A stretch of DNA of 64,000 bases, taken from the NCBI GenBank assembly GCA_014360495.1, contig JACIXR010000010.1, positions 1-64,000 on the forward strand. The letters are read 5' to 3'. Positions 1 to 64,000 of this stretch are shown here, piece after piece. The number at the start of each line of letters is the position of its first letter. Position 1 is the stretch's first letter. The translations under genes and the position numbers were made by a program. A model generated the notes under the pieces. It worked only from the letters and a program-made list of their open reading frames with translations. It made no database searches and was not told the origin of the DNA. Origin of the DNA: a bacterium (GTDB taxonomy: Bacteria; Armatimonadota; JACIXR01).

Positions 1-13
1 GCCCCGAAGGGGC
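1..13 (-). terminator. GC-rich hairpin after the GH106-like gene
   Basis: Read on the minus strand, GCCCC and GGGGC pair around a TTC loop, 25 bases after the stop of the GH106-like gene. A compact GC stem closed over a CTTCGG-type loop is typical of an intrinsic terminator. The expected T-run would lie outside the window, so it could instead be a dispersed hairpin. Confidence 0.4.
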
Positions 14-37
14 ACGCCCCCCTCCTCTAAATATTCT

Positions 38-3000
38 CTATAAACTTACTCCCTTCTTAACTCCGACAATTATCCTAACTGGTCCCAGAAGACCTGACGC
101 CCTCAGAGGAGAATCCGCGCTGTAATGTCGCCATACCGTAAATGTGTAGCGACCAGTGGGACTTGGTTTGCCTTCCCATACCCACTTCGGTATCTCCTTC
201 AAGTTCCCATTCCATCCTACTCCGTTGTATTCGCAATGCTCCGGCAAATGTTCATCGCCAATCAACCTGTTCACCCAGAGATTCGTAACCTCTACCTCTA
301 AGACATTCTTACCAGCCTTAACTGCATCCGTTATATCCACCTGGAACGGCTTCTTCCAGAGAATCCCCAAATCCTTTCCGTTGAGCTTTGCCCTCGCTAT
401 TACCTCAACATCTCCCAAATCAAGGAATATCTCCTTATCCTTACCCAATATCTCCTTCGGTATCTCTATTTCCTTTATATATCTCGCCGTTCCAGAGAAG
501 TACTTAATCCCCTCTTCGGGATGCTCGCTCCAGGAGATCAGCTTTTCAAATACAACCTTCTCTGGAGCTCCCCAATTGGGCGGGAAGTGAACCTCCCAAG
601 GACCCTCAACTTCTATCGGCTTGGGAACGGAAGCAATCTCCACTTTCACCCTCTTTTTCGTCGTCGTTTCAATCTCGTAATTGCCGGGAGCGAACGCCAA
701 TAGCTCCAACTTGCCCTGGAATGTTGTGCTCAGCTTGACATCCGGAGCCTTGCCAACTATTCCCTTCGGTATCTCAACAAGGTCGTTTTCGTTCACTATA
801 ATGGTTTTAGGTTCATTGTTCCACTTGTAATCAACTCTCATCTTCTTGACGACGAAGGGAGCGGGGTCGCCGGCTATCTCGTTTGTGGCTCTCACTATGA
901 GCATATTGTTCTTCACCATCTTGCGCAATTGCTCCGTAACATCAACCTGTTTATTTGGGTCTTCAAGGATACCATAAATCGCCTTCACTATTTCCAGCTT
1001 CCCAATAGCCATAGGGGAGGGGAGGAAAGCATCCTTGCCATTGCGCAGGACTTTCGCGATTCCCTTTCTCTCCCTCGTCGGCTGGCGGAAGATGACGAAG
1101 ACGGAGCCGTAGGGGTCGAAGTTGAGAGTTAGCTCAGTCCTGTCATCTACGAAGCGGAAAATCGGCGCCCTCTCAACTTTACCCGTATCGGGGTGCCAGA
1201 GCTCGGGAATCTTACCCTTTACCCTGAAAGTGCATTTAACCGTCTCAAATCGCTCCCTTTGATTGGATAGGAAGTAGATATCCGCATTTCCATCCCTGCG
1301 ATGAATGTAAGTTATCGCCGTGCCCGGCAGGGTTCCCTCAAACTCAAAATCGGGTTTCACTCCCTTCAGCTGCAAAACTTCCTCAACCTTCTTTCCCCAG
1401 AATATCCTCCCCTTGCCATATTTTCTCTCCGTTGCCTTCACTCCGTCCAAATCACCCCAAATCTCATTAGCAAGCTTCTTCACTTCCTCATCAGCTTTGG
1501 GATAATCAACGAGGCTAGGGGAACGCAGGGGCTTAGGACCAATCACCCAAGCACCCGCCTTAACGAGTTCGCCGATTCTCTTTACCACCTTGGGCGTCAT
1601 TTCTCTTTCATTTGGCAGGACGAGAACCTCATAGGACATCCCATGAGGTAGGACGAGCTTATTCCCCTTCACAGTTAGCCTTTCCAGAAGGGTTGGTGTA
1701 TCGCAGGCGTCAAAGTCATAACTGGGAGGAAGAGGTTGGCTTGTCCTTATGCTTGCGGGCGAATTCTCTCCTATATAGAATAGGACATCGCCGACGAATA
1801 GTCCTTGCTGAAGGAGATATTCGCAGCGTGCCACATAGGTTAGCCAAGCGGAAGCGTCCTCCCACCAGGTGGTGTTGCGATTGAATTGAAATCCCCATGG
1901 ACCCATTGTGTTCCCCGGCTTATAATTCAGCCAGGGTTGATGGGCATAGGTATGGAAAACATACTTATTAACCCCGCTACAGAATATGAGGTCGCCCAGA
2001 GGTTTGAGGAGATAGGGATAGTCAACCCAGCCACTCCAAGGGGGTCCGGCGGTGAAGGATTCCGCTCCCACGACCTGTTTACCATAGATATGGGCGATTG
2101 AGGAAGCCAGTTTAGCGTTCCAATCCTTCTCAATTCCCAAGCCGTGTCCCAGCCAGAACTCGCTCATAGGGACATCCGCCTTGCTTCCCGCAGTGATATC
2201 GTCAAATGGACCATTACCATAAGGCTCAACCCAGAGCAAGAGCCCGTGCTTCCTGCAGAGCTCTCCGAAGTAGCCATAATAGTTCTCATTGAAGAGGTCA
2301 ACGATTGTCCTTCGGAAATCCCATAGGAATCTCTCCGATATATCCAAGCTATCAACCACCCTACCTCCCGCTGCAACTATCAAGAAGGGCAGAAGGTCAT
2401 ATCCGCATCGCTTCTTGAATTCCTCTCTCATCTTAGGAGTCCAGTTTTGCGAGCCCATCTCGTAGCTATCTATCAGGACATTTTTGAAGGTCTTGCCAGC
2501 CAATGGACCGCTGTCCTCTATTAGAGGGACAATGGCGTTTTTCCAATGCTCATCAAGAGCCTCTCTGCTCAATTTGTCCACCTCCCAACCCCTGCCTGAA
2601 TCGGGAGCGGGAGCGTTCTGAGCGCCTGTTAAAGTATGTCCTATTCGGATAATCGTCCACTTGCCTTCAGGGACATCCCATACAAGGCGACCGCTGGAGA
2701 ACTTTCCCGTGAGGTCAATTATGCGATTTTTGGGGACGATTGCATCGGGAGGAACGGGGCGGGTATCAGGTTGGGGTGTGTCCATTCTATGATAGCAAGC
2801 TTTTCCTTCCCAATTCTCAATTCGCCAATCTGTTGCTGGTGTGGGAAATGCGAGGACGGCGATATCCCTGTAGAAGCCAGCTACAGTGGGGGGTTGGGGG
2901 AGCTCGGCGTCAAATTTCTTTGGACCTTCAACTTGGACTTCGCTCCAGGTGAGCTTTTGCATTGCGTATTCCGGCTTTATCCAGGGACCACCGCTGCTTG

Positions 3001-3367
3001 ACCAGCCGGCGCAGTTGTGAACGCAGACTTCCAAGCCGAGCCTGTTAGCCTCCTTAACGGCGTGCTTGAAGAGCTCGTGCCACTCGGGGCTCATAAAGAG
3101 GATGGGTCCGGGTGGATTTCCAGGGGCGACATTAAATATTTGCACGCCGGAAACCCCTTTCTCCGCCAGCTCCTCAAGGTCCTTCGTTATTCCCTCAAAA
3201 GTGATGCTTCCATTGCACCAGTGCCACCAGGTCTGTGGCTTAGCTACTTGGGGAGGGCGGAGGAAGCCCGAAAGCAATTTATCAGCCGCTTCCCCTGCGG
3301 ATTGGAAGGCTAAGACCAACACAAAGACGAGGAAGAGAAGCATTCCGTTGTTTAAGTCGTTTGGCAT
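38..3367 (-). CDS. Secreted GH106-like alpha-L-rhamnosidase
   Basis: A 1109-residue protein with a signal peptide (about residues 8-28, ending AGEAA). It resembles the GH106 alpha-L-rhamnosidase family, which removes rhamnose from pectic glycans such as rhamnogalacturonan. Supporting signatures are WWHWCNGSI near residue 47, NCAGWSSSGGPW near 118, IDSYEMGSQ near 300, a central stretch with FHTYAHQPW and PGNTMG, and the C-terminal beta-sandwich motif YTFTVWRHY close to the end. Length matches the family (about 1000-1150). The ATG follows GAGAGGTG 11 bases upstream. It is the last gene of a long minus-strand array of glycan enzymes, which suggests a pectin-like substrate. Family membership is fairly sure; the exact substrate is not. 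Confidence 0.85.
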   Translation of the reverse strand: MPNDLNNGMLLFLVFVLVLAFQSAGEAADKLLSGFLRPPQVAKPQTWWHWCNGSITFEGITKDLEELAEKGVSGVQIFNVAPGNPPGPILFMSPEWHELFKHAVKEANRLGLEVCVHNCAGWSSSGGPWIKPEYAMQKLTWSEVQVEGPKKFDAELPQPPTVAGFYRDIAVLAFPTPATDWRIENWEGKACYHRMDTPQPDTRPVPPDAIVPKNRIIDLTGKFSSGRLVWDVPEGKWTIIRIGHTLTGAQNAPAPDSGRGWEVDKLSREALDEHWKNAIVPLIEDSGPLAGKTFKNVLIDSYEMGSQNWTPKMREEFKKRCGYDLLPFLIVAAGGRVVDSLDISERFLWDFRRTIVDLFNENYYGYFGELCRKHGLLLWVEPYGNGPFDDITAGSKADVPMSEFWLGHGLGIEKDWNAKLASSIAHIYGKQVVGAESFTAGPPWSGWVDYPYLLKPLGDLIFCSGVNKYVFHTYAHQPWLNYKPGNTMGPWGFQFNRNTTWWEDASAWLTYVARCEYLLQQGLFVGDVLFYIGENSPASIRTSQPLPPSYDFDACDTPTLLERLTVKGNKLVLPHGMSYEVLVLPNEREMTPKVVKRIGELVKAGAWVIGPKPLRSPSLVDYPKADEEVKKLANEIWGDLDGVKATERKYGKGRIFWGKKVEEVLQLKGVKPDFEFEGTLPGTAITYIHRRDGNADIYFLSNQRERFETVKCTFRVKGKIPELWHPDTGKVERAPIFRFVDDRTELTLNFDPYGSVFVIFRQPTRERKGIAKVLRNGKDAFLPSPMAIGKLEIVKAIYGILEDPNKQVDVTEQLRKMVKNNMLIVRATNEIAGDPAPFVVKKMRVDYKWNNEPKTIIVNENDLVEIPKGIVGKAPDVKLSTTFQGKLELLAFAPGNYEIETTTKKRVKVEIASVPKPIEVEGPWEVHFPPNWGAPEKVVFEKLISWSEHPEEGIKYFSGTARYIKEIEIPKEILGKDKEIFLDLGDVEVIARAKLNGKDLGILWKKPFQVDITDAVKAGKNVLEVEVTNLWVNRLIGDEHLPEHCEYNGVGWNGNLKEIPKWVWEGKPSPTGRYTFTVWRHYSADSPLRASGLLGPVRIIVGVKKGVSL

Positions 3368-3452
3368 GATATTAGCTCACCTCTCTTTTTTAGGTTTTTA
3401 TCTATCATAGAAAAGGCTAAAATTATGTCAAATTATTTTTGGGCAACTTTAT

Positions 3453-4814
3453 TCACTCTCTTATTAGATGAAGCGCTGCACCTTCCCTGAAGGGTGGGGT
3501 GAATTTTAATTTCCCTCCTCCTTCCACCTTGCCTCCTTGACGAACTATTCTTCTCAAAGGATGGAACCATTCAACCTTGAATGTTGCTTTTATACCCGAG
3601 AGGTCAACTTGTCCCTCTTTCATCTCCGGGAAATAAACGAGATATTCGTTCCCAGGGTCGGCTAAACAGTAGCTCGTTGAGGAAAGCTCGTTATGGGGAA
3701 TCATTTTGGCGAGATTTATCCTCTTGGCTACTCTCAGCGTTTGTCCCATCGCCTGACGAATCTCCTCCGAACCAGGAATATCACCCCTTTCATTTCCCGT
3801 CAATGAGGCTATTCTGTCCATAAAGATAGGGTTATGTCCCCTTAGAAAGCTCTTCCAAACCCACTGATAATTTCCTCCTTCTCCCCAGATGTGATCAGTA
3901 TCAAGGATTGACACCTTCTTTCCATCCATAGCTCGCGGATTGGTTCGCAAGTCCCCCCAATGTGCAGAGCCCGGGGAGAACCAATCCGCTGGGCTGGCGA
4001 GCATATCATCGTTGCTCTCCCTTCCGTGCCCAGTTAAGCCAACTGGATGTTGCTTTGGCTTTTTCTTCTCATACTCCTTTATATAATTCACGATGAACCA
4101 ATCCCATTCTTTTGTCCCACCCTCATTTATTATTTCATAAAGAACATTATCAAGGTCATTAAGGGTATCTATCACTTTTCTGATGTAAGCCAGCTCAATC
4201 TCTCGCACAGCCTTGATTTTCGGATGCTCGCTCAAGGTAACGCATTCGCTCCCTCTTCCATCTCCATCCACATCGCCATCTATCCCATTTACATTGTTGT
4301 CTTTATTAAAGGGATGCAATTTCCATTCCCCCGGAACCTCAAAATTGCCTCCCACAAACAACATGACGGAAACATATATTCCCTTTTCCCTCGCCAATTC
4401 TACCCTTTCCCTCAGCCTCTTAAAGTAATCGGGATTGAATTTTTTAAGATTAAATTTCGGTTTCCCATCGTTGGCGAGACCCGGTCCAGTGCGTAGCCAA
4501 GGGTGAGGACTGATGGAAGGGAAAATCCAAGCACCAGTAGACTGCCAGGACCACATCCTGATGAAATTGTGGTTATGTTTAACGAGAAAACGGATGTAGG
4601 CATTGAAGTCGAAGGGAGGCTTTCTTTCATCGCCATCTTGAAGGTTCGTCCAGGTATGAGAACCAGTAAGATATACTATCTTCCCGCTGCTATCCTCAAA
4701 ATAGCGTGGATTTGTCTTGCTGACCCTCAAAGGTCCCATTTTAGAGGGAGGAGTTGCACCCACCAAGAGAATTGAAGCTATGAGGCAAGGTGATAATTTT
4801 TTAAAAAGGCGCAT
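3453..4814 (-). CDS. Secreted GH5-like (clan A) glycosidase with collagenase-type C-terminal domain
   Basis: A 453-residue protein with a short N-terminal signal sequence. The body is a cellulase-like TIM barrel of the type found in DUF4038/GH140-like proteins: PRYFEDSSGKIVYLTGSHTW begins near residue 37, FIRMWSWQ lies near 85, and NVLYEIINEGG near 225 carries the Asn-Glu pair expected of the acid/base residue. The last 90 residues (YCLADPGNEYLVYFPE and VEWFHPL) match the beta-sandwich called putative collagen-binding domain. RBS GGGAGG precedes the ATG. The next gene upstream ends only 6 bases away, so they are co-transcribed. The substrate is unknown; apiosidase or another side-chain-removing activity is possible. 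Confidence 0.7.
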   Translation of the reverse strand: MRLFKKLSPCLIASILLVGATPPSKMGPLRVSKTNPRYFEDSSGKIVYLTGSHTWTNLQDGDERKPPFDFNAYIRFLVKHNHNFIRMWSWQSTGAWIFPSISPHPWLRTGPGLANDGKPKFNLKKFNPDYFKRLRERVELAREKGIYVSVMLFVGGNFEVPGEWKLHPFNKDNNVNGIDGDVDGDGRGSECVTLSEHPKIKAVREIELAYIRKVIDTLNDLDNVLYEIINEGGTKEWDWFIVNYIKEYEKKKPKQHPVGLTGHGRESNDDMLASPADWFSPGSAHWGDLRTNPRAMDGKKVSILDTDHIWGEGGNYQWVWKSFLRGHNPIFMDRIASLTGNERGDIPGSEEIRQAMGQTLRVAKRINLAKMIPHNELSSTSYCLADPGNEYLVYFPEMKEGQVDLSGIKATFKVEWFHPLRRIVRQGGKVEGGGKLKFTPPFREGAALHLIRE

Positions 4815-4820
4815 AGAGTC

Positions 4821-7751
4821 TCACCTCCCAGTTTTTAAGATTTTCACCGCTATATCCCTGATTAAATTCTCCACTTTCAAAGTCATCTTCCCGCCTTCAG
4901 ATCTCACCCTTTCCTCCTTAACTACCTTTCCCTCCCTCGTGTCAAACCATTGCACCCTATATTCTCCATCTCTCAATCCCAAAACATCAAAGCTGAAGGC
5001 ATCCATCTTTCTGGGAATTTTACCCTCCAAATCGTTTTTCCAGTTGCTCGCCTTATCGTGAATCCATAACAAAGCCTCGCTATCCGTGCAGAGCCCTAAT
5101 ATATCAACATCGGGAATGTTCAAATCCTTGTAATTGGTCAAGCGATAGCGAGAAATGCTCACCCAATCTCCGCTTCTATTCTCCAGCTCTATCCTGTGTT
5201 TTCCCGCTGGTATATCAAGTCCATATTCCTTTTCGTAAGTATATTGATAAATTGACCATTGTTCTTGCCAAGCCTTGCTCTTGTATCCCTCATCGTCCTC
5301 GGGAAGCTTCAGGACGAAAGCCTCCTTACCATCAACCTTCACAACTATCTCGCAGGAACTGGAAACAACATTGACTGTGAAGAGGAATTTCCCGTTTTCA
5401 GGGTAGTCAACATTGAAGATGAGGGGGGCTCTTTCGTTGGGTTTGCCTGGAGAATAAAGAAATGCGCTGAATCTACCCTGGCCCTCTACTTTCCCATTTC
5501 TCAAGATGGTAAATTCCGTTCCCGTTGACCTTCCCCAACCCATTGTGGGTTGAAAGACGACATCACCATATCCTCGTGCTTTCTTATCCACATAACTTGG
5601 CTCACTCGTCTTTACATATTCATATTTCCTCTCCGCCCAGGGGATATCAGAGACGAACTTCGCTATGGGTTTGAACTCTTTAAAGAGTCCTTTTTGATGG
5701 ATATAGTTATCCCACCACCAAATCATAGCGGTGCCCATTGAGCGCGAGAGCATCGCTGACCACATCCCGTTATGCATACTCGTTCCCAACCCTTTCTCAT
5801 CGTAGTTCACATCGCTCTTTCTGAAGTCTATGCCGAACTCACCGATGAGAAAAGGCTTCTGAAACTTCTCGGTGTATTCTTTGCAGGTTGAATGGAAGAG
5901 TTGAGAGAAATCAGCTTGGTCCCCCACGCCGTAATGATGAATCTGAGAGTAATCCATATTCCTCAAACTCCAAACGGCATCGTCGCCATAGGTGGTCGTG
6001 AGAAGATGCTTGAAGGGGTCAATTGTCCTCATATAATTCGCCATTTCCTCAATCCAGCTGGCAGGAGCATTGACCTCGTTCCAAAACTCAAAGGAGAGGA
6101 TGTTTGTTGAATAGCCCCAGCGAGCAACGATGTATTCAAGCCTCTGCTTATAAAACTTGCGCGCTATTTCATTAGTCCAGAAATCGGCTGGCTTATCGCA
6201 GGGACCGCCATTTTCTTTATTGTAGGGATTGAAGTGCCATCTTTGCTCGCCAAAATAGAGTTTTTGGTCTGAGACCTCGCCGTGATAGCCTAGGCAGAGC
6301 ATTATATGAATGCCGTTTTTATGAGCCAGTTCCAAGAGCCTATCAACTCGCCAGGCGTTATCAAGGGCGTATTTCCCTAGCCCTTGATAATCTCCAGACG
6401 CCCCGGGGTCATTTGGCGACCATTCCAGGCTGAGATGCCAAGGGCACATCCAAACCCTTATATAGTTCCCTCCGTTATCCCCGAGTTCCTTCAGCCATCT
6501 TTCATAATCCTCCAATCTCCCCCAGCACATATTCTCACCAATCGCGAAGAACGATTTGCCACTGTCATAACGAAGGTAATAAGGAGAATTCTTGCTCCTT
6601 CTAATGAATCCCTCTCCCTCTTTCCCTTTCACTATGAAACTTCCCTCAGTTGATTTTGCTTCGCCATTTCTATCTTTAACGACAACATAATACCTATAGG
6701 TACCCTCCTCGCTCGGAGCAAATCTGACCTTCCAAGTTGGCTCGCCTTTCCTTCTCAATCCGCCTTGTATCATCTCGTAATCCTGATAGTAAAATCCCCT
6801 GACCTTTATGTTCTTTCCACTGGGGGAGGTGAAATAGGCGAAGAGGCTTATATCGTTTGGGTCGAATGGATTATCGTAGGTAGCGTCCATATCAATGGTC
6901 AGTTCAAATTTCTCGAACATCCTCACCTGCTTGGCGCTTGGAGATATATTCTTTATCTTCAGGGGTTTAGAGGAGGTCAAAGGGACGACCTTCCTTTTTT
7001 GAACCTCCTTCTCCAATCTCTCCAAATCCTTTTTTGCTTCCTCTTTTCCCATAGCTATCAACCTCACTTTCAGATTGATTTTTTCTCCTTTTCTCAAGAT
7101 ACCTCCTTCTTTCATGGAGGCGTAAATTTGGAGCTCAAAGGTGTCTCCGTTGAACTTCCTATCGTCTTGAAACTGGATGCTTTGCCCTCCAGAGATTTTG
7201 AAGCGAAGGTGTTCGCCTGTGGCAATTGTCCAGCCGAACTCGTCATAATAGCCGTTTACTAGCACATATGAAGGTGGAAGTTGAGCAGGGAGTTTTCCCT
7301 TGCGGATTTTATCTGAAAGGGAATCATAAGCAAACCATTCTCCCACACCCGCATTGGGAGAAATGGGAAGATAAGCAAAGAGAACAACGCCTTGAACTGG
7401 GAGGTCAGCTGTGGGCTCAAGGACATATGAAAGCTCTACCTCCTTGTCCCTTTTCAATATCTTCTCCTCAAACTTAACCACCTTCCCCTCACAGTATAGA
7501 TTCCCTCGGAATAGCCCCGGCTTTGCCTCCTTTATCTCCTGTGAATTCTCCTGGTCTGCGTAATTGCCCTGCCAATTTGGCTTTACTATAGCCAGCTGGA
7601 GGCTTTGCAGTAGGAGGGCGTTGCCGAGTCTCAGCTCCTTTATAGTTCCATCGGGAGGAACTCTATAGGACAGGGAGGTTTTCCCTCCCCAAAGAAAACA
7701 GGGAAAGATTATAAGTAGCGAGAGCCACAAAATCTTTTTATTCATCTCCAT
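4821..7751 (-). CDS. Secreted DUF5060 plus GH5-like multidomain glycosidase
   Basis: About 976 residues with a hydrophobic signal segment (WLSLLIIFPCFLW). Order of parts: an N-terminal beta-rich region (about 25-255), a DUF5060-type Ig-like domain (about 275-375, with TYDNPFDPNDISLFAYF), a cellulase-fold TIM barrel (about 385-690) and a C-terminal beta region. In the barrel FWNEVNAP carries the acid/base Asn-Glu and FLIGEFGIDF the likely nucleophile Glu. DUF5060 commonly precedes such barrels in polysaccharide-degrading bacteria. GTG at 7754 is possible, but ATG at 7751 or 7745 fits the GGAG spacing better. It is probably co-transcribed with the downstream glycosidase. Confidence 0.7.
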   Translation of the reverse strand: MEMNKKILWLSLLIIFPCFLWGGKTSLSYRVPPDGTIKELRLGNALLLQSLQLAIVKPNWQGNYADQENSQEIKEAKPGLFRGNLYCEGKVVKFEEKILKRDKEVELSYVLEPTADLPVQGVVLFAYLPISPNAGVGEWFAYDSLSDKIRKGKLPAQLPPSYVLVNGYYDEFGWTIATGEHLRFKISGGQSIQFQDDRKFNGDTFELQIYASMKEGGILRKGEKINLKVRLIAMGKEEAKKDLERLEKEVQKRKVVPLTSSKPLKIKNISPSAKQVRMFEKFELTIDMDATYDNPFDPNDISLFAYFTSPSGKNIKVRGFYYQDYEMIQGGLRRKGEPTWKVRFAPSEEGTYRYYVVVKDRNGEAKSTEGSFIVKGKEGEGFIRRSKNSPYYLRYDSGKSFFAIGENMCWGRLEDYERWLKELGDNGGNYIRVWMCPWHLSLEWSPNDPGASGDYQGLGKYALDNAWRVDRLLELAHKNGIHIMLCLGYHGEVSDQKLYFGEQRWHFNPYNKENGGPCDKPADFWTNEIARKFYKQRLEYIVARWGYSTNILSFEFWNEVNAPASWIEEMANYMRTIDPFKHLLTTTYGDDAVWSLRNMDYSQIHHYGVGDQADFSQLFHSTCKEYTEKFQKPFLIGEFGIDFRKSDVNYDEKGLGTSMHNGMWSAMLSRSMGTAMIWWWDNYIHQKGLFKEFKPIAKFVSDIPWAERKYEYVKTSEPSYVDKKARGYGDVVFQPTMGWGRSTGTEFTILRNGKVEGQGRFSAFLYSPGKPNERAPLIFNVDYPENGKFLFTVNVVSSSCEIVVKVDGKEAFVLKLPEDDEGYKSKAWQEQWSIYQYTYEKEYGLDIPAGKHRIELENRSGDWVSISRYRLTNYKDLNIPDVDILGLCTDSEALLWIHDKASNWKNDLEGKIPRKMDAFSFDVLGLRDGEYRVQWFDTREGKVVKEERVRSEGGKMTLKVENLIRDIAVKILKTGR

Positions 7752-7818
7752 CACGCTCCGCTTTTATTATGCATATTTATTATCATAAAGGAAAGATTGT
7801 TATTGCAAGAGGAAAATC

Positions 7819-9933
7819 TCACCATTTCGCCAAGAGCAAGAGGAAATTTTCTGGCTCAATTTGAAAATTGTAAAGCCCATTTGTGGCTTCTATCTCCTCC
7901 CCACTTAGAGCATTCGTTATTTTAGCGTTCTTATTTCCCATCCATTTCAACGAAATGTCTACTTTCTCATCTACTTTCAAATTAGATACAACGGCGAGCA
8001 AGCTCTTTCCGTCTTCCAACTCCCATACCGCTACCATTATTTCCTTTGCTTTGGGGTTTTCTATTTTCCAATAGGGATTCGGTCGCCAACCGGGAGTGAA
8101 TTTGGACCTGCGGATTTGAAGGCGTTCAAATAATTGTGATAGTTCAACAACCTTATTCTGATTCATATATTCCAACATACCTATGGGGACACCATGGGGT
8201 AAGAACCAGGCGTAAGCCATAATTGTTTGCCTATAGACGGGGTGGTTTTCCGATGCCTCCCACATAAGTGCGTCAAAAAGATTTGGAACACCCCAATTTG
8301 TTGATAGACAGCGTGCCCTGAACAATCCTAAGCCCAAACATTTCCCATAGGTTCCCTCGGGTGTTAGCATACTCGGTCCTTGAAGAGGCCAACCCGCGAA
8401 TTCTCCTGTTAACCATTCTGTTGCGAATCCCATCAATGGAGGGACGAACTCCCAGGAATGAATCCAAAAGTGATATTGAGGGAAGCCCTTTCTGCTTGGG
8501 GCTGTTTTGGGGAGGGGAGACTTCACATTGTCCTCAAGGAAAAGAGCAACCACCTTGTTGAATTCTCTACCTTCCAAAACCGGGACGGTGAGATGACGGT
8601 TTCCCTTTTCATCTGTCCATCCGCAGCCGTGTCTTGGATTACTACAAGCCATCGTGCCGCCCATCCATCCATCGCAATAAATGCCATCCAATCCCAGCTC
8701 CTTTACATTCTTGACCAACCATCCATAAAAAAGCCACTTGCGCAGGGTGTAAGAGCGAACGCAATTTTGATAATGGGGAACTCCTTCCCACTCAAGGATG
8801 GATTCCGGGAGGGTCTTCCAATCCTCGGCGAACTCTTCAAATTCTTTCCCAATATGGGAAGAGATTTTTTGGGGACAATGTGCTACGCCAAGGAATGCTA
8901 TGTCTTTCCTATGGCAGTATTCCCTCGCTTGCTCCAAAATATCCCTTCTTACATTATAAGGGTTGTTTAGACCCTCCATAGCCTCTCCATTGGGTTTTGG
9001 CCATACAAGGCACATATCTATATCCTCGGAAATACGATTTAGCGCCCGCCAAGGTTCATAAACTAATGTCCCTGCTTTTAAAGCGAAATAATCTGGTGGA
9101 AGTGGCTTAATGGGAGTAGCTTGAATGCCGAATTTAAATATCCTTCCGTTCAAGTTAACGGGCTTTTCCACGAGATTAATTTGGTATATATGAAACTCCC
9201 TGCCAGGTATAAAGGTGCAAAAATTATCCTCGCTTATAGGTTCCCAGTGCTGAAGGGAGCAGTATGTGAAGCCTATTCCACCTTCCTCGTCCCCAAACCA
9301 GTGATAAAAATTGACTATATTTTCCTTCGGATTTGCAAGCCAGGGCAGGGGGATTGGCTTTTGCTCCACAAAACCAGCGAGAGGGCGGGAAAAGGTTTGA
9401 TATAGCTTGATATATTCTTTTTTCAAAGGGACAACAACCTTTAGCCCCTCAACCTTTCTCTCCCTTTCTTCATCTTGAAAACGCAAATTGACCCAGAGGA
9501 AACCATCAAATTCAATCCACATATTCGCATATGCCTTTATTCCCTTTATTTCACCCTCAGCTATTATATCCGCTCTGCTCTTTCTCGCTTTTGCTATTTT
9601 AAATCTTCTCAAAGCAATGCTGTGCTCCTTACCACTTAATTTAACGACAATTTGAATGGGATTAGCAAGGATTCGTCTTCCTTGAGTGGTAATGCTATCG
9701 GGGAGAAGGGAATTCCCCCATTTTATTGTCCTTCCCCAAACCTTTACTTCCTTATTCTTCGCCTCCACAGGTGTCCAGGGCAAGGGGACGCGATCCAGTT
9801 TAGCGTAGTAATCGTATAGAGAGCTTATTAGCCAGTCGGGGTTTTCCCCTTTCCCCAAAGCTATGGAAATAAACAAAACGATAAGGAGGATTATTTTAGA
9901 AATAAGCGTTGGGGTTGTAATATTGGTTGACAT
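7819..9933 (-). CDS. Secreted DUF6067/GH123-like protein
   Basis: A 704-residue protein with an N-terminal hydrophobic signal (about residues 12-27, ending IALGKG). It has a beta-rich N-terminal half with WFGDEEGGIGFTYCSLQHW and a C-terminal TIM-barrel-like half with GLDGIYCDGWMGG. These features resemble DUF6067/GH123-like proteins annotated near glycan enzymes; the activity is unknown. The start overlaps the upstream sugar-binding protein gene by 38 bases and AAGGAGA sits directly before the ATG, so translation is probably coupled. It sits between the transporter and three secreted glycosidases, suggesting work on the same glycan. The family call is by motif resemblance only. Confidence 0.6.
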   Translation of the reverse strand: MSTNITTPTLISKIILLIVLFISIALGKGENPDWLISSLYDYYAKLDRVPLPWTPVEAKNKEVKVWGRTIKWGNSLLPDSITTQGRRILANPIQIVVKLSGKEHSIALRRFKIAKARKSRADIIAEGEIKGIKAYANMWIEFDGFLWVNLRFQDEERERKVEGLKVVVPLKKEYIKLYQTFSRPLAGFVEQKPIPLPWLANPKENIVNFYHWFGDEEGGIGFTYCSLQHWEPISEDNFCTFIPGREFHIYQINLVEKPVNLNGRIFKFGIQATPIKPLPPDYFALKAGTLVYEPWRALNRISEDIDMCLVWPKPNGEAMEGLNNPYNVRRDILEQAREYCHRKDIAFLGVAHCPQKISSHIGKEFEEFAEDWKTLPESILEWEGVPHYQNCVRSYTLRKWLFYGWLVKNVKELGLDGIYCDGWMGGTMACSNPRHGCGWTDEKGNRHLTVPVLEGREFNKVVALFLEDNVKSPLPKTAPSRKGFPQYHFWIHSWEFVPPLMGFATEWLTGEFAGWPLQGPSMLTPEGTYGKCLGLGLFRARCLSTNWGVPNLFDALMWEASENHPVYRQTIMAYAWFLPHGVPIGMLEYMNQNKVVELSQLFERLQIRRSKFTPGWRPNPYWKIENPKAKEIMVAVWELEDGKSLLAVVSNLKVDEKVDISLKWMGNKNAKITNALSGEEIEATNGLYNFQIEPENFLLLLAKW

Positions 9934-10894
9934 TCTCCTTAGTTACTTCCACTGTTGGAAGGGTGATATGCTTGGGCACCTTTTCCCCTTTGAGGATTTT
10001 CAACGCCGTCTCAATAGCCTCCTTGCTGCCATTTGGATAAATATAAGTAGCGGTCATCTCTCCTCGCATTATCGCTGTGAAGGCTTCCTTCTGGCCATCT
10101 ATCCCTATTATAACTAACCCTTTATCCCTCCCAACAGCTTTCGCGGCTGCGAGCGCGCCCAGCGCCATCTCGTCGTTATGAGCGTAAACGCCGTCTATCT
10201 TCTTATAAGCCTGCAGGGCATCCTCCATTATCTTGCGGGCGGGCTCTCGGAGGTAATCCGCTGGTCGCTTCAGCACGACCTTAATCCCCTTATACTTATC
10301 AACAACCTCGTGGAAGCCCTTGCTTCTCTCTATCGTGGGAGTGGCACCCAATATCCCCTCTATCTCCACAACTATTCCCTTCCCGCCCAATTCCTTCACC
10401 ATCCTCTCACCCGCTTTCCTTCCTATCTCAAGATTTGAGGCTCCGATGAAGCAGGTGTAATCGGATGTTGTTATATTTCTGTCAAGCGTTATAACGGGAA
10501 TTCCCTTCTTATAGACCTCCGCAACCACAGGAGTAAGGGGTTCTGCTTCTCTTGGACTGATTATTAAGAGGTCTATGCCACGGGTTACGAGGTCCTGCAC
10601 ATCGGCGATTTGTTTATTGTTATCGTTCTTGGCATCCGTATAAATGAAGTCTATCTCATCCTCGTGCTCTTTAACTGCATCTTGCATCTGCTTAAGCATA
10701 TTTATTCGCCAGGGGTCTATCATTGTGCTTTGGGAGAAGCCTATGAGCCATTTTTTCTTTTTAGGGGCGGAGATTTTCCCTTCTGAAACCGAGGGTGCTG
10801 TCTCCCTTCTTTCCCCTCTGCCTCTAAGGGCGTAAAAGAGGGCGGCGAGCACTACCACTATCACTATGACCCAGACAACCGTTTTTCCTTTCAT
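9896..10894 (-). CDS. Membrane-anchored sugar ABC transporter substrate-binding protein (YtfQ/RbsB type)
   Basis: A 332-residue periplasmic-binding-protein family member. A single N-terminal membrane segment (about residues 6-24) is followed by a charged linker and two Rossmann-like lobes. IGFSQSTMIDPWR at the start of lobe 1, DLLIISPREAEPLTPVV and IPVITLDRN are close to galactofuranose/ribose binders of the YtfQ-RbsB group. There is no lipobox cysteine, so it seems to be held by an uncleaved helix rather than a lipid. It ends within the next gene (38-base overlap). The permease lies 7 bases upstream. The sugar bound cannot be read from sequence; context suggests a plant-glycan monosaccharide. 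Confidence 0.88.
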   Translation of the reverse strand: MKGKTVVWVIVIVVVLAALFYALRGRGERRETAPSVSEGKISAPKKKKWLIGFSQSTMIDPWRINMLKQMQDAVKEHEDEIDFIYTDAKNDNNKQIADVQDLVTRGIDLLIISPREAEPLTPVVAEVYKKGIPVITLDRNITTSDYTCFIGASNLEIGRKAGERMVKELGGKGIVVEIEGILGATPTIERSKGFHEVVDKYKGIKVVLKRPADYLREPARKIMEDALQAYKKIDGVYAHNDEMALGALAAAKAVGRDKGLVIIGIDGQKEAFTAIMRGEMTATYIYPNGSKEAIETALKILKGEKVPKHITLPTVEVTKENVNQYYNPNAYF

Positions 10895-10901
10895 TCACAA
10901 A

Positions 10902-11840
10902 TCACTCCTTTCTTTTTGATATATAAACGGCGAAAATTATTATTGCTCCTCTTATCATTTCCTGCATATATGTCCCTACGCCTTTCAGGTTAAGTATATT
11001 GTCAAGAATTCCGATTATCAAGGTGCCAATAACCGTGTTTCCCACTCCACCTGTTCCTCCTGCAAGGCTCGTCCCTCCTATCACAACGCAGGCAATAGCG
11101 GAAAGCTCGTAGCCCAATCCGAAGTTGGCATTGGCAAGTCCGTTCTGAAAACCAACCATCATAATCCCACCAAGTCCGGAGAGCAAACCCGATAGCGTGT
11201 AAATGAGAACCTTGACCCTTTCTACATTGACTCCCGAAAGGCGGACGGCTTCCTCATTTCCTCCCAGCCCATATACATAACGACCGAAGGCTGTGAAACG
11301 AAGGAGAAGATAGGCGAGGAGAGCTACGACGATGAAGATGAGGGTTTGGGTGGGAAGAAAATTTCCGATTTTCCCCAAGCCGAGATTTATGAGGAGCGGA
11401 ACCTCGCTTGGTTCAAGGGTGATGGGCTGACCATTTGTATAAAGGAAGGCGAAACCTCTCACGGATGTCATAAGGGCGAGGGTCACAACGAATGGTTGCA
11501 TTTTCCCCTTAGTGATGAAGATTCCGTTGAGGAAGCCGAAGAAGGCGCCTCCGAGAAGCCCTATCAAGATGGCTATGGCAACCGGAAGATGGTAATATTT
11601 GATAGCTCCCGCAGTGAGGCAAGCGGAGGCAGCGAGAACGGAGCCAACGGATAGGTCTATCCCACCGCTTAAAATGACGAAAGTCATACCTATCGCCATT
11701 ATGCCCATTATGGAGATTCGCTGAACTACATTTTGGATGTTAGTCGGACGGGTGAAGTCGGGGGAAATAATGGAGGAGAGGATGATAAGAATCAAAAGCC
11801 CAAGTGCTACTCTATATCTTTCCCAAATTGTCTTTCTCAT
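10902..11840 (-). CDS. Sugar ABC transporter permease (RbsC family)
   Basis: A 312-residue inner-membrane permease of the branched ribose-type ABC family. GGIDLSVGSVLA near residue 60 is the family signature, and about eight to ten hydrophobic helices follow. GGNEEAVRLSGVNV near 195 is the conserved cytoplasmic loop that contacts the ATPase. It should form a homodimer with an RbsA-type double ATPase, but no ATPase gene lies anywhere in this window. No Shine-Dalgarno is visible before the ATG (AAAACAAG). A promoter-like -10 box only 9 bases upstream suggests a leaderless start of a transporter sub-operon. The binding protein follows directly. Confidence 0.92.
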   Translation of the reverse strand: MRKTIWERYRVALGLLILIILSSIISPDFTRPTNIQNVVQRISIMGIMAIGMTFVILSGGIDLSVGSVLAASACLTAGAIKYYHLPVAIAILIGLLGGAFFGFLNGIFITKGKMQPFVVTLALMTSVRGFAFLYTNGQPITLEPSEVPLLINLGLGKIGNFLPTQTLIFIVVALLAYLLLRFTAFGRYVYGLGGNEEAVRLSGVNVERVKVLIYTLSGLLSGLGGIMMVGFQNGLANANFGLGYELSAIACVVIGGTSLAGGTGGVGNTVIGTLIIGILDNILNLKGVGTYMQEMIRGAIIIFAVYISKRKE

Positions 11841-11849
11841 CTTGTTTTA

Positions 11850-11878
11850 AGTATGAAGTTTAAAAGAATTTGAGGCAA
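11850..11878 (-). promoter_or_regulatory. Predicted promoter before the ABC permease, leaderless spacing
   Basis: On the minus strand TTGCCT (11878-11873) and CATACT (11855-11850) are separated by 17 bases. Transcription would begin near 11843, three bases before the ATG at 11840, and no RBS is visible. The hexamers match consensus at 4 of 6 positions each. Confidence 0.45.
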
Positions 11879-11906
11879 GGGCTATGTTTTATATGGGGGA
11901 AGATTT

Positions 11907-13109
11907 TTATTCTTCCATTTTAATCAGATATACCTGTCTTGTATCCTCGCAAGTGGAGTTGAAGATTATCATATCTCCCTTTGGGCTCCAGCTGGGATGC
12001 AAATCGCAACGCCAATAGGGAGGAATCTTGGGGTTGAGGAATCTCTCTGGCTCAAGGAAATTTCCAATTGGCAAAACGGCGTTTGTCTTCATATCCATTA
12101 TGAATAGGCTCTGGAAACGAATTTCGTCCGGCTGCCTATCAATTACCATCCATCTCCCATCGGGTGAAAATGTGGCGTGTCCATCAAAATCCAATAAGCC
12201 CTTGCCCAAAATCCTATAATTGTCTCTCCCATCAGTGAAAAGGATTGGGCACCATTTCTTGCCTTTATATCTTGCCGTCACCATCAATTCCTTTTCCGAT
12301 AGCCAATCAAAGTGGGAACCACCCCATTCCCAGGGAAAGGGAAAACAAGCTCTCAAATCCTTTCCATCCGTGCCTATCGTCATAGCGGCTGTATGCCATT
12401 CCCCACCGTTTTTCTGCACCCTTGTCAAGAAAAATATCCTCGTCCCATCTTTGTTAAATAGGGTGTGTTCAAAACGCATCAGGGGAGGTGAAGCGATATC
12501 GGGAGGAACGCCGAGGTATTCCTTCACCTCAGCGATTGAAAGAAGCAAATAAAATTTTCCGCTCACCAAATCTATTAAAAATAATCCATCATCCTCAGGG
12601 AAAGGTTCATCCACGCGAGGATTATCTCCCTCACCATCATAGCCATAATCCGGTCTCGCGAGGCGCAGACGAGCGTAATTGATGCTCAGTGCTATTTCCT
12701 TTTCAGGTAAAACAGCGCTTATGGGACGGGGGATTATCTTTTCTTGCCCTGAATTTATATCCTTTACGATTGAAACGAACTTCCCTTCCCTGAAGTCGTT
12801 ATAAATGATTCTATTCTCGTCAAGCCAGTGAGCCATGCATCCCTGTTGAAAATTCCAAGCGCGCGTCTCCGCTATGGGGATGGATTCGCCCGTTTCCAAA
12901 TCTATCAATAGAAGAGTTGCTACATCTTTTAGCGTGGGAAGATAATCCTGCACCGTGGTCTCCAACACCGCGACATAGCGTTGGCTCTTATTAAAGGGGC
13001 TTATGCCGTAATAGGTGGCGTGAAGATGCTCCTTTGACTTATCGGTTATCCTTTTCGGTTTGGACATCTTGGGAAAAACGACCTCGCCTCCGATAAAGTC
13101 TTCCATCAT
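11907..13109 (-). CDS. Oligogalacturonate-lyase-like (PL22-type) beta-propeller protein
   Basis: A 400-residue protein without a signal peptide, so probably cytoplasmic. It consists of repeated beta-propeller blades of TolB/WD40-like character (IFFLTRVQKNG, FSPDGRWMVIDRQ, DLHPSWSPKGDMIIF) and ends with EDTRQVYLIKMEE. This architecture and the early HATYYGISPF stretch resemble PL22 oligogalacturonide lyases, which cut unsaturated pectin oligomers inside the cell. Alternatively it is a non-catalytic propeller. It lies between a sugar transporter and a polyferredoxin gene, and a GH106-like rhamnosidase is in the same array, which fits pectin use. RBS GAGGGGTG precedes two consecutive ATG codons. 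Confidence 0.55.
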   Translation of the reverse strand: MMEDFIGGEVVFPKMSKPKRITDKSKEHLHATYYGISPFNKSQRYVAVLETTVQDYLPTLKDVATLLLIDLETGESIPIAETRAWNFQQGCMAHWLDENRIIYNDFREGKFVSIVKDINSGQEKIIPRPISAVLPEKEIALSINYARLRLARPDYGYDGEGDNPRVDEPFPEDDGLFLIDLVSGKFYLLLSIAEVKEYLGVPPDIASPPLMRFEHTLFNKDGTRIFFLTRVQKNGGEWHTAAMTIGTDGKDLRACFPFPWEWGGSHFDWLSEKELMVTARYKGKKWCPILFTDGRDNYRILGKGLLDFDGHATFSPDGRWMVIDRQPDEIRFQSLFIMDMKTNAVLPIGNFLEPERFLNPKIPPYWRCDLHPSWSPKGDMIIFNSTCEDTRQVYLIKMEE

Positions 13110-13113
13110 TTAA

Positions 13114-13968
13114 TCACCCCTCTTTAAATCCTTTTAGTTTCTCGGGCAATCCAGCTTTCATCTCAATCGCATTGCAAACTTTACATTTCAAACAGCCTAT
13201 GCAATCGGGATGCCCTTCCTCCTCATAGATAGCTATTCCTTGAGGGCAGCGGTTAGTGCAGAGAGCACAATGCCTGCAGGCATCGCTTTTCACTTCCACC
13301 CTTAAAAAGCTGAAGCGATTGAAGAAAGAAAGAAGCGCTCCCAAAGGGCACATCACCCTGCAGAATGGACGCGAAAAGAGGATTGAGAGAATTATGATGC
13401 CTACCAAGATGGCTATCTTGAGGAAGTAATTCCAACCGATTAGCGAGCGAAATTGAGGCTCAATAATCGGCCAGGGAATACCTCCCTGCAATGTTCCCAC
13501 GGGACAAATCTTGCAAAAAATCGGTTGATGGAAGATGAAGGGTAGAAGGAGGACGAAGATGGCTAGGAAGAAATACTTTCCGTAGGAGAGATATTTAGGT
13601 AAAGAGAATTTCCTCGTGGGGATTTTATATAGGAGGTCTTGAATGAAGCCGAACGGGCAGAGCCAGCCACAAGTTATTCTTCCGAAAACAAGCCCGCTGA
13701 GGAAGATTATACCCAAGAGATAGAAGGGGAAGAAGCCTACATCAATAGCATACTGAAGAGAACCTATGGGGCAAGCGAAAGTGGCGAGAGGACAGGCATA
13801 GCAGTTCATAACTGGGCAGGGAAGCCATCTGAGGTGGAGAAAATAGAGGTTAGTGATTGCGAGCCCAGAGATCTGAGAGAGGAATCTCCATCTCTCCAAT
13901 CCCCAATAGCGGGATTTTCTACTATTATTTACCAAGCCCGATGCAGGAGGTGCAGATGATTTCCGCAT
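13114..13968 (-). CDS. Membrane polyferredoxin (NapH/YccM-like 4Fe-4S protein)
   Basis: A 284-residue membrane iron-sulfur protein. Four to five hydrophobic helices carry cysteine clusters at their ends: CPVMNCYACP and FACPIG near residues 50-67, CGWLCPFG near 98, CKICPVG near 150 and CRVMCPLG near 207. A C-terminal ferredoxin region follows with CRHCALCTNRCP and CIGCLKCKVC. The family (Fer4_5, NapH/MauN/YccM type) passes electrons between quinones or membrane partners and periplasmic or cytoplasmic acceptors. Its start overlaps a 48-residue CxxC protein gene by 44 bases, a pairing seen for this family. It sits only 4 bases from the propeller gene downstream. Its partner enzyme is not obvious here. 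Confidence 0.82.
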   Translation of the reverse strand: MRKSSAPPASGLVNNSRKSRYWGLERWRFLSQISGLAITNLYFLHLRWLPCPVMNCYACPLATFACPIGSLQYAIDVGFFPFYLLGIIFLSGLVFGRITCGWLCPFGFIQDLLYKIPTRKFSLPKYLSYGKYFFLAIFVLLLPFIFHQPIFCKICPVGTLQGGIPWPIIEPQFRSLIGWNYFLKIAILVGIIILSILFSRPFCRVMCPLGALLSFFNRFSFLRVEVKSDACRHCALCTNRCPQGIAIYEEEGHPDCIGCLKCKVCNAIEMKAGLPEKLKGFKEG

Positions 13969-14071
13969 TTATCTTGACCTTCTTCCATTCTCCTCTTTTA
14001 ACGCCAAAGGCGGTAAGAGAAATCATAGCTATAACGAGGAGAAGCCAGATGAGACGAAAAAGCGCTTTCAC
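13925..14071 (-). CDS. 48-residue membrane CxxC protein (CD1871A-like)
   Basis: A GTG-started frame of 48 residues. A single transmembrane segment (LFRLIWLLLVIAMISL) is followed by RGEW and the C-terminal motif ICTSCIGLG. This layout (one helix, Arg-Gly-Glu, then Cys-x2-Cys-Ile-Gly) matches the small CD1871A-family CXXC proteins that are found beside 4Fe-4S membrane proteins. GAGGAGG lies 9 bases upstream, inside the last codons of the preceding gene, and the reading frame overlaps the start of the polyferredoxin by 44 bases. These features together support translation. The role is unknown; it may be a small redox or assembly subunit for the polyferredoxin. Confidence 0.75.
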   Translation of the reverse strand: MKALFRLIWLLLVIAMISLTAFGVKRGEWKKVKINAEIICTSCIGLGK

Positions 14072-14075
14072 GGAG

Positions 14076-17000
14076 TCATTTCGCCTCCTCTTTTTTGAAC
14101 ACGCAGAATATTTTCTTGGATATGATGCCTTTCCCCTCTATCTTTATCAGGAATGACAAAACCTGTGGACCCATAGCGAAGTCGTCTTCAGCTGAAACTT
14201 TTATCATTAAATCTCTCTTTTCCCCAGCTTGAAAGCTCAAACTTTCTCCCTTTGAGGGCAAGGAGGTCTTTAAAAACTCATCACATATAATGTTCAGCTC
14301 CACCTTAATCTCTTCTTCCGAGTTGTTCCTAATCGTGACCCTGAATTCCTTCTTATCGCCCTTACCAATTTCCTCTACTTCCATAAAGATGGGTGGAATG
14401 ACCTCTGTTTTAGCTACCTGCATTTTGTGAGAAACCAAATCCTCAACCAAGATTTTCCAAAGCCCCTCCTTGGTATTCAAGGGCAAAGAAAGGGGAATTC
14501 TCAAAATTCCCTCCTTCGCCACATATGACCCAGTCCATTCCCTCTCTACATCCCCTTTTTCGTTCAAAACCGTAATCCGCAGGGGAGTTAAGCCCGGGAG
14601 GGGCTTCCCGGAGTTGTAAAGCAGTACCGTTAAGGTAGCTGGTTCACCCGCTATAATCCGCGAAGGCAAATCTATTTCCATTTTATCCGCCAAGGGGAGG
14701 AAGGAAAACAATTTTGCGCCAGCTGGTGGTAGCTCCAATAAATTCCCGCTTTTGAATCTCTCTCCACTGAAGACATCAATCGCTTCTCTTTGCTTGGGGA
14801 ATGAGAGCTTGGCGCGCGTGGTCTTGTATTGATTTAGATTGATTAAGAAGAGATATTCGTTCCCCTTTTCATCCACGAACCTTCTGCAAGCTATGTCAAG
14901 GCAATCGGTTTGAACTATTTCCTCAACTATTCCTTTAAATGTTTGTTTCACCCTCTCTACCGCTTCCTTAACTTTGGCTTGGGAATATTGCTCAATTGGG
15001 CAGTTGTATATCTTATAACTGCCATCTTGGCTATCATCTTCGTCAATGGGTATAACGGAAGCATTAAAGGGAAGCTTCCTTGCACCTTTTATCTCCACTT
15101 TGCATAAATCATCCATCAGTACAATTCCCCCCTTTGAAATGAAATCCTCCAGAGCTTTAGCCACAGATAGAGGCAAAACGGAGACATCGGAGAGGTATAT
15201 AACTTTGTAATGGGATAAATCGCCCGAAGCTACTCGTTCTTCATCCACCAATTCCACGGGAATCTGCGCTCTCAGGAGGGAGAAGAAGGAACCCGCTACC
15301 CTGAAGCAATGTTCATTTGGTCTCTCAAGAATGCGATATGCATCGGTTGAGAAGGAGATAAGCAAGCCAACCGGCTCTTTCTTTCTTCGGAGAGCGTAAA
15401 GCAATTTGCCATATTTTTGGAGGAATGCTCCTTGCCTTCTAAATTCTTGCCAAACAGCTTTATGCCCTTCATCAAATTCCCAAACGGGTTGGAAGGGGCA
15501 ATAGAGCACTCCCTTTCCTCCGCTTCCAAGTATTGAATGGAAAACCGCCCTCTCATATTCTGGCGAGCGCTCCTCAAACCATTTCCCCCAGAGGTTGTTA
15601 TGAGCAGATGGGATGATATAGATGTCCTTATCATCCGCACCCAATCTCACTGTTTCCACACCGAATATATGCATATAGGGGGAAGCGGGATAAGAATAAT
15701 AGCCCGGCAATGTTAGAATCCTCTGCTCATATGATGGGCAGATGCCGAATCCCGGATTCCACCAGGTCTCAAACACATGATGAGTATCCGCGTTCAGTTT
15801 TGATTTATATGTATCGCAAACGACTTTCATATAATCCGCGAATATCTCTTTACAGCGAAAGCGATTCCAAAGGAGCCAAGGGTCGTTATCGGGGATTATG
15901 CCTGTAACCTTTTTTAGTTGCTCTGGCGAGAATCGGGGTGCTTCCAGACCGGTTTTCTCTTTGAAATTTTTGATTGCATGGTAGCTGTAGTCGGCGAGTG
16001 GTCCACATCTCATATCCTCCCAGCTCGTTCCTCGCCACATGAAGAAATCGTCGCCGAAGAAAATCTTTCCCGAAAACGCGGGATGCTCTCTTATCTTCAA
16101 AAAGGAATTCCCCAATTCAGACCTCGCGAGTTCCCTTGCCAATGGACTGATATATGATAGGCGAGGCTTCCCCGTATCTGGAGACCAATAGCAGGTCTGC
16201 ACTTTCCCCTCAGATGTAAGTGAGTGATCCTGCTGGGTTGCCTCATCGGGAGCCGAAACAGGGGCTCCCTCTATTCCTGCGAACCCCATCCCTCTCTTAG
16301 CCATCTCATCAAGCCATTTCTCTCTCTCATTGGGAAGCCAAACGCTCATTAAATTCATATTTGCGTTCGCTAAAAGGTCTAAGGAAGATGATATATCCGC
16401 CTCGCCATAGCGACGAATCCTCTCGCCAGTTAAAACATAACCATAGAAGCCAAATCCTATCGTCTCTTTTTCAAGCCTCGGCACTATATAGATTCGCTCC
16501 TCAACTGAGGGAAGAGAGGCGAAAGAGAGGGTGATTTTATAGGAGCCAAGGGATAGCTTGTCCGTTCGCAATTCTGCCTTTACTTCCTTCAATTCCCCTG
16601 CAGAAACGCTCTGGTTCATCTCAAGGACATCCAGAATTTCGTCGTATTCGTCTTTAAGCGTTAGGATGAGTTTGCCCGTGAGCGGTTCATTTGAAGGATT
16701 GTGTATGAGGGCTGTAACCGGTATGTTATCTCTTCTTGTGAAAGCATGCCAATTCAACAATATTTTCAAGAAAGGTTTCTCCTCCCTTGAGAAATCAGTT
16801 GCTTCTCCAGTCTCTATCTGTATACCATCAACGAAAAGTTCGCCACCAACATAGGTTCGGAAGTAAAGATACATAGATGTTGCTCCTGCCTTGGGAGTGA
16901 ATTTGATTTTAATCCTTTCAAACTCCTCTCCTTTGGTTTGGAAAAAGAAATGACGTCCCGCATCCGCTTCCACTGCCCCGATTTCCTCTCCCTTATCATT

Positions 17001-17786
17001 GAAGACGAAAACGAAGACGCCAGTGTTTTGAGGAGCGATTGCGGAAAAGCTCAGAGTGTAGGTTATTCCACCCTTTACGGGGAAGCTCGCCGAGATGGCG
17101 TCGCAATAGGGTGGTGCCGAGCATTTCAAATGGAGGGCTCTCCTCCCGAAAACGGAGACTTTATCGGTGATTTCCGCTAAGTTTTTCCCGCTTTGCGGTT
17201 CAAACCTCCAACCCCAGGGAAGTCCATCGGGGAATACAATCTCAAAGCTTGGATTTTGGACTTCCAGATATTCCTTGCCATCCTGCTCAAGGAGGGACAA
17301 ATCGTCAATCCACGCTTCTCCGTTTGGCGGGTAAACCCTGAAGAGAAGCGCCATAGAGCTCGCGTTTTGAGGGGAGGTGAAGCTAACCGCGCTCTGGGAG
17401 AATTTCCTTCCGGAGAAGCCGTAATATCTCCTTTCCTTTTCTACTTCATTCCCTTCTGAATCGTAGAAAAATGTGAAGACATTCCCACCACCATGGCAGT
17501 GGAACTGAAGAATGTATTTAGTGGATGGCTTTATGGGAAAGCGAGGTGAGAATGCGTCGGCGTAGGGACCGCTTAAACAGATAAGATGAAGGCTCCGCTT
17601 ACCTTCCTTCGCGTGCTTTTGTGATATCTCAACTATGTTCTTATCGGTACCCGGTTCCCTTATCCAACCCACAGCCCAGCCATTTTCATCCAACAGCTCA
17701 AAGCTCGCATTGGGGATGTTCACTTGTGCCATAGATATAACGGACAAGAAGATGGCGGATAACAACAATATAGATGTTACCCTCAT
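14076..17786 (-). CDS. Large secreted GH42-like glycosidase with duplicated N-terminal carbohydrate-binding modules
   Basis: A protein of 1236 residues with a signal peptide ending ISMAQ. Two similar jelly-roll modules stand at the N-terminus: NIPNASFELLDENGWAVGW near 24 and VQNPSFEIVFPDGLPWGW near 177, each followed by GKRSLHL or GRRALHL and by an IDDL/VDGIQ end. Then comes a TIM-barrel-like region (NANMNLMSVWLP, FFGDDFFMW, NADTHHVFETWW) and a glutamine-amidotransferase-like domain (VIYLSDVSVLPLSVAKALE) as in the trimerisation part of GH42 beta-galactosidases. Ig-like domains close the chain. The exact family is uncertain. A TTG at 17789 is the alternative start; no clear RBS is present, so coupling to the DJ-1 gene 9 bases upstream is likely. 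Confidence 0.6.
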   Translation of the reverse strand: MRVTSILLLSAIFLSVISMAQVNIPNASFELLDENGWAVGWIREPGTDKNIVEISQKHAKEGKRSLHLICLSGPYADAFSPRFPIKPSTKYILQFHCHGGGNVFTFFYDSEGNEVEKERRYYGFSGRKFSQSAVSFTSPQNASSMALLFRVYPPNGEAWIDDLSLLEQDGKEYLEVQNPSFEIVFPDGLPWGWRFEPQSGKNLAEITDKVSVFGRRALHLKCSAPPYCDAISASFPVKGGITYTLSFSAIAPQNTGVFVFVFNDKGEEIGAVEADAGRHFFFQTKGEEFERIKIKFTPKAGATSMYLYFRTYVGGELFVDGIQIETGEATDFSREEKPFLKILLNWHAFTRRDNIPVTALIHNPSNEPLTGKLILTLKDEYDEILDVLEMNQSVSAGELKEVKAELRTDKLSLGSYKITLSFASLPSVEERIYIVPRLEKETIGFGFYGYVLTGERIRRYGEADISSSLDLLANANMNLMSVWLPNEREKWLDEMAKRGMGFAGIEGAPVSAPDEATQQDHSLTSEGKVQTCYWSPDTGKPRLSYISPLARELARSELGNSFLKIREHPAFSGKIFFGDDFFMWRGTSWEDMRCGPLADYSYHAIKNFKEKTGLEAPRFSPEQLKKVTGIIPDNDPWLLWNRFRCKEIFADYMKVVCDTYKSKLNADTHHVFETWWNPGFGICPSYEQRILTLPGYYSYPASPYMHIFGVETVRLGADDKDIYIIPSAHNNLWGKWFEERSPEYERAVFHSILGSGGKGVLYCPFQPVWEFDEGHKAVWQEFRRQGAFLQKYGKLLYALRRKKEPVGLLISFSTDAYRILERPNEHCFRVAGSFFSLLRAQIPVELVDEERVASGDLSHYKVIYLSDVSVLPLSVAKALEDFISKGGIVLMDDLCKVEIKGARKLPFNASVIPIDEDDSQDGSYKIYNCPIEQYSQAKVKEAVERVKQTFKGIVEEIVQTDCLDIACRRFVDEKGNEYLFLINLNQYKTTRAKLSFPKQREAIDVFSGERFKSGNLLELPPAGAKLFSFLPLADKMEIDLPSRIIAGEPATLTVLLYNSGKPLPGLTPLRITVLNEKGDVEREWTGSYVAKEGILRIPLSLPLNTKEGLWKILVEDLVSHKMQVAKTEVIPPIFMEVEEIGKGDKKEFRVTIRNNSEEEIKVELNIICDEFLKTSLPSKGESLSFQAGEKRDLMIKVSAEDDFAMGPQVLSFLIKIEGKGIISKKIFCVFKKEEAK

Positions 17787-17797
17787 CAAAGCTTTGG

Positions 17798-18295
17798 CTA
17801 AATATATTTCTCTATCTCTCGCAGGAAAGCGGGGATATCTGATGGCTGGCGTGAGGTGATTAGGTTGCCATCAATGACTACCTCTTTATCCTCAACAATC
17901 GCACCCGCAGTTTTCAGTTCTGATTGAACGGAACGATAAGCGGTAGCCTTCCTCCCCTTCATAACTCCCGCCGAAATCAATATCTGGGGACCGTGACAGA
18001 TAGCCGCTACGGGTTTGCTCTTCTCAAAGAAATGCCTGGTGATTTCCTTCGCTTTCTCATCATGTCTCAGCGCGGAGGGGGCTTTCCCTCCCGGAAGGAT
18101 AAGTAGGTCATATTCTTCTGGATTAACCTCCTCCAAGCTTTTGTTAGCCATTACCTCGCTACCGTGTTTCCCTACGATTACACCTTTCTTGAAAGACGCT
18201 ATGTCCACATCAACCCCCTTCTCCCTGAGCATCTTGTAAGGCTCTAAAAGCTCGGAATCCTCAAAATTGTCGGCGCTGATTATCAATGCCTTCAT
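17798..18295 (-). CDS. DJ-1/PfpI family protein
   Basis: A 165-residue cytoplasmic protein of the class I amidotransferase-like DJ-1/PfpI superfamily. DLLILPGGKAPSALRHD near residue 62 and the nucleophile elbow AICHGPQILISAG near 98 (Cys in CHGP) are diagnostic, and the length matches PfpI/YhbO proteins. Members act as proteases, deglycases or stress chaperones; which applies here cannot be decided. AAAGGAGG precedes the ATG. It follows the FprA flavoprotein gene by 1 base and is the last member of the redox-defence block before the glycosidase genes, consistent with a stress role. Confidence 0.9.
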   Translation of the reverse strand: MKALIISADNFEDSELLEPYKMLREKGVDVDIASFKKGVIVGKHGSEVMANKSLEEVNPEEYDLLILPGGKAPSALRHDEKAKEITRHFFEKSKPVAAICHGPQILISAGVMKGRKATAYRSVQSELKTAGAIVEDKEVVIDGNLITSRQPSDIPAFLREIEKYI

Positions 18296-18296
18296 A

Positions 18297-19481
18297 TCAA
18301 CCTCCTTTCAATCCCTTATGCCGGATTGTAATTTCCTCGGCAAGCCTCTCAAGGGATTGGAAATCCTCCTCCTTGGGGTAACCCTTAGCGAGAACGGGAG
18401 GAAGGAACTCCACTTTCAGGTTGGATAAAATCTCCTTTATCTTTTCCGCGGTTTTTCCTCCCCAGCTATAAGAGCCGATTAATCCAACATATTTGAGCTT
18501 TGGACGGAGGGCGGAGACGAGATAAGCGGCGTAAATTGCGTTTGGATGGGGACTGCCCAAAACTGTTGGCGTTGCCAGGACGAGGGTAGCGGGGTCAACG
18601 AGAGCCATAGCGAGGGCTCCGATATCGGAATTGGTCAGCTCAAATACCTTCACTCCTATTCCTTTTTCAATTAGTTTATCTACGAGAAATTTTGTCATGG
18701 CTTCCGTTGAACCGTGCATGGATATGTGAGCGACAACGACTTCGTCCTTAACTTCATCGGAAACCCAATCCTCGTAAACCTTTATGATGAAGTCGGGCTC
18801 GGCGTAAATTGGGCCATGGCTGGGAGCAATCATATCCAGCTCTAACATCCTCACCTTTTCCAGGTGTCCCTTTATCAAATTTCTGAAGGGCATCATAATC
18901 TCGGCATAATAACGCTTTGCTGAGAGGTGGACCTCGTCTTTTTTCACTGCAAAGAGGTCGCTCGTCGCCAGATGCGAGCCGAAGAGGTCGCAAGGAAAGA
19001 GTATTTTATCCTCAACGAGATATGTGAGCATTGTATCGGGCCAATGGACCCAGGGAGCGTGGATGAATTTCAGGTTTTTATCGCCGAGGGAAACACTTTC
19101 TCCATCTCCAACTGTTAAGAAAACCTCGTCTTCTAATAAGAGCAAGTCCTTCAATATATCCTTTGCCTTTGGAGTGCTTATCACTTTCGCCATAGGAAAT
19201 CTATTGAGAACGGCGGGAATTGAGCCGGAATGGTCTTGCTCGGCGTGGTTGGCGATTAAATAATCTATCTTTTCTACATTTAGCTTCTCCAAATTTTTGA
19301 AGAGCTCATCTTCCTTTGAGGGGTCAACCGTGTCTATAAGAGCTGTTTTCTCGTTGCCTTTGATTAAATAAGCATTGTAACTCGTTCCCTCTGGTAAGGG
19401 AATGAGGGAGTCAAATAGCCTCCTATCCCAATCAATCGCTCCCACATACCAAATGTTTTCCTTTATCTTCCCGAGAGGCAC
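18297..19481 (-). CDS. FprA family A-type flavoprotein (O2/NO reductase)
   Basis: A 394-residue cytoplasmic flavodiiron protein. The N-terminal metallo-beta-lactamase-like domain carries the diiron ligand motif HAEQDHSG near residue 79 and further ligands around HAPWVHWPD near 136. A C-terminal flavodoxin domain (about 250-390) binds FMN, with ISMHGSTEAM at its phosphate loop. Such proteins reduce O2 to water or NO to N2O with electrons from rubredoxin, and a rubredoxin gene lies 1.3 kb upstream in the same operon. The start is GTG with AGGAGG upstream. The neighbouring Hcp, rubredoxin and flavin reductase support an oxygen/nitrosative defence role in an anaerobe. Confidence 0.95.
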   Translation of the reverse strand: MPLGKIKENIWYVGAIDWDRRLFDSLIPLPEGTSYNAYLIKGNEKTALIDTVDPSKEDELFKNLEKLNVEKIDYLIANHAEQDHSGSIPAVLNRFPMAKVISTPKAKDILKDLLLLEDEVFLTVGDGESVSLGDKNLKFIHAPWVHWPDTMLTYLVEDKILFPCDLFGSHLATSDLFAVKKDEVHLSAKRYYAEIMMPFRNLIKGHLEKVRMLELDMIAPSHGPIYAEPDFIIKVYEDWVSDEVKDEVVVAHISMHGSTEAMTKFLVDKLIEKGIGVKVFELTNSDIGALAMALVDPATLVLATPTVLGSPHPNAIYAAYLVSALRPKLKYVGLIGSYSWGGKTAEKIKEILSNLKVEFLPPVLAKGYPKEEDFQSLERLAEEITIRHKGLKGG

Positions 19482-19494
19482 TCCAGTTCACCTC

Positions 19495-20802
19495 CTATGA
19501 TTTCAGGATTTGTTGTATGTCTTCCTCTGGCTCTCCTATCAATTTTATTTTGTATTCATCTACTAGCACCTTCAGAATATCCTCATTGACCCAAGCAGGC
19601 AGAATAGGTCCCAAATAGATGCCCTTGATGCCGAGATAGAGGAGGCTCCATAGGATAGCCACAGCTTTCTGCTCCATCCAAGAGAGGACGAGAGTGAGGG
19701 GAAGCTCGCTTAGGCTTAACCCAAGGAGATTAGCGAGAGCTTCCGCGATTTCAATCGCTACGATGGCGTCGTTGCATTGTCCCAAATCCAAAAGGCGAGG
19801 AATTCCCTCAATATCGCCCAATTGTAGGTCGTTTATGCGGAATTTCCCGCAAGCCAAAGTGAGTACGATAGTATCCTTCGGAAGCCTTTGAACGAATTCT
19901 CTATAATACTCCGCTTTCTTCAAAGGGGAATCGCACCCTCCAACCAGGAAGAAATGCCTTATCTTTCCCTCATTGATCAATTGCTTCAACTTATCAGCTA
20001 AGGTGAGAATCACCGATTTTGAGAACCCTGTGGTGAGAACGACATCTCCCTTTTCATCCTCTAAATCCGGAAGCGATTTAGCTTTCTCTATGACCGGAGA
20101 GAAATCGTAGCCTTCAATATAGGGGACATCGGGAAGACGAGCTGGTCCAGTAGTGAACATCCTCTCTTTGTAAGCTTCCGTTGGTATGAGAACGCAGTTG
20201 GAGGTTCCCAATATCGCCACGGGATACTTCGCGAACAGTTGGCGTTGGTCAAACCAAGCTTTCCCGAGATTGCCAGCAAGATGAGGGAATTTATTCAACA
20301 CCGGATAGCCGTGTGCGGGTAAAAGCTCTGAGTGCGTATAGACATTTATACCCGTACCTTCTGTTTGCTTTAAGAGCTCGTGGAGGGCTTTTAGTCCGTG
20401 ACCGGTGGCGATGATTCCCTTGCCCTTGCGAGTGCCAGTTTGAACTTCCCTTGGCTGGGGTTCGCCGAATGTCTCAATATGAGCCCTCTTCAGAAGTCTC
20501 ATGGTTCGTATGTTCATTTCACCCACTTTTAGGGCGTAAGAGACGAGGGATTGAGCATTGAAGTTCACATTTGTTAAGGTGGTATAAAGGGCTTCCTCCA
20601 TAAAGGCGTCTATTTCGGGGTCAGAATAACCGAGCTCCCTCGCGTGGTAAAGATATGCGCTGATTCCCTTTAAAGCGAAGAGCATATTGTCCTGCAAGCG
20701 AGCTACAGTGGGGCTTTTACCGCAAACACCTCTCTTTGTGCAGGCGATTCCACCTGCAACCTGTGAACACTGATAACAAAACATGTCAAAACCTTCTGTC
20801 AT
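19495..20802 (-). CDS. hcp: Hybrid cluster protein / hydroxylamine reductase, short form
   Basis: A 435-residue protein. The N-terminal motif [19 protein letters not shown] gives Cys-x2-Cys-x8-Cys-x5-Cys for the cubane cluster. Later [19 protein letters not shown] and LACGKFR supply hybrid-cluster ligands, and [14 protein letters not shown]... type C-terminal elements are conserved. It is about 110 residues shorter than the 540-550 residue class I/II enzymes, as in class III proteins of thermophiles and archaea that lack one helical bundle. The family reduces hydroxylamine and acts as an NO reductase or S-nitrosylase. The ATG follows AAGGAGG, 10 bases after the rubredoxin stop. Its electron donor is probably that rubredoxin or a ferredoxin. 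Confidence 0.94.
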
Positions 20803-20812
20803 AAAAACCTCC

Positions 20813-20974
20813 TTAATCCGCTAACTCAAAAGCGGATTTATCTGCCCCGCACACGGGGCATACCCAATCGTCGGGAAGCTCTTCAAAGGGAGTTCCCGGC
20901 TCAATCCCCGATTGAGGGTCGCCCTCATTGGGGTCATAAACATAACCACAGACTGAGCAAACGTACTTCTTCAT
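20813..20974 (-). CDS. Rubredoxin
   Basis: A 53-residue protein starting [19 protein letters not shown] and ending with [15 protein letters not shown]. It contains the two Cys-x2-Cys-Gly knuckles that bind one iron, and the conserved aromatic residues of rubredoxins. It is a small cytoplasmic one-electron carrier. AAAGGAGG precedes the ATG by 7 bases. It lies between hcp and the flavin reductase gene, with fprA downstream, so it is the obvious electron donor for the FprA flavoprotein. Identity is certain from the motif spacing and length. Confidence 0.97.
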
Positions 20975-20989
20975 TTGTAAAACCTCCTT

Positions 20990-21508
20990 TTAAGATGTTT
21001 TATGATAAGTGGGAGATGCCTCTGACACCTTCCACTTCTTCACTTGTTGATAATAGGCATAGGTTAAAGGTTCGCCTTCCTTTAGAACATCCGCATTTAA
21101 GATTTCCCCTATGAAGAGCGTGTGACTTCCCACATCCACTACCTGCACGACTTCGCATTCAATATAGGCGAGGGCATAATCTGTGGGGATGGGGAGCCCT
21201 CTTTCAGTGAGGAAATAATTTATTCCCTCAAACTTGTCTACTTCTCTACCACTGCGGAAGCCGAATCTTCCGATGTATGTCAGAGGGGTTTCCTTTTCCA
21301 GAATCACAACGGAGAACTTGCCGCTCTCCTTTATCATATCGTGGGTGAGGTTCTTCTTGTTGCTGCTCAGGGCAAGAAGTTGAGGCTCACTTGCCACCTG
21401 ACATACAGCATCGGCTATTTGACCATTAAGCTTTTCGCCCAATCTAGCCCCTATCACATACAATCCGTAGCTTATGAGTGTTAATGCTTTCTCGTTCATC
21501 TTAGCCAA
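20990..21508 (-). CDS. Flavin reductase family protein (Hrb/NAD(P)H:rubredoxin reductase-like)
   Basis: A 172-residue FMN-binding split-barrel protein. ALTLISYGLYVIGAR at the start, LALSSNKKNLTHDMIKESG near 48, SVVILEKETP and FGFRSGREVDKF near 82 match the flavin reductase domain found in high-molecular-weight rubredoxin (Hrb) of acetogens, which passes NADH electrons to FprA. Here that domain is a separate gene and rubredoxin is encoded just downstream. TTG at 21508 with GGAG 7 bases upstream is the likely start and overlaps the NIL-ferredoxin gene by 8 bases; ATG at 21499 is the alternative. Confidence 0.88.
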   Translation of the reverse strand: MAKMNEKALTLISYGLYVIGARLGEKLNGQIADAVCQVASEPQLLALSSNKKNLTHDMIKESGKFSVVILEKETPLTYIGRFGFRSGREVDKFEGINYFLTERGLPIPTDYALAYIECEVVQVVDVGSHTLFIGEILNADVLKEGEPLTYAYYQQVKKWKVSEASPTYHKTS

Positions 21509-21905
21509 GCGTTATCTCCATAGCCCTAAATGGGCATATATCAACACATACCTCACAGGCGACGCATTTCTCAGGGGAGAAGATGACGCGCCGCTCTTCA
21601 TCAAAGTGAAGCGCGCCTGTGGGGCAGTGGACAACACAAGCTCCACAATGGGTGCATAGCTCTTCCCTCATCACGATATCCTGACTCAGGGGTTGAACCT
21701 TTACCCCTTTTTCCTCAAGATATCTCAAACCTTTCTGAAAATTCCTTTCCTCTCCCTCTATCTCAAGGACCATCAAGCCCTCGCTATCTGGCGTTATATC
21801 CGCCCTCAGAATGTTAAAAACGAGGTTGTAATCCTTTATCAGCTTGTAGACAACAGGTTGGTCTACGAGCAAGGGAGGGAATCTCAAGACCAATCTCGCC
21901 TTCAT
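21501..21905 (-). CDS. NIL domain plus 2[4Fe-4S] ferredoxin
   Basis: A 134-residue protein. Residues 1-75 form a NIL domain (RLVLRFPPLLVDQPVVYKL, then LEIEGEERNF), and residues 80-130 hold two 4Fe-4S motifs: CTHCGACVVHCPTGA and CVACEVCVDICPFRA. This pair is the partner of the DUF39 protein in the homocysteine-forming system first described in Methanosarcina (MA1821-MA1822 type), where it is thought to supply electrons for sulfur transfer onto aspartate semialdehyde. The DUF39 gene lies 16 bases upstream on the same strand. GAGGTG precedes the ATG. Confidence 0.92.
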   Translation of the reverse strand: MKARLVLRFPPLLVDQPVVYKLIKDYNLVFNILRADITPDSEGLMVLEIEGEERNFQKGLRYLEEKGVKVQPLSQDIVMREELCTHCGACVVHCPTGALHFDEERRVIFSPEKCVACEVCVDICPFRAMEITLG

Positions 21906-21921
21906 TACTCATCACCTCGCT

Positions 21922-23136
21922 TCATATCTCCTCTATAAGAGGTTTTCTAATCTCACAGGGCTTCATCTTCATACCGCTTTCCGGACCCGGTAGTCTCTCA
22001 ACTGGCTGAGTGAGGAAGAATTTTCCCTCTTTAATCCAATTTTTCAGAATCGTGGCTATCTGCCTCGCCTTGTAATAGCTTGAGAGCGATGCTGTGGGGA
22101 CTTTCTTTCCCAATACCTCAATCTCCCCGCTCTTCAGCTGGGCATAGGTAACCTCAGCGAGGATTTCACTTTTTCTATTAGGATAGGCATTGCTGTAATC
22201 CACAACGGGAGCGGTTATCTCCTCGTCGCTCGCAGCTGCTCTGCGGAAAATCTCCTCGTTCAAAATAGGAATCGGTATTCCCACTCCCACAGCAAGACTA
22301 ACCCCATAGCCCCTTATGCTTGCGCCCCTAATCCATTCTGGGCTCATTTGCTTTAAATCGCCTATAAGGGCAAGAGTTCCGGCGGAAACTTTCGGTATCC
22401 CGAGCTCATTTCTCGGAACTGCGGGGCTATGTTGGGTTCCCCACCAGGCTACATAGCCAATCCCTCCTCCCAAGAAGATGCGTGTGCCGATACCAATCGT
22501 TTCATATAGGGGGTCTTTGAGGAGGGGACTCAACTGTCCAGCAGAGCAGTAGTTGGCGTTCCCCAAATTTGGCTTCAAAACGCCCATATAGGTATAAATA
22601 GTCCTGTTTGATAGGTTAACCGCGACATTGTAGTTTTGGTAAGCGTTGCGAGGATTCAACAAGATAGCTTCATTTACCGTTTTCAAGTTTATATAAGTTT
22701 CCAGTTCTTTCCTTGGATAACAATCTGTTCCGTAACTCTCGGCATAAAGAAGAACATCTTTTCCCCTCAGCAAGTCCTCAATAACATGCCCTCCCCCATA
22801 TTTGAATTCTCCGGGGTATTCGGTATTAGCTGGGTCGTTCTCGGGGATCGCGGTAGCTCCCAAATAGATATCCACGGCAGCGAGTCCACCATAGGCGGGA
22901 ACATCGTTAAGCCAAGCTCTCGTTATCTTGATGCGAGGAGCGGTATGCCCGAGATTTATCAGGACACCTGAGGAGCACATAGGACCAAATGTCCCCGTCG
23001 TTACGACATCAACTTTTTCCGCTGCTTTCGCATATCCCTCTTCCTTAGCTAACTCTATTACCTCCTCAGCTGTGAGGACGACAACTTTTCCCTTCCTTAT
23101 CTTCTCGTTTATCTCCTCAATCGTTCGTTCTCTCAA
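21922..23136 (-). CDS. DUF39 homocysteine biosynthesis protein
   Basis: A 404-residue cytoplasmic protein of the DUF39/HcyBio family (L-aspartate semialdehyde sulfurtransferase type). TTGTFGPMCSSGVLINLGH near residue 46 and GGGIGYVAWWGTQHSP near 224 are hallmark stretches; Cys54, Cys136 (GTDCYP) and the Cys in NANYCSAGQLSP are candidate sulfur carriers. No CBS domains are present. With the NIL-ferredoxin it converts aspartate semialdehyde and sulfide to homocysteine in methanogens and many anaerobes. The start is TTG with AAGGAGG 9 bases upstream. The cysteine synthase gene ends 29 bases away, so a single operon makes cysteine and homocysteine. Confidence 0.92.
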   Translation of the reverse strand: MRERTIEEINEKIRKGKVVVLTAEEVIELAKEEGYAKAAEKVDVVTTGTFGPMCSSGVLINLGHTAPRIKITRAWLNDVPAYGGLAAVDIYLGATAIPENDPANTEYPGEFKYGGGHVIEDLLRGKDVLLYAESYGTDCYPRKELETYINLKTVNEAILLNPRNAYQNYNVAVNLSNRTIYTYMGVLKPNLGNANYCSAGQLSPLLKDPLYETIGIGTRIFLGGGIGYVAWWGTQHSPAVPRNELGIPKVSAGTLALIGDLKQMSPEWIRGASIRGYGVSLAVGVGIPIPILNEEIFRRAAASDEEITAPVVDYSNAYPNRKSEILAEVTYAQLKSGEIEVLGKKVPTASLSSYYKARQIATILKNWIKEGKFFLTQPVERLPGPESGMKMKPCEIRKPLIEEI

Positions 23137-23165
23137 CTCTTATCGCCTCCTTCCAAACTGTTCTT

Positions 23166-24095
23166 TCATTCAAAAAGACCTTCAACTGAAAGATATCGCT
23201 CGCCAGTATCGGGGAAGATAACGACTATTAATTTCCCCTTGTTCTCTTCCCTCTTCGCTACCCTTAGCGCAGCAGTGCAGGCTGCTCCTGAAGAAATCCC
23301 GCAAAAAATTCCTTCCTCCTTAGCAAGACGCCTAGTCATCTCATAAGCCTCCTCGTCTTCAATGGACATGATTTCGTCTATATAATCAAGATTTAACACC
23401 TTGGGAATGAATCCTGCCCCTATGCCCTGTATCTTATGGGGACCGGGACAACCACCTGAGAGAACGGGAGAACCCGCCGGCTCAACTCCAATGATTTTTA
23501 AGGACGGCTTTAACCCACCGCCCTTTATGTATTCCCCTATTCCCGTGAGGGTGCCTCCTGTGCCTACCCCTCCAACCACTATATCCACCTTCCCATTCGT
23601 ATCCTCCCATATCTCCCTCGCCGTGGTTTCTTTATGGATTTCAGGATTAGCTGGATTGGCAAATTGGTCGGGAATAAAAGCCTTGGGATAGCGCTGAGCG
23701 AGCTCATAAGCTTTCTCTACAGCTCCCTTCATCCCTAATTCCCCTGGAGTAAGAACGACATCCGCACCCAGCGCCTTCAATATCTTAACTCTTTCCGCCG
23801 ACATCGTCTCAGGCATGGTGATTATTAGCTTATAACCTCTTGAGGCACATACCCAGGCAAGAGCTATTGCGGTGTTACCGCTACTCGGCTCTATGACAAC
23901 TGTATCCTTATCAAGAATCCCTCTTAGCTCTGCGTCCCTTATCATAGAAACGCCTATACGGTCCTTAACGCTTCCGCAGGGATTGAAGAACTCCAGCTTT
24001 GCGACAATCTCCGCCTTCGCTCCCATCGCGACCCTTCTCAAACGAACGAGGGGAGTGTTACCTACCAATTCTGTCATATCATTGGCAACTCGCAA
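23166..24095 (-). CDS. cysK: Cysteine synthase (O-acetylserine sulfhydrylase), TTG start
   Basis: About 309 residues. [11 protein letters not shown] at the N-terminus, the PLP lysine motif [19 protein letters not shown] and [13 protein letters not shown] are canonical CysK motifs. It makes cysteine from O-acetylserine and sulfide in the cytoplasm. The frame is open back to a TTG at 24155, but that region contains a good promoter (TTGACT, 17 bases, TATACT), so the true start must be downstream. TTG at 24095 has AAAGGAGG ten bases before it and gives the usual CysK N-terminus. ATG at 24077 is a less likely alternative. It is the first gene of the minus-strand redox/sulfur block and is transcribed away from an Rrf2 regulator. 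Confidence 0.95.
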
Positions 24096-24126
24096 AAGGA
24101 AATCGCCTCCTTTTGTCTTATTATGA

Positions 24127-24155
24127 AGTATACCCGAAAAGAGAAATTTAGTCAA
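24127..24155 (-). promoter_or_regulatory. cysK promoter
   Basis: Minus-strand TTGACT (24155-24150), 17-base spacer, TATACT (24132-24127). It predicts a start near 24120 and a 25-base leader to the TTG codon with AAAGGAGG. It lies inside the longest open frame of cysK and therefore decides the start. Confidence 0.75.
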
Positions 24156-24192
24156 TATAAATTCAAAAAAATAATGACAAATTATTGACTAA
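24148..24192. promoter_or_regulatory. Perfect inverted repeat spanning both divergent -35 boxes
   Basis: TTAGTCAATA (24148-24157) and TATTGACTAA (24183-24192) are exact reverse complements around a 25-base AT-rich centre. Each arm contains the -35 hexamer TTGACT of one divergent promoter. It is a strong candidate operator for the adjacent Rrf2 protein, though the symmetry could partly reflect two identical -35 boxes. Confidence 0.55.
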
Positions 24193-24212
24193 AAAAGTTG
24201 ATATTATATAAT
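24185..24212 (+). promoter_or_regulatory. Promoter of the Rrf2-sulfurtransferase operon
   Basis: Plus-strand TTGACT (24185-24190), 16-base spacer and a perfect TATAAT (24207-24212). The predicted start is near 24219, 14 bases before the ATG, leaving room for the GAGGTG RBS. Its -35 hexamer is identical to that of the divergent cysK promoter. Confidence 0.75.
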
Positions 24213-24232
24213 AGTAAATGAGGTGAAAGATT

Positions 24233-24700
24233 ATGCCGCTTAGATTGAACACTATGGTGAGATATGCAGTTCGTATTATGCTCAGCCTTGCCTCAAGGTG
24301 GCAGGGAAGCTATATCTCGGCGAATGTCATCGCGAAGGAGCAGGAGATATCCGTGGATTATGCCGAGCAAATCCTGAGGAAATTGAGGTTGGGCAAACTT
24401 GTAGAGAGCAACAGGGGTCCTGAGGGAGGCTTCAAGTTGACAAAACCTCCCTCCGAAATAAGCTTGATGGATATAGTAATTGCTATGCAGGGGAGGGTTC
24501 ATTTGATTAGATGTCTTGAGCCAAACGGGGAGAAACACTGTCATCGTGCCCCAAATTGTTCAGCAAGGATAATGTGGCAGAAATTAGGAGAAAAGGTGGC
24601 GGATTTCCTCTCTAACAACACACTTGAGGATGTGTTGAAGGAAGCGAGAGAACTCTTACCAAAGGATACCCCTCCTCACTCCTACCCCTATGTCATATGA
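24233..24700 (+). CDS. Rrf2 family transcriptional regulator with three cysteines
   Basis: A 155-residue regulator. The N-terminal winged helix (RYAVRIMLSLA near residue 10, ISVDYAEQILRKLRLGKLV near 39, GPEGGFKLTK near 62) matches Rrf2/IscR/CymR proteins. Cys94, Cys103 and Cys109 lie in the loop where IscR and NsrR bind a 2Fe-2S or 4Fe-4S cluster, so it probably senses iron-sulfur status, NO or cysteine supply. It is divergent from cysK with a symmetric AT-rich element between them and overlaps the LarE-like gene by 11 bases. Autoregulation and control of both operons is the simplest model (inference). Confidence 0.93.
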   Translation: MPLRLNTMVRYAVRIMLSLASRWQGSYISANVIAKEQEISVDYAEQILRKLRLGKLVESNRGPEGGFKLTKPPSEISLMDIVIAMQGRVHLIRCLEPNGEKHCHRAPNCSARIMWQKLGEKVADFLSNNTLEDVLKEARELLPKDTPPHSYPYVI

Positions 24701-25487
24701 GAAGCTGAGGGAAATAATCGGGAATATGAGAAAAGTTATGATAGCCTTTTCGGGAGGAGTTGACAGCGGAACGCTTCTCGCGGTCGCCATTGAGGTTCTT
24801 GGGAGGGAGAATGTTGTGGCAGGAACGATTAAATCGCCTCTTGAGAGCGAGGAAGACCTCAAGCAAGCCAAGGCGTTGTGTGAAAAGCTTGGAGTGGAAC
24901 AAGTCATAGTCCAGGAGGATATATCTTTTTTATCCCATAATTCACCAGACCGCTGCTACATATGTAAGAGGATGACTTATAAAAGACTTTGGGAGGAGGC
25001 GAGGAAAAGAGGGATAGATTTTCTCCTTGATGGGACGAATGCAGACGATTTCTCAGATTACCGTCCCGGCTTGAGGGCAAAGGAGGAGCTCGGAGTAAGG
25101 AGTCCCCTGGCTGAGGCGGGAATGAAGAAGGAAGATGTCAGGGAGCTTGCAAAGGAGCTCGGGCTCCCCATTTGGGATAAGCCATCTTCCCCTTGTCTCG
25201 CAACTCGCATACCCTTTGGGGAAAGGATTACCTTGGAAAAGCTGAAAATGATAGAAAACGCTGAGCGATTCATAAAATCTCTTGGTGTAAGTGATGTTAG
25301 GGTGAGGTGCCATATGGAGGGTGAGTTGGCAAGGATAGAGGTGAGGGAAGAGGAGATGGAGAAGATTTGGAATAATAGGAAGCAAATAGGGGAGATGCTT
25401 TCCAAGATAGGCTTTAGGTATATAGCTTTGGATTTGCGTGGTTATAGAATGGGAAGTCTAAATCCAGAAGGAGTAGACAAAGGGTAG
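24690..25487 (+). CDS. LarE-like ATP-dependent sulfurtransferase
   Basis: A 265-residue PP-loop ATPase. The P-loop SGGVDS is at 21-26, with DGTNADDFSDYRPG near 114 and KPSSPCLATRIPFGE near 164, as in LarE/TIGR00268 proteins. LarE supplies sulfur to the nickel-pincer cofactor of lactate racemase. Cys89, Cys92 and Cys169 give the three-cysteine pattern of cluster-carrying LarE enzymes, which pass on sulfide through a 4Fe-4S cluster rather than destroying a cysteine. No larB, larC or larA is nearby, and it sits among cysteine, thiazole and tRNA sulfur genes. A different sulfur acceptor is therefore possible. The start overlaps the end of the Rrf2 gene. Confidence 0.85.
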   Translation: MSYEKLREIIGNMRKVMIAFSGGVDSGTLLAVAIEVLGRENVVAGTIKSPLESEEDLKQAKALCEKLGVEQVIVQEDISFLSHNSPDRCYICKRMTYKRLWEEARKRGIDFLLDGTNADDFSDYRPGLRAKEELGVRSPLAEAGMKKEDVRELAKELGLPIWDKPSSPCLATRIPFGERITLEKLKMIENAERFIKSLGVSDVRVRCHMEGELARIEVREEEMEKIWNNRKQIGEMLSKIGFRYIALDLRGYRMGSLNPEGVDKG

Positions 25488-25613
25488 AATGAAAGGGATA
25501 AAATCGTTAATTTGGACGTTTCAAAACTTGTTCCTGTGGGAAGGAATTAAGTTTGCCTTCTCGCAGTTCTGAATTAAAATGGAAAATTAAATTTATGAAA
25601 GGAGGAAGGAACT

Positions 25614-26399
25614 ATGCAGGAAAGGATTTTCAGCAGTGTATCGGAAAAGGAGATAACTCGCGCAATAGTGGAGAGCTTCGCCCAGATGCTCTCGCAATAT
25701 GCAGAGAGCGATGTCATTATCGTTGGAGGCGGACCGAGTGGCCTGGTTGCGGGAAGGGAAATAGCTAAGGCAGGATATAAGGTTTTAATCGTTGAGAGAA
25801 ACAATTACTTGGGTGGAGGGTTTTGGATGGGTGGTTACTTGATGAATAAGGTAACCGTGAGGGCTCCGGGGCAGAAGGAGCTTGAGGAGCTGGGAGTTAA
25901 ATGCGAGGAGGTTGCCCCGGGATTGTTTATCGCTGATGGACCCTGGGCTTGTTCAGCGCTCATCCATTCCGCTTGCCAAGCGGGAGCGAAGATATTGAAT
26001 ATGACTTCCTTTGATGATGTAGTCATCAGGGATGGGAGGGTGGCTGGGGCTGTGATAAATTGGACACCGGTGCAATATCTTCCGAGACTACTTACTTGTG
26101 TTGACCCTATTGCCCTTGAATCCAGAGTTGTTATAGATGCAACTGGGCACGATGCCGTCGTTGTGAAGAAATTGGAGGAAAGAGGGCTATTAAAAGCAGG
26201 CATCTACGGGGCTATGTGGGTTGAGCAATCGGAGGACCTCATAGTTGAGAGAACCGGTGAGGTCTATCCGGGCTTGATAGCTGTGGGTATGGCTGTGTCC
26301 ACCACACATAGCCTCCCGAGGATGGGACCAACCTTTGGGGCTATGCTTGTCTCCGGAAAGAAAGGAGCAGAGATAGCGCTCAAACTCCTGAAAGGTTGA
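25614..26399 (+). CDS. thi4: Thi4 thiamine thiazole synthase with active-site cysteine
   Basis: A 261-residue flavoprotein-like enzyme. The dinucleotide-binding motif [19 protein letters not shown] is near residue 36, followed by [38 protein letters not shown] and [12 protein letters not shown]. It makes the thiazole of thiamine from NAD, glycine and sulfur. Archaeal sulfide-using enzymes have His before VDP at the sulfur-donor position; this protein has Cys162 (TCVDP, codon 26097-26099), like the suicidal yeast enzyme. RBS AAAGGAGG precedes the ATG. The stop overlaps the next gene by 4 bases. No TPP riboswitch was seen in the 126-base leader region. Confidence 0.94.
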
Positions 26400-27232
26400 A
26401 TGGAATAAAGAAAGTAATAGAAAGCGTAAAGGAAGCAATTGAGAGGTTTTCCCTCCTTGAAAAGGGAGAGAAGTTATTTATCGCGATTTCGGGAGGGAAG
26501 GATAGTTTATCTCTTCTTGATATCCTCTGGAGATTGGGCTACGAGGTTCAGGGTTTTTTCATAGATTTAGGTATAAAAGGGTATAGCAAGCCAAGCAAGG
26601 AAGCTTGCGAGAGATTCTGTGAGGAGCGGGGAATCCCTTTGAGTATCATTGATTTAAGAGATGAACTCGGTATAACGATTGAGGAAGCAAGGAAAAGGAC
26701 GGGAAGGGAGCCCTGCTCGGTCTGTGGGATGGTTAGGAGGTATTTGATGAACACCATCCCCCTTCGACATGGCGTGGAAACAATTGCAACGGGTCACAAT
26801 CTTGACGACGAGGTCAATGTAATATTTTGGAACATAATTCGCTGGGATTTAGATTCCCTCGCTCGCCAATCTCCCGTCCTTCCTCGCTCCCACCATCGTT
26901 TCACGAAGAAGATAAAGCCCCTTTGCTTAACTTATGAAAAGGATGTGGCGAATTACGCCCAAGCTGTGGGGATAAAACCAGTGGAGGAACGATGTCCCCT
27001 TTCAAGAGGGGCTACACTTTTGAAGTTAAAGGAATTTTTGAACGAAATAGAGGAGAAAAACCCTGGGATAAAGAGGAGGTTTTATGAGGGGTTTTTGGCA
27101 AGGAGGGAGAGGTGGGAAAGCAGGGCAAATGTGGAGTTGAGGGAATGCGCCCTCTGCAGTCAGCCAACGACTGGTGAAATCTGCTCTTTCTGTCGTTTAA
27201 AAGAGAGGGTTAAAGAGGGAAAAAGGGGTTAA
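26396..27232 (+). CDS. TtuA/Ctu1-like tRNA thiolation enzyme lacking the N-terminal zinc finger
   Basis: A 278-residue PP-loop ATPase of the TtuA/TtcA family, which thiolates tRNA (2-thioribothymidine at position 54 in thermophiles). SGGKDS is at 32-37. Cys107 and Cys110 (PCSVCG) and Cys200 (ERCPLSRG) are the 4Fe-4S ligands. A C-terminal zinc finger uses Cys251, 254, 263 and 266. The N-terminal CxxC zinc finger of typical TtuA is absent; the chain begins directly with the helix before the P-loop. The start is TTG, overlapping the thi4 stop, with no good RBS, so translation is probably coupled. It meets rpmB head-on with a 4-base overlap. Confidence 0.88.
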
Positions 27233-27420
27233 ACAGCTTTTTGGACCTTGCCTGCCTTGAGGCATTTAGAGCAAATATAAACCCTCTTGACTCCCTCATC
27301 GGTCAAGATTCTCATTTTTTGCAGATTGGGCAGGAACTTTCTCTTAATCACTCTATGGGAGTGGCTAATAGACGAGCCGAAAATAGGTCCTTTTCCACAT
27401 ACATAACAGCGTCTGGGCAT
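27229..27420 (-). CDS. rpmB: 50S ribosomal protein L28
   Basis: A 63-residue basic protein beginning MPRRCYVCGKGP, with SHSHRVIKRKFLPNLQK and a C-terminal ICSKCLKAGKV. The two Cys-x2-Cys pairs make it a zinc-binding (C+) L28. Length and motifs fit the family exactly. RBS AAGGAGG lies 8 bases before the ATG. It is monocistronic and convergent with the tRNA thiolase gene (4-base overlap of the coding ends), with no visible terminator between them. Confidence 0.97.
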   Translation of the reverse strand: MPRRCYVCGKGPIFGSSISHSHRVIKRKFLPNLQKMRILTDEGVKRVYICSKCLKAGKVQKAV

Positions 27421-27454
27421 ATTTCCTATCCTCCTTTAAGAAATTTCCTTTTAT

Positions 27455-27483
27455 ATTTTAACCCAAAAGGAAGTAAAAGGCAA
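27455..27483 (-). promoter_or_regulatory. rpmB promoter
   Basis: Minus-strand TTGCCT (27483-27478), 17 bases, TAAAAT (27460-27455). The predicted start is near 27448, giving a leader of about 28 bases with a good RBS. Confidence 0.6.
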
Positions 27484-27678
27484 AAAGAGATGAATATGGG
27501 AGAAAGGCAAGTTTTTAGAGAATTTGAGGTTTTGTAGCAAAATTAGCGAAGGGGTAGAAAAGCAACTCCTTTTTTAATTTTTTATTCCAAATACAGTAAG
27601 GCGCCTTTAGATTTCTTCGTGCGACAAGACCGGATTAAACCAAAAATTATCCTAATCGTAAGCTTCCCGAGAACTTCG

Positions 27679-27707
27679 TTAACATATATTTGAATACGAT
27701 TTAAAAT
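27679..27707 (+). promoter_or_regulatory. Predicted promoter of the restriction-modification remnant, leaderless spacing
   Basis: TTAACA (27679-27684), 17 bases, TAAAAT (27702-27707). Both hexamers match consensus at 5 of 6 positions. The ATG at 27716 is only 8 bases after the -10 box, and no RBS is present. Confidence 0.55.
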
Positions 27708-27715
27708 TTATCAAA

Positions 27716-29042
27716 ATGGATTTTCTCAAAAAGTATATAAATGACATTTTCCAAGTGGCTTCAAGAGGCGATGCAAGAGAGGAAAGCTATTATTCCTCCC
27801 TTGAGGAGCTTCTTCGGGAATATGCCAACATATCGGGCAGAAAGAACATCCAAATCACTACTCTCCCTAAGAAAACCGAGGCCGGAAATCCCGATTTCCG
27901 CATCTGGGATGGCGTCCAGAATATCGTCGGCTATATTGAGGCTAAAAACCCTCAAACGGAAAATCTTGACCTCGTAGAAGCAACCGAGCAATTGCAACGC
28001 TACCTCAGCACCTTCCCAAACCTTATATTGACGAATTTCCTTGAATTCCGCCTCTATAGAAACGGAAAACTAATTGATAAAGTCTCAATTGCACGACCAT
28101 TCCTTATGCTCCACCTTGATGTCGTTCCTCCCATTGAGAATAGAGAGGAATTCATGTCCCTACTTGAGAAGTTCTTCTCTTTCTCCCTACCAGAGGTAAG
28201 GGATTCCCGTGCCTTGGCTCTGGAGCTCGCTAAGAGAACCCGTTTCCTCAAGGACATCGTCCTTCACCAACTAAAAGAGGAGATCAAGGAGGAGAGAGGA
28301 GACCTATATGGCTTCTTCTCTGCCTTCAGGGATTATCTCTTGAAGGGAATCTCGCCCGAGGAATTTGCCGACCTCTACTCCCAAACCGTAACCTACAGTC
28401 TCTTCGCTGCCCGCACAAGGGCAACCAATAGTTTGAATAGAAAGCTCGCCTACGATTTCATTCCCCCGACCATCGGCATTTTAAGGGATTTGTTCCGCTT
28501 CATCTCCCTCGGCGATTTGCCTCCCCAAATGGAATGGATAATAGATGATATTGCAAATGTCTTGGCTGTAACCGATGTTGACAAAATCCTCCACCAATAT
28601 TTCCACGAAGGGAAGGGAGATGACCCTATCGTTCATTTCTACCAGACTTTCCTTGCCCAATATGACCCTGAAACGAGGGAGAGAAGGGGAGTTTATTATA
28701 CCCCCGAGCCAGTTGTCTCTTATATCGTTCGCTCCATAGAGAAAATCCTCGCTCAGGAATTCCGTATGATTGATGGATTCGCAAGCGGGCAGGTAACTGT
28801 TCTGGACCCCGCAGCCGGCACACTCTCCTTTTTGACCTTCGCCGCCAAACGAGCTTTTGAGAGGGTTTACGGATTAGGTGAGCTACCTTTAATAAAACTA
28901 ATAAGGGACCATATCTTGAAGGACTTCCACCTATTTCAGAATGGTATCAGCAATTGAGAAGACGATGGAAGTTCAGAAACAGATAGACGAGCTCTATCCC
29001 GAAGTTGAGGAAGAGCTATTGGAATTTGAAGAGGAGGGATAA
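27716..29042 (+). pseudogene. Type IIG restriction-modification gene with an internal out-of-frame deletion
   Basis: The first 413 codons encode an N-terminal nuclease-like domain with a PD-(D/E)xK pattern (NPDFRIWDG, then GYIEAK), a helical region and the start of an adenine methyltransferase: RRGVYYTPEPVVSYIV and the SAM motif VLDPAAGTLSFL. The frame then ends at 28957 with the unrelated tail HLFQNGISN. In a shifted frame, about 28935-29042 encodes RMVSAIEKTMEVQKQIDEL and ends EEEG, the typical extreme C-terminus of the same enzyme class. The NPPY catalytic motif and target-recognition domain, roughly 500-600 residues, are missing. I read this as an internal deletion, leaving neither methylation nor a specific recognition domain. 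Confidence 0.8.
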
Positions 29043-29045
29043 GGA

Positions 29046-29867
29046 ATGAGGATTTGTGTTTTCAGCAAACATTTCCAGGCTTTGAATTTCAAGGAATTGG
29101 GTAGGGCGCTCAGGAAGCTAAGGATTAATGGAGTGGATTTGACGGTGAGGGAAGGAGGGCATATAGAGCCGGCGGAGGCGAAGGATAAGCTTCCTGAAGC
29201 GGTGGAGGCATTGAGGGAGAACGGCGTTGAAATCACGATGATAACGACAAATATAACGAGCATTGATAGTCCTTATGCAAGGGAGATTCTTGAGACATCC
29301 GCGAAGCTCGGCATAAAGTATTTCAAATTCGGCTATTTCTTCTACAGCGGATTCGGAAATTTGAGGAGAGATATCGCTGAGGCAAAGGCTAAGCTCAAGA
29401 GCCTTGAGCCTCTATGTTTGCAATTGGGGATAAAGGGCGGTTATCATAATCATTCGGGAGACTTTCTCGGTGCCTCCATTCCTCATATTCTTAAGATGAT
29501 AGAGGATTGCGACCCGGAATGGATTGGTGTTTATTACGATATAGGGCATGCGACGATCGAGGGTGGTTATGCGGGATGGAAGATGAATTTGGAGGAGGTT
29601 GCGGATAGATTGTTTATGGTTGCTGCGAAGGATTTGGCTTTCGTTCCTAGGGAGGGAGGGGATTGGAGTTGGAGGGTTGAGGTTGTCCCATTGGGGGAGG
29701 GATTGGTGGATTGGAAAGGATTTATCCGTTGTCTCAAAGCGATTGGTTTCAATGGTCCCTTCTCCATTCACAGCGAATACGATTTGCCAGTTGAAGAGGT
29801 AATAGAGCAGACGAGGAAAGATATTGCTTTTCTCAGGGGGATTTTCGCGAGTATAGAGAAGGGTTGA
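29046..29867 (+). CDS. Sugar phosphate isomerase/epimerase-like TIM-barrel protein
   Basis: A 273-residue cytoplasmic protein of the xylose-isomerase-like TIM barrel superfamily (AP_endonuc_2 fold). GVDLTVREGGH near residue 37, YHNHSGDF near 138, YYDIGHATIEGG near 165 and SIHSEYDLP near 242 carry the His, Asp and Glu metal ligands. Related proteins isomerise or epimerise sugars or inositol derivatives. The ATG is preceded by AAGGA only 4 bases after the stop of the restriction remnant. Function is likely sugar or polyol catabolism with the neighbouring glycan genes; the substrate is unknown. Confidence 0.82.
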   Translation: MRICVFSKHFQALNFKELGRALRKLRINGVDLTVREGGHIEPAEAKDKLPEAVEALRENGVEITMITTNITSIDSPYAREILETSAKLGIKYFKFGYFFYSGFGNLRRDIAEAKAKLKSLEPLCLQLGIKGGYHNHSGDFLGASIPHILKMIEDCDPEWIGVYYDIGHATIEGGYAGWKMNLEEVADRLFMVAAKDLAFVPREGGDWSWRVEVVPLGEGLVDWKGFIRCLKAIGFNGPFSIHSEYDLPVEEVIEQTRKDIAFLRGIFASIEKG

Positions 29868-29882
29868 TTTCAAATTCCTTTC

Positions 29883-29941
29883 TGTCATTGCGCCGAGCGA
29901 ATCCAATGTTTGTTGGTATCTTTATGAGATTGCCTCGCTAG
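29883..29941. repeat. Dispersed TGTCATTGCG-type repeat, copy 1
   Basis: CTGTCATTGCGCCGAGCGAA is followed by GAGATTGCCTCGCTA. It shares the TGTCATTG core with copies at 38234 and 44623; all lie between genes. The copy is degenerate. Confidence 0.4.
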
Positions 29942-30050
29942 CCTAAGGTGAGCTCGAAAGGGCAAAAAACTCCGCATCTCCTTGCTTAATCTCCCAAATT
30001 CTGTTAAAAAAATTTACAACCTTTCTCAAGGAGGCGAAGAAAGATTTAAA

Positions 30051-33000
30051 ATGATTGAAAAAGCCAAATCCTTGCTCCTCTTCCTCATCCTCATTCCTCC
30101 TCTCCTCGCCAATAGCCTGCTTGAACCCTCTTCCTGGAAGCCCATGCCTGAATGGCTTGGCAATCCCGCAAGAGAATTCTCCGTCAGTAAGCTTGAGGAT
30201 GGCTCCTTGGATTTTTTCGTTCGGGAGGCAGGAAAGGGAATGAAATGGAAGAGGAATCTCTATATTGATGTATCTGCAAATCGTTGGCTCATCGTTGATT
30301 ATCTCTGCCTGAATTACAATCCCCAAGTAAGCGATTATATCCTCTGGCTTGACGATGGCTACCCCGATGGTATCCGCTTTCCTCCCGATGAAATCTTCAA
30401 AGCGGATGGTGAATGGCATACAGCTATAATTGACCTATATGATTTCTGTAGAGGTCCCTACATCTATCAAATCGCCCTCCAAACCCAAGCCAAAACGGAG
30501 AACGCTCATCTTTACATCAAAAATATCACATTCACAAATAAACCTCCGAAAGGAGAGATTAAATTGAAAGAAGGAAAATCGGAGAATATAGATATAAAGC
30601 CCGAGCTCTGGCGAGCTCATAGAGATTGGCTAGGCAATCCTGCGAAGGATTATGGTGTCAAGAGGAAAGAGAGAACGCTGTTCTATGTGGGTGAAGTGGG
30701 AAGGGGGATGAAATGGTCATTGAGCCTACCCCAAACCTTCAGGGGATACAAGTGGGTCAGCGTCCGATATAGGGCTAAGAACATCAATCCCCTCAATGAT
30801 TACTTCCTCTATTTGGCAAATGCTCCTGGAGGCAAGGCGCCAGAAGAGCAGTATGCTTTGCTCTTATCCTCCCTTGATGCCGATGGTGAATGGCACACGA
30901 TTTCAGCTCAAGTCAAAATAAGCGAGATAAACACATTGGCTATTCAAGTTCAGGCAGGCTCGGCACCAGCTGAGATCGAGATTGAAGAAATTTCCTTCCA
31001 CACGGAGAAGCCGAGATTCTATCTCAAAGATGTCCTCCCCTATGAGGAAAGAAAGGGAATAGGGAAGGGATTTATTTCCCTCAGACTCCCTGTGGGCGAT
31101 GGGGAGATTGAGGAAATCAAGAGCAGATTTGATTTAGCTGATTGGTTCAAAAGCGATATATTTTCTATCAAAGGAGCGGATTTTCAGCTCTTTAGGAGGG
31201 AAACATTTCCCGTTTCCCGCCAGAAAGGCGAGCTGAGAATTCCCTTAAATTCTTTCTCCAATTGCAAAGAGCTTTATCTCCTTTTAGCCGCCGACTTGCC
31301 CAGATGGGAGGAGCCGAGCTTCGGCGGCGGTGAGATGAAGAAGATAAAACAAATTGAGAGGCTCAAATTGAGGTTGATTTACACTGACGGAGATTGGGAT
31401 GAGGCATTCCCCTTCCGTCTTGGAAGCGGGAAATATGAAGTGATTAAGGGAATAGATGTCTATTCAATCGCCGTTAAGAAGCCGGTTAAGGAGCTGTGGA
31501 TAATAAACGGGATGAACAACGCGACATATTTCCTGCTTGCTCTCAGCGCCTCCACGGAGCCCGGACCCGCGAGCGCTTCCCTCGTCCTCAAATCCCCACC
31601 TTCTGCAAAAGTGAAGGAATCGCTTCCCCCTCGCCATCCATCCTATATTTTAAAGGGCAGTTCTTTGATTTGTGAGATTCGGGAGGGAAGCATCACTTTG
31701 AATCTGGAGAAGGGGTTAATATGGGAAAACATAAGAAACAATTGGTTATTCAAAGAGTTGAAGATTTCCTCAACACCCATCTTCACCCTCAAGCTTGGCG
31801 ATAGGAGTATAAGCTCGGATGAGTTCAGGATAGTTGAGGTTAAAAAAGAGGGGAAGGTAGAGATAAGAGGAGAATATAAAGAAGAAGGAATAGCTCTAAA
31901 ATGTCTTTTGGAAATTGAAAGAAATAAAGAGGGAGAGATTGGATTTTCCCTCAGATTCACAAATTCGGGTGAAGAGACCATCCAGATTTCACCGGATTTC
32001 CCCATTCTCAGAGAAGTTGATTTGGGCGCCTCCCCAACCGATACATATTATTTCTATCCTTGTAAGGGAGGGGCGATTAACAATAAGGATTGGAACTTCC
32101 GCTCTTATTATAGTGGTCAATTTCCCCTTCAGATTATGGGGATTTTCTCCTATGGGAATGGAGGCGGGGTTTATCTTAGGACGGAGGATTTATCGGCGAC
32201 GCCCAGGTGGTTCATCCTTAGGAAGAAGGACTCAAAGGCGGATATGGAGATTGAATATCTTCAGAGCGATTTAGCACCTGGTGAAAGCCTTGTCCTCCCC
32301 AAAACGATAATCGGGTTCAACAGAGGGGATTGGAAGAGCCAGCTGAATGCCTATATTGAATGGAAGGAGAGCTGGTATAAGCCGGCAGTTCCTCGCAAGC
32401 AATGGTTCAGGGAGGTTTTCAATTTCCGCCAGCAATTTCTCTTCTTTGAATTGCCCACTAAGAGCCCAATATTCGACCCCGAGAGAAAAGTCTTCCAGAT
32501 GGGGAAAGCGATTAGTGAGGACGAGAAGCTATTTGGCGGGATTGATTATCTCCACATCTTTGATTGGGCTTGGACGCAGGAGTTCGGTCGGGTTGGCGAT
32601 TACGACCATTGGGAAGGGTTGGGTGGGGTGGAGAACTTCAGAAAGGCGATAGGAGAGGTTCATGAAATGGGGATTCCCGTGGGGCTGTATATTGAGGGAT
32701 ACCTAGTTGACCCCCAATCAAATTTGGGGAAGACCAAGGGCAAGGAATGGCAGATTTTGGATGAGAAGGGAAATCCTATGCCTTTCTTCGCCCCCAGCTA
32801 CAATATGTGTCCTTGCCTTCCCGCCTGGCGGGAATATCTCGCTCAGACCTATGCGAGAGTTAAAAGGGAAACAGGTGCTAAGGGATATTACATAGACGAG
32901 TTCGGCTTTGCTATGGAGGCAAGGCATTGTTGGAACAAATCCCATAATCATTCCATTCCCTGTTCCCCCGTGAGAGGGGAATTACTTACCACTAAGGCAG

Positions 33001-33638
33001 TTAGGGAGGCTTTGGGAGACGATGTGGTTCTCTACACAGAGGAAAGTCCAATTGATGTGACGAGCCAATATCAGGATGGCAGCTTCACCTATGCCATTTC
33101 AACGATAAACGATGAATTATCGCCTCATCATCTAAACCTCTATCGTTTCGTATTTCCCGATTTCAAAACATTTGAGATAATCGTCTGCGACCAACCTTTG
33201 GGCTCAAATGTTGAGGCGGTGAAGAGGATTCTATTCAATGGGGAAGGGATATGGCTTGAGGGAATGAAGGAATGGTTCAGCGAGGAGGTAAGGGATTATA
33301 TAAAGAAGTATCATAGAATTGTGAAGGAGAACTTGGATTGTTTCACTTCCCTCTATCCCGAGCCTCTTGTCCCCACTCTTGTTGAAGGAGTTTTCGCGAA
33401 TAAATTCCCCGAGAAAAAGGATGGTAAGGGGAAGGTGATTTGGACGGTTTACAACACCAATCCCTTCACAGTTGAAGGCGAGATAATGACGGTTGAATAC
33501 GAGAAGGGAGCTCGTTTCTGGGATGTGGGAGAGGGGAAGGAGATAAAGCCAGTGATAAAGGGAGGCAAAGCTTATCTCCATCTCAAACTCCCTCCCAAGG
33601 AGGTTATAGTGATAAAGAAAGAGATTGAGAGCCTCTAA
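30051..33638 (+). CDS. Large secreted glycosidase-like protein (DUF6259-like) with duplicated N-terminal domain
   Basis: A 1195-residue protein with a signal peptide (LLLFLILIPPLLANS). Two related beta-sandwich domains stand first: PEWLGNPAREFSV with DGEWHTAIIDLYD, then RDWLGNPAKDYGV with DGEWHTISAQVKIS. A middle beta-rich region resembles a mutarotase-type N-domain. The C-terminal third looks like an alpha-galactosidase-type TIM barrel (FDWAWTQEFGRVGDYDHW, MGIPVGLYIEGYLVDP, GYYIDEFGFAMEARHCW), as in DUF6259 proteins. Asp and Glu in YIDEFG are candidate catalytic residues. The frame is open back to 29982, but the signal peptide favours ATG 30051; AAGGAGG lies 16 bases upstream, rather far. 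Substrate unknown. Confidence 0.6.
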   Translation: MIEKAKSLLLFLILIPPLLANSLLEPSSWKPMPEWLGNPAREFSVSKLEDGSLDFFVREAGKGMKWKRNLYIDVSANRWLIVDYLCLNYNPQVSDYILWLDDGYPDGIRFPPDEIFKADGEWHTAIIDLYDFCRGPYIYQIALQTQAKTENAHLYIKNITFTNKPPKGEIKLKEGKSENIDIKPELWRAHRDWLGNPAKDYGVKRKERTLFYVGEVGRGMKWSLSLPQTFRGYKWVSVRYRAKNINPLNDYFLYLANAPGGKAPEEQYALLLSSLDADGEWHTISAQVKISEINTLAIQVQAGSAPAEIEIEEISFHTEKPRFYLKDVLPYEERKGIGKGFISLRLPVGDGEIEEIKSRFDLADWFKSDIFSIKGADFQLFRRETFPVSRQKGELRIPLNSFSNCKELYLLLAADLPRWEEPSFGGGEMKKIKQIERLKLRLIYTDGDWDEAFPFRLGSGKYEVIKGIDVYSIAVKKPVKELWIINGMNNATYFLLALSASTEPGPASASLVLKSPPSAKVKESLPPRHPSYILKGSSLICEIREGSITLNLEKGLIWENIRNNWLFKELKISSTPIFTLKLGDRSISSDEFRIVEVKKEGKVEIRGEYKEEGIALKCLLEIERNKEGEIGFSLRFTNSGEETIQISPDFPILREVDLGASPTDTYYFYPCKGGAINNKDWNFRSYYSGQFPLQIMGIFSYGNGGGVYLRTEDLSATPRWFILRKKDSKADMEIEYLQSDLAPGESLVLPKTIIGFNRGDWKSQLNAYIEWKESWYKPAVPRKQWFREVFNFRQQFLFFELPTKSPIFDPERKVFQMGKAISEDEKLFGGIDYLHIFDWAWTQEFGRVGDYDHWEGLGGVENFRKAIGEVHEMGIPVGLYIEGYLVDPQSNLGKTKGKEWQILDEKGNPMPFFAPSYNMCPCLPAWREYLAQTYARVKRETGAKGYYIDEFGFAMEARHCWNKSHNHSIPCSPVRGELLTTKAVREALGDDVVLYTEESPIDVTSQYQDGSFTYAISTINDELSPHHLNLYRFVFPDFKTFEIIVCDQPLGSNVEAVKRILFNGEGIWLEGMKEWFSEEVRDYIKKYHRIVKENLDCFTSLYPEPLVPTLVEGVFANKFPEKKDGKGKVIWTVYNTNPFTVEGEIMTVEYEKGARFWDVGEGKEIKPVIKGGKAYLHLKLPPKEVIVIKKEIESL

Positions 33639-33798
33639 TTAGCTAACTTAATTTTTGGGTATCCCATTACCTTTCCTCCTTTCTAATGAGCGAGGGAGTG
33701 CTATTTTTCTCGTTGCAAATTCCTTAATTGGTTTTTAAGTTCTTAAACAGGATGTATCTCTTGCTAAAATAGAGAAAGAATGAAGGAGGCGATTATGG

Positions 33799-35577
33799 AT
33801 GTTTAAATTTTTCTTAACCGATTATCGTTCCCTTCTTATATCTCTCTCATTTCTTTTCGCTATCTCTTTGGGAGTAAATGGGGATTGTCAAATGCTTAAC
33901 ACAGAGAAAATTCATTTTATCTATCATATGTACGGTCCCTTCCTCTACAAGACTGCTGATGGGGAGACGAGGGTTAATGAGGAAATCTTGTTGAAAATCT
34001 GGAACGCTTTGAGAACCGACAGCAAAACTGTTGATTCCGCCCTCCTCTTGGAAGTCTATGAGATGAAGGATTTTGAGAAGGTTTGGCCACCCTCTAAACT
34101 CGCTCAATACTCTCCAGAACAAACCGCTATGACCAAGGGAAAGGAGAACATCCTGAATCTCATAGATGTTTTTAAGCAGCACCAAATCCCCTTCTGGCTC
34201 GCCGTCTATCCTCCGATGGGACCAGCCATAAATCCCGATACACTTGAGGCTGTTTATAAATCGGCAGGAGAGCTCTGCAGGGGAATAGTCTTCGGTGAAT
34301 CCTACGATGCCGGCACTCTAATCAATCCCCTTTGCTGGTCCACCGCTCTACAATATATAAAGATAACTCAGAAATACAACAAAAAGTTAATGTGGTTTGA
34401 GCACGCTCACGATGGTCCCATTACCTCCTGGCCTTGGCATTATGCCTACGGCAAGGGCTGGTGGGGGATATTGCTTTACAACGACCTCTTCAAGATTTTC
34501 TTCAACGGGGAAACAAAGGGGACAATCGTACCTGGCACGGAATCCAATGACCCGAGGGGTGAGATATACGACTTAATGGCTGTCCTCGGCATCTGGCATA
34601 GTGGGTTGGCGAATGAATGGGGAGCGAGTATACAGAATTGGTTCTGGCACGATTCAGCGAAGATGTGTAAAGAAATAAACAAGCCATGGTGTCAGCAACT
34701 TTTGAAGGAGATGGGCTTAAGGGGCGATGAGAATATGGGAGAGCTATTGAGGGCCATGCCTCCTAATTTGGTATTGAGGTTCATACTCACGAATGCGAGC
34801 CTTGGAGCGAGATACTTCGAGTTTGAGGGCGCGGAGATATTGGTTGATTTACAAGGAGAAGAGATAAAGCCTTCCCGCCAATTCAATGAGGCGATAAAGC
34901 CTTTCATAGAAATGGTGGATAAAGGGATTATCAACATCCCACGCAGGGAGGAACTTCTATCCCTCTCCCCTGTTGCTTTAAAGCTGACGGATAAAGACGC
35001 TTGGTTTATTAGCGAAGATGGAATGTTTATGGGAAGGTGGGAGAAGGGCGATATATTCACTTATCGTGTGGACGATGAGGGGAAATTCTCTGATGAATAT
35101 TTCTTCAAGTTCGCCTATAATCCCAGCCATCCTCTCTGGTATATACCTGCCACTCCCTACGGCATTGTCCCCTTCCTTCCCAAGGATGTTTCAACCTCAA
35201 CCCTTTCCCGTTTCCCCTATCTATTCACGACGAATCTATACGAGGTTTGGGAAGGGAAAGGAACTGATAAGAAAGTTTCGTCAAAAGTCCTCAGGGAACG
35301 ATTAAAGGAGAGAAGGAAACATCTCGTTTTCCAAACGGACAAATTTTTCCTCAGTGCTTTTAAGAGGAATGGCAAATATTATTGCTATGTAATAGACCCT
35401 GATGAAGTTAAAAGGGAGGATAAAGTGGCAAGAATCGTTATAAACAAGCCTTTAGGGAGTGTAAGAGTGGTTGATTTAATGGAGGGTAAAGAGATAAATA
35501 GGGGAGAGTTGAGGGAATTTGAGGTTGATTTGCCCGCCGAGAGGGGATTTTCAATCCTAATGATTGAGCGGATTTAG
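33799..35577 (+). CDS. Secreted protein of unknown family, remotely GH98-like
   Basis: A 592-residue protein with an N-terminal signal (YRSLLISLSFLFAISLGVNG). The central part reads as a TIM barrel: PFWLAVYPPMGPA near 132, GIVFGESYDAG near 163, KLMWFEHAHDG near 196 and VLGIWHSGLANEWGASIQNW near 262. This run recalls the order of motifs in GH98 endo-galactosidases, but similarity is weak. A C-terminal beta domain follows (about 470-592). RBS AAGGAGG precedes the ATG, with an out-of-frame ATG in between. It lies in a three-gene plus-strand cluster of secreted glycan proteins. I do not recognise it with confidence. Confidence 0.5.
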   Translation: MFKFFLTDYRSLLISLSFLFAISLGVNGDCQMLNTEKIHFIYHMYGPFLYKTADGETRVNEEILLKIWNALRTDSKTVDSALLLEVYEMKDFEKVWPPSKLAQYSPEQTAMTKGKENILNLIDVFKQHQIPFWLAVYPPMGPAINPDTLEAVYKSAGELCRGIVFGESYDAGTLINPLCWSTALQYIKITQKYNKKLMWFEHAHDGPITSWPWHYAYGKGWWGILLYNDLFKIFFNGETKGTIVPGTESNDPRGEIYDLMAVLGIWHSGLANEWGASIQNWFWHDSAKMCKEINKPWCQQLLKEMGLRGDENMGELLRAMPPNLVLRFILTNASLGARYFEFEGAEILVDLQGEEIKPSRQFNEAIKPFIEMVDKGIINIPRREELLSLSPVALKLTDKDAWFISEDGMFMGRWEKGDIFTYRVDDEGKFSDEYFFKFAYNPSHPLWYIPATPYGIVPFLPKDVSTSTLSRFPYLFTTNLYEVWEGKGTDKKVSSKVLRERLKERRKHLVFQTDKFFLSAFKRNGKYYCYVIDPDEVKREDKVARIVINKPLGSVRVVDLMEGKEINRGELREFEVDLPAERGFSILMIERI

Positions 35578-35624
35578 AAGAGAAAGGAGGATTTACATTA
35601 AAATTGAAGGAGGTAGTGTTGGCT

Positions 35625-38207
35625 ATGAAAAGGGTGTTGGCTTTTATCCTCGTTTTGTTATTTGCCTTGTCCATCCTCTGGGCGGAGGGCAAAGACTTTC
35701 TTCTGAATGGAGATTTTGAAGGGAAGGAGCTTTCAGGCTGGTCGCTCGCTTTTTATCCAAGAGGGGATAAGGATATCAAGCAGTGCATACATTTATCAGA
35801 TAAAAGAGCTAAAAGGGGTAGTCAATCTATGGAGATAAATACCAATCCCGTGCTTGGAGAGGAAGTTACTTTAGTGTTCAATGGTGCGATATCCAACGAG
35901 CTGATGAATTATAAAGGGAAGAGGGTTATGTTATCCGGTTGGGTATATATTGAGAAGGGGACAGCTCTGCGTCCCATACATATGCGACTACGCACATTCG
36001 GCATAGATGAGAAGGGCAATAGCGCATTTCTCGGGGATGTGCTTGAAATCACCGTTCTGGGTAGAGTAGGCGTGTGGGTTAAATTCCAAGCAATTGGCAC
36101 AATCCCCGGGAAAAACATCACTGGTATGGACCTACATTGCTCAATTTCTCCCGATATTGTTCCCACCGTTCAATTCTTGGATGATTTACATTTGGAAATC
36201 TACAATCCTCCATTGGAATTGCGCCTTCTAAAGGATGCTATTTGGCAGGATGAAAATGTAATTCCAGTTGAGACCTATGTGAATTTAGGGGAAAGAGAGG
36301 GATTATCTTTGAGATTCGCCCTGTTTAACAGCAAGGGGAAACCCATCTTCCGCTGGCAGAAGCCAGCCAAAACGGCAATCTATGGCTTAAAGCTGAATGC
36401 AAAATTGTCGGAGGGCAACTATTTAATAACTGCCAAGCTGTTTAGTGCCGACGGCAAGCTTTTGGAGCAGACCAAATCGCAAATTGAGATACTGAAGAGC
36501 CCGTGGGAGGGGGCGAAAAAGGGAAGTGCTAAGCCCAGAGAAACTTCCTCAGACGCTGTTGTTCCGCCAGCCTTCCAAGCGATGGGCGCAGTGGCTCCCA
36601 AGAGCGTTCCCGAGAATATTCCCTCCCAATCGGAAATTCTCAGCCCTGACATTGACATCTCTCAGTGGAAAAATAAAGGATATGTTGTCTTCTCCCGGCA
36701 TTATCTTGAGAGTGTTTCCCTCTTGGCAAGACCCCGTCCCGGAGAGCTCCTGGATACAATCCGTATATTCGCTTCCCCTGGCGAATACGAACCAGCTACA
36801 ATCTCGGTGTGGGCGCTCAAACCACTTAAAGCTTTGCGGATAATCGCGAGCGATTTGGTGGGAGAGAAAGCGAGCATACCTTCTAAAAACATAGAAATAA
36901 GGGTCCTTCGCATTCCTCAGCGGCTACCAATCTTCCTTGAGAGAATAAATGAGATTGATATAGATGAAGGACACACCCGCACTTTCTATCTCAATATATA
37001 CATTCCCCCAAATACACCTCCCGGTTTCTACTTCGGGGAAATAAAAATCCTTCCCGCTTCCGGTGAATTAACGAGCATACGGCTTCTTTTAAGGGTTCTA
37101 CCGATAAGGCTGCCAACACCACAAAAGGGATATGGTTTCTGGTGGTCATTGGATTCACGCTGGAATGGCTATTATTCAAAGGACCTCTCCTCCGTGTTGG
37201 AACAAATAAGAAAGCAATTCATTTTGCTTAGGGAGTATGGTTGCAACATGGTTTCCATTTATAATATGCCAAAGATGAGCAAGGTGGAGGGAGGAATCTC
37301 TTACGATTTTCAAAAGGACCACTGGGGGCATACCCTTTATTCCCTTGATGACTTGTTTAGAATAGGACGAGAGACTCGCCTATTCTCCCCAAAGGTTCCC
37401 CTTCAATATCCGGGAGCGGAGGCGCTTCATTCGTACTGGATTTCCAGAGAGTTCGGTTTGGAGCTTCCATCTGATGCTTTTGGTGAGTTTTATCGCAATG
37501 CCTGTAGAGAGATAGATAGATGGGCGAAGAAACAGGGTTTTCTTCTTGCCTTTGCTTGCGTTGACGAAATAGGGAATAGTCCCGAGAGACGTGGGGAAGC
37601 CCTGAGGTTTTATCGTCTCGCAAAAGAGGCGGGAGTTCTTACCTCCGTCACTGACAATTCCATGCATGGGGGAGTGCATCTTATGGGTCAACCTCGCTTT
37701 GATGAAATCGTTGATATGAGAGTATACAATTTCATAACCCCCGAAATGATAGAAAACACGAGAAAATCCAAGGACCGCTTATGGCTTTATAATCTCGGTT
37801 CAACTGGCTGGTATGGGAAGCTTGATAGATTTGTCTTCGGCTTCTTTACTGAACGATGTGGGGCGGAAGGGTATTCACAATGGGCATTTCAATGGCCCGG
37901 CGGAGGTGCCGACCCTTACGAGTCCGCCATAAAAGGGGAGCATACGGGTTGGCATTACGCCTTGCCTGCACCCGATGGACCCATCCCTACGCTCGCCCTT
38001 GAGGGTGTTAGAGAGGGAATAGATGACGCCCGATATTTAAGCCTTCTGCCAGAGAAGGAACGAGACCTTTTCTTGCGGGATATTCAACCTTTTAGCGTGA
38101 TGATAGGGGACTATTTGGAAAAGCATAGTGGTTATTTCCTTGACGCCCTTCGCTGGAAGATAGCAAGGAAGATATTGGAAAGGCAGAGCAGGGGGAAGCG
38201 AGGCTAA
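35625..38207 (+). CDS. Secreted GH123/DUF4091-like protein with N-terminal carbohydrate-binding-like module
   Basis: A protein of 860 residues starting MKRVLAFILVLLFALSILWA, a clear signal peptide. A TTG seven codons upstream keeps the frame open, but AAGGAGG 11 bases before ATG 35625 favours the shorter form. Residues 25-200 form a jelly-roll module (FLLNGDFEGKELSGWSL). A Pro/Ala/Ser-rich linker lies near 290-330. The C-terminal half has the DUF4091 pattern: FYFGEIKILPASGE, a barrel with CVDEIGNSPERRG, and an end region EGIDDARYLSLLP. DUF4091 is part of GH123-type N-acetylgalactosaminidases and many uncharacterised glycosidases. The Asp-Glu in VDEIGN would be the catalytic pair. Confidence 0.65.
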   Translation: MKRVLAFILVLLFALSILWAEGKDFLLNGDFEGKELSGWSLAFYPRGDKDIKQCIHLSDKRAKRGSQSMEINTNPVLGEEVTLVFNGAISNELMNYKGKRVMLSGWVYIEKGTALRPIHMRLRTFGIDEKGNSAFLGDVLEITVLGRVGVWVKFQAIGTIPGKNITGMDLHCSISPDIVPTVQFLDDLHLEIYNPPLELRLLKDAIWQDENVIPVETYVNLGEREGLSLRFALFNSKGKPIFRWQKPAKTAIYGLKLNAKLSEGNYLITAKLFSADGKLLEQTKSQIEILKSPWEGAKKGSAKPRETSSDAVVPPAFQAMGAVAPKSVPENIPSQSEILSPDIDISQWKNKGYVVFSRHYLESVSLLARPRPGELLDTIRIFASPGEYEPATISVWALKPLKALRIIASDLVGEKASIPSKNIEIRVLRIPQRLPIFLERINEIDIDEGHTRTFYLNIYIPPNTPPGFYFGEIKILPASGELTSIRLLLRVLPIRLPTPQKGYGFWWSLDSRWNGYYSKDLSSVLEQIRKQFILLREYGCNMVSIYNMPKMSKVEGGISYDFQKDHWGHTLYSLDDLFRIGRETRLFSPKVPLQYPGAEALHSYWISREFGLELPSDAFGEFYRNACREIDRWAKKQGFLLAFACVDEIGNSPERRGEALRFYRLAKEAGVLTSVTDNSMHGGVHLMGQPRFDEIVDMRVYNFITPEMIENTRKSKDRLWLYNLGSTGWYGKLDRFVFGFFTERCGAEGYSQWAFQWPGGGADPYESAIKGEHTGWHYALPAPDGPIPTLALEGVREGIDDARYLSLLPEKERDLFLRDIQPFSVMIGDYLEKHSGYFLDALRWKIARKILERQSRGKRG

Positions 38208-38233
38208 CTTAGTTTTTTTTCCTTCCCCAAAGA

Positions 38234-38271
38234 GGGATTGCCACGCACGCCTTCGGTGTGCTCTCAATGAC
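38234..38271. repeat. Dispersed TGTCATTG-type repeat, copy 2, with hairpin
   Basis: On the minus strand CTGTCATTGAGAGCACACC is followed by GAAGGCGTGCGTGGCAATCC. The GCACGCC and GGTGTGC arms form a stem with a TTC loop. It sits between convergent genes and may also act as a transcription stop. Confidence 0.45.
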
Positions 38272-38305
38272 AGATTTTTGTTTTATAGAAAGAACGCCAT
38301 CTACA

Positions 38306-40072
38306 CTAACGTGTTCCTCTGAGCAAATTTATAAAAACATCGTATCTATTCTTGAGGATTAAGAGGAATGTCCTTGCAATGAGCCCGAAAATAAGGAAGG
38401 CTTCACCTAAGAAGCTCGTGCGCCAACCCCAGTGCTTGCGGAAGAAAAGATAATGGCTTAAATGGAATTTGACCAACATGGGGATTACTTTTTTATCGCT
38501 ACTCCCACCTATCCTGTGCATTATCCTTGCATATGGGCAATACAACACCTTCCAGCCGAATTCCCTCGCCCTCATGCCCATATCTATATCCTCGCAATAC
38601 ATATAAAATGTTTCATCAAATAATCCCGCCTCCTGGAGGAATTCCCTCCGCAAAAGCATCGCCGCTCCAGAAACCCAGTCAACTTCCCTTGGTGTTGAAT
38701 GGTCCCAGCTGCTCAAAAGATAGCGGGAAAGCGTCCTGCTTTTCGGCATAAGCCTCTCAAGGAAAGTTCCCCTGAATAAGCCCGTCTCGTAGGAGGGGAA
38801 ACGCCTGCAAGACATCTGAACCTTTCCGTCAAAGCCTATCATCTGCGGTCCGATTATCCCTACTCGTGGATTCTCCCTGGCGAATTCAAGAAGCCTTGCA
38901 AGAGCTCCCGGCAAGACAACCGTATCGGGATTTAAAATCAGGATGAACTCCCCTTTAGCCTCCTTTATCCCCGCATTGCATCCCGCTGAATACCCTCTGT
39001 TTTCCCCCATTTGGATTAGCCTGATTTGAGGGAACATCTTCTTCGCCATCCTTTCGCTCTTATCAGTTGAGGCGTTATCAACCAATATGACCTCCAAATC
39101 AACTCCCTGCTCAAAGATGGAAGCCAAACAGCGAGGAAGATATTCCCCTGCATTCCAATTAACTATTACAACCGAGAGGGGAATTTCCCCTTTCCCTTTT
39201 ATCTTCTGAAAAACGAGGAAATGGCTTCCTTTCCTCCTCGGCAAGATAGCTCTAATCGGAAGAGCGAGGAGATAGAGATAGGCAAGAGGGAGATAAAGGG
39301 GGAAATGCTTGCGATAGAAATCTATCAATCCTTTATGGGAGAGGAAGAGCCTTTTTAAGTTGGGAAGAAGGGAGGTGCTTCCTCCCAGGAAGTGGACTGC
39401 TTTGGCTTCAGGAAGGAAGAAGACCTTCCAGCCCTTTTTCTTCATCCTGTAGAGGAAATCAACATCGTTGAAGTAGAGAGGGAAGCTCTCGTCCATCCCT
39501 CTGAGTTCCTCATAAGCCTCCTTCCTTACGAGGAGGCAAGAGCTCATGGGCTGGTCAACTTCAGCGGTTTCCTCATAGCTGAAATAGGTCATTCTATATG
39601 AGGAAATGCGCTTATTTCCCGGGAAAATGTAGGAGAGAGGGAGGAGAAGGAGGGAAAGAGGATAGGGGAAACCTCGGATTGAGGGTTGAAGACTTCCCTC
39701 GGGATTGAGGAGCTTCGGAGCAACAGCGCCAGCTTGCGGGTTCGCTTGGGCGAAATCAATCAGGCGGGGAAGGCATTTGGGAAGGAGGATGACATCGGGA
39801 TTTAAGAGGAGGATAAATTCCCCTTTGGCTTCTTTTACCCCGGCGTTGCATCCCGCTGAGTACCCCTTATTTTCTCCCATTTGGATTAGCTTGATTTGTG
39901 GAAAAAGCTCCTTTGCTTTTTTCTCGCTCCCATCAGTTGAGGCGTTATCAACCAATATGACCTCCAAATCAATTCCCTGCTCATAAATGGACTCCAAACA
40001 GCGAGGGAGATATTCACCGCCGTTCCAGTTGACGATAACGACAGAGATTAGAGGGGATTTATCGCTCTTCAT
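38306..40072 (-). CDS. Tandem GT2 glycosyltransferase (two GT-A domains)
   Basis: A 588-residue protein with two complete family 2 glycosyltransferase domains in a row. Each has SVVIVNWN, EVILVDNASTD, GENKGYSAGCNAG or GENRGYSAGCNAG, LLNPDV or LNPDTV (metal-binding region), and a late YFNDVDFLYR or YCEDIDMGMR motif. Hydrophobic segments follow each domain (near 270 and at the C-terminus), so it is membrane-attached. The type resembles rhamnosyl- or dTDP-sugar transferases of surface polysaccharide. The frame extends to 40147, but ATG 40072 has AAGGGG six bases upstream and starts just before the first domain, overlapping the dedA-like gene by 14 bases. The two halves are still about 90% identical in DNA in places. 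Confidence 0.88.
   Translation of the reverse strand: MKSDKSPLISVVIVNWNGGEYLPRCLESIYEQGIDLEVILVDNASTDGSEKKAKELFPQIKLIQMGENKGYSAGCNAGVKEAKGEFILLLNPDVILLPKCLPRLIDFAQANPQAGAVAPKLLNPEGSLQPSIRGFPYPLSLLLLPLSYIFPGNKRISSYRMTYFSYEETAEVDQPMSSCLLVRKEAYEELRGMDESFPLYFNDVDFLYRMKKKGWKVFFLPEAKAVHFLGGSTSLLPNLKRLFLSHKGLIDFYRKHFPLYLPLAYLYLLALPIRAILPRRKGSHFLVFQKIKGKGEIPLSVVIVNWNAGEYLPRCLASIFEQGVDLEVILVDNASTDKSERMAKKMFPQIRLIQMGENRGYSAGCNAGIKEAKGEFILILNPDTVVLPGALARLLEFARENPRVGIIGPQMIGFDGKVQMSCRRFPSYETGLFRGTFLERLMPKSRTLSRYLLSSWDHSTPREVDWVSGAAMLLRREFLQEAGLFDETFYMYCEDIDMGMRAREFGWKVLYCPYARIMHRIGGSSDKKVIPMLVKFHLSHYLFFRKHWGWRTSFLGEAFLIFGLIARTFLLILKNRYDVFINLLRGTR
38936..39170 (-). repeat. Second copy of the internal GT2 duplication
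   Basis: This segment matches 39806-40040 at a constant offset of 870 bases (290 codons). The stretch beginning TCAGTTGAGGCGTTATCAAC is almost identical in both. It encodes the nucleotide-binding part of each glycosyltransferase domain. Confidence 0.7.
39806..40040 (-). repeat. First copy of the internal GT2 duplication
   Basis: Partner of 38936-39170, in frame and 870 bases away. DNA similarity is highest over the SVVIVNWN to LNPD region and fades outside it, which suggests either recent duplication or gene conversion between the two domains. Confidence 0.7.
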
Positions 40073-40685
40073 TCTTTTTCCCCTTAAGGCGAAGCCAGAT
40101 GGCGAAAAGAAGCAGCAAAAGGATGGTCGCGAGGACGAGATAATCAAATTCCCGGAAAAAAGGTTCTATCCTCTGCCAATTTTCACCCAATTTAAAGCCA
40201 ATGGAGGCGAGGGAAAAGGACCAGATGAAGGAACCGCTGAAGCTGGTGCCTGCGACAACGGCTAAATTTAGCTTTCCCATCCCCGCTGGGAAAGCGATGT
40301 AGGTACGAATCAAAGGAAGAAGTTGTCCCAGGAAAACGGCGAGCCAGCCGTATTTCCGAAAAAAGCTCTCCGCGAGTGATATTTCCCTGTGAGAGACGAA
40401 GAGATACTTGCCGTAGCGGATGAAGAAAGCTCTGCCGAAATTCTTGCCGATTAAGTAAAGCACAAATGTTCCGCCGAGGGAACCGAATGCCCCGAAAAGA
40501 GCGATTCCCAAAAGGCTGAAGCGTCCCTTCCCCGCAAGAGCTCCAGAAAAGGGGAGGATGACTTCGGATGGAAGGGGGATTCCCGAGGAGCTAATGCCCA
40601 TCAATAGGAATATTCCGCCATAGCCCATTGCGTCAATTGTGTCAGTAATGAAGCGTGCGACTTGGGAGAGGAAATGAGAAAGCAT
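40059..40685 (-). CDS. DedA family membrane protein
   Basis: A 208-residue integral membrane protein of the DedA/SNARE-associated family, involved in phospholipid or polyprenyl carrier recycling. SSSGIPLPSEVILPFSGALA near residue 31, GKNFGRAF near 79, and FLGQLLPLIRTYIAFPAG near 118 carry the family's conserved Glu, Arg and Pro. Four to five hydrophobic helices are visible and the length is typical. There is no RBS (TTAATTAA before ATG). A promoter-like pair with its -10 box 8 bases before the ATG suggests a leaderless transcript. The gene is followed by the glycosyltransferase (14-base overlap), consistent with a role in lipid-linked glycan assembly. Confidence 0.93.
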   Translation of the reverse strand: MLSHFLSQVARFITDTIDAMGYGGIFLLMGISSSGIPLPSEVILPFSGALAGKGRFSLLGIALFGAFGSLGGTFVLYLIGKNFGRAFFIRYGKYLFVSHREISLAESFFRKYGWLAVFLGQLLPLIRTYIAFPAGMGKLNLAVVAGTSFSGSFIWSFSLASIGFKLGENWQRIEPFFREFDYLVLATILLLLLFAIWLRLKGKKNEER

Positions 40686-40693
40686 TTAATTAA

Positions 40694-40721
40694 AGTTTAA
40701 TTTTTCAGAGCCTTATGGCAA
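40694..40721 (-). promoter_or_regulatory. Predicted dedA promoter, leaderless spacing
   Basis: Minus-strand TTGCCA (40721-40716), 16 bases, TAAACT (40699-40694). The ATG at 40685 is 8 bases beyond the -10 box, and no Shine-Dalgarno sequence is present. Confidence 0.45.
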
Positions 40722-40744
40722 GTTGATTTGGAGAGATAGGAGAT

Positions 40745-41230
40745 TTAAAGCTCTATGAGGCGGGCGGACATCGTAGAAAGGTCAAGGACGGCGATGGTTG
40801 CCCTGTTCGTCAGCCAGCCGCAACATTCGCCCGGGTTTATTATCAATGTTCTACCTTCTTCTATTATCTCCGCTTTATGAGTATGTCCTACTAATACTAC
40901 ATCAAACTCCCCGCTCTTCGCTAATGCGGTTTGTAAAGCTGGCTCATGCATAACGACGATTTTCTTTCCCTCCAATTCCAGAAAAGCCGGTTGAACCTTA
41001 ATCTCACCTATATCTTTAGCCCTTTCTCTTAAAAGCAACCTCTCGCCGTCGTTGTTTCCGAATACTCCTAAGAAGGGGATATTGAGTTGAGAGAGGAGGG
41101 GAAGGGTGAAGGGAGCGACGAAGTCCCCACAGTGGATGAGATAGCTGATTTGCTCTTCTTTAAACAATTCCATCGCTTTTTTGATGTTATCCAGATGGTC
41201 GTGTGTATCAGAGATTATGCCTATCTTCAT
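40745..41230 (-). CDS. YfcE/MJ0936-type metallophosphoesterase
   Basis: A 161-residue cytoplasmic phosphodiesterase. The motifs are GIISDTHDH at the N-terminus, HCGDFV near 34, GNND near 59, HEPA near 94, GHTH near 114 and NPGECCGW near 131. Together they form the dinuclear metal site of the YfcE/MJ0936 family. Natural substrates of the family are unclear; bis-pNPP-type phosphodiesterase activity is known. AAGGAGG precedes the ATG. It lies 60 bases upstream of dedA on the same strand and may share some transcription with it. Confidence 0.93.
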   Translation of the reverse strand: MKIGIISDTHDHLDNIKKAMELFKEEQISYLIHCGDFVAPFTLPLLSQLNIPFLGVFGNNDGERLLLRERAKDIGEIKVQPAFLELEGKKIVVMHEPALQTALAKSGEFDVVLVGHTHKAEIIEEGRTLIINPGECCGWLTNRATIAVLDLSTMSARLIEL

Positions 41231-41301
41231 AACAAAACCTCCTTAATAACATGGACTTATTTAGATTATATTACAAAAATAAAAATTTGTTTTTGATAAA
41301 A

Positions 41302-41328
41302 ATGATGCCAGCCACAGGCTGGCATCAT
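41302..41328 (-). terminator. Perfect 12-bp hairpin with T-run on the minus strand
   Basis: ATGATGCCAGCC and GGCTGGCATCAT pair perfectly around ACA. On the minus strand the stem is followed by TTTTATC, which looks like an intrinsic terminator for a transcript coming from the right. Yet no minus-strand gene lies there, and yfcE starts 70 bases further on. It may end an unannotated RNA or act in the yfcE leader. Confidence 0.5.
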
Positions 41329-41811
41329 TGCTTTTGTCATTGCTTCCATGGGTAAAGGTTTCTGGTAAAGCAGAAAGACAAGGAGACGAGATTAAAATGG
41401 CGAAATAAAGTCTAAATTTTTATAAAACCTTGGTAGAAGAAAGAAACATATTATGAAGGAAAATGTACGTCTCTATAAAATATCAAAGTTTAAATTTTAA
41501 AAAGCGATAGGAATTGATTTAAATGTATTAGTTGCGATTAGCTCCTAAAAACCTATACCCATAGATGCAAGGGCTTTCTAAAGGAAAGTCTGTGGCAATC
41601 TCAAAGAGATTTTTTTGCTATTAACTCATTCTCCACATAAGAATTGACCAAAAGGTAATGGTTGTCCTAAAACCCCTCATACCCTTTGAAGAGAATAGAA
41701 ATTTAATAAAAATGGAGGAAATATAGTTTAAGATATGTAACATTTTTTCGGTTCTATAGTCTAATAGAACTGAACAGCAAGCTGCCTTCCTTGCCTGTTC
41801 CCTTGCCCTGG

Positions 41812-41844
41812 CGGGGCGGGCTCCCTTTAAGGGAACCCGCCCCG
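41812..41844 (+). terminator. GC-rich long hairpin
   Basis: CGGGGCGGG pairs with CCCGCCCCG, and the loop contains the self-complementary TCCCTTTAAGGGA, giving a nearly continuous stem. TTTCTC follows. It is far more GC-rich than its surroundings. It could be a terminator or an inserted hairpin element. Confidence 0.45.
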
Positions 41845-41897
41845 TTTCTCATATCTGAGCTGAATATTATTGGAAATTCTTTTCCACTTTATTTATA

Positions 41898-41926
41898 TTG
41901 CAAATAAGACATATTTCCTTTACAAT
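41898..41926 (+). promoter_or_regulatory. Promoter of the GH20-like gene, leaderless spacing
   Basis: TTGCAA (41898-41903), 17 bases, TACAAT (41921-41926). The ATG at 41936 is 9 bases after the -10 box, with no RBS. The promoter lies inside the longest open frame, so it also decides the start codon. Confidence 0.65.
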
Positions 41927-41935
41927 TTATTCGCT

Positions 41936-44578
41936 ATGAGAATTTTCGCTATGCTTCTCCCTTTTTCACTTGTAATCTCTTCCGCTCGGTCTCAAAATTT
42001 CCCAGTCTTCCCTCCGCCTCGCCAAATCTCCATCCTCCCCCAAAAGCGCCTACTTCAGCTTCCCTTCAGAATTTCCGCTCCCGCTACCCTCAAACGCCCC
42101 ACCAACCTCCTCTCCAACGAGCTTAAAAACCTCTTCGGAGCCAATGCCGTCTCTCCAAAGGGGAAAACCCTCATAACCCTTAATATAGACCTTCGCAGCC
42201 TCAAAAGAGAGGAGGAATACACAATTGAGATAAATTCCAGAGAAATAAAGCTTTCCTCCCACGACGAACAGGGCGCCTTCTGGGCTGTTCATTCCCTCCT
42301 CCAAATCCTCTCCAATTCCCTTGCTCTTACGCCCAATGGTTGGCTCGTTCAGGAAATGAAAATAAGGGATTATCCGGAGGACAATTTCCGCGCATTTATG
42401 ATTCAAGGTGCCTGGACATCAAATATTGAAGAGTTCAAGAGGATGATAAAGCTGATTGCGTCCCTTAAAATTCGCTATGTGGCAGTTGAATTCGGACCAC
42501 AAGTGGTTTTAGATTTTGACCCATCTATAGCAAGAGGGGCGAGATTTTCAAAGAAGGAAGCCAAGGCAGTTATTGATTATGCGAGGAGTCTCGGACTTGA
42601 GCCAATTGGCTACCTAAATATGCTCGGCCATCTTGAACGAGCATACGAGAAATCTCCCTACACCGACCACGGGGGAATTATGATTCAAAATGAGGAAGTT
42701 TACGATAAATTTGTCTTCTCTATCTTAAGCGAGATGCTGGAGATTTACGGACCAATTAAGTGGTTTCATTGCGGGATGGATGAGGCGGGTGAGTTATGTT
42801 CATGGCTTTCCAGTCAGGGATACGATAGCGCCCAACTTCTCGCTCGCCACATCTCCAAGATAAACGATTTCCTCAAGCAAAGAGGAATAAGGATGATAAT
42901 TTGGCACGATATGCTTTTCTCACCCGATTTGGCAAAGGAAATCGGTGCTCCCATAGGTCCAGCCAATGGTGGTCCACCCCACAACACATACAGGGCTTTA
43001 GACTTCATCCCTAAGGATGTTATTTTGGATTATTGGTTCTATGAGCCTTTGGATTCCTATCCCGCTTTGGATTGGCTTCAAAAGAAGGGATTTGAGGTTT
43101 GGGCAAGCCCATGGCAAACTCCCTTTAGCTTCGCTCGCTATGCCAGAGATAGAAAGGCTCCCACATTGGGAACGATTTGGGCTGACCCTCCCCATTGCTA
43201 CACTATGCGTTCTCTTGCTCCCGTTCCCGCCCTTTATGCTTGGGCGACTTGGAATCCTCAAACTGCGCCAGAGGGAACGATTCCCGAAAGGGATATCTCT
43301 CAAAAGGCGCTAAACATAACAGAAAGGCTTTATTGGGGTAGGAAAAGACTCACATATCCCTCAAAAGCCCTCCTCATACGCCCTGCGGAGAACAAAATTG
43401 TCTCTCTTTCCCTTCCAAAGGATATCGACAAAGCCACCGAGCAACACTATGGCATACCATTTGATTTCGGCGCCCCTTTTCTCATCCCTCCATGGAAAGG
43501 CAAAGAGAAGCTTTTGGAGAATCCCGAGCGGGTGAAATTTGTCCTTTTGCCCCGCGGGATTAAGTTGAAAATAGACGGGATTAATAGAGGGCGAGGCGAA
43601 GAAGAGCTCATTTTATATACCGCTCCCTTCACGAGCACAGGAACTAACATCTATGGAGTGGAGGTCGCTGTCTCCTCAGAGGGGGAGGTTATGGATGTAT
43701 CCGACTATGGTGTGGGAGATATGCCAATCCCGCCTCAGGGATTCGTCCTTTCTGCCCATCTTGGTCCAAAAAGCGATAAAGCGAATGCCTTGAGGGAGCT
43801 GAGAAGGGGAGACAAAATCGCGATATTAGATGAAGAGGGTAATTTAATCGGTGGGTTCACGAGGATAACGATTGCTGCGGAATTGCCCAGTGGAAGGAGA
43901 TTGCCTATAGATGGAATCGATAAGGAAAGGGGCGAGGACGAGCTTATCCTCTATACGCCGGGATATAATAAAGAGATGAGGACGAAGACGAATCAGTGGG
44001 GGATAGAGGTGGTTGCCGTGGAGGGCAAGGTTATAGAAGTGAGGGACTGGGTAGGAGATTCCCGAATACCTCAAGATGGTTTTGTGATATCTGCCCATTA
44101 CGGACCATCCTCATCCAAGGCGAAGGCATTGGCGGAGCTTAAAGTGGGGGATTCCTTGCGCCTTGTTTTGTCATCTGACGAAGGGGATGTTTCATACGAG
44201 GAGGTGATAAAGAGGGGAAGATGGGAGATGGAGATGTATAAGAAATGCTTGGCGCTATTCCTTGTTACTTGGTCAGAGCTGTGTGGGAGACTTGACGAGC
44301 TATTGGGAAAATTTGTTGTGGAATATACTGATGGGACGGAGGAGATAATTCCTATTCGTTATGGCAAGGAGGCTTTGCAACTTCAAGGTTTTGACCTTCC
44401 CTATCCAGAAAAAATGTCTTGGTTAATCTGGAGAGGAGGAGAGGTACAGAGGTTTCTCGTTAGGGAATGGGAAAATCCCAAACCCGATGTTTCAATTGCT
44501 CGCCTTAGCTTTATTCCCACTCTGAGGGGAATTGAATTGGGGATAGGTATTGCGGGAATAACGGTGGGATTGGATTAA
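41936..44578 (+). CDS. Secreted GH20-like hexosaminidase with tandem inserted modules
   Basis: An 880-residue protein with a signal peptide (MRIFAMLLPFSLVISSARSQ). Residues 25-150 match the GH20 N-terminal domain (EYTIEINSREIKLSS, GAFWAVHSLLQIL). The TIM barrel (about 155-470) has FHCGMDEAGEL, in which Asp282-Glu283 correspond to the catalytic Asp-Glu of beta-N-acetylhexosaminidases. Two repeats of about 100 residues follow (about 538-640 and 643-745), each with DGI, GEEELILYT or GEDELILYT, GFVLSAHLGP or GFVISAHYGP, and KANAL or KAKAL. The frame continues upstream to 41870, but a promoter there favours ATG 41936. Secreted glycan degradation is likely; the exact sugar is not known. Confidence 0.7.
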   Translation: MRIFAMLLPFSLVISSARSQNFPVFPPPRQISILPQKRLLQLPFRISAPATLKRPTNLLSNELKNLFGANAVSPKGKTLITLNIDLRSLKREEEYTIEINSREIKLSSHDEQGAFWAVHSLLQILSNSLALTPNGWLVQEMKIRDYPEDNFRAFMIQGAWTSNIEEFKRMIKLIASLKIRYVAVEFGPQVVLDFDPSIARGARFSKKEAKAVIDYARSLGLEPIGYLNMLGHLERAYEKSPYTDHGGIMIQNEEVYDKFVFSILSEMLEIYGPIKWFHCGMDEAGELCSWLSSQGYDSAQLLARHISKINDFLKQRGIRMIIWHDMLFSPDLAKEIGAPIGPANGGPPHNTYRALDFIPKDVILDYWFYEPLDSYPALDWLQKKGFEVWASPWQTPFSFARYARDRKAPTLGTIWADPPHCYTMRSLAPVPALYAWATWNPQTAPEGTIPERDISQKALNITERLYWGRKRLTYPSKALLIRPAENKIVSLSLPKDIDKATEQHYGIPFDFGAPFLIPPWKGKEKLLENPERVKFVLLPRGIKLKIDGINRGRGEEELILYTAPFTSTGTNIYGVEVAVSSEGEVMDVSDYGVGDMPIPPQGFVLSAHLGPKSDKANALRELRRGDKIAILDEEGNLIGGFTRITIAAELPSGRRLPIDGIDKERGEDELILYTPGYNKEMRTKTNQWGIEVVAVEGKVIEVRDWVGDSRIPQDGFVISAHYGPSSSKAKALAELKVGDSLRLVLSSDEGDVSYEEVIKRGRWEMEMYKKCLALFLVTWSELCGRLDELLGKFVVEYTDGTEEIIPIRYGKEALQLQGFDLPYPEKMSWLIWRGGEVQRFLVREWENPKPDVSIARLSFIPTLRGIELGIGIAGITVGLD

Positions 44579-44622
44579 TAGGTAGTAATTAAAAGCGTTT
44601 GCCTTCTGCTTGCGGATGGTAG

Positions 44623-44660
44623 GGTCTCTTAGCTCTTCGCAATGACAAGAGGGATTATGC
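44623..44660. repeat. Dispersed TGTCATTGCG-type repeat, copy 3
   Basis: On the minus strand TTGTCATTGCGAAGAGCTAA is followed by GAGACCCTACC. It shares the core with copies near 29883 and 38234 and lies just upstream of a promoter. Confidence 0.4.
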
Positions 44661-44664
44661 GATT

Positions 44665-44692
44665 TTGACCATGTTAACTTTTCGGCTATAAT
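44665..44692 (+). promoter_or_regulatory. Promoter of the thioredoxin-fold protein gene
   Basis: TTGACC (44665-44670), 16 bases, perfect TATAAT (44687-44692). The predicted start is near 44699, and AAAAGGAGG lies within the 16-base leader. Confidence 0.75.
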
Positions 44693-44714
44693 TTATTTAA
44701 AAGGAGGTTTAATA

Positions 44715-45218
44715 ATGAGAAGAGACCCACTGACATCTGTTCTGTTCGTTTTAGCTCTTTTAGGATTGCTTGGAATAATCAACATAACGCTTGGCGGGAA
44801 AAAGCTTCCCACCGCTGGCGAGGAAATGGGAGAGCATCGCCACTCTGCTCTTCTTCCCAGGGAAGAGGAATCAATGGTGATTACCCCTGCATCACTTGGT
44901 GTCCTCCAGTCGCTCCATCCCACGGAGAGCTATGGCAATTTAAACGGCAAGGTAATCGTTGACGCTTTTATAGCCCCTTCCGACAAACACCAAAATACCC
45001 TCCTTGCCGAGCTCAGGGGCTTAGCAAACAAATATCCCCAGCTTTTAGGAGTGAAAGTCTATAATTTAGATACTCAAGAGGGAAGGGTGGAAATGGCTCG
45101 CGCCGCTGTTGGCGCTCCCGGGATACTCGTTAACGGCGAGCCCGTCGCCTATAAACCGATAGAAGAATATACTCCTTCCCTGGTTAGACAAAAAGTCCTG
45201 ACAGCCCTGAGCAAATAG
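44715..45218 (+). CDS. Membrane-anchored thioredoxin-fold protein without CxxC
   Basis: A 167-residue protein with one N-terminal hydrophobic helix (VLFVLALLGLLGIINITLG), probably an uncleaved anchor. After a charged linker, residues 75-165 resemble a thioredoxin-like fold: GKVIVDAFIAPSDKH, then a helix, GVKVYNLD, and GAPGILVNGEPVA with the cis-Pro-like loop. The usual Cys-x2-Cys after the first strand is replaced by APSDKH, so it cannot act as a normal disulfide reductase. RBS AAAGGAGG and a strong promoter are present. It is convergent with the DUF5107-TPR gene. Function unknown. Confidence 0.65.
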   Translation: MRRDPLTSVLFVLALLGLLGIINITLGGKKLPTAGEEMGEHRHSALLPREEESMVITPASLGVLQSLHPTESYGNLNGKVIVDAFIAPSDKHQNTLLAELRGLANKYPQLLGVKVYNLDTQEGRVEMARAAVGAPGILVNGEPVAYKPIEEYTPSLVRQKVLTALSK

Positions 45219-45340
45219 TCTTATATATTTTTGAGGGTGAAAATTTCTCCAGGGAGAACTCTCTCATTATCGGGGGACGTCATTCCTTGTAGTTTTGGGA
45301 ATTTCCCTTCTCTATCCCATCCTTTGTTTTCTTTCTCCCC

Positions 45341-48163
45341 TCATCTCATTTCTTCTATAATTGCCTTTGTCCTCTCCAACCACTCCTTAGCTTCTTCATC
45401 TTTCGCGTTGTAAGGCTTCCCAACACCGATGTTCCTTGGGTATTCTAAAGCCCTTTCAAAGCTTTCCATTGCTTCTTCATATCTTCCCTCCTCAAAAAGC
45501 TTCTTCCCCCTCTCAACAAAAGCCCTGTAGTAAATCTGCCTCATCCTCACTTCGCCTTCCCAAGGACGGAATGTATTGCTCATCAAAAGCTCAATCGTCT
45601 TATCGTAATCGCCAAGCTCTAAGTATATCTCAGCTAAACGGGCGACAACCTGGCTCTTCTCGCGCACTTCCTCGGGAGCGGAAAGGAAAAACTCCAACCT
45701 TTTCCTCGTCTCCTTTCTGTTTGCGTATAATCTATCAAGCTCCAAATAGAGACGCCAATTCTTATCCAATTCAATTGCCTTGAGATAAAATTCCTCTGCT
45801 TTATGGAGCTCACCCTTTACCTTCCAATAGCCGAAGGCGAGATTGCGATAGAGGGGTGAGAAGGAAAGATATCTCCTCGCTTCCTCCCAAAAACTCAAAG
45901 CATCTTCTTCCCTTCCCAATGCATAAAGCAAATTCCCCAACGCATAAAGGGCGAAGCCATCGCTTGGATTATATCTCAAAGCAGTCTCAAGCACAAACAA
46001 GCTCTCAATCTCGTTGGGAAACAGGAAATGCGGTTCAGTTTTCCCTCCCTCTTTGAAGCACTCTCTCGCTTGCACCTCATTTCCCATTTTATCCCAAAGA
46101 AAACCAAGATAATAATAGACTAATGGATATACCCGTGCTCTTCCCTTCAAATACTCCTCTAACGCCTTAATTCCTTCTTCCCAAAAGCCTATATTGATGT
46201 AAGAACGGGCGATTTCAAGATAATCGTCTGCCTCCGAGATATGCGAATCGTGGGTTATCCCTATCTCTCCATTGGGAAGCAGAACGGGAAGCCCATCCCT
46301 TCGGCTGAGCCTGTCTCTGAACTCCTCATTTCCCTCAAGTAAATAGAGCTCAAAAAGAGCTAACCCATGAAGGGGGTCAAATTTGAGGGCTTTTCTTATC
46401 ATCTCAATCGCTGATTCTTTATCTCCCTTTTTCCTCAAAGCAATGGCAAGCATAACCATCGCCCTAACATCATCCGCCCTTTTCTCCAATGCCCTTTTGA
46501 ATAACTCTTCAGCCTGTGCATAATTGCCTTCGGATAAACCTATCTCCCCAAGATGATAATAACTCAAGGGGAGAAATTCCCCATCCCTTACCTTCCAGAG
46601 AAACTCCCTAGCCAGTTCCTTTTCCCCACTGAATTTATAGAGAAGCCCGAGATAGAAATTGGCTGGTCCGCTATGGGGATTTCGGGCTAAAGCCTTCTTT
46701 AAATGTTCCTCGCTCTTTTCCCACAAACCCCTTTCAAGATACAACCTGGCAAGAGCTATATGAGCGGGCGAGAAACCCTCGTCCAGCTCAATCGCCTTTA
46801 GATAGAGCTTCTCTGCTTCCTTCTTCCAATTAAAACGCTCTTTATCCAAACCCTCAAGATAAAAAACCTCACTTGTTGCCCCTTCGCTTTTCATTTCCAC
46901 AGGTAAGCGAGATTCCTCCAATTCTTCCTTGAAAACCATTAGTTCCTTTCCATTCGCTATCACCCTCAATGTGAGGGGAGGACCCCCTATAAATTCTGCA
47001 AATTCCTTTATAAAGGGTTTGTTAGGGGAGAGGGAAACATCCGCTTCAAAAACTCTTTCGTCTTTTGCTTCAAGTATTATCTTCGCAGAGGGGATTTCCG
47101 AAGTTGGGCAAATCCCAAGCAAAATCTTGTTTCCTTTCCTTGTCAAATTAACCGCTAAAAATTCGTTTGCTTTCGTGAGCCCTTTAATCCCTCTTATGGG
47201 ATACCAAAGTTCCCTCCAGCTTTCCCGGAAATGGGGAAGGAGGAAATCGTAAGTGGATTGGTCCTTGAATCTACCGCTCTGAATCTCGCAATAGGGACCA
47301 TCGCCATCGCTCAATATATCCGCCCAGATGAGTCCATCGTCTGCACTTCCCCAAGTAAAGAACTTCTTGCCGATGGCATCAAATCTATTTGCGAAATGGA
47401 CGACGCCGAAATCGGTAGAGTGGTCGTAGGAACAGAAGAAATCATCTTTGCAATCCTTAGCGAACAGGTCAACGGCGAATTTATGATTTATATACCAGGA
47501 GAGGTCTACTCCCTCATTTATGGGAAATCTCACCGTCGTCGCCCCGTAATATGCGGAGGTAATAGGATAGAAGAACTGCATTTTTTCATGGGCAGGAACG
47601 GCAGCGTTTGACCAGAAATAAAAGCGATGGGGGAAAGATGTGGGATTATAAAGAGCGATGTTTGTTTCTATGTAAGCTTTATCGGGATAGAGTTTTATCT
47701 CAACCAGCCATTTCATCCCGCTCAACCTTTCCCTATTCCCAACAATCACGCTTCCGCTCCCATCGGGATAACGGTTTGTTTTGTATAAAATGGGGGAAAC
47801 CGTGGTCGTGCTATGACCCTTAGGGAAATTGAACTCCACACCTCCCGATATCCATGCTCCTCGCAAGGCTATTAGAGCGGGTTTTATCACATTGTTTCTA
47901 TAGAAGACCTCTCTTCCGCTAATTTTATCGTAGGCGGAATAAATCCTTCCTCCTAGCTCGGGAAGGACGGTTATGAGGAGATATTCGTTTTCCAGGAATA
48001 CGGCGTGATAGGAGCGAGTTATCTTGTGGTCTGTTATGTCATCCAACATCGTATAGGGGTAAATTGAATCATCCCCTTCTCTTTGGAAGGGAGGGAAAGG
48101 GTCTTCGTCGCCGAGGCAATAAGTGGGGATCTCTATTTCGTCTTCCCAAACTTTCGTCTCCAA
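45341..48163 (-). CDS. DUF5107 domain protein with TPR repeats
   Basis: A 940-residue protein without a signal peptide. The N-terminal third (about 1-390) matches DUF5107, a galactose-mutarotase-like beta-sandwich domain (LITVLPELGGRIYSAYDK near 64, SGGVEFNFPKGHS near 106, YFWSNAAVPAH near 182). The remainder (about 435-935) is a run of about a dozen tetratricopeptide repeats, for example FSPAHIALARLYLERGLWEKS and YHLGEIGLSEGNYAQAEELF. DUF5107-TPR proteins are common in glycan-degrading bacteria and may bind or process carbohydrates in large assemblies; the activity is unproven. The start is TTG, with GGAGGTG 8 bases upstream. Confidence 0.85.
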   Translation of the reverse strand: METKVWEDEIEIPTYCLGDEDPFPPFQREGDDSIYPYTMLDDITDHKITRSYHAVFLENEYLLITVLPELGGRIYSAYDKISGREVFYRNNVIKPALIALRGAWISGGVEFNFPKGHSTTTVSPILYKTNRYPDGSGSVIVGNRERLSGMKWLVEIKLYPDKAYIETNIALYNPTSFPHRFYFWSNAAVPAHEKMQFFYPITSAYYGATTVRFPINEGVDLSWYINHKFAVDLFAKDCKDDFFCSYDHSTDFGVVHFANRFDAIGKKFFTWGSADDGLIWADILSDGDGPYCEIQSGRFKDQSTYDFLLPHFRESWRELWYPIRGIKGLTKANEFLAVNLTRKGNKILLGICPTSEIPSAKIILEAKDERVFEADVSLSPNKPFIKEFAEFIGGPPLTLRVIANGKELMVFKEELEESRLPVEMKSEGATSEVFYLEGLDKERFNWKKEAEKLYLKAIELDEGFSPAHIALARLYLERGLWEKSEEHLKKALARNPHSGPANFYLGLLYKFSGEKELAREFLWKVRDGEFLPLSYYHLGEIGLSEGNYAQAEELFKRALEKRADDVRAMVMLAIALRKKGDKESAIEMIRKALKFDPLHGLALFELYLLEGNEEFRDRLSRRDGLPVLLPNGEIGITHDSHISEADDYLEIARSYINIGFWEEGIKALEEYLKGRARVYPLVYYYLGFLWDKMGNEVQARECFKEGGKTEPHFLFPNEIESLFVLETALRYNPSDGFALYALGNLLYALGREEDALSFWEEARRYLSFSPLYRNLAFGYWKVKGELHKAEEFYLKAIELDKNWRLYLELDRLYANRKETRKRLEFFLSAPEEVREKSQVVARLAEIYLELGDYDKTIELLMSNTFRPWEGEVRMRQIYYRAFVERGKKLFEEGRYEEAMESFERALEYPRNIGVGKPYNAKDEEAKEWLERTKAIIEEMR

Positions 48164-48190
48164 AGGAATACACCTCCAGTTTTTTATGGA

Positions 48191-48219
48191 ATGTTATCAT
48201 CTTTGGGTTTAAATGTCTA
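48191..48219 (-). promoter_or_regulatory. Predicted promoter of the DUF5107-TPR gene
   Basis: Minus-strand TAGACA (48219-48214), 17 bases, TAACAT (48196-48191). It predicts a start near 48184 and a 20-base leader holding GGAGGTG. Confidence 0.5.
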
Positions 48220-48441
48220 TTATTCTATACCCTTCCTTAAAGAAAGTGTAAATTTCTGATTTAAGGTATGAGTTTTTTCTCCAACCTCTTCCCACCCAGA
48301 GCCAAATTAATAAGGGGAGATGTTAACTGGGTCTTGTGAGCGAGGGAAGGTTTAGTCATAATCCTGAAGATAAAGAGAAAAAGCCAACCCGCATTGCCTT
48401 AAATTGCTCATACAGGTTAATATGATGTGCCCTTTCCTTTC

Positions 48442-49701
48442 TTACTCCTCCACTCTCTTAGCTATATCCTTTCTATAAAACATGTTATCAAACTTTATCT
48501 TTCCTATAGCTTCGTAGGTTTTCTGTCTTGCCTCTTTAAATGTCCTCCCCATTCCCACAACTCCTAAAACCCTGCCTCCCGCCGTTAAAATTTTCCCATC
48601 CTCCCTCTTCGTCCCCGCATGGAAAACGATACAATCCCTCACATCCTCCAATCCTTTTATCTCCTTACCCGTCTCGTATTTCCCGGGATAGCCCTGGGAG
48701 GCAATAACCACACAGATGCACTTATCATCCTTCCATTTCATCTTCACTTCCCTCAAGCGACCTTCCTCGCAAGCTATCAAAGCTTCCAAGAGATTTCCTT
48801 CCATCCTGGGCAAAACGCACTGCGTCTCAGGGTCTCCGAAACGGACATTGAACTCCAAAACCTTTGGACCTTCCTTCGTCAGCATAAGCCCTATATATAA
48901 AAGACCAACGAAGGGAGTTCCTCTCTCCTGCATTGCCCTAATAGTGGGATATGCAATCTTTTCCAATACCTCCTCCTGAAAGCTGGGAGGGAAAGCGGGA
49001 ACGGGGCTATATGAGCCCATTCCACCCGTGTTTGGTCCCTCATCGTTATCGTATGCTCTCTTGTAATCCTGAGCGGGCTGAAGGGGTAGAAGGTAATCGC
49101 CATCTGAAAGAAGCATAAAAGACGCCTCTTCTCCCTCCAACATTTCTTCTATAACAATCCTATCCCCAGCGGAGCCAAAAACCTTTTTCTCCAAGATATC
49201 CTCAACAGCTTGGAAGGCTGCGTCCTTGCTACGACAGACTATGGAACCTTTGCCGGCGCATAGCCCGTCAGCTTTTACCACTATAGGGGCACCTACCTTT
49301 TCTATGTATTCCCTTGCCTTTTCCGCTTCATCAAAGACCTCAAAGGATGCAGTGGGGATTTTATGCTCCCACATAAGCTCCTTAGCGAATACCTTGCTTC
49401 CTTCAAGGAGAGCGGACCGGGAATCGGGACCGAATATCTTTAGGTTCCTCCTCTTGAACTCATCCACAATTCCCGCAACGAGGGGAGCTTCAGGACCTAC
49501 TACCGTGAATTCTATTCTTTCTTTCTCGGCGAAATCGGCGAGCTGGGTTATTGCCTCAGCCTTCAACGGAAGGCAGGTTGATAACTCCGACATCCCAGCG
49601 TTTCCGGGAGCGGAGAATCTTTCCCCTTGGGGGTCATCCTGCGCCAGTTTCCATAGAAGAGAATGTTCTCTTCCTCCTCCGCCAACTATGAGAAGCTTCA
49701 A
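48442..49701 (-). CDS. purD: Phosphoribosylamine-glycine ligase
   Basis: A 419-residue ATP-grasp enzyme (GAR synthetase), second step of purine synthesis. LLIVGGGGREHSLLWKL at the N-terminus, VVGPEAPLVAGIVDEF near 69, VVKADGLCAGKGS near 140, GPNTGGMGSYSPVP near 216 and EFNVRFGDPETQ near 278 are diagnostic. Length is normal. The gene follows dnaB with only 3 bases between, in an rplI-dnaB-purD operon. No other pur genes are in the window. Confidence 0.97.
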   Translation of the reverse strand: MKLLIVGGGGREHSLLWKLAQDDPQGERFSAPGNAGMSELSTCLPLKAEAITQLADFAEKERIEFTVVGPEAPLVAGIVDEFKRRNLKIFGPDSRSALLEGSKVFAKELMWEHKIPTASFEVFDEAEKAREYIEKVGAPIVVKADGLCAGKGSIVCRSKDAAFQAVEDILEKKVFGSAGDRIVIEEMLEGEEASFMLLSDGDYLLPLQPAQDYKRAYDNDEGPNTGGMGSYSPVPAFPPSFQEEVLEKIAYPTIRAMQERGTPFVGLLYIGLMLTKEGPKVLEFNVRFGDPETQCVLPRMEGNLLEALIACEEGRLREVKMKWKDDKCICVVIASQGYPGKYETGKEIKGLEDVRDCIVFHAGTKREDGKILTAGGRVLGVVGMGRTFKEARQKTYEAIGKIKFDNMFYRKDIAKRVEE

Positions 49702-49704
49702 GGC

Positions 49705-51120
49705 TCATTCCTCCTCTGGGATATAATCTTCTTCTGTGTAACGAGTTTCAATTTCTTCAAAGCGAGTGTAAGCGGGAAGAAAGAGGAGTTTCGCGATGTC
49801 CGTGGGACCGCTCCTGTGCTTTGCCACATCTATCTCAACCGTTTCAACCTCTTCCTTCCCTTTATCCTCCAATTCCTCCTCTAACTCCAAAGTTGACTTC
49901 TTTTCCTTCTTCTCGTATATGCTCGGGCGATAAATGAGCATAACGACATCAGCTTCCGCTTCAATTGAGCCTGAATCCCGCAGGTCTGAAAGCATGGGAC
50001 GTTTATCCTCTCTCATCTCAACTCTACGGGATAGTTGCGAGAGGGCGATGACGGGTATATTGAATTCTCTTGCTAAAGCTTTAAGGGAACGAGCGATAGC
50101 GGAGATTTCCTGATTGCGGTTCTCCGCCCTTCCCTCATAGCGTATAAGTTGGAGATAATCTATGATGAGAAGACCGAGGTCAACCTCGCTCATCAATCTT
50201 CTCGTCTTCGCTCGCATCTCAAGGGTTGTTTGGGCAGGTGTGTCGTCAATATAAATGGGCGCATTAGAGAGCTCTGAGATAGCGCTTATTATTCTCCCCC
50301 AATCATCTGGCTTGAGTGAACCTGTTCTGAAAAAGTGCTGATTGACTCTCGCATAACTGCATAGCATCCTTTGCGCTATCTGTGCCTTTGACATCTCCAA
50401 GCTGAAGATTCCAACGGGAATCTTCAGCTTCACCGCTATGTGTTCGGCGAAGTTGAGGGCTAAAGCTGTTTTGCCCGTGCTCGGTCTTCCCGCCAGGATT
50501 ATCAAATCCGATTTCTGAAAACCAGCGGTTATCAAGTCAAGAGAGCGAAAGCCCGTCGGCAATCCAGTGGTGAGCTTTCTTTTATGATACAGCTCGTCAA
50601 GGCGTTCAAATTCCTCCTCCAATACCGGTTTGAGAGGCTCAAAAGTCCTTGAAATCCTCTTTTGACCAACCTGAAATATCAATCCTTCCGCTTTATCCAA
50701 TATCCTGTCTACTTCCTCCTGCTCACTATAAGCCATTGCGGTTATTTCTTGAGAGGCTGTTATTAGGTTTCTTAGCGTTGATTTCTCTTGGACGATTCTG
50801 GCATAATGCTCTATATAAGCGGAGGTCGGCACGGATTCTAAAAGAAGCTGAAGATATTCCACCCCTCCAACCTTATCAAGATTTCCCCCTCGTCTGAGCT
50901 CCTCGGCGACTGTTACAATGTCCACCGGTTCAGCCCTCCCCTCCAAGGCAAGGATTGCTTTATAAATTATTTGATGGGCATCCCAATAAAAGTCGTTTGG
51001 CTGAAGGATTTCCAGCGCCTTGGGTAGGGTTGATGGGTCCATAAGGAGAGAGCCAAGCACTCCCCTCTCAGCTTCCAGGCTTTGCGGCGGTAGCTTTCCG
51101 AGAAGGGTATCTTCTTTCAT
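49705..51120 (-). CDS. dnaB: Replicative DNA helicase
   Basis: A 471-residue hexameric helicase that unwinds DNA at the replication fork. The N-terminal domain begins LPPQSLEAERGVLGSLL. The RecA-like domain starts TGLPTGFRSLDLITAG near 184 with Walker A AGRPSTGKTALALNF near 206, Walker B LGLLIIDYLQLI near 307 and the arginine-rich SQLSRRVE motif. No intein interrupts it. A poly-acidic stretch near 415-435 extends the C-terminal region before the final KHRSGPT motif region. It is located 3 bases after rplI, the widespread rplI-dnaB pair. Confidence 0.98.
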   Translation of the reverse strand: MKEDTLLGKLPPQSLEAERGVLGSLLMDPSTLPKALEILQPNDFYWDAHQIIYKAILALEGRAEPVDIVTVAEELRRGGNLDKVGGVEYLQLLLESVPTSAYIEHYARIVQEKSTLRNLITASQEITAMAYSEQEEVDRILDKAEGLIFQVGQKRISRTFEPLKPVLEEEFERLDELYHKRKLTTGLPTGFRSLDLITAGFQKSDLIILAGRPSTGKTALALNFAEHIAVKLKIPVGIFSLEMSKAQIAQRMLCSYARVNQHFFRTGSLKPDDWGRIISAISELSNAPIYIDDTPAQTTLEMRAKTRRLMSEVDLGLLIIDYLQLIRYEGRAENRNQEISAIARSLKALAREFNIPVIALSQLSRRVEMREDKRPMLSDLRDSGSIEAEADVVMLIYRPSIYEKKEKKSTLELEEELEDKGKEEVETVEIDVAKHRSGPTDIAKLLFLPAYTRFEEIETRYTEEDYIPEEE

Positions 51121-51123
51121 CTT

Positions 51124-51570
51124 TTACTCCTTGGGAACAAGCTCAACAGTTATCTCAACCCTCTGCCCCGTCGGCATCCTAATGGGAACTTTATAGACCC
51201 CGATATGCTTAAGGGGCGCTTCAAGCTCTATATCCTTCCTGTCAACCTCTATTCCTCTCTCCGCCAATGCTTGAGCAATATCTTTGTTTCCCACTGAACC
51301 AAAAAGCTTTCCCTCTTTCCCCATAGCGACGGGAATGAGGAGATATTCACCCTTTAGCTTTTCAATTGCCTCCTCTACTTGTTTCCTAAGCCTTTCTTCC
51401 TTCTTTCTCAGCTCTCGTAGCCTTTGCTCAACGGATTTCAAAACTCCTTCCGTGACTTCCTCCGCAAGACCACGAGGAATGAGGTAATTACGGGCATATC
51501 CATCCGAGACATTCTTTATTTCTCCTTGCTTTCCTAAGCCGGGCACATCTTTGATGAGAAGAACTTTCAT
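51124..51570 (-). CDS. rplI: 50S ribosomal protein L9
   Basis: A 148-residue protein starting [18 protein letters not shown], with [13 protein letters not shown], the long connecting helix rich in Glu/Arg/Lys (about 45-75) and a C-terminal domain with [14 protein letters not shown]. It binds 23S rRNA. AGGGAGG precedes the ATG. It is the first gene of the rplI-dnaB-purD operon. Confidence 0.98.
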
Positions 51571-51607
51571 AGGACCTTGCCTCCCTGGGGGTATTTTCTA
51601 TTAAATA

Positions 51608-51636
51608 ATTTTAAGACATTGAGAAATTAAAAACAA
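51608..51636 (-). promoter_or_regulatory. Possible rplI promoter
   Basis: Minus-strand TTGTTT (51636-51631), 17 bases, TAAAAT (51613-51608). The -35 is weak (3 of 6). It would give a leader of about 31 bases. Confidence 0.4.
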
Positions 51637-53376
51637 CTACTTTTCTAACTCACGCATATAGCTTGTCTTTACCTTTGCCCAATCATCACTTGAGAGGAAA
51701 TCCCGAAGGATATGAAGATAATAGGGCATCCAGGTCTTCACTCTCTTTGGACGGCGAAAAGTTTCATCTTTTATCTTTGATAGAATCTCCCCCTCCATAG
51801 CGCCACCATCTGCAGAGGGAATGGGTGGCAACCCGCTTTTTATGATATGCCCTTCAAGACAATGTATCCATTCGTGAAGAAGAACCTCCACCATAGCTCC
51901 CCAGATTTTCGTTGCATCCTTCCAGTAATTGGGGATGTAAAGTCCCCTAACAATTGTTCCATCTTCTTGAAACTCCCAACCACCCCAAGCCGCTCCCGCC
52001 TTCGCTAAAGGTGAGCATACCACCACATCGTCAAAATATGAAAGAGGTCGCCCGAAATGTTCTTCGCTCAGCTTGCGCAGAAGGGGTAAAGCCTTATACA
52101 TGTTCACTCTATACCCATAAGATTTGCTATCTTCAATGATATCTTGTGTAATCTTCTCCTTCTCAACTAACGCAAAAGAAACATCCATAGCCAAATTACC
52201 CGCAGTGAAATAGCGAACTATTTCTGAAAGGCGCCTTCCCGCCTCCTGAATCCCCTCAATCTCCTCCTGCTTGTATGATAGATTTTCTCTTTTCCCGCCC
52301 ACTTCCATCTCTGCCTCTTTGAATACGAAAAATGCTAACCTCCAACGATTCACGGGCTCGTCCCTCATATCAACTACCTCAATCTTCCCTTCTCTTTTGA
52401 GCCCACTTCTCAATCCTCTAACTATAATGTCTGTTTTGCCGGTTTTCCTCCCCTCAAGGATATCCTCAGCTTCCTTTATGTCCGCTTCAAGCGCGCACCT
52501 AACATCCCATTTGTCTCCTTGAGAGGTCGCAATTTCCCCTCTACCTGCCACCTGTTTATTGAGGATGACGAAGCCAAGCGTTTCATTCGGAGGGAGGTTC
52601 TCGCAAAGCAAGAATCTTTTCTCTCCAACTAGCAAACGAATGAATGGCGGTAGGGTTTTCTCATCTTCTAAAGAAGGCACTACCTCCAGAATCGCCTCCC
52701 TTTTTATCCTCCCATTGTCAAATTTGAGAACTGTAGTGCCTATTTGCAGCCCGATAAGAAGGTTGCCTTCTACCTTCGCTATATCGGGATTCTCAATCTT
52801 CAATCCCAGATTTGCCCAGGGGAGAACAGGTCTTCCCACCTCGTCTCTTAAATCAATGAATAATGGCTCTCGTCTTCCCCTCTTTATTTTAACTTGAGAG
52901 GAAAGGGAAACCATCGCTATCTTGGATGGGTCAAGAAGATAGACTGTATCGCAATAAATCTCGTATGTTTGCTCTCGGTCTTTTAAGCGGAAAGATTGAC
53001 GAAGGATGAGTCTGTCGCTTTTCAACTCCAAAGCCCTCTCAGCCCATCTTTTGGAGATGTAGGGGAAATCTGTCCATTCTAATTGACCCTTTGCAGGGAT
53101 AATTCCCTTCATTTCCATCGGTTCCTCTCCTTTTGTTATAACCTCACCTGAGGGAATGAGGAAGGAGAAATTTCTCTGGACTAAGGAGATAGGATTGGAA
53201 GAAAAGTTTTTAAAGACATATTTGGTTTCGTAAACGAGGAAATCCTCGCCCAATTCGTGGAGTTTCTGAAGGCTTTGCTTTGTCTCAACGGAAATCGGGT
53301 GGGAGGCAAATAAGATACACGATATTAAATGAAAAAGGGCAATAGTAAGGAACCTCTTGGACTCTATCTTAATCAT
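51637..53376 (-). CDS. Secreted protein with HExxH metallopeptidase-like motif
   Basis: A 579-residue protein with a signal peptide (RFLTIALFHLISCILFASH). The first half is beta-rich, including an Ig-like segment near 185-235 (GLKIENPDIAKVEGNLLIGL) of the BIG2 type. The C-terminal 220 residues are helical and contain VLLHEWIHCLEG, with His501-Glu502 and His505 forming a zincin HExxH site, in a region otherwise unlike families I recognise. ATG 53376 is preceded by GAGG; a TTG three codons earlier is the alternative. It is followed at the 3' side by the rplI operon. Function is unknown; a metal-dependent peptidase is possible but unproven. Confidence 0.65.
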   Translation of the reverse strand: MIKIESKRFLTIALFHLISCILFASHPISVETKQSLQKLHELGEDFLVYETKYVFKNFSSNPISLVQRNFSFLIPSGEVITKGEEPMEMKGIIPAKGQLEWTDFPYISKRWAERALELKSDRLILRQSFRLKDREQTYEIYCDTVYLLDPSKIAMVSLSSQVKIKRGRREPLFIDLRDEVGRPVLPWANLGLKIENPDIAKVEGNLLIGLQIGTTVLKFDNGRIKREAILEVVPSLEDEKTLPPFIRLLVGEKRFLLCENLPPNETLGFVILNKQVAGRGEIATSQGDKWDVRCALEADIKEAEDILEGRKTGKTDIIVRGLRSGLKREGKIEVVDMRDEPVNRWRLAFFVFKEAEMEVGGKRENLSYKQEEIEGIQEAGRRLSEIVRYFTAGNLAMDVSFALVEKEKITQDIIEDSKSYGYRVNMYKALPLLRKLSEEHFGRPLSYFDDVVVCSPLAKAGAAWGGWEFQEDGTIVRGLYIPNYWKDATKIWGAMVEVLLHEWIHCLEGHIIKSGLPPIPSADGGAMEGEILSKIKDETFRRPKRVKTWMPYYLHILRDFLSSDDWAKVKTSYMRELEK

Positions 53377-53392
53377 ATACCTCAATATAACA

Positions 53393-53423
53393 CCCTCGGG
53401 AGCATTTTCACACCTCCCGAGGG
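53393..53423 (-). terminator. Perfect 10-bp hairpin after the small membrane protein gene
   Basis: CCCTCGGGAG and CTCCCGAGGG pair around an 11-base loop. On the minus strand it lies 43 bases after the stop of the 87-residue protein and 16 bases before the HExxH gene start. No clean T-run follows (TGTTATATTG), so it may be a terminator or an attenuator. Confidence 0.45.
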
Positions 53424-53465
53424 AGAGTGTCGTTCAGATTTCAAAGCGTCCTTTTAGGACTCTCT

Positions 53466-53729
53466 CTATTCGGTCTTTTCCTCTTCCTTTTTCTCCTCCG
53501 CCTGTGCCTTCAGCTCCTCAGCCTTCAGCTCTTCTCGGAGGCGCCTTTCCTCGGCGGCGGAGCGGAGCTCGGTTATCCCTATAGCGGCGATGAGGAGCCC
53601 GAGGAAAACGAGGAATATCCCAACGAACCCTTTAAGGAAATAAATGAGGGGTGTCCACCAGAAATAAATCAACCATCCGCCTCCAGCTATGCAGATGAGC
53701 CCAAGCAAAATAGCTAGCACATTGCCCAT
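53466..53729 (-). CDS. Small two-helix membrane protein with charged tail
   Basis: An 87-residue protein. Two hydrophobic helices (LAILLGLICIAGGGWLIYF and FLKGFVGIFLVFLGLLIAAIG) are followed by a 36-residue Glu/Lys/Ala-rich helix likely to form a coiled coil. GGAGG precedes the ATG by 11 bases. I do not recognise the family; this layout is common among small membrane proteins of unknown function. Spacing to folK (71 bases) suggests its own or shared transcription. Confidence 0.7.
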   Translation of the reverse strand: MGNVLAILLGLICIAGGGWLIYFWWTPLIYFLKGFVGIFLVFLGLLIAAIGITELRSAAEERRLREELKAEELKAQAEEKKEEEKTE

Positions 53730-53800
53730 ATCTTTATCAAGCCTCCTTTCTTATTTATTTCTTTAATTTTAAACAAGCTTTGTTTCCTGAGCAAGGATTT

Positions 53801-54292
53801 TTAAAGAATTTTAACGGGAAGCTTTATCACTTTTTGCTCTTTCTCTAGCCTCTCAATCTCCTCAAAGGGAGAGGAGCCGTCGGGAAGGAGGATGTTAGGA
53901 GCGATTTCTTGGAGAGGTAAAAGGGCGAAGAGGCGTTCCTTTAGATGGGGATGAGGAATGATGAGAGAGGGATGGGAAAAGGAGATATCGTCGTAAATCA
54001 GGATATCTATGTCTATGTTGCGCGGACCCCAGCGGAATGTCGGCTTGCGTCCCATTCTCCTCTCTATGTCTTTTATGAGTTCCAGTAATTCCAGAGGCGA
54101 AAGGTCAGTCTCCACCTCAAGAGCCAGATTAAGGAAATCCTCCTGCTGCTCATACCCCCAAGGAGAAGATTCATAAATTGAGGAAATCTTTCCAATCCGA
54201 ATTCCTTCCTCCGTAAGAAGGCTTATAGCCCTCCTCAGGTTTCCCAGTTTATCTCCTTGGTTTGAGCCGAGGAGGAGGTAAACTATGGCTAT
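53801..54292 (-). CDS. folK: HPPK (folate pathway) with an AUA start codon
   Basis: A 163-residue 6-hydroxymethyl-7,8-dihydropterin pyrophosphokinase. Reading from ATA at 54292 gives (M)AIVYLLLGSNQGDKLGNL, the canonical HPPK N-terminus. The ATP and pterin motifs SSIYESSPWGY, FRWGPRNIDIDILIYD and PHPHLKERLFALLPL follow in order, and the length is exactly that of the family. No ATG, GTG or TTG lies between the in-frame stop at the previous codons and this point. The first conventional start (GTG 54115) would remove the ATP site. The ATA overlaps the TAG stop of the ROK kinase (ATAG), like the common ATGA coupling, with GGAG upstream. Confidence 0.85.
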   Translation of the reverse strand: MAIVYLLLGSNQGDKLGNLRRAISLLTEEGIRIGKISSIYESSPWGYEQQEDFLNLALEVETDLSPLELLELIKDIERRMGRKPTFRWGPRNIDIDILIYDDISFSHPSLIIPHPHLKERLFALLPLQEIAPNILLPDGSSPFEEIERLEKEQKVIKLPVKIL

Positions 54293-55254
54293 GCCTCTTC
54301 TCCCAACCTTTCTCTAGCGAAGGCAACTGCTCCCATGACGCCAGCGTCATCGCCAAGTGCTGCTGGCAATATCTTGCACGGACCCCAAGAAGCCGATAAT
54401 CCCCTTGCCTTCACTGTTCTCTCTATCGCTCCGAATAGAAGTTCTCCCGCCTGTGCAATGCGACCGCCAATTATGAAGACCTCTGGATTAAAGATATTTA
54501 TAAGGTTAGCTACCCCGATGCCAACCCAATAACCCGTTTCCTCAATTACCTCTTTCGCTACCTCGTCTCCCTTGTAAGCCTCGTTCGCGATTATCTCGGG
54601 GTTTAGCTCACGCCAATTGTATTTAACAATCTCGGAAAGGGAAGATTTCCTTCCCTCCTGCAATTTTAAAACTGCTCTCCTTACTATGGCATCTCTTCCC
54701 GCCAAAGCTTCCCAGCACCCGTGATTTCCGCAGCCACAGCGAGGACCATTGGGCAATATCGTCATATGCCCCACCTCTGCGAACATCTCCGTTGCACCCA
54801 GCATAAGCTTTCCATCAAGCACTGCCCCTCCTCCTATCCCTGTTCCCAGAGTTATCATAACTACCCACTTATAACCCTTGCCGGCGCCATATTTCCATTC
54901 GCCAAGCGTAGCCAGGTTTACATCGTTTCCCAAAAACATCGGAACGGGAAATTCTTCCTGCAAGGATGAAATGACGGGGACATTCTCCCAGCCGAAGTTA
55001 GGGGAGAAGATACAGATGCCCGCCTTGGAGTCGTGTTGACCCGCCATAGCTATTCCAACCGCCCTTATATCTTCCCTCTTAGCTCTTGCCCGAGAGATTG
55101 CTTCCAGAAAGGAGTCAATTATCTGCCCTAATACCACTTTCGCTCCCTTTTCCATAAGGGCGCGCATCTTCGCTTCTCCAAGAATCCGCCCGTTCTCATC
55201 AACTACAGCTGAGCGGATATTCGTTCCTCCTACATCGCAGCCGATATAAAGCAT
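54289..55254 (-). CDS. ROK family sugar kinase (glucokinase-like)
   Basis: A 321-residue cytoplasmic sugar kinase. The N-terminal ATP site is GCDVGGTNIRSAVVD; the sugar site FLGNDVNLATLGEWKYGAGK is near 107; LGTGIGGGAVLDG and GHMTILPNGPRCGCGNHGC near 160-180 hold the zinc-binding CGCGxxGC of ROK proteins. The EALAGRDAI segment completes the signature. Glucose is the likeliest substrate, but N-acetyl sugars or allose cannot be excluded. AAAGGAGG precedes the ATG. It is followed by folK with a 4-base overlap, an unusual pairing that probably reflects simple co-transcription. Confidence 0.93.
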   Translation of the reverse strand: MLYIGCDVGGTNIRSAVVDENGRILGEAKMRALMEKGAKVVLGQIIDSFLEAISRARAKREDIRAVGIAMAGQHDSKAGICIFSPNFGWENVPVISSLQEEFPVPMFLGNDVNLATLGEWKYGAGKGYKWVVMITLGTGIGGGAVLDGKLMLGATEMFAEVGHMTILPNGPRCGCGNHGCWEALAGRDAIVRRAVLKLQEGRKSSLSEIVKYNWRELNPEIIANEAYKGDEVAKEVIEETGYWVGIGVANLINIFNPEVFIIGGRIAQAGELLFGAIERTVKARGLSASWGPCKILPAALGDDAGVMGAVAFARERLGEEA

Positions 55255-55288
55255 TTTTTCTCCTCCTTTCTGTTTGCTCTAAAATTAG

Positions 55289-55318
55289 ATTTTGGGGAAA
55301 AAAATAGAAAAAAGTCAA
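55289..55318 (-). promoter_or_regulatory. Predicted promoter of the ROK kinase-folK operon
   Basis: Minus-strand TTGACT (55318-55313), 18 bases, CAAAAT (55294-55289). The leader of about 28 bases contains AAAGGAGG. Confidence 0.5.
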
Positions 55319-55357
55319 GTCCGATTTAAAAAGGGATTTTTACCGTGACATAAAATT

Positions 55358-55386
55358 TTGAAAATATTTGCTGATGATGTTATAAT
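55358..55386 (+). promoter_or_regulatory. tRNA-Thr promoter
   Basis: TTGAAA (55358-55363), 17 bases, perfect TATAAT (55381-55386), 9 bases before the mature 5' end of the tRNA. Confidence 0.75.
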
Positions 55387-55395
55387 TTTATTTGA

Positions 55396-55470
55396 GCCGA
55401 TGTAGCTCAGCGGTAGAGCGGGTGATTCGTAATCACCAGGTCGTGGGTTCAAATCCCACCGTCGGCTCCA
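55396..55470 (+). tRNA. tRNA-Thr (anticodon CGU)
   Basis: A 75-base cloverleaf. The acceptor GCCGATG pairs with CGTCGGC (one T-G pair). The D-arm is GCTCAGCGGTAGAGC. The anticodon stem GGTGA/TCACC has loop TTCGTAA (anticodon CGT), and the T-arm is GTGGGTTCAAATCCCAC. Discriminator T and an encoded CCA follow. CGU reads ACG. Confidence 0.96.
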
Positions 55471-55495
55471 TATATTACCCCCCTAAATTTCCCCC

Positions 55496-55523
55496 TTGAC
55501 AATACCCCAATTACTGTGATACT
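55496..55523 (+). promoter_or_regulatory. Promoter of the DUF5916 gene, very short leader
   Basis: Perfect TTGACA (55496-55501), 16 bases, GATACT (55518-55523) with an upstream TGT giving an extended -10. The predicted start is near 55530, seven bases before ATG 55537, and no RBS is visible. The promoter lies across an upstream in-frame GTG (55516), which therefore is not the start. Confidence 0.6.
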
Positions 55524-55536
55524 TGTTTTACTCGGT

Positions 55537-57516
55537 ATGAAACTCTCTAAACTACTCTTATTATTTTTGATACTGTGCTTATCACAAGTTTTTGGAAGTG
55601 ATAAGGTCATAAATCTGAAAAGGGTCTCTCAACCCCCGCGTGTGGATGCGCTCTTTGATGACGAATGTTGGGGAGAAGTGGAATGGATTGACGATTTCGT
55701 TCAATCTGAACCTATAAGAAAAGCACCTCCCTCCGAACGAACCGAGTTCAAGGTAGTGCAATATAAAAATGACCTCTATTTCGCTGTTAAATGCTACGAT
55801 AGACGCCCCTCAGAAATCACCGCCCTTCAGAAGAAGGAGGATGGGGGGATGGGTTCGGATGATTGGTTTGAGATAATGATTGATACCTACCTGGACAGGA
55901 GAAATTTCTATTCCTTCTGCTTTAATCCGATGGGAACGAAGAGGGATGAGAAATGGGGAAATCTGGAGTGGGATGGAGATTGGGAAGTTGTGGCGAAGGT
56001 AACTGACGAAGGGTGGGTTGCTGAGTTGAGGATATCCCTTATCCCTTTGGCTTTCCCGAGAAGGGGAGAGGGTTATTTCGGTATAAACTTTAAAAGAAAC
56101 ATAAGGAGGTTAAGAGAGGAAAACATCTGGTCCTTCACAATGGATGTGCCTAACAGAGTGGACGACTTTGGTTTGATTGGTCCGATAGATTTCTCCTCCA
56201 TTCCTTTCAACTCTCGGTTGGAGACGCTTTTATACGGAGTTGGTGGCTTTGGAGTGGATACGAGTTGGCATATGGGTTTGGATGCTACCAAGTTTCTCAC
56301 TCCCGATTTCAAGTGCGCTCTTACTCTTTTCCCCGATTACTCAGATATTGAGGCTGTATACGAGAGCATAGATATAACTTACACTGAAAGGTGGCTTCCC
56401 GAGAAGCGTCCCTTCTTCACGGAAGGGAGCGAGTTTTTCGGGACTTTTTATTCCCGAAGAATAGATAAATTCGACCTCGGCTTCAAGGCTTTCGGGAAGC
56501 AGGGAAAGAACCAAATAGGTTTCCTAAATTGCGCTCGCTTTTCCCCCTTTCGCAACGATACCATCTTGAATATTTCCCACAATCCAACCCACCAGTCTTC
56601 AATTATTATGACTATCCAAAGCAGATTAGAGGAAGACCATAAAAATATAGTACTTGCAGGTGGCGGAGGTGGAGGGACAAGCGAATATTCGTTTGGTGCC
56701 TTTTATGGCGTTTCCCTAACCGAGCCGGGCGAGAACGGGTTTATAACACACATTGACTGCTGGAAAAGGCTTGGTGAAAGAAGTGGACTTTTTGTAGGTT
56801 ACAGCGCTATGAGCCCTAATTTTACAGCCGATATTCAATACTTACCGGAAAAAGGTGTGAAAGGGATGAATGGAGGGTTTTATCATTTTAATATCTCCCC
56901 CAGAGGGTTGAGATGGTGGGAAGCCTATGGGGTAAATGTAGAATATTCAAAGCTTGATTTCTGGACTGGTGGACTGAAGGCGGAGAATAAGTCGGTTAAT
57001 TTCTATCTCGGTTTGAGGGGAGATTGGTTTTTCAGCCTCGGTCGCAGCATCTCCTTCTACTCCCCCTTCCCGTCCTTTCCAACTCCCTTTAGAGACCACT
57101 TTACCTCCTTTTCCCTTGGTGCGGGCTCGCCGGAGAAAAGATATGGTTGGGGTTTCAGCTACGGAAAAGGAGTTCGGATGAATCAATCATATAAATTCGC
57201 CTCAGGGAGTATCGGGCGCCAGCTTATGAATGACAAGCTCAACATCAGCCTGAATTTTGAGAAGAGGTGGGTAGGGCTGGGGAATGGATGGCAGACAGCT
57301 CAGCAATGGTGGGGCTCAATTGCCTACGATATAGGGAGGGAATTCTGGTTTGTCATTAGGATTTATGGTCTAAAGGACGACGAAAGTCATCATAACATAA
57401 GCGCGGTTGTAAGGAGGAGAGGTGGAGAGAAGAGGGATTTTTATTTAGTTATAGGAGACCCTCTGGGAACGGAGTTCAAGGAGAGAATCGCCATAAAATA
57501 CATCTTTCCCTTGTGA
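55537..57516 (+). CDS. DUF5916 outer-membrane-type protein with CBM9-like N-terminal domain
   Basis: A 659-residue secreted protein with signal peptide KLLLLFLILCLSQVFG. Residues 25-220 form a CBM9-like domain (PRVDALFDDECWGEVEW, GSDDWFEIMIDTYLDRR). The remainder is a DUF5916 beta-barrel with the hallmark TERWLPEKRPFFTEGSEFF and FYSRRI near 290, and many alternating hydrophobic strands to the aromatic C-terminus YIFPL. Such proteins are found in Gram-negative-type bacteria and are thought to sit in the outer membrane. This supports a diderm envelope for this organism. Start 55537 is chosen because a promoter covers the upstream GTG. Function is unknown; carbohydrate binding is suggested. Confidence 0.85.
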   Translation: MKLSKLLLLFLILCLSQVFGSDKVINLKRVSQPPRVDALFDDECWGEVEWIDDFVQSEPIRKAPPSERTEFKVVQYKNDLYFAVKCYDRRPSEITALQKKEDGGMGSDDWFEIMIDTYLDRRNFYSFCFNPMGTKRDEKWGNLEWDGDWEVVAKVTDEGWVAELRISLIPLAFPRRGEGYFGINFKRNIRRLREENIWSFTMDVPNRVDDFGLIGPIDFSSIPFNSRLETLLYGVGGFGVDTSWHMGLDATKFLTPDFKCALTLFPDYSDIEAVYESIDITYTERWLPEKRPFFTEGSEFFGTFYSRRIDKFDLGFKAFGKQGKNQIGFLNCARFSPFRNDTILNISHNPTHQSSIIMTIQSRLEEDHKNIVLAGGGGGGTSEYSFGAFYGVSLTEPGENGFITHIDCWKRLGERSGLFVGYSAMSPNFTADIQYLPEKGVKGMNGGFYHFNISPRGLRWWEAYGVNVEYSKLDFWTGGLKAENKSVNFYLGLRGDWFFSLGRSISFYSPFPSFPTPFRDHFTSFSLGAGSPEKRYGWGFSYGKGVRMNQSYKFASGSIGRQLMNDKLNISLNFEKRWVGLGNGWQTAQQWWGSIAYDIGREFWFVIRIYGLKDDESHHNISAVVRRRGGEKRDFYLVIGDPLGTEFKERIAIKYIFPL

Positions 57517-57526
57517 TTAGACCAGC

Positions 57527-60031
57527 TCATAGAGGTGTGGATTGAACAGATATGAGCATCTCAACTTTATCTCGCTTTTCCTTTAGAAGAGATTCCGCTT
57601 CCTCTTCGGTTTCCCCCTCCACCCAGATGTGGAAATATGACTCTGATACATCGGGAAGGATTAGAACCCATCTATTTGATGCCTCTTTAACTAATATCCC
57701 ATATTCGGAGGCGGTCCCCAATTCTTGAAGCAAAATACGCACCACTCTTCCCTTCTCCTGCCAGGAGCAGGGAACTGTTGCGTATTTCAAGTGGAAATCG
57801 GGAAGCTCTTTGAGGATATCTGGAACCTCAGCTTCCGTTTTAGCGAGGCACTGAAGTATCATCCCCAGGGCGAAAATCGCATCAAAAGCGGGCTGGAATT
57901 TGGGGAAAACCAATCCACCGGTTTCATTTCCTCCCAACAATGCGAGCCTTGAGGCCTCTAAAAGACTGCGAGGCAAGGGACGAGTCCTGATAACCTTCCC
58001 TCCATAACGCTGAGCAACTTCATCTATAGCGCTCGGGGCAAAGATATATGTGGCTATATCTCCTTTGTTCCCTGTCTCGTAAAGAAGCTTGGCGAAGAAG
58101 AGAAGAAGCTTAAAACCCTCTATCACCTCCCCATCGGGCGATACGATAGAGAGGGTTTCGCCTCCGCTATGCTCAAAGAAAACACCTAAATCAGCCTTTA
58201 AAGCCGTTACAGTACTTTTTAACTCGTTAATCATTCTATCCCTATCCTCTGGATAACGAGGAGCCCGTATGGGGTCGACGAAGGGATTAAGGGCTACAAC
58301 CTCCAATCCCATTCTCCCAAGGATGGAAGGAAGAACGAGGGATGTCCTTCCGTAAGCGTAATCAATAACTATTTTGAACCGGCGAGAGGAAATCAGGCTC
58401 TCGTCCAAATGGGAAAGGAGCGCCTCTCTATAAGCTTCAACTACACGAGTTGAATACTCTATCGTCCCAACTTCGTGGTCCCTCACTCTCCTTATGTCCT
58501 CACGGAAGAAGAAGCTCTCCAACTTCCTTTGGGTTGATGGAGGAATCTCTATGCCCCTTTCATCAAACAGCTCTATTGTGAGAAGAGAGCTATGATAGGG
58601 GACCATCCTTATATGAGCCCCTCCAACCATACTTTGTGTTCTTATGGTGAAACGGGTTATCGGGATAATCATGGCTTGTAGATTCATCACATTTATGCCA
58701 GCGGAAAGAAGCCCAGAGATGAAAGCCCTCTTTATCATCCTTGCCGTCTGGGAGGAATCCCTGCTCACCGCAACCCAACTTCCTTTGGGAAAGATACTCC
58801 CAAAGGCTCCTCCGAGCTTGGTTGCATACTCCGGAGTTATCTCTAAGTTGCTTATTCCGGCAATCCCGTATCTTCTAAACAGACTGCCATACCATTTCCC
58901 TCCCCAAACCAAACTCATCGTCACAGTTGAGTTTCTCTCCACTATCTTATCAGGCCAAATCTTAACGAAGGGACGCACTATCACATCCTGTTCTAAATTG
59001 CAGCGGTCTCCTATTATCGCTCCCTCCTCTATCTTCGTCCTATCCCCTACTATCGTCTTTTCGGCTACGATACATCCGAAAAGATTTGCCGAACGCCCGA
59101 TGAAAACCTTATCCCAAATCACGCACTTCTCAACCTTTACTTCCTCCTGAAAAACATTCTCCTCCCCTATCACCGCAGGACCGACTATCTTCCCTCTTCC
59201 TTCAAACCTCGTATGTCTGCCTATGTAAACGGGAGGTTGTATCTCCACCTCCCCTAACTCCACGCCCTCTCCAATAACAACACCGGGTTTAATCTCTTCG
59301 CCGTCAAGGATGACATTTACCTTCCCATAAAGGATATCAAAATTAGCTTCCATATAAGTGGTATGATTTCCTACATCGCACCAATAACCATTGCTAATAA
59401 ACCCATAAAGAGGCTTCCCCTCCTGAAGTAGCTTGGGGAAGAGATTCTGAGAGAAATCAACGAACTGCTGGTCCCCGATATAGGAAAGAACCTCTGGCTC
59501 AATAATGTAAATTCCCGTGTTCACTGTGTCGGAAAAAGCCTCATCTCCCGATGGTTTCTCCAAAAATCTCTGAATTCTACCGCTCTCATCCACTATAACG
59601 ACCCCATATTCCAAGGGATTGGAAACCCTTGAAAGGACTATAGTGACTAAAGCCCCTCTATCTTTATGGAAGGCAATAGCCTTGCTTAAGTCTATATCCG
59701 TAAGGGAATCACCGCTTAGTACAAGGAGCGTATCATTTATATTGAATGTCTCAGCCGCCTTCTTTACACTTCCCGCCGTTCCCAAGGGGATATCCTCAAC
59801 GGAATAACGAAGGGAAAAGCCGAATTCCTTTCCGTCTCCAAAATATCCTTCTATTTCGTCCGCCAAGTAGTGGACGGTCGCTATTGCCTCCTCAAAGCCG
59901 TGCTTCTTCAAAAGCTCTATTATGTGTAGCATTATCGGTTTTCCACCCACGGGAACGAGCGGCTTTGGACGATGGACGGTTAAGGGTCTCAGCCTAGTTC
60001 CTTCGCCGCCTGCCATTATAATAGCCTTCAT
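57527..60031 (-). CDS. Sugar nucleotidyltransferase (GMP-like) fused to a degenerate phosphomannomutase domain
   Basis: An 834-residue fusion. Residues 1-235 are a nucleotidyltransferase (MAGGEGTRLRPLT, VLSGDSLTDID near 104, EKPSG near 158). Residues 245-365 are a left-handed beta-helix of hexapeptide repeats. Residues 380-830 have the fold of phosphomannomutase. In the mutase part the TASHNP loop is replaced by HIRMVPYHS (473-481), so the phosphoserine is missing. The metal loop DGDGDR is replaced by EHSGGE (620-625). The NTP half should make GDP-mannose or UDP/dTDP-glucose; the mutase half is probably regulatory or structural. AGAGGTG precedes the ATG, and the GH57 branching enzyme ends 13 bases upstream. 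Confidence 0.88.
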   Translation of the reverse strand: MKAIIMAGGEGTRLRPLTVHRPKPLVPVGGKPIMLHIIELLKKHGFEEAIATVHYLADEIEGYFGDGKEFGFSLRYSVEDIPLGTAGSVKKAAETFNINDTLLVLSGDSLTDIDLSKAIAFHKDRGALVTIVLSRVSNPLEYGVVIVDESGRIQRFLEKPSGDEAFSDTVNTGIYIIEPEVLSYIGDQQFVDFSQNLFPKLLQEGKPLYGFISNGYWCDVGNHTTYMEANFDILYGKVNVILDGEEIKPGVVIGEGVELGEVEIQPPVYIGRHTRFEGRGKIVGPAVIGEENVFQEEVKVEKCVIWDKVFIGRSANLFGCIVAEKTIVGDRTKIEEGAIIGDRCNLEQDVIVRPFVKIWPDKIVERNSTVTMSLVWGGKWYGSLFRRYGIAGISNLEITPEYATKLGGAFGSIFPKGSWVAVSRDSSQTARMIKRAFISGLLSAGINVMNLQAMIIPITRFTIRTQSMVGGAHIRMVPYHSSLLTIELFDERGIEIPPSTQRKLESFFFREDIRRVRDHEVGTIEYSTRVVEAYREALLSHLDESLISSRRFKIVIDYAYGRTSLVLPSILGRMGLEVVALNPFVDPIRAPRYPEDRDRMINELKSTVTALKADLGVFFEHSGGETLSIVSPDGEVIEGFKLLLFFAKLLYETGNKGDIATYIFAPSAIDEVAQRYGGKVIRTRPLPRSLLEASRLALLGGNETGGLVFPKFQPAFDAIFALGMILQCLAKTEAEVPDILKELPDFHLKYATVPCSWQEKGRVVRILLQELGTASEYGILVKEASNRWVLILPDVSESYFHIWVEGETEEEAESLLKEKRDKVEMLISVQSTPL

Positions 60032-60044
60032 CTAAGCTCACCTC

Positions 60045-61766
60045 TCATCTTTGAGGAGGATAGGATAGCTCGGAGAAGGAGGTGGGGTCGATATAGGGGA
60101 AGAGTCGGTCCCTCTCCTCACAATAAACAAGATATTGCCAAGCTGAAGGCTCGGGTTCGTCTCCATTTAATATCTCCTTCAACATTTGGGAAAGGCGGAG
60201 GAAGGAATTGTAATGTTCTGCAACCCGCATCTCCGCATAATCCCTCGCAGACCAAGTAGAGATCAAGAATTGCCAGTCTGATGCTTGAAGGAGGAGAAGC
60301 TCCCTTGCCATCTGGGAGAGGATACGATTAGCCCTTTCATCTTTGCCCCATCCTCTTCTCACCAATTCCCTCATCTCCAATTCCGCCTGATAAATATATC
60401 GCCAAGTCCATTCAGTCCACTCGTTCAGCCATATCCAATGGAAGCCTCCTTCTCCCCAGGAACCCTCTGGAAGGGAAACAATTGTATCCGCGGGATTTCG
60501 CTCCAAATAATCGCCGCAAGTTATCATCTCTATCTCCTCATCCTCTGCTATCCTCTCTATAACCCTCTTGAGAAATCTCGGCCCCTCAAACCACCAATGT
60601 CCGAACAGCTCCGTGTCATAAGGAGCGACAATTATCCCCTCCCGCCCCGTCTCCGCTTTGAATTCGCTCAGGACTTTCTTCAACAGGGTGAGGAAATGGC
60701 GGGAATGTTCCTCCACTCTCTCATCTGCCTTTTCGGGAATGTATATCTCTTTTGCACCCAAGTCAGCCTTTGGATTGGTTACCCGCCAGAAACGAAGCCC
60801 GCTTGGGAAGTGCTTCTTATGAAAATCAAGATAATAGCTATCGCCGGGATAACCCACCTCACCACTCCAAACTTGTAGACCCGTTTGGGGGTCTCGAACG
60901 AAAACGGCAACGGGTCTTTTGGGTTCTCCCGAGGAGTTCACGAGATAGGGACGATAGGGTTGTTTTTGTATATCCTCCGGTCTCTCCACTTTCTCCACCC
61001 TTTCCCAAAGGGTTTTCAGAGCCTCAAATCTCTCAAGATAAACCCCTGTAACTTTCCCTCCCCTTAAAAGGTGTGTATCTATGATGAAATATTGCAATCC
61101 TTCCTCACTCAGGAATTCATCAACGCCTTTTCTCAGGTAGCTGTAATCAATGATGGGGGCTTTCCATTCGTAGCGAGGTCTATATGCACATTCCGGTAGC
61201 CACATACCTCTTGGCTGGCGATGAAAATGTTTCTGATAGGCGGAAACACCCAATCTCACCTGCGTCTGAACGCTTTCATCCAAGAGAAGAAGAGGGAGAT
61301 AGCCGTGGGTTGCTGCGGAGGTCATTACTTCTATCTGACCGCCATCCTGTAGAGCTCTCAATTCACCAATCAAGTCCTCTCTTAGCTCTTCCTCAAATTT
61401 TTCCAATGTAGCGGTGTAAAAATTCTCCCACATCTTAGCGAGTTTAGCTATTTCTCGTTCCCCTCGCTTTCTCCATTCCTTCTCTGCCTCGTGGCTTAGC
61501 TCTATCTTATTTTTAAGATAGCCCCTGAGTTCGCTTGGGAAGAAGGGGTCGGAGAGCTGTTCGCAGGTTACCGGTGTGATGCTGAAGGTAACTTTCGGGG
61601 GAATCCCTTTCTCCGCGAGTTGACGGAAGATGTTTATGAGGGGAATATAACATTCAACCGTCGCTTCCGAAAGCCAATCCATTCCGTGAGGCCATCTGCC
61701 ATGGGAAAGAACATAAGGGATATGAGTGTGCAGTACTATGGCGAAATAGCCAATAGTTTTTTTCAG
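60045..61766 (-). CDS. GH57 1,4-alpha-glucan branching enzyme, CTG start
   Basis: A 573-residue cytoplasmic enzyme. Starting at CTG 61766 gives KKTIGYFAIVLHTHIPYVL, the invariant first region of GH57 branching enzymes (His13, His15). The first conventional start, ATG 61682, would delete this catalytic strand. Glu192 in WLPECAY is the nucleophile and Asp384 in APYDTELFGHWW the acid/base; a C-terminal helical domain follows. The enzyme makes alpha-1,6 branches in glycogen-like glucan. AGAGAGGTG lies 8 bases before the CTG and an in-frame TGA lies three codons upstream, leaving CTG as the best start. It precedes the nucleotidyltransferase fusion in the same operon. Confidence 0.88.
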   Translation of the reverse strand: MKKTIGYFAIVLHTHIPYVLSHGRWPHGMDWLSEATVECYIPLINIFRQLAEKGIPPKVTFSITPVTCEQLSDPFFPSELRGYLKNKIELSHEAEKEWRKRGEREIAKLAKMWENFYTATLEKFEEELREDLIGELRALQDGGQIEVMTSAATHGYLPLLLLDESVQTQVRLGVSAYQKHFHRQPRGMWLPECAYRPRYEWKAPIIDYSYLRKGVDEFLSEEGLQYFIIDTHLLRGGKVTGVYLERFEALKTLWERVEKVERPEDIQKQPYRPYLVNSSGEPKRPVAVFVRDPQTGLQVWSGEVGYPGDSYYLDFHKKHFPSGLRFWRVTNPKADLGAKEIYIPEKADERVEEHSRHFLTLLKKVLSEFKAETGREGIIVAPYDTELFGHWWFEGPRFLKRVIERIAEDEEIEMITCGDYLERNPADTIVSLPEGSWGEGGFHWIWLNEWTEWTWRYIYQAELEMRELVRRGWGKDERANRILSQMARELLLLQASDWQFLISTWSARDYAEMRVAEHYNSFLRLSQMLKEILNGDEPEPSAWQYLVYCEERDRLFPYIDPTSFSELSYPPQR

Positions 61767-61791
61767 GATAAATCACCTCTCTTAAGAATTA

Positions 61792-62754
61792 CTATCTTTC
61801 AACAACCTCCCACTTCCCGCATCTATCCCCCCAGCGAGCAAGAATCCTCCCGTTGCTTTTTATCTCCACTATCTCGCACCTATTAGAACAGCCCTTACAT
61901 TCAAAGGATGAGGTCTCAAAATTCATCTCCGCAACCTCAAAGCCACGGAAACGGCTCCTTTTTCCATCCCTCATCTCCTCCATAGCGAGTAAACCCGCCC
62001 CTATCGCTCCCATCACATGATGATAAGGAGGGACAAGCACCTCACACCCCAGCGCCCTTTGAAAGGCGTATTTAATGCCGATATTCGCCGCAACTCCTCC
62101 CTGGAAAACTATCGGTGGGAGGATTTTCTTCCCTTTTGCAACATTGCTGAGATAATTTCTCACTAAAGCCTCACATAAACCAGCGACTATATCCTCAACG
62201 GAAAAGCCCATCTGCTGTTTATGTATCATATCGGATTCCGCGAAGACCGTGCACCTTCCTGCAATTCTCACCGGCGTTTTCGCCTTCAGAGCAAGGGCAC
62301 CGAATTCCTCAATCGGTATCCCCAACCGTTCTGCCTGCCTATCTAAAAAGGAACCCGTCCCCGCAGCGCAAACCGTGTTCATAGCGAAATCAACTACCAA
62401 TCCGTTTCTCAAAATTATTATTTTTGAATCTTGACCCCCTATCTCTATTATCGTGTTGACATCGGGGTTGAAGCGAAGAGCGGCCACGGCGTGAGCGGTG
62501 ATTTCGTTTCGTATAACATCAGCGCCAATCATTACGCCAGCCAGATACCTCGCTGAGCCAGTCGTCCCCGCTCCCCTTATCTCTATATTTCTCGGCAAAT
62601 CCTCCTTCACCATCGCAATCCCCTGCTGTATTGCTCTAATCGGCTGCCCCTGAGTGCGGATATACACGGGCTTGCCTAAGGGATTGCCTTCCTCATCAAT
62701 TACGACCACCTTGGTTGTTACTGACCCAACATCAACTCCTATATATCCCTTCAA
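61792..62754 (-). CDS. Acyl-CoA dehydratase activase (BadF/BcrA-type ATPase)
   Basis: A 320-residue ATPase of the ASKHA fold that activates 2-hydroxyacyl-CoA dehydratases or benzoyl-CoA reductases by ATP-driven electron transfer. GVDVGSVTTKVVVID at the N-terminus, IIEIGGQDSKIIIL near 101 and GGVAANIGIKYAFQRALG near 222 form the nucleotide site. Cys in NTVCAAGTGSF and AGRCTVFAESDM are the bridging 4Fe-4S ligands of the dimer. The extra C-terminal cysteines (ECKGCSNRCE) are unusual in the short activase but known in larger ones. It overlaps the upstream related gene by 4 bases. Confidence 0.9.
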   Translation of the reverse strand: MKGYIGVDVGSVTTKVVVIDEEGNPLGKPVYIRTQGQPIRAIQQGIAMVKEDLPRNIEIRGAGTTGSARYLAGVMIGADVIRNEITAHAVAALRFNPDVNTIIEIGGQDSKIIILRNGLVVDFAMNTVCAAGTGSFLDRQAERLGIPIEEFGALALKAKTPVRIAGRCTVFAESDMIHKQQMGFSVEDIVAGLCEALVRNYLSNVAKGKKILPPIVFQGGVAANIGIKYAFQRALGCEVLVPPYHHVMGAIGAGLLAMEEMRDGKRSRFRGFEVAEMNFETSSFECKGCSNRCEIVEIKSNGRILARWGDRCGKWEVVER

Positions 62755-63836
62755 ACCTTCACCACCTCCCTTTTGCGGCGGAGGAGGTCAACAAAAGCCT
62801 CCAATCTCGTCAATACTCCTGCCTTGCCGGTATGTTCATCAAACACAAGTGTCAAGACAGGGAAGGAGAGGTCCTTGCTAACCCGAGGCAAAATGCTCTG
62901 AGCGATTATCTCAGGCATACAGGTGAAAGGCATAAGATGAACCATCCCTTGAAATCCCTTGCGAGCATAGATAACCGCTGAGGCAACGGATAACTGCCCA
63001 TCACCACCAACGAAGTGACTCAAATAGGGCTTCGCCATCTCTTCCAAAAGCTTGTGCTTTCTTATGCCTCTCAACGAGGGAACAAGATGTTCCTTAACCC
63101 AATCCGTTATGTAGAGGGTCCTCTCAACCTCAACATCCATCTTCCCCAGTTCATTTTCAACCTCCATATTCACAAATGGCTCCAAGACAACGAAAATCTC
63201 TCCTGTAACCGCCACCCTTATTGGGTCTATGTTTTTCCTGGGAACAGAGAGGAGCTCCTCAATCGCCTCCTTCTTTGTCTTTTTAATCTCTTTATAAGAT
63301 GAAGCATCGTCAAGTCTATGAAGGGTTTTCTCCAATATATGCATCGTATCTCCCTTGTTTATCTCTCTAGCCTTTATCTTATGCCCGAGCTTTTCCAGCT
63401 CGTCCATTACCTCAAGCTTTTTGATTCCGAAGAGAAGGGCGGAGAAAATCTTGTAGACGGGTTTACCGTTTCCCACCCTCTTCAAATCGTTTATGAACTC
63501 CTTCCATCTTCCCTGTGGTGGGTCAAATATCAAGAAATCCACATTATAACCCAAATCCTCCAAAATCCTCTTTTGCACCGCTCCATAATAGCCGAACCTG
63601 CAGGGACCCACGCCTCCCGCCATTATGATTGTATCAGCCCCTTTTTCAATCGCTTCAAGGAAACAGCCCAGATTGATCTTCAAGGGAAGGCAGGCGAACT
63701 CGGGAGAGTATTGGGAACCCAATGTCAAAGTGCGCTTTGAGGGCTTGGGTGGGACGATTACCTCATGACCTAACTCTCGCAGGGCAGTTTTCAATCCAAG
63801 CCAGAGATTTCCCATATGGGGAAAAGTTACCCTCAT
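62751..63836 (-). CDS. Acyl-CoA dehydratase activase-related protein (DUF2229/CoA-activase type)
   Basis: A 361-residue protein with the conserved FPHMGNLWLGLKTALRELG start, YSPEFACLPLKINLGCF near 43, GGVGPCRFGYYGA near 75, and a C-terminal FDEHTGKAGVLTRLEAFVD. It corresponds to the 2-hydroxyglutaryl-CoA dehydratase D-component-like part of large activase proteins (CoA_E_activ/DUF2229), whose precise role is unclear. Cysteines at 49, 58 and 79 may bind an Fe-S cluster. It overlaps both neighbours by ATGA, so the three genes are translated as a unit. In many Firmicutes these parts are one polypeptide. Confidence 0.85.
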   Translation of the reverse strand: MRVTFPHMGNLWLGLKTALRELGHEVIVPPKPSKRTLTLGSQYSPEFACLPLKINLGCFLEAIEKGADTIIMAGGVGPCRFGYYGAVQKRILEDLGYNVDFLIFDPPQGRWKEFINDLKRVGNGKPVYKIFSALLFGIKKLEVMDELEKLGHKIKAREINKGDTMHILEKTLHRLDDASSYKEIKKTKKEAIEELLSVPRKNIDPIRVAVTGEIFVVLEPFVNMEVENELGKMDVEVERTLYITDWVKEHLVPSLRGIRKHKLLEEMAKPYLSHFVGGDGQLSVASAVIYARKGFQGMVHLMPFTCMPEIIAQSILPRVSKDLSFPVLTLVFDEHTGKAGVLTRLEAFVDLLRRKREVVKV

Positions 63837-64000
63837 CTCTTTCTCATCCTCAACATATCAACGAATGCCTCAAGCCTCGTGAGGAGTCCCGCTTCCCCCG
63901 TGTGTTCATCCAAAGTTATGACCATTATGGGGAAATTTCCCTGCCTTCTTGCCTCGCTCTGAATCAGCTCTGTGATGAGGGAATCAGGTCCGCACTCAAA
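63833..64000 (-). CDS. C-terminal part of another acyl-CoA dehydratase activase-related protein (runs off the window)
   Basis: The last 55 codons of a minus-strand gene entering from the right edge. It contains FECGPDSLITELIQSE and LDEHTGEAGLLTRLEAF, and ends MLRMRKR. The tail strongly resembles the C-terminus of the following gene (DEHTGKAGVLTRLEAFVDLLRRKR), so the two are homologues or the two halves of a split DUF2229-type protein. The stop overlaps the next ATG (ATGA). Confidence 0.8.
   Translation of the reverse strand, partial: FECGPDSLITELIQSEARRQGNFPIMVITLDEHTGEAGLLTRLEAFVDMLRMRKR

Follow-up and report, generated by a model that had tools for sequence, protein, structure and literature searches.

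The window, by which we mean the whole 64,000-nucleotide stretch of DNA analysed, carries on its minus strand a gene of the folK (HPPK) type lying directly behind a sugar kinase cistron. The first-pass annotation had singled out this junction (54283-54300), proposing that folK has no canonical start codon and begins at an ATA overlapping the kinase stop. Below, G000 denotes the genome of the window, and G001 and G002 the two congeners at hand, the three species being about equally distant from one another. The elements of the locus are:

53801..54292, minus strand: folK (HPPK) coding sequence, ATA to TAA, 163 codons plus stop, supported by family models and dN/dS
54113..54115, minus strand: GTG, the first canonical in-frame folK start, deep inside the HPPK domain (frame reading)
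54265..54308, minus strand: predicted hairpin pairing the Shine-Dalgarno (SD)-like stretch with folK leucine codons 6-8, with the ATA in its interior
54289..54292, minus strand: ATAG, the 4-nt overlap of folK ATA and kinase TAG, read from the sequence and identical in G002
54289..55254, minus strand: ROK-family sugar kinase (glucokinase-like), 321 aa, the cistron upstream of folK (Pfam ROK, 240 bits)
54290..54292, minus strand: ATA, putative start codon of folK, at the Met position of PRK10239 and the modal -8 position from GSN, in a column shared by G000, G001 and G002
54300..54304, minus strand: GGGAG, SD-like stretch 7 nt before the folK ATA, read from the sequence against the 16S 3' end CACCTCCTTTCT
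54307..54313, minus strand: AGAAAGG, a second purine stretch able to pair with the 16S tail, farther upstream of the ATA
54314..54316, minus strand: in-frame TAG stop upstream of the folK ATA, read from the sequence

Read along the minus strand, the frame of folK is TAG(54316-54314) AGA AAG GTT GGG AGA AGA GGC ATA(54292-54290) GCC ATA GTT TAC CTC CTC CTC GGC TCA AAC, and neither ATG nor GTG nor TTG occurs in it between the TAG and the GTG at 54115; the earlier statement that canonical codons are missing from the ATA back to a stop eight codons upstream was correct. This GTG is situated 59 codons into the HPPK domain, and a protein started from it would be a 104-aa fragment devoid of the GSN motif. 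A coding-signal scan of the 99-kb contig returned folK as a clear outlier (score +10.9 for the 66 codons ahead of the first canonical start), the runner-up reaching +6.2 over 22 codons.

The family match of the product is clear, arguing for an intact, functional HPPK gene with a predicted pyrophosphokinase activity: the protein scores 147 bits with the TIGR01498 folK model (cut-off 54) and 135 bits with Pfam HPPK PF01288 (cut-off 25.7), finds related solved structures with matches down to E = 2e-34, and possesses both the N-terminal GSN motif (YLLLGSN) and the RWGPR-x-ID-x-D signature (RWGPRNIDIDIL). Compared with the FolK family as represented by TIGR01498 and PF01288, it is a full-length match including the catalytic motif, and the start codon is the sole difference. 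Since position 2 of the PRK10239 model (E. coli-type FolK) aligns with the residue just after the ATA, this triplet occupies the Met position of FolK. Across the three congeneric species dN of folK is about 0.2, while dS is 1.4-2.5 or saturated, and such a ratio at near-saturated synonymous sites places the gene under selection. One could suppose that folK is decaying or is translated from the internal GTG 54115, which standard gene callers would indeed pick, but purifying selection is strong and includes the N-terminal GSN part, RWGPRNIDID is intact in a frame free of stops, and the gene is the only HPPK match in the genome, so that we regard this explanation as scarcely credible.

Comparison with the congeners bears directly on the start codon. 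Nucleotide identity of folK among the species is about 69% with synonymous sites near saturation, and the 99-kb contig shows little synteny with the 191 kb of G001 against which its orthologs were compared. In G002 the junction reads GAA GAA AAA TAG / ATA GCC ACT GCT TAT, reproducing the ATAG overlap of the window, and its folK offers neither a canonical start ahead of GSN nor any other plausible one. In G001 it reads GGA GAG TGA / GTG AAA ATA GAA GTA GCT TAC, i.e. a GTGA overlap with GTG two codons upstream of the ATA, and folK of this species may not use the ATA column. The ATA is nevertheless found at the identical folK codon column in all three genomes, although in two of the species only one of its bases is free of kinase constraint, TA belonging to the kinase TAG. 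A wider sample of 70 HPPK homologue loci (29 from the genus or phylum and 41 from other bacteria) contains a canonical in-frame codon before or at the conserved N-terminus in 69 cases, G001 included, with G002 as the sole exception; starts in this sample often lie 7-10 codons before GSN, and the commonest position, -8, is that of the window ATA. The proposed AUA start is supported by these relatives, neither G001 nor G002 having ATG at the position. As the window is taken from a draft assembly, single-base errors can occur in it, and a true ATG might accordingly have been misread. Such a sequencing or assembly error is nonetheless very unlikely, because the independently assembled and so distant G002 (69% identity) has the same ATAG overlap; besides, ATG would abolish the kinase stop of G000 as well as that of G002, extending the kinase in each case, and ftsY and infC (see below) show the same type of start in three assemblies.

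The kinase, whose score with the TIGR00744 ROK glucokinase model (230 bits) is under the cut-off of that model (260), ends with GGA GAA GAG GCA TAG(54291-54289), and the minus-strand sequence confirms the reported fusion of folK ATA and kinase stop into ATAG. It also bears out the prediction that one substitution would link both genes: with ATG in place of ATA the kinase TAG becomes TGG, so that its frame runs on as TGG CCA TAG and gains two codons (Trp-Pro). Surveys give -4 stop-start overlaps as ATGA/GTGA (NTGA) and associate them with translational coupling (PMC6728339, PMC10666635, PMC12548453). The kinase/folK pair is like them in the four-base overlap and the -1 frame and unlike them in having a TAG stop and an ATA start, so that by its letters (ATAG) it stays outside the NTGA class, though its geometry is the same. 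As ATAG is the only -4 overlap open to a TAG stop, this arrangement requires an AUA start; by analogy with ATGA, coupling of kinase and folK through the 4-nt overlap is plausible. The same geometry, in which the folK and kinase frames overlap with folK offset by -1, would allow ribosomes to shift by -1 near the kinase end and to produce a kinase-FolK fusion needing no start codon, and G002 has before its stop an AAA where a tRNA could slip. Yet the window reads GAG GCA TAG without a slippery heptamer, the end of the G001 kinase differs (GAG TGA) and its folK has a GTG of its own, leaving the shift site unconserved, and the ATA falls exactly at the start position of the HPPK family; we consider frameshifting highly improbable.

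Upstream of the ATA, the GGGAG of the window has AGGAG as its counterpart in both congeners, likewise at a distance of 7 nt, GGAG being common to all three species; conservation of this stretch is not independent evidence, because the conserved kinase residues Leu-Gly-Glu are encoded there. In G001 the stretch precedes the GTG by only 1 nt, and with this spacing GGAG is too close to serve that codon as a normal SD. The equal SD distance also helps in weighing the other near-cognate codons around, first of all the second ATA (54286-54284), which is in frame and two codons away from the first: its place is taken by GTA in G001 and by ACT in G002, while the first ATA is kept in all three species at the same distance from the SD-like stretch, making initiation at such a neighbour highly improbable. 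A hairpin similar to that of the window is predicted in all three species and would keep the SD-like stretch masked for as long as the kinase goes untranslated. The idea that this structure was selected had to be rejected: its stability stays within the expectation from synonymous shuffling (MFE fractions 0.35, 0.10 and 0.32), and since the amino-acid sequences alone yield comparable hairpins, it is no evidence of selection.

We also considered whether AUA might be decoded in a special way. Among the 46 tRNA genes found, three have CAU, one of them being a normal initiator (L114, with the C1 mismatch and the GGG/CCC anticodon stem), and no tRNA with UAU anticodon is present. A dedicated initiator tRNA for AUA was thus not found in this set, its sole initiator having CAU. 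Genome-wide reading of AUA as Met is excluded as well: ATA codons inside genes align mostly with Ile/Val/Leu, and the genetic code is therefore ordinary.

Taken together, we estimate at roughly 0.87 the probability, judged from sequence comparison, that folK translation starts at the AUA 54292-54290, by initiation or reinitiation aided by ribosomes terminating on the kinase and at reduced yield. Termination-reinitiation or initiation at the overlapping ATAG appears the most likely route. A ribosome ending the kinase at the overlapping UAG would restart on the folK AUA; alternatively, entry would be made by a 30S subunit guided by GGGAG 7 nt upstream. The ordinary CAU initiator fMet-tRNA would read AUA via a third-position mismatch, presumably as it does in S. 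aureus. The ATAG overlap would ensure tight coupling, and the poor start codon would hold the yield of FolK below that of the kinase. We infer from this arrangement that AUA is actually used, that reinitiation delivers the ribosomes and that less FolK is made, and a regulatory role of the AUA start is suggested in the same way. Control of folK by IF3, or a loop between folate and formylation, is a matter of speculation; if true, FolK would close a loop, as the initiator tRNA owes its formyl group to folate.

AUA starts as such are already known: S. aureus uses this codon to start infC, ccpN and citZ, with reporter yields of about 10-30% of AUG (PMC13009471). Like folK, these genes, cvfC1 of the same species (AUU) and infC of E. 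coli (AUU) combine a conserved AUU or AUA start with a functional gene. Initiation of S. aureus infC, ccpN and cvfC1 is predicted to be guided by an extended SD, whereas the SD pairing of folK is moderate (GGGAG/AGGAG, 7 nt) and its codon overlaps an upstream stop. What is new here is the -4 overlap based on TAG and the recurrence of AUA within one lineage.

The latter became apparent outside folK. The ftsY gene (L120, G000 C1, ORF 86167-87084, plus strand; L121 in G002; L122 in G001) is devoid of a canonical start in 3/3 species and exhibits a conserved AGGAGG-9 nt-ATA followed by (R/K)GIFARIREIL, its SD being strong in comparison with that of folK; in G001 an in-frame TAA stands two codons ahead of the ATA. 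Within the genus, no AUA start is likely to be better conserved than this one. Likewise, infC (L077 in G000, L075 in G001, L076 in G002) lacks a canonical start at the conserved N-terminus; the codon there is AUU in G000 and AUA in the two congeners, and GGAGG precedes it by 10-11 nt. In the gene just downstream of efp (L126, G000 C2:72101; L127 in G002; L128 in G001) the start column holds ATA in G000 and G002 and ATG in G001. The ftsY and efp-downstream cases were traced from a 460-kb scan for coding signal ahead of the first canonical codon. Surveying 182 ortholog pairs for SDs regardless of the codon added no further AUA case, and folK turned up again in a separate list of ortholog pairs without an early canonical start. 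By a rough count from partial sequence, supported AUA starts (folK, ftsY and the efp-downstream gene) make up ~0.5% of 653 coding-scored ORFs of G000. Among 61,358 ancestral AUG starts in 36 prokaryote groups, one replacement by AUU was recorded and a replacement by AUA is not listed (PMC5622118), a count not strictly comparable with our ~0.5%, because annotation pipelines may hide such starts; AUA starts seem commoner in this lineage than is usual. A broader reading would make AUA a minor but recurrent start of the lineage (~0.5% of sampled genes, with AUU and CUG besides), folK, ftsY and infC being set by the stringency of initiation imposed by IF3; we hold this to be unlikely, albeit by no means negligible. 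A habit of AUA starts throughout the folate pathway is ruled out: folE and folP, found in the G000, G001 and G002 genomes, overlap one another by an ordinary ATGA and have canonical starts. FolB was not found at Pfam level in the three whole genomes.

Because of their great rarity, AUA starts are usually passed over by annotation pipelines, and folK would here shrink to 104 aa. Persistence of the codon, in folK despite saturated synonymous divergence and also in ftsY of 3/3 species, argues that some lineages tolerate poor starts or select for them. The ATAG overlap indicates that a TAG stop can also build the usual NTGA coupling geometry, and the folK junction offers a target for asking whether reinitiating ribosomes are less strict on the start codon.

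Several further genes with unusual start regions were met in passing. An ORF of G001 (C8 285922-287175, plus strand) has ACG (TEKLAIEGGPKV) behind an SD-like stretch and no canonical start in range. A gene assigned by eye as RecN-like (G000 C2, about 262446-264135, plus strand) has only CTG left in frame, with a one-base difference directly after the TTG seen in G001, reflecting either a natural CUG start or an assembly error. Within the window, a GH57 branching-enzyme-like gene (60045-61766, minus strand) lacks a canonical start for 30 codons and carries CTG (61766-61764) at a site occupied by TTG in both congeners.
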